From: a virus
Virus record (IMG/VR): IMGVR_UViG_3300036831_000156
Span: 1 to 25,282 of that record
Reading direction: 5' to 3' (one strand)
Length of the DNA: 25,282 bases
The notes under the pieces were generated by a model that was not told where the DNA came from, searched no databases, and saw only the letters and a program-made list of their open reading frames with translations. The translations under genes were made by a program, and so were the position numbers. Below are positions 1 through 25,282 of the stretch, piece after piece. Each line of letters starts with the position of its first letter. Position 1 is the stretch's first letter.

Positions 1-112
1 AGCTCGCGCAAAAAAATGCATGTCGTGGGAATTGTTTGTGGCCCGGCCTTCCCTTCCCGCGCGCGAGTGAACGGGCGATTTTGCCCAACGCGCTCCCGGA
101 GGTGCCCCTTCG

Positions 113-547
113 ATGCCCCGCAACCGAGACCGGTATCCCGAGCGACTCATGCCGAGCAAGGAGCTGCGCGCCATCTGGCGCAAACGCGGCGAGATGCTCG
201 ACGACCCCGACTACGACGCTCGGTGGCTCGCGGCGTGGAAGGCGACGCTCGACACGTGCCGTGACCAGGAGACCTGGGACGATCGCGATCTTCATCTCCT
301 GGCCGAGTACATCGACTGGCGCCGGCTCGCGCAGGATCACCAAGCTGAGGCCGAGGACGATCCCTACCGGGTGCATGAGGAATCTGGCCGCGTGTTCGCC
401 CACCCCGGGTTTCAGAACGCGCTGGCCGCGCGCCGAGAGGCGAGGGTTGTCGCTGAGCAGCTCTGCCTGAGTCCGGACGCGCGCCGAGGGGCCGGGCTGG
501 ACGACGGAGGCGAGGATGGCCCGAGCGGCGACCAAGCGGGGCTCTAA
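113..547 (+). CDS. terS: Terminase small subunit (P27-like)
   Basis: This 144-residue protein is the probable small terminase subunit, which recognises phage DNA and hands it to the large subunit for packaging. The resemblance to the P27 family is by pattern: a charged helical N-terminus, a central Trp/Tyr-rich helix (LLAEYIDWRRLA, about residues 61-72), then a stretch with a Gly-Arg-Val and His-Pro pair (about 92-98) and a C-terminal helix ending in a Leu-Ser-Pro-Asp-Ala-Arg type sequence. The ATG at 113 has a GGAGGT ribosome site at about 99-104. The gene overlaps the large-subunit start by 32 bases, and the position directly before that gene is the main support. Residues after about 125 are Gly/Asp-rich and probably disordered. 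The 112 bases upstream show no convincing promoter or gene. Confidence 0.8.
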   Translation: MPRNRDRYPERLMPSKELRAIWRKRGEMLDDPDYDARWLAAWKATLDTCRDQETWDDRDLHLLAEYIDWRRLAQDHQAEAEDDPYRVHEESGRVFAHPGFQNALAARREARVVAEQLCLSPDARRGAGLDDGGEDGPSGDQAGL

Positions 548-2141
548 GGGATACCCCGAGCGATCGACTGAGAAGGACACGCTTGAGCACTTCGAGCGCT
601 TCTGCCACACGCTTCGCCTGCCCGATGGCGGCGGCCCTTTCAAGCTGCAGCCGTACATGCTCGACGCGCTGGAGGACTACTTCGCTGGTGTCGTCGAGTC
701 GCTCTGGCTCTGGCCGACCGGCACGGCGAAGAGCACGCTGCTCGGCGCGCTGGCCCTCCACCACGGCACCTACGTTCGGCGCAACTGCAACGTCTTCATC
801 CTCGGCGGCCTCGGCGGCCACGGTCGCAACACGCTGGACGCGGCCGCGTCGTTCCTCGAAGAATCCGAGGATCTCTCCCGCTGGTGGGTCGCCCAGGAGT
901 ATGGGATGGGGCGGATCAAGAGCCTCATCGATCGCGGTCGGATCACGGTTAGCTCGGCCGGTCGCCGGGTCGGTGGCCGCGGCGGCAGCAGCCAGGAGGG
1001 CAAGGACCCGACGCTGATCCTGGTCGAGGAGCTTCACCGTCACGAGGACAACGGCGCGGCGGTGCGCACGCTGGCCGCGAAGATCCAGAAGCGCACGAAG
1101 GCGGGACAGCCGGTGCGGATCGTGCACGCGACGACCGCCGGCGACAACATGGACTCGCCGCTTGGGCGCATGGTTACTCGAGCGACCGATGTCGAGCGCG
1201 GCGCCGTCGTCACCAAGCCGCACAAGGGCATCTACTACCGACGCGGAATCGACGCCGACGGCGATTTGGTGATGCACGAGCTCGCGCTGCCGGACAAGAT
1301 CCAGGCGCCGCGCCAGGGCTCGACGAAAGCCGAGATCAATCGGTACCTCAAGGAGGTCAAGAAGGCCAACCCGGCCTCCTTCATCACCCTGCGCAACCTG
1401 CGGATCACGTTCAAGGCCTGCTCGTCAGAGCCGTGGGTCTTCCTCCGCCAGAACGCGAACCAGTGGGTCACCCAAGACTTCGCCGCCTTCGACAAGGTCG
1501 TCTGGGGCTACGGCGGCAAGCTGCACAAATCACTCCTCGCCAACAAAGGGCCAGGGCTGACGATTCCTCAGGGTGCCGACGGCGTGTTCGTCGGCCTCGA
1601 CACGGCGATGAAGTGGGCGACCACGGCGATCGTGCCGGTGTGGGTTGATCCTGAGACCAACCGGCCGCGTACGAGCGGAGCAGTCTTCAAGAAGAGCCAG
1701 GTGCCGGGCACACGCCGGCGAATGCGCGACGCACTCGATGTGCTGGTCGTGATGCAGGAACGCTGGCCGACGATGAAGCTCGTCTTCGACCGCAACGCCG
1801 GCGGCGGCCTGATCGCCGAGCAGCTCGAAGAGGACTACGGCATGGTCGTTATCGACCACAGCCAGGGTGTGCCCTTCGAGCTCGCGTCCATGTTGCTCGG
1901 CGAGTTGATCGAGCAGCAGGGCCTCGATCACGACGAGAACGAGGAACTGACCGCGCACATGCTCGCCGCGGTCGTGCGCCGCACGAAATATGGCCGGCGC
2001 TGGCGCATCGAGGCACCGTCGGACGGGCGCCCGATTGACGGCGCCGACGGACTCGCGATGGCCGTGAACATCGCACTCAATCCGCCCGATGACGGTGAGG
2101 AGGAGATCGACATCGCCAAGTACAGGATCAAACGACTGTGA
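516..2141 (+). CDS. terL: Terminase large subunit
   Basis: This is the 541-residue packaging motor, with an N-terminal ATPase and a C-terminal RNase H-like nuclease (Terminase_1-like). The ATPase shows a Walker A-like PTGTAKST at residues 67-74, a Walker B-like LILVEELH at 167-174 in which Glu172 would be catalytic, and a coupling-type HATTAG near 204-209. The nuclease shows acidic residues in the expected order: Asp362 in GLDTA, Asp425 in VFDR, and Asp508/Asp511 in IDGADGLA. Both nucleotide-binding motifs deviate from consensus: Ala replaces Gly before the Walker A Lys, and Glu replaces the first Walker B Asp. The ATG at 516 follows GGAGGCGAGG. The stop overlaps the next start as GTGA. Early codons favour GAG (8 GAG to 2 GAA by hand count in about the first 130 codons). 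Confidence 0.93.
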   Translation: MARAATKRGSKGYPERSTEKDTLEHFERFCHTLRLPDGGGPFKLQPYMLDALEDYFAGVVESLWLWPTGTAKSTLLGALALHHGTYVRRNCNVFILGGLGGHGRNTLDAAASFLEESEDLSRWWVAQEYGMGRIKSLIDRGRITVSSAGRRVGGRGGSSQEGKDPTLILVEELHRHEDNGAAVRTLAAKIQKRTKAGQPVRIVHATTAGDNMDSPLGRMVTRATDVERGAVVTKPHKGIYYRRGIDADGDLVMHELALPDKIQAPRQGSTKAEINRYLKEVKKANPASFITLRNLRITFKACSSEPWVFLRQNANQWVTQDFAAFDKVVWGYGGKLHKSLLANKGPGLTIPQGADGVFVGLDTAMKWATTAIVPVWVDPETNRPRTSGAVFKKSQVPGTRRRMRDALDVLVVMQERWPTMKLVFDRNAGGGLIAEQLEEDYGMVVIDHSQGVPFELASMLLGELIEQQGLDHDENEELTAHMLAAVVRRTKYGRRWRIEAPSDGRPIDGADGLAMAVNIALNPPDDGEEEIDIAKYRIKRL

Positions 2142-2596
2142 TTGTCGCCGCGATCGTCGTGATCGCCCTCCTTCTCCTGGTGATCTTCTGTCTGTTCGCC
2201 ATAGGCGCACGGCTGGCTGAGGTGCGCGACCGCCTCGAGAACCAGACGGTGGTGCTCGATGCGACCTATGACCGTCAGGTGGCGGCCAGCGAGCACCTCC
2301 AAGCGCTCGTCGAGGGTCAGGTGACCGCCGGCAAGCACCTCCAGGCACTCGCCGAGCACTTCGCGACGCCGCCGGTGGCCACCGGGCATCCGGTGACCGT
2401 CCACACCAAGAAACCAGACGACCAGAGCATCCACGGCCTCCTGCTGCACGAGTACCCAACGCGACTCGAGCTGGTCGACGCGCACTTTGTCAGTGACCCG
2501 GAGCGGAAGGTGATCCCTGGTGTCGTGAGGATCGCGACCTCGAACATCTCGTTCCGCCAGGACCACCCGGTGGCCACTGATGCCGCAGATAGCTGA
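2138..2596 (+). CDS. Membrane-anchored protein of unknown function in packaging region
   Basis: I do not recognise a family for this 152-residue protein. It starts at a GTG at 2138 that overlaps the terminase stop by four bases. Residues 1-23 are an almost unbroken hydrophobic helix, either a signal anchor or a transmembrane segment. A helical region follows, with a tandem repeat of the form A-x-x-HLQALxE (about residues 50-74) that is also visible at DNA level as repeats of CACCTCCA near 2296 and 2336. The C-terminal half (about 85-145) is mixed and could be a small beta domain. The end overlaps the portal gene by 17 bases. Membrane proteins are unusual between terminase and portal; roles in prohead docking, exclusion or lysis are all possible, and none is shown by the sequence. 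Confidence 0.8.
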   Translation: MIVAAIVVIALLLLVIFCLFAIGARLAEVRDRLENQTVVLDATYDRQVAASEHLQALVEGQVTAGKHLQALAEHFATPPVATGHPVTVHTKKPDDQSIHGLLLHEYPTRLELVDAHFVSDPERKVIPGVVRIATSNISFRQDHPVATDAADS

Positions 2597-3911
2597 CCCG
2601 ACTGGCGGACCGGTCGAAGTCGGACCAGGGCGCGGCGATCTGCGTTTCACGAGCACGCCGTTTCCCTTCGGGCAAGCCGAATACGCCAAAGGGACCGCGC
2701 TCGTCGGCGGGAAGGTCATCAGCTTCGCCAAAATCTTCGCCTCGCAGCCATGGGTAGCGGCCGCCGTCATGCGGCTGCTCACGTGGTCGGTGCGCGTCCC
2801 GCTGAAGGTGTACGAACGCACGGGGGAGAACGACCGGCGCCGGCTGGCCGCTTCCGAGCATCCGCTTGCAGCCGCTGTTGTCACGCCGTGGCCACGTGGC
2901 TCGCAGGCGCAGCTGGTGCAGGCGCTCCTCGGCCCCATGCTCGTCCACGGCACAAGCCTGACCCAGATCCACCAGGGCGCGAAGAATGCGATCCGCTTCG
3001 AGCCCGCCGACTGGCGCGCCGTGACGCCGATCATGCCGACCTTCAACGAAATAGCTGGGTGGAAGGTCAACGAATCTGCCGACGAGCGGACGATCACGAT
3101 CGACACCGCTCTTCAGGTGTCCCACTGGTCGCCTATCGGCCCGGTTGGCGTAAGCCCGCTTCAGCAGCTCGGCATCACGCTGGGGATCGAAGATGCGGCC
3201 CAGCGCTATCAGCGGAGCATGCTGGGCAACAGCGCACGGCCACCTTCGGCGCTCGTCACCTCCAAGGAGTTCCTCGGCCTCGATCCCAAGAAGCAAGACG
3301 AACTGCTCGCCAACCTGCGAGTCGATGTCCGCGAGATCTATGGCGGCCCCGATAACGCCGGCACGCCGGCCCTCCTGCCGCCCGGACTCGAATGGGCGAT
3401 GATCGGGCACTCGGCGGTCGAGGCCGAGCTCATCGACCAGCGCAAGGTCGCACGCGAGGAGACCGCGGCCGTCTACATGATCCCGCCGCCGATGATCGGG
3501 ATCCTCGATAAGGCGACGTACTCCAACATCGCCGTGCAGCGCCAAATGGCTTACACAGACAGTCTGGGGCCGCCACTGGTGATGATCGAGCAGGCGGTCA
3601 ATGCCATCCTCGTCCTTGGGCTGCTGCGCGAAAAGAACGTCTACGTTGAGTTCGACTTCGCCGGTGTGCTCCGAGGCGACCTGGTCAAGGAGATCGAAGC
3701 TCTGCGCGCAGCCATCGGCATCGGGCTGATGACGCCGAACGAGGGACGCACCGTTCTAAACCGGCCGCCTTCAGAGCAGGATGGCGCCAACGAGCTCTGG
3801 ATGCCGACCAACAACCTTGCGCCGATCGGCTCGGTGGCAGTTGGCGACGACACCGAGGAAGCCGACGCCGGCGATGTCCTGCCCGACAAGGGCCCGGGCG
3901 GCGCGTCTTAG
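2580..3911 (+). CDS. Portal protein (HK97-type)
   Basis: This 443-residue protein would form the dodecameric ring at the capsid vertex through which DNA enters and leaves. Supporting features are its position after the terminase, typical length, and family-like stretches: an N-terminal segment leading to SQPWVAAAVMRL (near residue 57), the GxSPLQQLGITLG-type helix (about 197-211), SMLGNSARPPSALV (about 214-228), and the late region with PPPMIGILDKATYSN (about 300-315), where portals of this family carry a Pro-Pro-x-x-(I/L)-G sequence. The C-terminal 25 residues are acidic and Gly-rich. The ATG at 2580 lies inside the upstream gene and has only a weak ribosome site, so translation is probably coupled. 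Confidence 0.92.
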   Translation: MPQIADPTGGPVEVGPGRGDLRFTSTPFPFGQAEYAKGTALVGGKVISFAKIFASQPWVAAAVMRLLTWSVRVPLKVYERTGENDRRRLAASEHPLAAAVVTPWPRGSQAQLVQALLGPMLVHGTSLTQIHQGAKNAIRFEPADWRAVTPIMPTFNEIAGWKVNESADERTITIDTALQVSHWSPIGPVGVSPLQQLGITLGIEDAAQRYQRSMLGNSARPPSALVTSKEFLGLDPKKQDELLANLRVDVREIYGGPDNAGTPALLPPGLEWAMIGHSAVEAELIDQRKVAREETAAVYMIPPPMIGILDKATYSNIAVQRQMAYTDSLGPPLVMIEQAVNAILVLGLLREKNVYVEFDFAGVLRGDLVKEIEALRAAIGIGLMTPNEGRTVLNRPPSEQDGANELWMPTNNLAPIGSVAVGDDTEEADAGDVLPDKGPGGAS

Positions 3912-3951
3912 CCGTGCAGACCTCTCACCTCAATCTGGATAGGAGCGCCAA

Positions 3952-5055
3952 GTGACCGATGAGCTCGCAACGATTCCGCCGCTGGACCTGGGCCCGTTCA
4001 CGTGGGCTATCCGTCGCGATGTCCTGCCTCGCCTCATGGAGGCGCGCCGCGCGCACGTGGCGGCCGGCTCGCCGGCGATCGCTCCGAGGGCAGCCAGCCG
4101 GAACGCCGGGACGCGCGCCGGTGGCTCGATCGCGGTCATCCCACTGTGCGGTGTGATCACACCGCGAGGGTCGTTCCTGTCGTACCTGTTCGGGGGCAGC
4201 GCGGGCGGCCTGCAGGCGTTCCGCGAAGCCTTTCGCGAAGCGCTCGCGTCTCCCGACATCGGCGCCATCGTGATCGACGTCGACTCGCCCGGCGGTGTCA
4301 TCGACTTGGTCCCAGAGACCGCGGCCGAAATTCGCGACGCGCGTGGCACGAAGCCCATTGTGGCGATCGCCAACTGCTCTGCCGACAGCGCTGCCTACTG
4401 GATCGCCGCACAGGCAGACGAACTCGTCTGCACGCCCAGCGGCGATGTCGGCTCCGTCGGCGTCTATCTGATCCACGAAGACTGGAGCAAGTTCAACGAG
4501 GAATTCGGTGTCGAGCCGACGTACATCTCTGCTGGTCGCTACAAGGTCGACGGCAACCCAGACGAACCTCTGAGTGAGAGTGCGACGGCGTACTTTCAGG
4601 AGAAAATCGACGAGCTCTACGCCCTCTTCGTCGAGGAAGTCGCGGCCGGCCGTGGGGTCTCTGCGGCCGACGTCGAAGAGAAGTTCGGCGAAGGCCGAGT
4701 GCTCTTCGCTGCCCCCGCTCTGGCCGCGGGAATGATCGATCGGGTGGCCACGATCGAGGAAGTCATCGGCGGTCTGCTCGCGCCCGGTTCATCCGGAAGT
4801 GCGGCTGCGAGGGGCGGTCGCGTTGCGCTTGCCGCAGCCCTGAAGCCGCAGGCTGGCGAGGAGGCGGATGATGATGACGACGAGCAGCCGCGCTGCGCGT
4901 GCGGGCGCTGGCTGGAGGCCGGGCAGACGCAGTGCGAGGAATGCAAGAACGCCGACCTCGACGACGATGACGACGAGGAAGACGACGAGGACGAGCCAAC
5001 GGCTCTGAGCCCCGAGGCCCGCGCGGCCATGGCGGCCGTTCTCTTCCCCGGCTAA
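3952..5055 (+). CDS. Prohead maturation protease, S49 (SppA-like), with Cys-rich and acidic tail
   Basis: A 367-residue serine protease of the signal-peptide-peptidase A/capsid protease C type, expected to cleave scaffold and capsid N-termini during prohead maturation. The core shows VIDVDSPGG (108-115), Ser146 in SADSAAYW as probable nucleophile, and Lys198 in SAGRYKVDGNP as probable general base. The 52-residue spacing of this Ser-Lys pair matches that of bacterial SppA. After the protease domain (to about 275), the protein carries an unusual tail: four cysteines in the order C315-x-C317 and C328-x2-C331, resembling a small zinc ribbon, then an Asp/Glu-rich run at about 335-348. The GTG start at 3952 is preceded by AGGAG. 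The tail could serve a scaffold-like role, which is inference. Confidence 0.9.
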   Translation: MTDELATIPPLDLGPFTWAIRRDVLPRLMEARRAHVAAGSPAIAPRAASRNAGTRAGGSIAVIPLCGVITPRGSFLSYLFGGSAGGLQAFREAFREALASPDIGAIVIDVDSPGGVIDLVPETAAEIRDARGTKPIVAIANCSADSAAYWIAAQADELVCTPSGDVGSVGVYLIHEDWSKFNEEFGVEPTYISAGRYKVDGNPDEPLSESATAYFQEKIDELYALFVEEVAAGRGVSAADVEEKFGEGRVLFAAPALAAGMIDRVATIEEVIGGLLAPGSSGSAAARGGRVALAAALKPQAGEEADDDDDEQPRCACGRWLEAGQTQCEECKNADLDDDDDEEDDEDEPTALSPEARAAMAAVLFPG

Positions 5056-5091
5056 CTGCTTTCGGCTCGCAGTGCGCGCGGGCCATCCATC

Positions 5092-5168
5092 TTCGCCCTC
5101 CTTGTGGGGGCGGCGAAAAACGCTCGGCAGTCGCCGCGCGTCAACTCCAAGGTCCCCCACAAAGGAGG
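5092..5168 (+). promoter_or_regulatory. Competing RNA hairpins before the major capsid gene; one covers its ribosome site
   Basis: The 122-base gap before the capsid gene contains CCTCCTTGTGGGGG (5097-5110) and its inverted copy CCCCCACAAAGGAGG (5154-5168). They form 14 pairs with one bulged A. The second arm contains the AAAGGAGG ribosome site of the capsid gene, so this fold would hide it. The left arm can instead pair locally: TTCGCCCTCC (5092-5101) with GGGGCGGCGAA (5107-5117), one bulge and one G-T pair, which would leave the ribosome site open. No T-tract follows either stem. The switch-like behaviour is inference; the complementarity is directly visible. Confidence 0.5.
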
Positions 5169-5177
5169 AGGCCCCAC

Positions 5178-6629
5178 ATGCACCGCAATGGCATCCACCC
5201 CGATGCACTCGAGCTGGCCAGCTTGCTGAAGCCAAGCTGGGCTGAGATCAGCGCCGGGATCGCCCGATCGGGCGTACCGACGTGCGAGGTCGCAGAGGCT
5301 CCGCTGAAGGAGAAGCTCAAGAAAATCGAGGACGAGCTCGACACCAAGCGCGACGAACTCGCCGAGGCGGCGACGGTCCGCGACGCAGCGCGCGACGCCT
5401 ATGCCGGCACCGATGACATCTCGCCCGACAGCGAGGAGTTCAAGGAGGCGCAGGAGGCTGTTCGCGTCTACGGCGAGCTCGCCGACCAGATCGCCAATCT
5501 TCAGGCCGCCCAGGTGGGCACCCTGAAGATGCTCGGCAAGGACGCGCCGGCACCGAGCGGAGACCGCCCGTCGGGTGATTCCTCCGACCCTCGTGGCTGG
5601 GACTCGTCGCGACTGTTCGCTGAGGAGATGGGCGACGGCAACAGCGTCGGCGACTACCTCAGCTCGATGGCCAACCGGAAGGCTCGCGTCGGCGACGTCA
5701 AGCTCGGCGAGGTCATCGATCGCGACGCGCTCGCCGCAGAAGTCAGCGGCACAGAAGACATGCGGCGTGGGCCGTGGGTCGGAGTGCTCCCTCAGCTCCG
5801 TCGTCGGCTTCGCATCATCGACCTCTTGCCGGTCGCGACGATGGACGAGAACGTCCTGCCGTACACGAAGGAATCGGGCGCGTTTACCGGTGCGAAACCG
5901 ACGAAAGAGGGTGAAGCCAAGCCGGAAAGCTCGATCACCTTCACCGACGCGGAAGCGACGGCGCGCACCATCGCGGTCTACCAGAAGATCCGCAAGCAGG
6001 TGCTCGCCGACGTCGCCGCGATGCGGGGGATCATCGACAGCCGCCTCCGCTACCTCGTGGAACGCAAACTCGAGGAAGAAATCATCGGCGGCAAAGGCGC
6101 GGACCCCGAACTCGAAGGCATCCTGCACACGACCGGCCTGGGCGTCGTCAAATACAACGCCTCGGCGTCGACCGATGGCGCCTACATCGCCGAGCAGGCG
6201 CTGCGGGCCATCACCACGGTGCTCCTCGCCGACGCGGAAGTGGATGGCCTCGTGATCGCGCCGACGGACTGGCAGGGCGCCCTGCTGGCCAAGGCGCAGT
6301 TCGAAGCGTCGGCCGGCGTGACGGGCGGCTCGGGCGAGTTCGTCGGAGGCGGCCCGTTCAGCGTGACCCCCGCGCAGCTATGGGGCGTTCCGCTGGTCGT
6401 GTCCGCGACGATGAAAGAAAGCGAGATGCTCGCGGGTGCCTTCGGCCTCGGCGCGCAGCTGTTCATCCGCGAAGGCGTGAACGTTCTGGTGAGCGACTCC
6501 GACCAGGACGACTTCATCAAGAACAAACTGACGCTGCTCGCAGAGATGCGTGCCGCGCTGGCGGTCTACCGCCCGGCCGCCTTCGCCAAGGCGTGGCTCA
6601 CGAAAACCGCAGAAGAAGCCGGCAACTGA
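5178..6629 (+). CDS. Major capsid protein (HK97 fold)
   Basis: The 483-residue precursor of the main shell subunit. Residues about 43-75 form a charged coiled coil (EKLKKIEDELDTKRDELAEA), as in the delta/scaffold region of HK97-type precursors. The shell domain begins around 200 with DLLPVATMDENVLPY, followed by the family-like FTDAEATARTIAVYQKIRKQ (about 254-273), the long helix with RYLVERKLEEEIIGG, and the C-terminal P-domain/A-domain sequence LWGVPLVVSATM to the end. A strong AAAGGAGGAGG ribosome site precedes the ATG at 5178. Glu codon choice changes within the gene: 15 GAG to 1 GAA in about the first 150 codons, against 15 GAA to 7 GAG from about codon 220 on, by hand count. The upstream S49 protease probably removes the N-terminal part. 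Confidence 0.93.
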   Translation: MHRNGIHPDALELASLLKPSWAEISAGIARSGVPTCEVAEAPLKEKLKKIEDELDTKRDELAEAATVRDAARDAYAGTDDISPDSEEFKEAQEAVRVYGELADQIANLQAAQVGTLKMLGKDAPAPSGDRPSGDSSDPRGWDSSRLFAEEMGDGNSVGDYLSSMANRKARVGDVKLGEVIDRDALAAEVSGTEDMRRGPWVGVLPQLRRRLRIIDLLPVATMDENVLPYTKESGAFTGAKPTKEGEAKPESSITFTDAEATARTIAVYQKIRKQVLADVAAMRGIIDSRLRYLVERKLEEEIIGGKGADPELEGILHTTGLGVVKYNASASTDGAYIAEQALRAITTVLLADAEVDGLVIAPTDWQGALLAKAQFEASAGVTGGSGEFVGGGPFSVTPAQLWGVPLVVSATMKESEMLAGAFGLGAQLFIREGVNVLVSDSDQDDFIKNKLTLLAEMRAALAVYRPAAFAKAWLTKTAEEAGN

Positions 6630-6647
6630 GCCACCGGTCCTGTCCTC

Positions 6648-6683
6648 GCAGCACGGCAGCCGAATCGTGGGCTGTCGTGCTGC
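6648..6683 (+). terminator. Strong 14-bp hairpin after the major capsid gene
   Basis: GCAGCACGGCAGCC (6648-6661) pairs with GGCTGTCGTGCTGC (6670-6683) over 14 bases with a single G-U pair and an 8-base loop. It lies 18 bases after the capsid stop. A TTTT run occurs only about nine bases after the stem (CCCGCCGCTTTT), so it is not a textbook intrinsic terminator. It could be a partial terminator, or a 3' stabilising structure that keeps capsid expression above that of downstream genes. Confidence 0.5.
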
Positions 6684-6719
6684 TCCCGCCGCTTTTGCAC
6701 TGAAAGGAAGAGCATTCAG

Positions 6720-7100
6720 ATGCCACCCAGCAACGATGTCGCAACGAAGAGTCGCATCGTGGTTGACCCGAACACCGGGACCACCCGTCAGATCATCGCC
6801 GGACAGCCGATCCCGCCGGATCTCGTCGGCGCTCAGGAGGGCACGTCCGTGGTCGAGGCCGGCCACGAGGGTCCGCCTGCGGCCGCACGGGATGAGGTTG
6901 TCGAGGTCCCCAACGTTGGATCCTGCAGCGACGAGGAGCTCGACGCCTACGTCAAGGACGCCAACGTGAAGGACCTCGTCAAGCTCGGCGAGGGCAAGGA
7001 GGCTGCTCAGCGCGTGCTGGACGCCGAGGGTCGAGTGCATGGCGACAAGGCGCGCAAGGGCGTCGTCGAGCCCCTGCAGGCGGTCCTCGCGGCCGAGTAG
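6720..7100 (+). CDS. Small head-region accessory protein, function unknown
   Basis: A 126-residue acidic protein that I cannot assign to a family with confidence. The N-terminal part (VVDPNTGTTRQIIAGQPIPPDL, about residues 14-35) is of a kind often found in small proteins encoded just after phage capsid genes. The C-terminal half is helical, with SDEELDAYVKDANVKDLVKL (about 70-89) followed by a charged helix. It is separated from the capsid gene by a hairpin and has its own ribosome site (AAAGGAAGAG, 6703-6712) before the ATG at 6720. A decoration, head-completion or connector-associated role would fit the position but is not shown. Confidence 0.75.
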   Translation: MPPSNDVATKSRIVVDPNTGTTRQIIAGQPIPPDLVGAQEGTSVVEAGHEGPPAAARDEVVEVPNVGSCSDEELDAYVKDANVKDLVKLGEGKEAAQRVLDAEGRVHGDKARKGVVEPLQAVLAAE

Positions 7101-7117
7101 CTCGGCACCAATCGACG

Positions 7118-7846
7118 ATGGAGCCCCTGACGATCGACGTCTCGGGCGTGACTGGCGGCCAGTTCGTCGTCTCGCTCCCGATTCTCACACCTCCTCCGCG
7201 GTACGACGGCGTGCCGTGGAGTGAGGTGATCGTCGAGGAGGGGCCCGCCAACGACGGGCCGTGGACAGAACTCGCCACGGACCCGATCCCGCTCACCTCG
7301 ACCTACTACCCGCTGCCGTACCCCGAAAAAGAAGCGCTAGCTACCGCGATCGATCACGACCCGACACAGCCGGGCCCGCGCGGCTTCACGATCATCGGCG
7401 CGACGATCGAGAAAGGCTGGTACCGCGTCACCTGGGTCGACGCCAATGGCGGCCGCCGGCCGGTGGATCCCTACTCGATGGGTGACAACCGACTGCCCCC
7501 GACGCCCGCGCTCGAAGAGGTCGCGGCTCTCATGCGCGCGCACGTCGCCGACATCGACGACAACTCCCTGCAGACCTTCACGGACACGACCAACCCGCCG
7601 GCCGATCAGGTCCGGGTGATCATCGAGACCGTGCGCCAAGAGGTGGCGACGCGTCTGCGCTCTGACGTGCCGACGGCGTACATGGACTCTGCGCGCTACG
7701 TGGTCGCGATCGGCACGGTCTCCTACATCGAGTCCTCCGCACGTCCGGACCCCGAGAAACCGTCGCCGGTGCGTCCGATCTACCTAGGCCGCCTGAGCGA
7801 CCTGCAGGAAGCCTGCAACGAGGCGTACGTCCGGCGGCTGCACTGA
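7118..7846 (+). CDS. Head-tail connector protein with N-terminal beta domain
   Basis: A 242-residue protein in the usual place of the first head-tail connector (gp6-type adaptor). Residues about 1-120 look like an Ig/Fn3-like beta domain: alternating hydrophobic strands ending in EKGWYRVTWVDANGGRRPVDP. From about 127 the sequence becomes a connector-like helical bundle: TPALEEVAALMRAHVAD, then an F-T-D-T-T-N-P-P-A-D-Q-V stretch, then long helices (VIIETVRQEVATRLRS and the C-terminal LSDLQEACNEAYVRRL). The ATG at 7118 is used with a weak ribosome site. The stop overlaps the next ATG by one base (TGATG). The assignment rests on helix pattern and gene order rather than invariant residues. Confidence 0.7.
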   Translation: MEPLTIDVSGVTGGQFVVSLPILTPPPRYDGVPWSEVIVEEGPANDGPWTELATDPIPLTSTYYPLPYPEKEALATAIDHDPTQPGPRGFTIIGATIEKGWYRVTWVDANGGRRPVDPYSMGDNRLPPTPALEEVAALMRAHVADIDDNSLQTFTDTTNPPADQVRVIIETVRQEVATRLRSDVPTAYMDSARYVVAIGTVSYIESSARPDPEKPSPVRPIYLGRLSDLQEACNEAYVRRLH

Positions 7847-8310
7847 TGGCTCTAAAGGTCCAGCTGCTCATCGTCGGTCCGGACAAGCCGGCGGGCGAGG
7901 AGCTCGAGCTGCTGGCAGCGCGCGCCCGTGACGCGCGCCCGGCCATGCGGGCGATTCTGGACATCATGCTCGAGGGTGAGCGCGAGCAGTTCGCCACCTC
8001 CGGTGCCGCCGGCGGCCGCGCGTGGGACGCCGACACGCCGGCGTGGCGTGCGGAGAAGCGCAGGAAAGGCAGGTCGCCCGATCCCGAGCGCTACACGGAC
8101 GCGCTGATGAAGTCGCTGACCGCGCCTCGCGCCAAGGGCGGGCGTCGGCGCGTGACGAAGGCCTCCGCGACATTGGGCACGACCCTCTACTACGCCCAGT
8201 GGCAGAAGCGCCCGCTGCTGTCGGGTCTGCGGTATGTGCCGGGCGTCGTCAAGCGCGCGCAGGACGTGATCGTCGAGTGGTTCATGGACGGGACGGTGTC
8301 CAGCGCGTGA
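7846..8310 (+). CDS. Phage virion morphogenesis / tail completion protein (gpS-like)
   Basis: A 154-residue basic protein resembling the virion-morphogenesis family (P2 gpS, Mu gpG type) that acts in tail completion or head-tail joining. Family-like features are the early helix AILDIMLEGEREQFATSG, the Trp-containing stretch RAWDADTPAWRAEKRRKG (about residues 58-75), the LMKSLTAPR sequence after a short DPERYTD segment, and the late TLYYAQWQ (about 113-120) where the family has a Tyr-x-x-x-H/Q element. It starts one base inside the upstream stop and its own end overlaps the next GTG, so the three connector genes are probably translated together. Confidence 0.72.
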   Translation: MALKVQLLIVGPDKPAGEELELLAARARDARPAMRAILDIMLEGEREQFATSGAAGGRAWDADTPAWRAEKRRKGRSPDPERYTDALMKSLTAPRAKGGRRRVTKASATLGTTLYYAQWQKRPLLSGLRYVPGVVKRAQDVIVEWFMDGTVSSA

Positions 8311-8885
8311 GCGTGTTCGGGACGATCATCCTGCCGGAAACTGTCGAGAACGCGATCACCGAGCTCTTCAAGACGTGGATGGACACCTACCTCCGCGAGA
8401 TCGAGCGGATCACCGGCCGCGACGCTGGCCAGCTCCCCTCGATCCGCGCATGGGGCCTCGGCGATGTCGAAGAGCGCCTTGAGGAGCAGCAGCCGCCGGC
8501 GCTGATGGTCGAGTGCGCAAAGGCCAAGATGCACGAGACCGCCGATTCGTACTCCGCTGCCTGGGATACGACCCTCGCGATCATCACCAAATCGCACACG
8601 ATGAACGACTCGCGGCGGCTCGCTGGGCTCTACACGACGGCCGCATGCCTGATCGCCGTACAGCAGCCGCTCGGCCTCGGTGTCATGGGCTGGGAGGAGC
8701 AGGACTACGGGATCCTCACCGTCAACGAGCGACGCTTCCTCGCGCGCGGCGAGGCGCGCTTCACCACGACCGTCTCCGAGGTCGTGCAGACCGAAGCGGG
8801 CCCGACAGAACCTGAACAAGAGGGCGAACCGCTGTCTGAGTATCCGTTGGTCGACGAGATCAACGTCACCGTAAACCCCGAGTAG
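8307..8885 (+). CDS. Probable tail-terminator or tail-completion protein
   Basis: I chose the GTG at 8307, which forms a GTGA overlap with the preceding stop; the open frame extends further upstream only as an overlap shadow. The product is 192 residues. It has an N-terminal helical part (ENAITELFKTWMDTYLREIERITG), a central part with buried beta-like strands (PALMVECAKAKM, about residues 63-74, and WDTTLAIITKS) and an acidic C-terminus from about 160. Position between the gpS-like gene and the sheath gene is where contractile phages encode their tail terminator or gp37-like protein, and the size fits. No diagnostic motif was identified. Confidence 0.55.
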   Translation: MSVFGTIILPETVENAITELFKTWMDTYLREIERITGRDAGQLPSIRAWGLGDVEERLEEQQPPALMVECAKAKMHETADSYSAAWDTTLAIITKSHTMNDSRRLAGLYTTAACLIAVQQPLGLGVMGWEEQDYGILTVNERRFLARGEARFTTTVSEVVQTEAGPTEPEQEGEPLSEYPLVDEINVTVNPE

Positions 8886-8898
8886 TAAGGGAGCACAC

Positions 8899-9231
8899 AT
8901 GGGACGTGCCAAGACAGACGACTTTGCGTGCACGGGCCTGGTGCCGGTGTCGCTCTCATCGGGCAGCGTCGTGGGGCCCGGCGAGCACTTTCACCTCGAC
9001 CTTCCGCTGGATGCTCACGATCAGCGGCTCGTCGACGCTGAGCTGATTGTCCAGATCGGCGACACGCCAGACGAACTCGCTGACCTCAACCGCGACGAGC
9101 TCAACGCTCACGCGGCTGCCCTCGGACTCACCGAGCCCGAGGGCTACAAGACCAAGGCCGACCTCGTCGCTGCGATCAAGGCAGCAGGGACGGGCGGGAG
9201 CCACGACGACCAGAACGATGAGGTGGCCTAG
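8899..9231 (+). CDS. Small protein with SAP/HeH-like C-terminal motif
   Basis: A 110-residue protein directly before the sheath gene. The first 60 residues are beta-like (GLVPVSLSSGSVVGPGEHFHLDLPL). The region about 65-98 (LADLNRDELNAHAAALGL, then KTKADLVAAIKAAG) has the leucine pattern of SAP/HeH helix-extended-helix modules, which often bind nucleic acid and are common as small tails on phage structural proteins. The C-terminus is Gly/Asp-rich. The ATG at 8899 is preceded by AAGGGAG. Function is unknown; a tail-completion role is suggested only by position. Confidence 0.7.
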   Translation: MGRAKTDDFACTGLVPVSLSSGSVVGPGEHFHLDLPLDAHDQRLVDAELIVQIGDTPDELADLNRDELNAHAAALGLTEPEGYKTKADLVAAIKAAGTGGSHDDQNDEVA

Positions 9232-9233
9232 AG

Positions 9234-10655
9234 ATGTCAGGTGTCAACGTCAAGCTCGGCGAATCGACGCGTCGTGGGAACACGACCGACGTCGGTCGTG
9301 TCTTCGTGATCGGCCAGACGACACGTGGCCCGATCGACAAATACATCGCCGCCGGCTCGTTGAAGGAGCTCGTCGAAAAGACGGGCGTGCGACTGCCCGC
9401 GGTCCCGTGGGTCTTCGACGGCGCTGACTTCTTCTTCCGCGAGCGCGGCGCCGAAATCATCTTCGCGCGTCTCGTCGGGGCAACGCCGGTGGCGGCATCG
9501 CTGGCGCTCAAAAACGCCGCTGCCGAAACCACGATGAACGTCAAAGCCCTCGAAGTCGGCGAATGGGGCAACGAACTAAAGCTTCAGATCATCGTCGAAG
9601 GTGCGAAACGCATCTACGTGGTGACCCTCGCCGGCGTGGAGGTCGAACGCTCGCCGGCGCTGGAAACGGAGACCGAAGCGGTCGCCTGGTCACAGGAATC
9701 GAAATACATCCGCCTGGTCGACGTCACGGCGGTTGCCGGGCCTCCGGTCGTGCTGGCTGCGACGTCGCTGGCGGGGGGGACCGAAGACGCCTCGCACATC
9801 ACCGTCGCCACCGCAGAAGCGGCCGAGGCGCTGCTGCTCAAGAGCCTGGGCAGTGGCAACATGGCGCTCCCGGGCGTCACATCGACCGAAATCCTCAAAG
9901 CGATGATGAAACGTGCCGACGAAAAGGAACGCACGCTGCTCGAGGACGGGATCAACACGAGCTCGGCAGCCACGATCATCGCCGGCGCCGCCGAACTGAA
10001 AGGCAAACCGGGCGCCAAGCGCTCGGCGGTGTTCACCCCGTGGGGCACCGGTCCCGGGCTCGCGCCGGGGTTGCCCGACCGGGTGATCCCCTACAGCATG
10101 GTGCAGGCGGGCATCATCGCCCGCAACGACGGGAGCAAGAGCCCGCCGCCGGTCAACGAACCGTCCGCCGGCGACAACGGCGTGAGCCTGTCGCTGACCG
10201 GCCTGGCCGTCCAGTGGACCGATGCGCAGCGCGACGAACTCGACGCCGCCGGGGTCAATCCGGTGATCGTGGATCCCGACGACGCCAAGATCAAGTGCTA
10301 CGGCGACAACACGCTGGCTGGGTCGGCCGAACCGGCTTGGAAAACGCTGTCGGCGGCGCGTCTGTTCATGCTCTGTGCCTCGCGCGGACGGCTGCTGCTC
10401 AAGCCGTTCTACAAGAAGCCGATCGATCCCGGGCGGGCGCTGATCAACCGCGCAGCAGGCGTGCTGCAGAGCTTCCTCGAAGAACTCGCTGCCGAGGAAA
10501 TGCTCTTCAACGATCCCACCGAGGCGGTGAATGTCGCGGACCCAGTGAATACCGAAGAGACGATCCAGAACGAAGAACTCAACGCCGTCATGGACGTCAA
10601 ACCGACGCCCAAGGCCGACAGCGTCAACCTCGAAATCACGGCGGAGGCATCCTGA
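9234..10655 (+). CDS. Contractile tail sheath protein
   Basis: The 473-residue sheath subunit, which polymerises around the tube and contracts during injection. Supporting stretches are the N-terminal GRVFVIGQTTRGPIDKY (about residues 23-39), a segment on sliding into register (GSLKELVEKTG), the middle AVFTPWGTGPGLAPG, and the conserved C-terminal domain: an exposed beta/helix part with NTLAGSAEPAWKTLSAARLFM (about 361-381), then ALINRAAGVLQSFLEELAAEE and a closing beta strand (DSVNLEITAEAS). This C-terminal order is diagnostic of sheath families. The gene is GAA- and AAA-rich compared with the terminase. A compact ribosome site lies before the ATG at 9234. Confidence 0.92.
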   Translation: MSGVNVKLGESTRRGNTTDVGRVFVIGQTTRGPIDKYIAAGSLKELVEKTGVRLPAVPWVFDGADFFFRERGAEIIFARLVGATPVAASLALKNAAAETTMNVKALEVGEWGNELKLQIIVEGAKRIYVVTLAGVEVERSPALETETEAVAWSQESKYIRLVDVTAVAGPPVVLAATSLAGGTEDASHITVATAEAAEALLLKSLGSGNMALPGVTSTEILKAMMKRADEKERTLLEDGINTSSAATIIAGAAELKGKPGAKRSAVFTPWGTGPGLAPGLPDRVIPYSMVQAGIIARNDGSKSPPPVNEPSAGDNGVSLSLTGLAVQWTDAQRDELDAAGVNPVIVDPDDAKIKCYGDNTLAGSAEPAWKTLSAARLFMLCASRGRLLLKPFYKKPIDPGRALINRAAGVLQSFLEELAAEEMLFNDPTEAVNVADPVNTEETIQNEELNAVMDVKPTPKADSVNLEITAEAS

Positions 10656-10656
10656 G

Positions 10657-11058
10657 ATGGCGACCAAGAAGCAGATACGCGCCTCGCTCAAAGGGGCGAG
10701 CACCGACTATGGCTACTTCGACTCGTTTACTGGCGGTGACGCGGGCAGCGAAGAGAAGAAGTACACCGGCGTGGACGAAGTCCAGCGCACGAGCGTCAGC
10801 GAGCCTCAAGACGGGAACGTCACGCTCGCTCGTGAATTTCGGCGCAGTCGCGACGCGGACATAGTGCGCACGAGGCGCGCGAAAATCGGTGAAGTCGTCA
10901 CCGTGACGCCCGAAGACAAGGATGCCGACGGCAACTGGCAGCAGAATGCCGCCCCCTACAGAGGTCTGATCATGTCGATCGCACCGCCGGAGGGCGACAG
11001 CAACAGCAACGACACCGCGATGCTGACGGTGGTCGTGTCGACGGGCGAACCGATATGA
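10657..11058 (+). CDS. Probable tail tube protein
   Basis: A 133-residue protein directly after the sheath gene, the standard position of the tube subunit. The sequence reads like the small tube beta-barrel: GNVTLAREFRRSRDADIVRT (about residues 53-72), then GEVVTVTPEDKDADGNW, a Tyr-Arg-Gly-Leu strand (PYRGLIMSIAPPEGD), a Ser-Asn-Ser-Asn-Asp turn and a last strand (AMLTVVVSTGEPI). The first 45 residues, polar and Gly-rich, may form the subunit arm. A GGAGG ribosome site precedes the ATG at 10657, and the end overlaps the next gene by four bases (ATGA). The assignment leans on position and strand pattern. Confidence 0.75.
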   Translation: MATKKQIRASLKGASTDYGYFDSFTGGDAGSEEKKYTGVDEVQRTSVSEPQDGNVTLAREFRRSRDADIVRTRRAKIGEVVTVTPEDKDADGNWQQNAAPYRGLIMSIAPPEGDSNSNDTAMLTVVVSTGEPI

Positions 11059-11561
11059 GCGAGGACGAGCTCGGGACTACGGTCAGTCCGCTCAAGGAGC
11101 TGAAGAGCGAATTTGCAACTCCGAAGGCGCCGGCGCGGTTGTTCAAGCGCTTGCCCGCCGGCGCGGGCAAACTGGTCGCCGAGTACGAGGTGATCAAGAA
11201 GGGCGAGATGGAGGAGGCTGTCGGCAACGAGGACAGCGTCAGCCAGGACACCGACCTTCTGATCCGCGCGCTCGTGGCTATCCACCGTCACGCTCCCGAT
11301 CACGAAAAGGCCAACGCTCGCGGCCTGGTCGAGTTCGGAGTGTGGGCTGAGACGGACTTCGGTGGCCCGCTGCGCTTCGACAACCGGCTCGCGGAGGCGG
11401 CCGGTCTGGAGAACGGCACCGCCCGTGAGATCTGCCTGCAGCTGTTCGACGGCAACGAGGTCGCGCTTAGCGCTCAGGCGTCGATGTTGACGGCCTGGAT
11501 GACCGACACGAGCGAGGAAGCCCTGCAGGATTTCACGGAGGGGTCCTCGGCAGCCCGATAG
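11055..11561 (+). CDS. Tail assembly chaperone, short form (gpG-like)
   Basis: The 168-residue zero-frame product. It sits between the tube and tape-measure genes, where tail assembly chaperones that coat the tape measure are encoded. The sequence is acidic and helical, with an LFKRLPAGAGKLVAEYEVI segment (about residues 29-47) and a C-terminal region ending DTSEEALQDFTEGSSAAR. It starts at an ATG overlapping the tube stop. Its stop TAG is at 11559-11561. The -1 reading frame is open from 11471 to 11743 and encodes a typical chaperone extension, so this is one of two products of the gene. Confidence 0.82.
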   Translation: MSEDELGTTVSPLKELKSEFATPKAPARLFKRLPAGAGKLVAEYEVIKKGEMEEAVGNEDSVSQDTDLLIRALVAIHRHAPDHEKANARGLVEFGVWAETDFGGPLRFDNRLAEAAGLENGTAREICLQLFDGNEVALSAQASMLTAWMTDTSEEALQDFTEGSSAAR

Positions 11562-11743
11562 TCACGCAGGCTGCGGCCGGCGCCATCCTCGGCGTTGACC
11601 CTTGGAAGTACCTGCGCTGCGAGGACCCGGCCGAGCTGGCCGTCATGGCGGCGGTCGTCGAGCGGGGCGAAGAGCTCCTTGATGGTCTGATCAAGCGGCT
11701 GGCCTACGAGCTGGCCAGAGCGACGTGGGGTGATGGCAATTAA
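11055..11743 (+). CDS. Tail assembly chaperone, -1 frameshift long form (gpG-T-like)
   Basis: Frame-shifted product of the preceding gene, about 229 residues if the shift occurs at GGAGGGG (11537-11543). The zero frame is used to 11543 and then the -1 frame to TAA at 11741-11743. The extension encodes 66 residues. It contains AILGVDPWKYLRCEDPAELA and a long helix (ELLDGLIKRLAYELARA), the Asp-Pro-Trp/helix pattern usual for the second part of such chaperones. No start codon with a ribosome site precedes this frame, the two frames are offset by -1, and the extension ends just inside the tape-measure start, all as in lambda G/GT-type genes. The slip site itself is inferred. Confidence 0.75.
11537..11543 (+). 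other. Candidate -1 ribosomal slip site
   Basis: The heptamer G GAG GGG is read in the zero frame as Glu-Gly. After slipping back one base, the A-site Gly tRNA still matches GGG, but the P-site pairing changes from GAG to GGA, so it is a weak, non-consensus site. An imperfect stem, GCAGCC (11550-11555) with GGCTGC (11569-11574), lies seven bases downstream, at usual stimulator distance. G GAT TTC (11527-11533) is the next possibility. Confidence 0.4.
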
Positions 11744-13607
11744 TCCGACTGGCATCGACTTCCGGACTCGTCTCCTGGGCGCGGCGAAGCTGGCCAAGGA
11801 AGCCGCCGAGGGCAAGGTCAGCCTGACCGAGCTCGGCGACGCGGGCAAGGTCGCCGGCGACAGGGCGGCGCTGGGCTCGCGTGGCTGGAGCACCTGGTCG
11901 AGGCAGACGAGCAAATCCGAGAAGGACGCCAAACGCGCGAAAGCGAGCTTCGGTGGTCTGATCAGCACGCTCGGCGGGCTCGGCGCGGCGTGGGCCGGCT
12001 ACTCGGGCGCTAAGAGTGCGATCGAGACGACGGGCAGCCTCGCCGACGAAACGCTCAAGCTCTCACGCTCAACGGGAATGTCGGTGAAATCCGCCTCGCA
12101 GTGGGTCGCCGTCGCGCGGGTGCACGACATCGCTGGGACGGGGCTCGCACGGACGTTCGGAATGCTCTCGAAAAACATCGCTCTGGCGGAGAAACAGGAA
12201 ACTTCCCACGCGCAGAGCATGGCGCGCCACAAGTCGGCCACGGAAATCAGCCTCGCCGGCGTCGGCTACGGCAAAGGCTATGAGATCCGCCGCCAGCAGG
12301 TCATCGCCCGATCGCAGCTGGCCGCGCAGGCGGCGCAGGCCAAGGGCGCCGGCGAACAGTCGGCCGCGTTCGCAAAACTCGGCATCACGACGAAGGACCT
12401 GAAGAAGTCGAACACCGACCTCGGCCCGATCATGGTCAAGCTCGGGATCGCCTTCGACAAGATGCACGGTGGCGCGACGCGAAACGCGATCGCCAACAAG
12501 CTCTTCGGTCGCTCCTACAACCAGATCCTGCCGCTCTTCCGCGAGGGTAACGAGAGCCTTGCGACGAACTTGATGTGGGCTAAGAAGTACGGCGTCGCCA
12601 TGGGCGGAGAGACGCCAAAGGAACTGAAAAAGTACCTCGTCGCCCAGGACGAAGCAAAGTACGCGACGCTAGGCGTCCAGGTGGCGTTTGGGCGCTTCCT
12701 TGCGCCGGCGCTGATCAAGGTGATGAAAGCATGGCCAGAACTCGTCACCGAGGTGCGCAAGGGTAAGGGCCCCTTCGGCACGGCTGCCTCGATAATCGGC
12801 ACCGTCGCCGGCGGAGCGAAATCCGTCGTGACTTGGTTCGGGAAGTCCAAGACGGCGACGGGGCTTCTGATCGGTGCGCTCGGCTTCCTGGGGGCGGCGT
12901 GGGGCGTCGAGAAGATCGTCAAGTTCACCGAAGCGCTGAAAAAGCTCTGGCTGGTGCAGAAGCTCATCGCTGGGACGTCCTGGCTGACCGGCGCAGACGA
13001 GGCCGGGCAGGTTGCCGCTGCGATGGGGATGGGCAAAACCGCTGAGCTCACGATGGTGGGCGGGCGGCTCGGCACGCTGTTTGGGAAAGCGTTCTCGCTG
13101 GCTGCTGCTGGTTTCATTGGCTACGAACTCGGCAAGCTGGTCAGCAGCAAGTTCCCCAACGGGATCTTCGGCAAGCCTGAACCCAGCAAAAAACACGCCG
13201 AAGGCGTAATCGCCGGCCAGAACAGAGGGACTTACCTACGCAAGGGCCTGGACGGCAAGTACGAAGTCGCGCCCAACCGTGGCTTTGGACACACGAGCGC
13301 TGGCGGGAAAGCTGCGCCTCATGGCGCGACGGTCACAGTCTTCGATCGAGCGTTGAACCGCAACGTCAAGGTGCGCCCAGGCGAAACGCTTCCAGGCCCC
13401 GGAGCGGGCGGTGCGCTCGCTCGAGTCGGAGCACATGATCGAGCCCTTGGCCGTGGCGAATCCGATGGGCAACCGGCAGTTCAAAAGCGTGCGAGGAGCG
13501 AGGGCTGGGAGCGCCCGATCAAGGTGATCGTTCAATCGATTCTCAAGGGCAAGGTCGTCTCCGAGTCGGTGATCGACGACCTGCTGGGAGAACAGGCGCG
13601 CTCCTAA
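11733..13607 (+). CDS. Tape measure protein
   Basis: A 624-residue tail-length ruler threaded through the tube. I chose the ATG at 11733; a GTG one codon earlier (11730) is equally possible. Features: Ala/Gly/Lys-rich helical sequence, an early hydrophobic segment (GGLISTLGGLGAAWAGYSG, about residues 75-93), a middle helical region with many A-x-x-A repeats, further hydrophobic segments (TGLLIGALGFLGAAWGV, about 376-392, and FSLAAAGFIGYELGKL, about 452-467) and a basic, Gly-rich C-terminus. By the usual 1.5 angstroms per residue it would give a tail of roughly 90-95 nm, which is an inference. The start overlaps the frameshift product's stop. Confidence 0.88.
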   Translation: MAINPTGIDFRTRLLGAAKLAKEAAEGKVSLTELGDAGKVAGDRAALGSRGWSTWSRQTSKSEKDAKRAKASFGGLISTLGGLGAAWAGYSGAKSAIETTGSLADETLKLSRSTGMSVKSASQWVAVARVHDIAGTGLARTFGMLSKNIALAEKQETSHAQSMARHKSATEISLAGVGYGKGYEIRRQQVIARSQLAAQAAQAKGAGEQSAAFAKLGITTKDLKKSNTDLGPIMVKLGIAFDKMHGGATRNAIANKLFGRSYNQILPLFREGNESLATNLMWAKKYGVAMGGETPKELKKYLVAQDEAKYATLGVQVAFGRFLAPALIKVMKAWPELVTEVRKGKGPFGTAASIIGTVAGGAKSVVTWFGKSKTATGLLIGALGFLGAAWGVEKIVKFTEALKKLWLVQKLIAGTSWLTGADEAGQVAAAMGMGKTAELTMVGGRLGTLFGKAFSLAAAGFIGYELGKLVSSKFPNGIFGKPEPSKKHAEGVIAGQNRGTYLRKGLDGKYEVAPNRGFGHTSAGGKAAPHGATVTVFDRALNRNVKVRPGETLPGPGAGGALARVGAHDRALGRGESDGQPAVQKRARSEGWERPIKVIVQSILKGKVVSESVIDDLLGEQARS

Positions 13608-14255
13608 ATGGGCGACATCCTGATCACCGGCAATGGCTTCACGGTCAAGGCTTGGCGCAACGGCGAGATCGTGCCCTCCGAAGGGTTCGGTGGTCACGAA
13701 GTCACCAACCGGCCCAAGAAGATCGGCATCACCGATTGGGCAGGCCGGCCGCCGTTCAAGGTCCAGCTGCCGATCATCCTCAGCGATCGCGGCGCGAGTG
13801 TGCTGGCTGCGCGCCAGACGCTCGAACAGGCGGCGATAGGCGCGAACAACCGACGCCCCGACGCCGTGCAGGTCCATCGGGATCCCGGCGCGGGCGGTGG
13901 AAGCGGCACGCTCGGCGACCTCCCGCCGGGCAGCGGCGCCGAAGGGTGGTTTATCGAGGACATCGACCTGTCCGGTCGCGCCAAACGCCGGCCGGACCGC
14001 ACACTCGTGCTGAAGGAGATCGTCCTCACGCTCCTGGAGAAGCAGGCCGGCGACACGGTTCGCGAGCCCACGCTCAGCGCGACGGTGGCGGGCAAAGCCG
14101 TCGCCACGCACTACATCGTCAAGAAAGGCGACACGCTGCCCTCGATCGCGGCGCGCGAGCTCGGCGACAGCACACGTTGGGGCGACATCGCCGTTCTCAA
14201 CGGTCTCCGGTCCTCGGGACAGCTCAAACCCGGGATGACTCTGAAGATGCCATGA
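13608..14255 (+). CDS. LysM-domain tail/baseplate protein
   Basis: A 215-residue protein with a phage domain (about 1-155) and a C-terminal LysM module (about 166-215: HYIVKKGDTLPSIAARELG, then WGDIAVLNGL and LKPGMTLKMP). The first part resembles proteins of contractile phages and PBSX-like particles encoded right after the tape measure, which attach the hub to the tube end. LysM would bind glycan or serve a structural role. The ATG at 13608 follows the tape-measure stop directly (TAAATG). The end overlaps the hub gene as ATGA. Baseplate assembly is inferred from order. Confidence 0.85.
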   Translation: MGDILITGNGFTVKAWRNGEIVPSEGFGGHEVTNRPKKIGITDWAGRPPFKVQLPIILSDRGASVLAARQTLEQAAIGANNRRPDAVQVHRDPGAGGGSGTLGDLPPGSGAEGWFIEDIDLSGRAKRRPDRTLVLKEIVLTLLEKQAGDTVREPTLSATVAGKAVATHYIVKKGDTLPSIAARELGDSTRWGDIAVLNGLRSSGQLKPGMTLKMP

Positions 14256-16135
14256 GTAGCGTCAAAGGACTCGGTGCATTCGCGCCGGGTGATCTGGAGA
14301 TCAACGGCAAGAAGCTCGCCGGGGACCTGCTGAGGATCGTCACTGACGCAGAACCAAAGCGAACAATCAGCGGCGGCTCGACCGTCACGCTCACTTTGGA
14401 CGACCCCGATGGCTGGCTTCAACAGAGCGGGCTCTATCGCCCCGACTCAGGGCACTACACGGATCTACACCTGGACGGCTTGTGGTTTCGCTCATGTGCA
14501 ATGGGCAAGTCGGGCAATGACAGAACCTGGGTATTCGAATCCCGGCCCGTCGCGCTCCTGCGTCTGCACACCAAGCCCAAGCGCGTCTCTCGGGCCCACA
14601 GCACGCTCGCGCAGTTCCTGAAGGGTTGCGTCGCCGAAGAGCCCAGCATTGGCTTCATCGCGCCCGAGCTCGCCAAGAAGCAGCCGATCGCCAAGCGAAC
14701 CGATGCCGAAAAGCGGGAAGTGCGAGATCGCAACGCCAAGAAGGGCATCGGATACGGCTCGGGCGTCACGGTCAAGGGCGCCAAGGCCGTCAAAGAGCAG
14801 ATCGATCTGCTCAACCGCAGTCTGGCCGTCGCGGAATCTCACGCTGCCAGCAACGATCGCGCCGCGATCGCCTTGGTCATCGCTGAGATCGACGAGAGTG
14901 AAGTTCACAACTACGAAAACTTCACCGCCGGCAGTGGCGACAGTCTCGGCATTCTGCAGTATCGGGTGAGCATCTGGGGCAGAGCCAAGGCGGTCGATGT
15001 CGAGTTCTGCGTTGCCGACTTCCTCACCAAAGGTTCGACTGGCGCCGGCGGTGCGATCGCGCTGGCGTTGAAACACCCGGACTGGACGCCCGCGCAGATC
15101 GCCTCAGCCAACCAGGGCAACGAAGCCGGCGCATCGGTCTACGCCCCCTATGAAGCCGAAGCCAAGAAGATCCTCGAGGCCTACGGCGGGATGACCGAAG
15201 GCCCGAGTGCCGACAACGCGTCGACCTACGTCAAGCAGTTCAACTACGGCCGCGGCGAACCCGTCGGGCCGCGCAAAGAGGACACCTGGGCGTGTGGCGT
15301 GCGCTACGCCGAACTGGTCGGCTGGCGCTGGTTCGAGCTCGACAACTTTATCTACTGGATCTCTGACTTCGATCTGATCCGCTCACGGCCGCGCATGATG
15401 ATCGACGAAGACTCGCCGGGAGTCGACTCGATCGACTACAGCCTGGACACGAGCGAAAAGAAGCCCGACACCGTCACGGTGAACTGCCGTGCGGCTCAGT
15501 GGGGTGCGCCGCCCGGAACGGTCGTTGGGCTCAAGGAGACAATGGGTCCCGACCTGGCCGGCGCCTGGATCGTTGCTGAGGCATCCAAGCCCAGCCTCGC
15601 CCTGCTCAACGCGACGATTACGCTGACCCGGCCAGAGGCGCCCAAACCTGAGCCATCCTCCTCGATAGTCGTTCGCCCTGGCGGCGAAGTCGGCGAAGAC
15701 CAGGGTGGTCTCCCGAACGGCTCGCACGTCAGCAAAGCGCTTGAAAAGGCCAAGTGGATCGACGCGCAGCATTTCCCCTACGTCTGGGGCGGTGGCCACC
15801 GCAGTGACGGTACGTTCGGACCGTCCGACAGCGCTGGCGGCTACTCGGGCACGGTCGGCTACGACTGCTCGGGGATGGTCTGCGACATCCTCCACAGCGG
15901 CGAACTGCTCGACGGCGGAGTCACGAATGTCGAAGGTCTGACCAAGTGGGGCAAGCCGGGCAAAGGTAAATACATCACCGTCTGGGTGCAGGGTCCCAAC
16001 GAGCACACCTTCATTGAGTTTGATCTGCCCACGGGCACTGTGTTCTATGAGGCCCATCACACCGGCACGATCGTCGGCGAAGAGCGCACTCGATCAACCG
16101 AAGGCTTCGAGCCGCGGCACTGGCCAGGCACCTGA
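14252..16135 (+). CDS. Baseplate hub with lysozyme-like and NlpC/P60 domains
   Basis: A 627-residue hub (gp27/gpD-like) starting at the ATG at 14252, which overlaps the LysM stop. The open frame upstream of it is a shadow. Residues about 1-130 and 325-465 look like the hub beta-barrels (GGSTVTLTLDDPDGWLQQSG; FIYWISDFDLIRSRP). A lysozyme/transglycosylase-like domain is inserted at about 195-312: Glu215 in AEIDESEVHN fits the catalytic acid, followed by SLGILQYRVSIWG and a VYAPYEAEAKKIL helix. The C-terminus (about 492-627) is NlpC/P60-like: FPYVWGGGH, then Cys539 in YDCSGMV and His585 in EHTFIEF. Two enzymes for crossing the cell wall in one hub is notable. Confidence 0.88.
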   Translation: MSSVKGLGAFAPGDLEINGKKLAGDLLRIVTDAEPKRTISGGSTVTLTLDDPDGWLQQSGLYRPDSGHYTDLHLDGLWFRSCAMGKSGNDRTWVFESRPVALLRLHTKPKRVSRAHSTLAQFLKGCVAEEPSIGFIAPELAKKQPIAKRTDAEKREVRDRNAKKGIGYGSGVTVKGAKAVKEQIDLLNRSLAVAESHAASNDRAAIALVIAEIDESEVHNYENFTAGSGDSLGILQYRVSIWGRAKAVDVEFCVADFLTKGSTGAGGAIALALKHPDWTPAQIASANQGNEAGASVYAPYEAEAKKILEAYGGMTEGPSADNASTYVKQFNYGRGEPVGPRKEDTWACGVRYAELVGWRWFELDNFIYWISDFDLIRSRPRMMIDEDSPGVDSIDYSLDTSEKKPDTVTVNCRAAQWGAPPGTVVGLKETMGPDLAGAWIVAEASKPSLALLNATITLTRPEAPKPEPSSSIVVRPGGEVGEDQGGLPNGSHVSKALEKAKWIDAQHFPYVWGGGHRSDGTFGPSDSAGGYSGTVGYDCSGMVCDILHSGELLDGGVTNVEGLTKWGKPGKGKYITVWVQGPNEHTFIEFDLPTGTVFYEAHHTGTIVGEERTRSTEGFEPRHWPGT

Positions 16136-16407
16136 TGAGCATTGGCAGCCAAGCACTTCATCGAGAGTCGCGCGGTGGACCGCCGCTATCCGGCTCCTAC
16201 GAGGCGCGCGTGACAAAGGACGCCGTCGCCGGCGAACCGCTGCTGCTCACGACGACCGAGACGGCCGACGGCGGATCCCTGACCCTCGATGCGCCCAACT
16301 GGGTCGCCAAGCCCACGGGCGACCCTGCGATCGACGATCGCTGCCTGGTCGTGCTCGACGAGAGCGGCGCAGGCTGGGTCGTCGCTTGGGCCGGCCAAGG
16401 AGAGTAG
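16135..16407 (+). CDS. Small OB-like baseplate spike protein (candidate)
   Basis: A 90-residue protein starting one base inside the hub stop (TGATG). Residues about 19-88 alternate strands and turns, with the sequence PAIDDRCLVVLDESGAGWVVAW near the end, which is the kind of strand-turn-strand found in the OB domain of gp5/gpV-type spikes (D-x-V-x-V, then W/V-V-x-W). No beta-helical needle or metal-binding HxH tip is present. It may be only the OB stub of the central spike, or another small baseplate protein. The gene sits between hub and wedge genes, which suits a spike. Confidence 0.5.
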   Translation: MSIGSQALHRESRGGPPLSGSYEARVTKDAVAGEPLLLTTTETADGGSLTLDAPNWVAKPTGDPAIDDRCLVVLDESGAGWVVAWAGQGE

Positions 16408-16728
16408 ATGCCAGAACCCGATATCCCGCACCTGGCGTGGCCGCCGCGCTTTGACCCTCGCAGTGGCTCTGCGCTTGTCGATCAGAGCTCGCTCGAGCAG
16501 ATCCGCGAGAACGTCGGCGTCGTGCTCAGCGCGCGCCGCGCGTCGGTGATCGATGTAGCCGGCATGGGCATCGGTGACCAGGCATTCCGGGAGGGCGGCG
16601 TTGACCTCAACGAGCTGCTCACCGCGCTGCAGCAGTGGGAACCGCGTGCGATCACGGCGATGACCGCCGGCGAAATCGCCGAACGCGCGCAGGAGGTCGG
16701 GATCACCGTCTCTGGGGGCGTCGCATGA
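16408..16728 (+). CDS. Baseplate wedge protein (gpW/gp25-like)
   Basis: A 106-residue protein of the gp25/gpW type that starts sheath assembly and forms part of the wedge. The family pattern is visible: an N-terminal P-x-R-F-D-P-x-S-G segment (residues about 13-21), then SLEQIRENVGVVLSARRASV (about 28-47), a Gly-rich turn and acidic EGGVDLNELLTAL (62-74), and a final helix/strand. The position immediately before baseplate J is standard for contractile phages. The ATG at 16408 follows the previous stop with no gap, and the end overlaps the J start as ATGA. Confidence 0.78.
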   Translation: MPEPDIPHLAWPPRFDPRSGSALVDQSSLEQIRENVGVVLSARRASVIDVAGMGIGDQAFREGGVDLNELLTALQQWEPRAITAMTAGEIAERAQEVGITVSGGVA

Positions 16729-17891
16729 CCGATATCGAAGTGCCGGTCCAGAGCGATCCGAGCACCATCCAGCAGATCGGTGTCGACTATTTGCAGTCGG
16801 TGTATCCCCTCTGGACACCGAACCCCGCCAGCTACGACGTCCGTGAGCTCGGCGCGCACGCCGCGATGATCTCCGAGTTCATCAAGGTCGCCGTGCAGAT
16901 CCCCGAAGACGCCCTGACGCAGATCGTCGGGACGGTGATCTACCAGACCCCGCGCCAACCGGCGCTCGCTGCAGCGGTGCTCAGTCGGTGGGAAACCACG
17001 GACACCGCCGAACACACGATCCCAGCGGGCGTCAACGTTACGCTCACTGCGTCGGATGGCACGGCTGTCGGCTTTCAGACGACGGCTGACGTGACCAAGG
17101 CCGCCGGCGGCCATGTATTCGAACACGTCCCGCTCCTGGCGGTAGAACCGGGCGCCGTTGCCAACGGACTCAAAGGCCCCGCGACGTTGATCGACAGCCT
17201 GATCTCCGACGGTGCCGCCTGGGTGCAGAGCATTGAACTTGAGGAAGAAACGGCCGGCGGCGTCGATGAAGAATCCTCAGCCCAATACACGCAGCGGATC
17301 GTCGAACTCGCTCGCATCCTGGCGCCCAGAATCGTGCGCCCAGAGGACTACGCCACGGCCGCGCGCCTCTTCGTGCCGGGAATCGCTCGCGCGCTCGCGA
17401 TCGATGAATTCAACCCGGAAACGGGCAAAACCGACGCCGAGCGGTGCATCGCGGTCGCTGCGATCATGGCCAACGGCCAGCCGGCAACGGGCCCTCAGAA
17501 AGCGCAGCTGCTCGCCGTCTACGAACGGCTTCGCGAGCGCTCGTTCCAGCCGTTCGTCATCGACCCGACGTACACGGCGATAAATGTCGACTTCGCTGGC
17601 GTTGCCACCGCAGGCGAAACGCCTGCGGACGTCGAAGCGAGAGCCGAAGCGGCGGTCGCCACGTTCATCTCACCGGCCTTTTACGGGATGCCCGACACGG
17701 GCGACACGACCAGCTGGGAAGACCGGCCGATCCTGCGCTTCCAGGATGTCGTCACGGTGCTCAACAACGTCGATGGCTTCGATCACTACACGGCGTTGAC
17801 CCTCAACGGCGGAGGCGCCGACGTGGCTCTCGCTGGACCGGCGGCGCTGCCAGAAGTCGGCGCGATCACCGGCGCCGTTGTTGCGCCCTAA
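16725..17891 (+). CDS. Baseplate J-like protein
   Basis: A 388-residue wedge protein homologous in layout to P2 gpJ/Mu gp47. The ATG at 16725 overlaps the gp25-like stop; upstream in-frame sequence is shadow. Diagnostic stretches are HTIPAGVNVTLTASDGTAVGF (about 97-117), the Gly-Gly-Val-Asp-Glu-Glu-Ser-Ser-Ala-Gln-Tyr-Thr-Gln-Arg segment (about 179-192), and RIVRPEDYATAARLFVPGIAR (about 203-223), followed by a long Thr/Ala-rich beta region that normally contacts gpI and fibres. The 79-base gap to the following gene is one of the larger breaks inside this operon. Confidence 0.9.
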   Translation: MTDIEVPVQSDPSTIQQIGVDYLQSVYPLWTPNPASYDVRELGAHAAMISEFIKVAVQIPEDALTQIVGTVIYQTPRQPALAAAVLSRWETTDTAEHTIPAGVNVTLTASDGTAVGFQTTADVTKAAGGHVFEHVPLLAVEPGAVANGLKGPATLIDSLISDGAAWVQSIELEEETAGGVDEESSAQYTQRIVELARILAPRIVRPEDYATAARLFVPGIARALAIDEFNPETGKTDAERCIAVAAIMANGQPATGPQKAQLLAVYERLRERSFQPFVIDPTYTAINVDFAGVATAGETPADVEARAEAAVATFISPAFYGMPDTGDTTSWEDRPILRFQDVVTVLNNVDGFDHYTALTLNGGGADVALAGPAALPEVGAITGAVVAP

Positions 17892-17907
17892 ATCGGCGCT
17901 CCTCACC

Positions 17908-17941
17908 CAGTGCACAGGCCCGTAGCCGGGACGGTGCGCTG
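17908..17941 (+). other. Imperfect hairpin between baseplate J and fibre genes
   Basis: CAGTGCAC (17908-17915) pairs with GTGCGCTG (17934-17941) including one G-U, and an inner CCCG/CGGG stem (17919-17922 with 17927-17930) closes a TAGC loop. No T-tract follows, so it is not a simple terminator. A weak transcription or processing point, or chance in GC-rich DNA, are both possible. Confidence 0.3.
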
Positions 17942-17970
17942 CTCATCCGGCCGGCCGCGCTCTGGAAGGG

Positions 17971-19116
17971 GTGACGCAGTTGCCATTCACCTGGGCAGAA
18001 ATCATTGAAGGCGTCACCCGCGCGACTAAGGCGTTCTTCGAAGAATTCCGTACGGCGATCTCTCAGCTTGAAGTCCGCTCTGTGCCGCTGGGCGCGCCGT
18101 CGAAAGCGATCGCGGGCGACTTCGTACCGGACCTGAAAAGCCAGCAGCGGATGTTCCCAGTGACGCTGACTGGCGACCTGGTCGTGCAGACCCCGGTCAA
18201 CATGCCGGAGGCTCCCGAACTCTCTGAAATCCGGATCGTCCTCAAACAGGACGCGACAGGCGGGCGCAAAGTTACCTGGCCAGGCGTGACCGAATGGCGC
18301 GGAGGCGCCGCGCCGCCAATCAAGACGGCGCCGGGTGCAATCACCGAATACGTCCTGTTTTGCGACGACGGGGTGAACTGGTATGGCCTAGGCGAGCTCA
18401 GCCAGGCGGAAACCGAAGCTCTGATCGCGGCGCTCGCACCGGTGGGCTTGAGCGAAGCTGCGGTGCTCACGCTCATCGCAGCGCGCGCGTTGATCACGAG
18501 CGAACATCCGACCGCTGCCACAAATGCGGTCGCGAACGGTGCCGTTCTGATCGGAAGCGTGACCGCGGGACAGGCCGAATGGGTCGACCTGACCAGCTAC
18601 ATCCTGTTGCGGGCTAACAAGAGGACCGCTCCCCGCACGACTGTCGCCGCCAGCGTGACGCCGGCGGAACTCGGGCGCTACTACAGCGTGACAAAAAAAG
18701 GCATCACGATCTCGCTCCCGACGCTGGCAGAACTCAGCCTCTCCAACGCCACAGAAGGCGAAACGATCGTCGTCGAAAACGCCTCGGAAGGCGCGATCAA
18801 AGTCAAAGGCTTGTTCGCCGGCGTCGAAGCGATCAAAGAAGTGTTTCCGGGCGAGATCGTCACCTACTGGGCGGCGCAGAACCTGACCGAATGGTTCTCG
18901 CTCAACCACAAGCGAGTCGCCGGCGACGGCATCGTGCCGCTGCTCGACACGACGAGCCTCGCCACGACCGCGGCCATCACGGCCGCATACGAAAAACTCT
19001 TCACACCCAACAAGCCGCCGCGTGCCGGTAACGAGGTGCACGACAACGTGAACCACTGGCGCTACGTCTACAACGGCGTCAAATGGGAAAAGTCCAGTGT
19101 CTACACGGTGATCTGA
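17971..19116 (+). CDS. Tail fibre protein
   Basis: A 381-residue probable receptor-binding fibre. The GTG at 17971 is preceded by a closely spaced GGAAGGG. Layout: an N-terminal helical segment (about 1-35) likely to attach to the baseplate; a beta domain about 60-142 with FPVTLTGDLVVQTPVNM, RIVLKQDATGGRKVTWPG and a late YVLFCDDGVNWYGLG, a pattern common in phage fibres; a helical linker 145-175; a second beta domain about 210-315 with TISLPTLAELSL and NLTEWFSLN; and a short C-terminal module ending YVYNGVKWEKSSVYTVI. Glu codons are strongly GAA-biased (9 GAA to 1 GAG in about 130 codons), unlike the terminase genes, suggesting a different source. Fibre identity is from composition and position. 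Confidence 0.78.
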   Translation: MTQLPFTWAEIIEGVTRATKAFFEEFRTAISQLEVRSVPLGAPSKAIAGDFVPDLKSQQRMFPVTLTGDLVVQTPVNMPEAPELSEIRIVLKQDATGGRKVTWPGVTEWRGGAAPPIKTAPGAITEYVLFCDDGVNWYGLGELSQAETEALIAALAPVGLSEAAVLTLIAARALITSEHPTAATNAVANGAVLIGSVTAGQAEWVDLTSYILLRANKRTAPRTTVAASVTPAELGRYYSVTKKGITISLPTLAELSLSNATEGETIVVENASEGAIKVKGLFAGVEAIKEVFPGEIVTYWAAQNLTEWFSLNHKRVAGDGIVPLLDTTSLATTAAITAAYEKLFTPNKPPRAGNEVHDNVNHWRYVYNGVKWEKSSVYTVI

Positions 19117-21239
19117 TGCGACGGCGCAGACATCACCACGGTGGAGAAGGAGGCGGCGGCGGAGGAACGGGCGGTGCCAACCGCATTCTCGTCGCGGGCT
19201 ACGACGAGGCCGGCCAGCTGGGGCTCAACGCGCAGTTGGCCACGCAGAAGAACATCTCCTGGTACGAGGGCGTGCCGGTCCTCACGGGCATAGTCCAGGT
19301 CTGCCCGACAATGGCGCTCGACGGCCTCGGCCGGGTGTTCTCATGGGGACCGCCCCAGAACGGTGCGCTCGGCAACGGAGCTGTACTGCACAAATCTGGC
19401 CAGCTGGAGAACGACAGCCTGCCGGGCACATTTCCGGTGCTGCTCACGGGCGGACTGCCGCTGTTCCGCGAAGAACTGCTTGAAGGTGGGAAAACGTCCA
19501 CCATGCAGCCGCGCGGTCCCATCGGGCCGTTGCTGCCGCCAATAGCGGCGATTGGTGGCCACGCCAACCATCGTCACCTGCTCTGCCAAGACGGTCGCGT
19601 TCTGGCTTTCGGAGCCAATGATGGCTGCGAGCTTTCAAACGGCTGGGAAACCCGCGCGAACTTCGTCGAAGGCGTCGAACGAGCGGCTGCGGGACTACCC
19701 AGCGAACCATTGCTCAAAAAATACTCATTCTTCTATCAGGGCGCTCCATGGTGGGTGCAGACAGCGGGCCCGCCACAGACGGTGCAGCCGGGCGAATCGA
19801 ACATCCTCAAAGACATCGTGATGATGGCGGTTGGCGATGAATGCGCTGTATACGTCAGAAACGACGGCAAGATTTTCCAGGCTGGTTATCTCAATACGAG
19901 CAACGAAATCCCGCTGTACTGTGAAGAGGAAACGCTCTGGACTGAAGCCAACGCCCTCGCCGGCGGCAAGTCGATCGTGGCGATCGATTGCGGCAAACAG
20001 CTCTACATCGTCTTGCTGAGCGACGGCACGGTCAGGATCGGGCGCAAAGGCGTCGAAGGCGTCTGGGGCGACGGGGTCGAACTCGGATCGGCGATCCGCC
20101 AGATCCACCAGCCGACGATCGAAACTTCGCCCGGCGTCTTTGCACCGATGACAGGTGTCAAGGCGGTCGCATGCGGCGAATACGCCTGGCTTGTCCTGAA
20201 AACCGACAACACCGTGTGGGCGTGTGGCTCAAACGGTGAAGGGCAGCTCGGACTTGGTCTGCCGCTGCAGGAAGGGGAAGAAGGGGAAGAAGGCGCGCCG
20301 GAACGAGTGTTTATCAAGCATCCCCGGCAGATCACGTCGCTTGGAAAAACGGCTCGGGCGATCACGATGTCGGGGACGATCAGGGGTCTCGGCGCGTTCG
20401 GCGGGGACATCGCCGTGGCGCTACTGGAAGACGGCAAGATCAAGAGCTGGGGCATGAACCATGTCCAGGCGAGCAAAGGCGCCCGGCTCGCTGGTACGGG
20501 GGCAATCGCCGATGGGACCGTCGATTCGAAAAACGTCCCCACGTCGCCGCTCGATCAGCCGTTGACGGTCAACAGCATTGTGGGAATCGACGCGCGACCG
20601 GACCACGTCGCGCTGATCCAGAACAAAGCTGCGCCGCGCCCGCCGAAACTGACGGTCACGCGAGCTGGGCCATCCTCGATCCTGATTGTCCTGAGACCCG
20701 ACGAAGGCCCGCTTGGCCAGCTTCCGCGCCAGCGGGCCGAAGAATCGTTCGACATTATCGTCGCGAGCACAGAACGTAAAGAAACCTTCCGCTACAAAGC
20801 CCTCCCCGCCGGCACGCGCAGCGTCAACACGGGGACCGCGCTATACAACGGCAAACCGCCGCTTGTTCTGCCCCCCGGCGTGTACGAAGTCACTGTGATC
20901 GAAAACGTGATCACGGAATTGCCGCTGCCGCTGAGCAAAGTCCTCGCGATCGCCGGTGTCGCCCCGGTCGGCTGGCCGGCTCCAACGAAAGCCGAACCGG
21001 CGCTGCTGCTGGAATGGCGGCGGGAACGCACATATATCGAATCCAAAGGTGGTAAACCGGGTCCGCGCCAAGAGCCGTTTCACCGCCTCATCCTTCCTGG
21101 GACTGCGCTGTCGACGTCGATCACTGTCGCGCCCACGCACGCCTTCCCGAAAATCGAACCGGAAGAAAAACTCGAAGTTGAAGTCAAGGGCGCGTTCACT
21201 GGCACCTTCAATGGCCGCCAGGTGTCGGTGCGGGTCTGA
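19116..21239 (+). CDS. RCC1-type beta-propeller tail-associated protein
   Basis: A 707-residue protein starting at the ATG at 19116, one base inside the fibre stop. After a basic, Gly-rich leader (residues 1-20), RCC1-like repeats (G-x-x-x-x-x-A-L ... G-x-V-x-x-W/F-G) occur near 57-90, 145-176, 234-260, 287-320, 347-381 and 425-450. The strongest is VACGEYAWLVLKTDNTVWAC then GSNGEGQLGLG. A seventh half-repeat at 487-502 (SIVGIDARPDHVALIQ) could close with the N-terminal VAGYDEAGQLGLN (26-38), giving a seven-blade propeller. From about 508 the protein becomes Fn3/Ig-like (PPKLTVTRAGPSSILIVLR), then a further beta domain to the end. It is probably a receptor- or surface-binding tail protein; binding partner unknown. 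Confidence 0.85.
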   Translation: MRRRRHHHGGEGGGGGGTGGANRILVAGYDEAGQLGLNAQLATQKNISWYEGVPVLTGIVQVCPTMALDGLGRVFSWGPPQNGALGNGAVLHKSGQLENDSLPGTFPVLLTGGLPLFREELLEGGKTSTMQPRGPIGPLLPPIAAIGGHANHRHLLCQDGRVLAFGANDGCELSNGWETRANFVEGVERAAAGLPSEPLLKKYSFFYQGAPWWVQTAGPPQTVQPGESNILKDIVMMAVGDECAVYVRNDGKIFQAGYLNTSNEIPLYCEEETLWTEANALAGGKSIVAIDCGKQLYIVLLSDGTVRIGRKGVEGVWGDGVELGSAIRQIHQPTIETSPGVFAPMTGVKAVACGEYAWLVLKTDNTVWACGSNGEGQLGLGLPLQEGEEGEEGAPERVFIKHPRQITSLGKTARAITMSGTIRGLGAFGGDIAVALLEDGKIKSWGMNHVQASKGARLAGTGAIADGTVDSKNVPTSPLDQPLTVNSIVGIDARPDHVALIQNKAAPRPPKLTVTRAGPSSILIVLRPDEGPLGQLPRQRAEESFDIIVASTERKETFRYKALPAGTRSVNTGTALYNGKPPLVLPPGVYEVTVIENVITELPLPLSKVLAIAGVAPVGWPAPTKAEPALLLEWRRERTYIESKGGKPGPRQEPFHRLILPGTALSTSITVAPTHAFPKIEPEEKLEVEVKGAFTGTFNGRQVSVRV

Positions 21240-21919
21240 TGACGGGAACGATCGGGGAAGCCCTCATCCCCTTCGTGATAGGCGAAGGCGACGGCAGACC
21301 TGTCGTTAGCCCGGCTGCCGAGGCTCTCTACGCGCGTCTAGGGCCAATCGCTGCAGCCAACGATGCGGAGAACGACTGGTATGCCCTGCAGCGCTGTGAG
21401 GCGCTAGCGCGCATGCGCCAGGGCCTCGACGCCATCGTCGAGGACAGCGCCACGCACGCTGGCTGGACCTTGATCGCTGACCCCGACGCGGCGCCAGCGA
21501 GCTGGCTGCAGTGGGCCGCTGTCGCCCTGTACGGCGTGACGCTAGTGCCCGGGTCCTCAGAGGAAGAACAGCGCGCGACGCTGCGCGAGCTCCCGGTTCA
21601 GCGCCGCGGGACGGTCGAAGCGATGATTGCCGACGTCGCCAAGCAGCTCACCGGTGGTCAGAAAGTCAACGTGCTCGAGCAGCCGGGTGGCGACGCATAT
21701 GCCGAGCTCATCGTCACCAAGACGATCGAGACGCCGGATCCTGCCGCTGCGCTCGCGGCTATCCGGCGGCAGAAGATCGCGACGATCAAACAGGTCTACA
21801 TCAGCACGAATATCTGGCTGGTGGCGGAAATCGAGTTTGCCTATCGCCATCGCACGGTGGCGGAATTTGAGAGCGAATTTGTCATTGTCAGTGCAATCGA
21901 GGAACACGGGGTGATCTGA
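21239..21919 (+). CDS. Tail wedge protein gpI/XkdU-like
   Basis: A 226-residue protein resembling the gpI-type wedge component that pairs with J and carries fibres. Features: an N-terminal helical part (EALYARLGPIAAANDAEN), the stretch SWLQWAAVALYGVTLVPGSS (about 83-102), then EEEQRATLRELPVQRRGTVE (about 103-122), helix MIADVAKQLTGG, a short strand VNVLEQPGGDAYAELIV, and a helix before a final Phe/Tyr-rich segment. The Trp-rich helix followed by a Glu-Glu-Gln and R-R-G-T sequence is characteristic. Unusually it lies two genes after J, with the fibre and RCC1 genes between. Start and stop both overlap the neighbours (TGATG). The codon mix is mostly GAG, unlike the flanking genes. Confidence 0.72.
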   Translation: MTGTIGEALIPFVIGEGDGRPVVSPAAEALYARLGPIAAANDAENDWYALQRCEALARMRQGLDAIVEDSATHAGWTLIADPDAAPASWLQWAAVALYGVTLVPGSSEEEQRATLRELPVQRRGTVEAMIADVAKQLTGGQKVNVLEQPGGDAYAELIVTKTIETPDPAAALAAIRRQKIATIKQVYISTNIWLVAEIEFAYRHRTVAEFESEFVIVSAIEEHGVI

Positions 21920-22578
21920 TGGAAAGCACGATCAAACGTCTCGCGAAAAAGCTCATCAACACGGGGTCCGATTCGCCCCGGGCTTACCGGGAAGCGATCA
22001 ACGCGAACGCCGACATCTTGGAGGGACTCGGGTTGCCGGGCCTGATCGTCAGCCACAACGCAAGCTACGACGCGGTCAACGGCGAACTCGGCATGCAGGA
22101 AAAATCCGGGGCCACCATTACGCTCCCAGCTGCAGCCGCAAACGCGATCGTGGGCATCTTCTGCGGCCCTGGTGCCACCTCTGCGAAAGTCGCTGCCGCC
22201 GGCGCCGCGAAAATCCTTGGCGACTTCATCGAACCGTCCGCCTCGATCGCGCTGGCGACTCGTCAGCACGTCTTTCTCCAGGCCGACGGGACGAACTGGT
22301 TCATCATCGCCGGGGAACCGAAACGCTCGGGCTATGAAGCGCCAGTCGCGCGGGTCACTAACACGGAATACGAACCCAGCGCGACCCGCGAGACATTTGT
22401 GATCGTACGGGGGGACTTGTCATCGGGAGTGGCGGAGGCGGCGTGCGAAGGACAAGATGTCGGTGAATGGGAGGGGACGGCAGGCTCACTGGCATTTTTC
22501 TGCCCTGCTGGTGCAAAGTGGAAGATAACAGGCACGTTTATCGGGGGTTCGTTGTCGTCCATCTACTTGCCACGCTAA
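21919..22578 (+). CDS. Second fibre-like tail protein
   Basis: A 219-residue protein starting one base inside the gpI-like stop. The first 35 residues form a basic then polar helix (ESTIKRLAKKLINTG), a possible attachment segment. Residues about 60-135 repeat the strand layout of the second beta domain of the fibre at 17971-19116: ATITLPAAAANAIVGIFCG, IEPSASIALATRQHVFLQAD, GTNWFIIAGEP. The C-terminal 85 residues are Cys- and Gly-containing beta sequence (GDLSSGVAEAACEG to GSLSSIYLPR). Codons are GAA/AAA-rich like the other adhesin genes. Best guess is a short tail fibre or tip; a chaperone is less likely given the beta-rich content. Confidence 0.7.
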   Translation: MESTIKRLAKKLINTGSDSPRAYREAINANADILEGLGLPGLIVSHNASYDAVNGELGMQEKSGATITLPAAAANAIVGIFCGPGATSAKVAAAGAAKILGDFIEPSASIALATRQHVFLQADGTNWFIIAGEPKRSGYEAPVARVTNTEYEPSATRETFVIVRGDLSSGVAEAACEGQDVGEWEGTAGSLAFFCPAGAKWKITGTFIGGSLSSIYLPR

Positions 22579-22610
22579 AGCGCGCGACGATAGTGAATCC
22601 GGAGGTCTCC

Positions 22611-22640
22611 ATGTTCCCTTTTCACCTCGTGGCTCGATGA
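22611..22640 (+). promoter_or_regulatory. Nine-codon leader ORF coupled to the next gene
   Basis: A GGAGGT ribosome site (22601-22606) lies four bases before an ATG that opens a nine-codon frame (Met-Phe-Pro-Phe-His-Leu-Val-Ala-Arg). Its TGA ends at 22640 and the 71-residue gene begins at the next base. The downstream gene has no good ribosome site of its own, so it may be translated by re-initiation after this mini-ORF. The short peptide may have no function. Confidence 0.4.
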
Positions 22641-22856
22641 ATGACAACCTTGTCACGCAAGCAGCGACGATTGCCCCCTCTTCCGCGGGATTGGCCGGAG
22701 TTCGCGCACCTCTTGGGGTATGGCGTGGTGATCACCTGGATCGGGGGCTACGGGCTCTCCCAAGCGGGCCTGGTCCACTCCCCGGATCCACTGCTCGTTA
22801 CGGCCGGTGCCCTGCTTATCGCCGTCAAGCGCAAGCGGGGAGGTCGGGACGAGTGA
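22641..22856 (+). CDS. Small membrane protein, two hydrophobic segments (holin-like)
   Basis: A 71-residue protein with a basic N-terminus (LSRKQRRLPPLPRDWP), a hydrophobic segment at about residues 25-43 (LLGYGVVITWIGGYGLSQA), a short loop with S-P-D-P, a second segment at about 50-62 (LLVTAGALLIAVK) and a Lys/Arg-rich tail. Two segments and a charged end are holin-like. It opens the run of small membrane genes before the endolysin. The ATG at 22641 directly follows the leader ORF. A longer frame beginning at 22637 overlaps it and is rejected. Confidence 0.6.
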   Translation: MTTLSRKQRRLPPLPRDWPEFAHLLGYGVVITWIGGYGLSQAGLVHSPDPLLVTAGALLIAVKRKRGGRDE

Positions 22857-22942
22857 GCCGGCGCCTGCACATGATCGAGACCGTAGGGGCGATCGCGGTG
22901 GCGATCATCAGCGCGGCTGCGCACTTCGGAGTGCTCGGGTGA
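22853..22942 (+). CDS. Tiny single-span membrane peptide
   Basis: A 29-residue ORF starting at a GTG that overlaps the previous stop (GTGA). Its own stop overlaps the next GTG in the same way. The sequence is a basic start followed by one hydrophobic helix (ETVGAIAVAIISAAAHFGVLG). The double overlap argues that it is translated, and a single-span peptide in this position could modulate the holin. A 23-residue version from the ATG at 22871 is possible. The evidence is context only. Confidence 0.5.
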   Translation: MSRRLHMIETVGAIAVAIISAAAHFGVLG

Positions 22943-23463
22943 GCCGGGTTCGCCACTTCCCGGCATCAGCGTTTCACGCCGTCGAGCGCTTCGTCGCTCG
23001 TCCGCGCGTGCGTGTCGGGCTGGTTGTTCTCGCTGTCGCGTCGCTCGGCCTTCAGCAGGTCGAGATCAAAGCCTCGCAGCGCAGCCACTCTCGAGACGAG
23101 CAAAAGCTCGCCACCGACGAGAGACGCCTGGCGGCGCTGGTGACCGCGAACCACGACCAGATCGTCCAGGAACACAGAACGGCCGCCGCGCAGACCGGCG
23201 CCACCGTGCAGGCGCGCTTCTCCAACTGCCAGGCAGGTAACCGTTTGCGCAAAGGGCTGCGCACCAACGTCGAGCAGGGTCAGCGCAGCCTGCCCCTCTT
23301 GCTCAGGCTGCTGCCGCAGCTAAACACCCCCGAGGTGCTCGCGATCAACCGCAGGCAGGTCGAATACCAGCTGCGCGTCTTCGCTCCGCTCGACTGCAAG
23401 ACCTACTCCAGGGAAATCCTGCCTGGCCAGCCCAAAACAGCCCCGGCTGGTGGGAAGCGATGA
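22939..23463 (+). CDS. Membrane-anchored coiled-coil protein, lysis region
   Basis: A 174-residue protein starting at the GTG at 22939 (GTGA overlap); sequence upstream in this frame is shadow. A basic N-terminus is followed by one membrane helix at about residues 27-42 (VGLVVLAVASLGLQQV), then a charged helical region (SRDEQKLATDERRLAALVTANHDQIVQEHR), a C-Q-A-G-N-x-x-R motif at about residue 95, and a second Cys near residue 154 in LDCKTY. This N-in anchor plus coiled-coil layout occurs in spanin-like and in many actinophage lysis-region proteins. It shares motif order with the next gene. Its role is not known. Confidence 0.65.
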   Translation: MSRVRHFPASAFHAVERFVARPRVRVGLVVLAVASLGLQQVEIKASQRSHSRDEQKLATDERRLAALVTANHDQIVQEHRTAAAQTGATVQARFSNCQAGNRLRKGLRTNVEQGQRSLPLLLRLLPQLNTPEVLAINRRQVEYQLRVFAPLDCKTYSREILPGQPKTAPAGGKR

Positions 23464-23813
23464 GAAAGCGCGTGCATACGTTCCCGGCCCTCGTCGTGGT
23501 GGCACTCGCGGGGATCTTCGGGCAGTCCTACCTCGGTCGTCGAGAAGTCGTCCACAGCCAGCGCGTCGGTTGCGAGCGAGGCATCGAAGAACGACTCGAC
23601 ACCATCGCCGAATCAGACTCGCGGATCACCGGCAACCTGGCGATCGCGCGCGACCCACGTCAGCCGGCGACGACGCGCTCTGCGCGGGCGGCTGAGGCGC
23701 GCGACGAAGAACGCATTCGCGAACGGCGCTACGCCCGCGTTGACCCGGCCCACGGTGGTCGGCTCGTCTGCTCCGACGCTTACCCGTCGGCAAGTCCGTT
23801 TCCTCGCCTCTGA
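23460..23813 (+). CDS. Small membrane-anchored protein related to its upstream neighbour
   Basis: A 117-residue protein starting at an ATG overlapping the upstream stop (ATGA). It has a hydrophobic N-terminal segment (PALVVVALAGIFGQSYLG, about residues 9-26), then C-E-R-G-x-x-x-R at about 38-45, a charged helical region (RAAEARDEERIRERRYARV) and a late Cys (LVCSDAY). The order membrane helix, C-x2-G-x3/4-R, charged helix, Cys-x-x-x-Y matches the preceding protein and suggests duplication. It is shorter by about 60 residues. Its role may be in lysis or envelope disruption, by position only. Confidence 0.6.
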   Translation: MRKRVHTFPALVVVALAGIFGQSYLGRREVVHSQRVGCERGIEERLDTIAESDSRITGNLAIARDPRQPATTRSARAAEARDEERIRERRYARVDPAHGGRLVCSDAYPSASPFPRL

Positions 23814-23840
23814 GCGACTTATCGACCGTCGGGCGGTGCT

Positions 23841-23904
23841 GAGGGCGTCCCCCCTCTTCCGCCCTCGCCCGTCCGGCGAACAGCTTCCTGCGCCCGAAGA
23901 GGGG
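23841..23904 (+). other. Overlapping inverted repeats before the holin-like gene
   Basis: In the 124-base gap, CCCCTCTTC (23851-23859) is perfectly complementary to GAAGAGGGG (23896-23904). The alternative pair GAGGGCG (23841-23847) with CGCCCTC (23860-23866) would disrupt the first fold. Neither has a T-tract. The gap ends with AAAGGAG before the ATG at 23938. This could be a transcription or processing site, or chance. Confidence 0.3.
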
Positions 23905-23937
23905 TGCTTCATCGCAACAAACAAAAGGAGACACACC

Positions 23938-24177
23938 ATGCCCAAAATCAAGAACGGGTGGGGTACCTACTCGACCCTCGTTATCTCCGTCCTCGCCGTC
24001 GTCAAGCCACTCGGCGAACAGCTCATCGCACTGTTTGAAAACACGGCGGTCCACTGGACGACGGGCGAAAAAGTCTCGCTTATCTCCGGTGCAGCAGTCG
24101 CCGCGATCCTCGCCGTCACCAAGGCGGCCCAGGCCGTGGCGCACATCATCGCCAGTGGTGGCAAGGCGGAAGTCTGA
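23938..24177 (+). CDS. Holin-like membrane protein
   Basis: A 79-residue protein with two hydrophobic segments, about residues 10-31 (TYSTLVISVLAVVKPLGEQL) and 46-73 (KVSLISGAAVAAILAVTKAA), separated by a short loop (NTAVHWTTGE). The small size, two spans and position three bases before the endolysin gene make it the best holin candidate. The ATG at 23938 has a strong AAAGGAG ribosome site at 23924-23930; in-frame upstream sequence is shadow. Holin families are not conserved, so the assignment is by layout. Confidence 0.72.
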   Translation: MPKIKNGWGTYSTLVISVLAVVKPLGEQLIALFENTAVHWTTGEKVSLISGAAVAAILAVTKAAQAVAHIIASGGKAEV

Positions 24178-24180
24178 GCC

Positions 24181-24798
24181 ATGGTCGACTGGGCGCAGAT
24201 ACACCTCGACGAAGCTCGCGGGGCCTGGTGGCGAGCTAAATACGAGTACCGCAAGAGGCAACTGGACACTTGGGAGGCTCGCGTCAATCTCTCCAAGAAG
24301 CTCAAACACCCCGACGCCCAACACAACGCCGAAGGCGAGGTGCGCAAGTGGGGTCCGCTGGCGGGTGAAGCGGCAAGGGAAGTTCACAAGTACGCCGAAG
24401 CGGTAGCGCGGCTCAAGCCCAAGCCGGTTGGTCCCACCGGCGAAGGCTGGACCGTGCCGCAGACGGTCTGGAACCCTTATAGGCGCAAAATCGCCAACTG
24501 GATCACCCGCGAACTGATCTGGGCGCATGAACACGGCTGGAACGGGGTTATCACATCGGGGATTCGCACCTACGCCGAACAGAAAGTGCTCTACGAACGC
24601 TATCTGAACGGCGGCAACATCGCGGCTCCTCCGGGCCAGTCAAACCACGAAGGCTACGACTACACGCGCGGCGCGATCGACACGCCCGAAGCTGCGCAAC
24701 TCAACGCGGTGCTCGACAAGAACCCGCACCGCAAACTGCTCTGGGCCGAGACGCATGGACTCAACGACTTCGTTCACTTCTCAGGAACTGGGCGCTGA
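24181..24798 (+). CDS. Endolysin, M15-type D-Ala-D-Ala carboxypeptidase/L-Ala-D-Glu peptidase
   Basis: A 205-residue enzyme that would cut peptide stems of peptidoglycan to release progeny. Residues about 1-80 are charged helices (ARGAWWRAKYEYRKRQ), perhaps a spacer or cell-wall contact. The catalytic part (about 98-205) has SGIRTYAEQKVLYERYL (126-142), the zinc-binding SNHEGYDYTRGAID with His156 and Asp167, and a late NDFVHF with His199. The spacing His156 to Asp167 is longer than the compact S-x-H-x6-D of classical VanY but matches the PGxSNHE...GAxD variant. No recognised cell-wall binding domain is visible. The gene begins three bases after the holin-like stop. Confidence 0.85.
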   Translation: MVDWAQIHLDEARGAWWRAKYEYRKRQLDTWEARVNLSKKLKHPDAQHNAEGEVRKWGPLAGEAAREVHKYAEAVARLKPKPVGPTGEGWTVPQTVWNPYRRKIANWITRELIWAHEHGWNGVITSGIRTYAEQKVLYERYLNGGNIAAPPGQSNHEGYDYTRGAIDTPEAAQLNAVLDKNPHRKLLWAETHGLNDFVHFSGTGR

Positions 24799-24805
24799 GG
24801 TGACG

Positions 24806-24833
24806 ACCCCCTCTGGAGGTAAAATCAGGGGGT
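24806..24833 (+). other. Hairpin around a ribosome site before the Arg-rich gene
   Basis: ACCCCCT (24806-24812) pairs with AGGGGGT (24827-24833), which includes the first two bases of the GTG start at 24832. The loop (24813-24826) carries a GGAGG at 24815-24819. The structure would place the ribosome site in an open loop while pairing the start codon, which may tune translation. It is short and could be chance. Confidence 0.35.
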
Positions 24834-25167
24834 GACGCCCGAGGAGCGCAAAGAGCGCCAGAGACGCTATGCGCGGCAGTGGTACGAGCGCAACCGCCAG
24901 AAGGCAATCGAAGCGGCTGCCGAGTGGCGTGAGCGCAATCCAGAGCGCCGAACGGCAATCCGCCGTGGCTGGGAAGAACGCAATCCAGAGCAGCAGCGCG
25001 GCGCATCCCGTCGTTGGAAGCGCGAACACCGTGAGGAGCACCGTGCCGATTGGCGGCGATGGGCTGCGAAGCACCCGGAGAAGGCGAAGGCGAATCGGCG
25101 TCGCAACGGCGACCGCTACCGCGTGCGCAAGCGTAATGCCTTCGTCGAAGATATAGGCAATGTGTGA
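24832..25167 (+). CDS. Arg-rich repeat protein, HNH-associated type, nuclease domain missing
   Basis: A 111-residue highly basic protein from a GTG at 24832. It is built of about five repeats of 15-17 residues with the pattern R-R-x-W/Y-x-E-R-N-P-E-x (e.g. EWRERNPERRTAIRR, GWEERNPEQQRGASRR), also visible as DNA repeats of CGCAATCCAGAGC. Such repeats are common before HNH nuclease domains in phages and actinobacteria, and the ending VRKRNAFVEDIGNV resembles the usual link into that domain, but the frame stops there. No HNH sequence was found in the other frames of the next 100 bases. It may be a truncated homing endonuclease or a free-standing DNA-binding protein. Confidence 0.55.
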   Translation: MTPEERKERQRRYARQWYERNRQKAIEAAAEWRERNPERRTAIRRGWEERNPEQQRGASRRWKREHREEHRADWRRWAAKHPEKAKANRRRNGDRYRVRKRNAFVEDIGNV

Positions 25168-25233
25168 CGTGACAAACCCAGCCCAGGAGCCCGCACAGAG
25201 CCTCGCAATTTGCGGCCTCGTTAGGAGGTAGCC

Positions 25234-25282
25234 TTGGGAGCTATGGCTGCGCAACCCACTGCGATTGGTTCGTACACCGCTG
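25234..25282 (+). CDS. Start of a further gene (partial)
   Basis: An AGGAGGT ribosome site at 25223-25229 lies before a TTG at 25234 with an in-frame ATG at 25243. The frame stays open to the window end (Met-Ala-Ala-Gln-Pro-Thr-Ala-Ile-Gly-Ser-Tyr-Thr-Ala). Spacing favours the TTG. Too little is present to say what it encodes. Confidence 0.45.
   Translation, partial: MGAMAAQPTAIGSYTA

Follow-up and report, generated by a model that had tools for sequence, protein, structure and literature searches.

Predicted seven-bladed RCC1-type propeller in a putative adhesin encoded among the baseplate genes of a contractile-tailed phage

An open reading frame of 707 amino acids with RCC1 repeats, located among phage tail genes, raises the question of whether its repeats form a complete propeller and which function such a protein could have in this position. 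The window, i.e. the whole stretch of DNA that was analysed, is an IMG/VR virus record of 25,282 bases with a GC content of 65%. Family searches revealed on its plus strand, in this order, genes for the large subunit of the terminase, the portal, a head protease, the major head protein, the tail sheath, the tape measure protein, a LysM protein and baseplate protein J. Because this series includes tail sheath, tape measure and baseplate J, the structural genes are those of a contractile-tailed phage. The best GenBank matches of the portal were found in Arthrobacter phages (about 30% identity), and an actinobacterial host is only a guess from these matches.

Downstream of the sheath and tape measure genes, four genes are tightly packed on the plus strand. 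These are the genes for a baseplate J-like protein (16725-17891; PF04865, 4.8e-13; phrog_6, 4.3e-15), a tail-fibre-like protein (17971-19116; phrog_9017, 6.2e-8; phrog_7760, 4e-7), the RCC1 protein (19116-21239) and a tail protein I-like protein directly downstream of it (21239-21919; PF09684, E 0.0082, below the cut-off). The setting among tail genes, as described in the first-pass annotation, was thereby confirmed. The small protein encoded next on the same strand (21919-22578) might, judged by its position, be a further fibre or tip component; no family match was obtained for it in the Pfam and PHROG searches. Elsewhere in the window, the protein encoded at 14255-16135 possesses by eye a DCSG motif at its C-terminal end, like NlpC/P60 peptidases, and gave no Pfam match at 0.01. 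The gene at 24181-24798 showed a weak match to VanY-type peptidases (E 0.0022, below the cut-off) and possibly encodes an endolysin. A long repeat pair, as expected for a diversity-generating retroelement, was not found in the 25,282 bases, which are themselves a fragment.

The stop codon of the upstream gene and the start codon of the RCC1 gene overlap in the sequence TGATG; an alternative in-frame ATG at 19083 would yield a protein longer by 11 amino acids. The GC content at the three codon positions (0.66/0.49/0.73) resembles that of the neighbouring genes. Two repeat profiles matched the protein above their curated cut-offs, namely RCC1_2 (PF13540; 2.7e-18, 65.6 bits, cut-off 22) and RCC1 (PF00415; 3.6e-10, 40.7 bits, cut-off 21.7). 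The single-model family WD40_RLD (PF25390) was matched with 4.5e-33 and 115.5 bits, below its whole-domain cut-off of 150, and the protein is not filed under that family; the same score of 115.5 bits was reached by gp12 of phage PollyC. Close relatives of the 707-aa protein were found neither in IMG/VR nor in the GTDB genomes or the GenBank phages.

A scan with the RCC1 unit xxAxGxxxTLALxxDGxVxxWGxNxxGQLGxG located six in-phase units, which occupy residues 55-88 (19278-19379), 143-176 (19542-19643), 234-267 (19815-19916), 287-320 (19974-20075), 348-381 (20157-20258) and 423-456 (20382-20483), all on the plus strand and all recovered in the alignment and the model described below. Five of the six scored 47-88 in the gapped scan; 200 shuffled sequences, which were scanned in coarser steps than the real one, reached at most 46 (mean 29). 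The unit closest to the consensus is the one at residues 348-381 (VACGEYAWLVLKTDNTVWACGSNGEGQLGLG), which was additionally detected by Pfam. The unit at residue 234 is degenerate, lacks the GQLG motif and scored only 9 without gaps, and its position was set by the family alignment. For this alignment, 78 viral RCC1 open reading frames of 340-500 amino acids, chosen for at least six repeat motifs, were aligned with MAFFT. Seven units kept their register between residue 22 and about residue 503, also in a later alignment with 73 relatives, and of the 219 columns in which the family consensus is defined, the domain matched 83. According to the alignment with the viral proteins, the seventh unit is split. 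Its N-terminal half comprises residues 22-38 (19179-19229, plus strand, including ILVAGYDEAGQLGLN), and its C-terminal half, which would close the ring, comprises residues 485-503 (20568-20624, plus strand).

When AlphaFold2 was run on the single sequence, no confident fold was obtained (pLDDT 31). With an alignment of 74 rows, including 73 viral relatives, a propeller was predicted (pLDDT 67, pTM 0.71), in which most of the blade strands reached a pLDDT of about 70-90 and long insertions between the blades were poorly defined. The model contains six blades, an N-terminal strand at residues 22-29 and C-terminal strands at residues 485-491 and 497-503. In a Foldseek search the best PDB matches of the model were RCC1 and its relatives (E 1e-18), and VIA-align superposed model residues 2-485 on the second RCC1-like domain of HERC2 (RLD2) with a Z score of 37.5 over 335 residues at 2.5 A. 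The predicted structure is thus a closed seven-bladed propeller of residues ~20-505. Blade number and closure are partly inherited in this model, because its alignment consists of seven-repeat proteins, and the register of the repeats is more independent evidence than the model itself. The first-pass annotation had proposed six repeats and a seventh one split between residues 22-38 and 487-502, and this split proved to be right, since the alignment register and the model strands agree at both ends of the domain. The complete propeller of seven RCC1 units closed by a split blade, which it had also proposed, was likewise supported by the Pfam profiles, the repeat scan, the alignment, the AlphaFold2 model and the fold matches. 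Sequence and predicted fold place the protein in the RCC1 repeat family; this membership need not extend to the functions of RCC1 in Ran exchange and nucleosome binding.

Beside the propeller, the protein has an unusual N-terminus (19116-19175, MRRRRHHHGGEGGGGGGTGG), which lies directly ahead of the propeller and in which no stem is visible. This tail is basic (MRRRRHHH, followed by glycines). The C-terminal region (residues 508-707; 20637-21236, plus strand) is, by analogy to gp63 of phage SP-15 and gp85 of phage LIS04, the putative virion-attachment part. For residues ~508-707, Pfam gave nothing better than E 0.15, a sequence search of the PDB returned no meaningful match, and single-sequence AlphaFold2 produced no confident structure model; in the Pfam and PDB sequence searches residues 501-707 contained no recognisable virion-anchor domain. 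The Fn3-like beta domains, which had been assigned to this region at first, are not supported by any of these searches.

The gene order could be compared with one relative. Searches with J, portal and sheath retrieved as related phages only the record L003 (J 35%, sheath 30% identity) and a fragment (L104) which ends in the sheath gene. In L003 the genes for J and the I-like protein are adjacent, the latter being 34% identical to the I-like protein of the window, and no RCC1_2 match was found in this record. Because J is directly followed by the I-like gene there and the RCC1 match is absent from the record, the fibre-like gene and the RCC1 gene look like an inserted pair of adhesin genes, as far as a thin basis of one relative allows. 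A position of J beside RCC1 as a general rule was rejected, as J matches over the cut-off occurred in only 2 of 72 RCC1-bearing IMG/VR records, many of which are fragments.

RCC1 repeats were detected in 78 of 50,697 GenBank phage records and in 446 IMG/VR stretches, some of them in tail genes. The surroundings of these genes were read in about a dozen GenBank phages. RCC1 genes were located in the tail regions of SP-15, LIS04, the C. difficile phage LIBA6276, Littlefix and the PollyC/SeaP phages; no clear tail setting was seen in 121Q, which carries an array of RCC1 open reading frames, and in S-SRM01, where RCC1 genes lie near genes of sugar metabolism. The strongest IMG/VR matches were often such arrays. 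Arrays in which many of the proteins comprise about 370-400 amino acids were observed in the jumbo phage 121Q (L096; about ten at 117000-130000 of the record) and in the IMG/VR contigs L080, L033, L056 and L058. Three cyanophage records (ON073792, PP438404 and PP438434) have the same length (42,586), and each encodes an RCC1 protein. In the one of these three that was inspected (L006) the RCC1 gene is surrounded by genes for glycosyltransferases and by further sugar genes, and phage genes are absent from the stretch, so that it may be host DNA. In PollyC and SeaP2, a T7-type tail-fibre N-terminus (PF03906, just below the cut-off) is joined to the RCC1 repeats, and PollyC also matches the tail fibre families phrog_33642 and phrog_13173. 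Nearly the whole length of PollyC gp12 matches phrog_4219, which is annotated as 'regulator of chromosome condensation' and filed under DNA metabolism. Since its first third also matches tail-fibre families, this label looks wrong, judged from the family matches.

Some of these phages allowed a comparison of the RCC1 part with adjacent genes. In the Pseudomonas podophages PollyC and SeaP1-4, residues 1-300 of the fibre are 96-100% identical and the internal virion protein encoded next to the fibre gene is 99-100% identical, whereas the RCC1 part shows 38-60% identity on average per alignment segment (about 50%; more distant pairs 20-47%). The RCC1 proteins of the C. difficile phages LIBA6276 and AR1086-1 share 30% identity, in contrast to the three large genes upstream (99.8%, 98% and 86%); divergence is also seen in a glycine-rich protein encoded close by (57%) and in another small fibre gene. 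The proteins of SP-15 and LIS04 share 13-43% identity in the N-terminal RCC1 part and 38-65% in the C-terminal part, compared with 54-78% for the baseplate protein (27% in its last stretch). RCC1 is not the sole variable gene there, because the neighbouring genes SP15_062 and LIS04_84 (28-38%) are about equally divergent. These comparisons are descriptive and cover five, three and two phages, respectively. In three lineages other than that of the phage studied here, the tail RCC1 part is, by sequence, far more divergent than most adjacent genes. Such divergence is typical of receptor-binding and host-recognition tips.

It is therefore probable, in our judgement, that the protein is a baseplate-mounted adhesin of the receptor-binding or side-fibre type of a contractile-tailed phage. 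The outer part of the protein would be the closed seven-bladed RCC1-type propeller (residues ~20-505), whose loop-rich faces probably bind a polymer or a protein of the host surface, and the C-terminal 200 residues probably hold the protein to the virion. The receptor-binding role suggested by the first-pass annotation gained support from the gene position and from the divergence of the tail RCC1 proteins of other phages; the binding itself we infer from these. Alternatively, the propeller might be a structural baseplate component or spacer, a rigid scaffold which holds or orients the real adhesin (the product of the preceding or of the following gene, for instance) and makes no contact with the host. 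The location of the gene between J and the I-like gene, inside the baseplate block rather than after it, would fit such a scaffold, and in phage phi11 a single protein contains the propeller platform together with the stem and the tower which it connects (PMC4901313). For a scaffold, the strong divergence which distinguishes the tail RCC1 parts from their conserved neighbours in three lineages would be unnecessary, and we consider this explanation unlikely.

Two other functions appear far less probable. An RCC1-like condensing or exchange factor acting on DNA or chromosomes would agree with the basic N-terminus and with the PHROG families matching the protein, which are filed under DNA metabolism; the authors describing phAPEC6 suggested that phage RCC1 proteins act on DNA and may order packaged DNA (PMC7247149). 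A published DNA-binding test was not found. The gene lies inside the baseplate block, and phrog_4219 includes PollyC gp12 with its tail-fibre matches over the N-terminal third, both of which make a DNA-directed role very improbable. Moreover, bacteria, to our knowledge, possess neither Ran nor nucleosomes. Similarly remote is a surface enzyme, in which the propeller acts as a hydrolase, e.g. on a capsule or cell-wall polymer, in the manner of the endosialidase propellers. Some propellers of phage tailspikes are indeed enzymes (PMC4901313), but no match to an enzyme family was found for the protein in Pfam, and the solved structures matching the RCC1-type fold are mainly binding proteins (RCC1, HERC, UVR8 and the beta-lactamase inhibitor BLIP-II).

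Beyond this phage, we lean, with less assurance than for the adhesin itself, towards the view that RCC1 propellers are recurrent, independently acquired host-recognition tips on unrelated anchors, which occur in podophages as well as in contractile-tailed and large clostridial phages, and of which the present protein would be a divergent member. They would have been hidden so far because they are annotated as chromosome-condensation or DNA-metabolism proteins. If this is true, a set of phage proteins labelled as DNA or chromosome factors would be host-recognition proteins, which matters for the prediction of host ranges from sequence. The Pseudomonas PollyC/SeaP group would offer a simple test system, as the compared tail proteins hardly differ outside the RCC1 tip. 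RCC1 proteins in phage genomes are known from databases, and propeller-type phage adhesins have been described (PMC4901313). A description of an RCC1-type phage tail adhesin was not found in the searchable literature, which leaves most subscription journals outside, and this type of adhesin is apparently undescribed in searchable papers. Mentions of RCC1 in papers on RcGTA, rumen phages and polymorphic toxins turned out to be names of strains or loci.

Among the known systems, human RCC1 (1A12) and HERC2 RLD2 (7Q40) resemble the protein in the seven units, the closure by a split unit and the fold over residues 20-503 (Z 33.8-37.5, 2.4-3.0 A). They differ in sequence (about 20% identity) and by the insertions of about 40 residues which the phage protein carries between blades in two places, and a Ran or nucleosome partner is not to be expected in bacteria. 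The first-pass annotation had spoken of a distinct architecture, which is too strong in view of RCC1 repeats in other tail genes and of gp131C of phage phiKZ (PDB 4GBF), likewise a seven-bladed propeller, though of another type, at the baseplate periphery (PMC4901313). The resemblance to gp131C, whose ligand is not proven (PMC4901313), is distant (Z 15.4, 12% identity over 266 residues, 4.4 A). The receptor-binding protein gp45 of phi11 also contains a propeller (PMC4901313), but one with five blades and of another family, in a trimer with a coiled-coil stem. PollyC gp12, the Ppr_SeaP1-4 proteins and Littlefix gp88 are likewise tail proteins of tailed phages that carry RCC1 repeats; in these podophages the repeats are located C-terminally behind a tail-fibre anchor, whereas they are N-terminal here and belong to a contractile-tailed phage. 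SP-15 gp63 and LIS04 gp85 share no C-terminal similarity detectable by sequence with the present protein, and their genes lie a few genes after J and tail protein I instead of between J and the I-like gene. They nevertheless have the same layout, with N-terminal RCC1 repeats and a better-conserved C-terminal part, and SP-15, according to its sheath gene, possesses a contractile tail, too.
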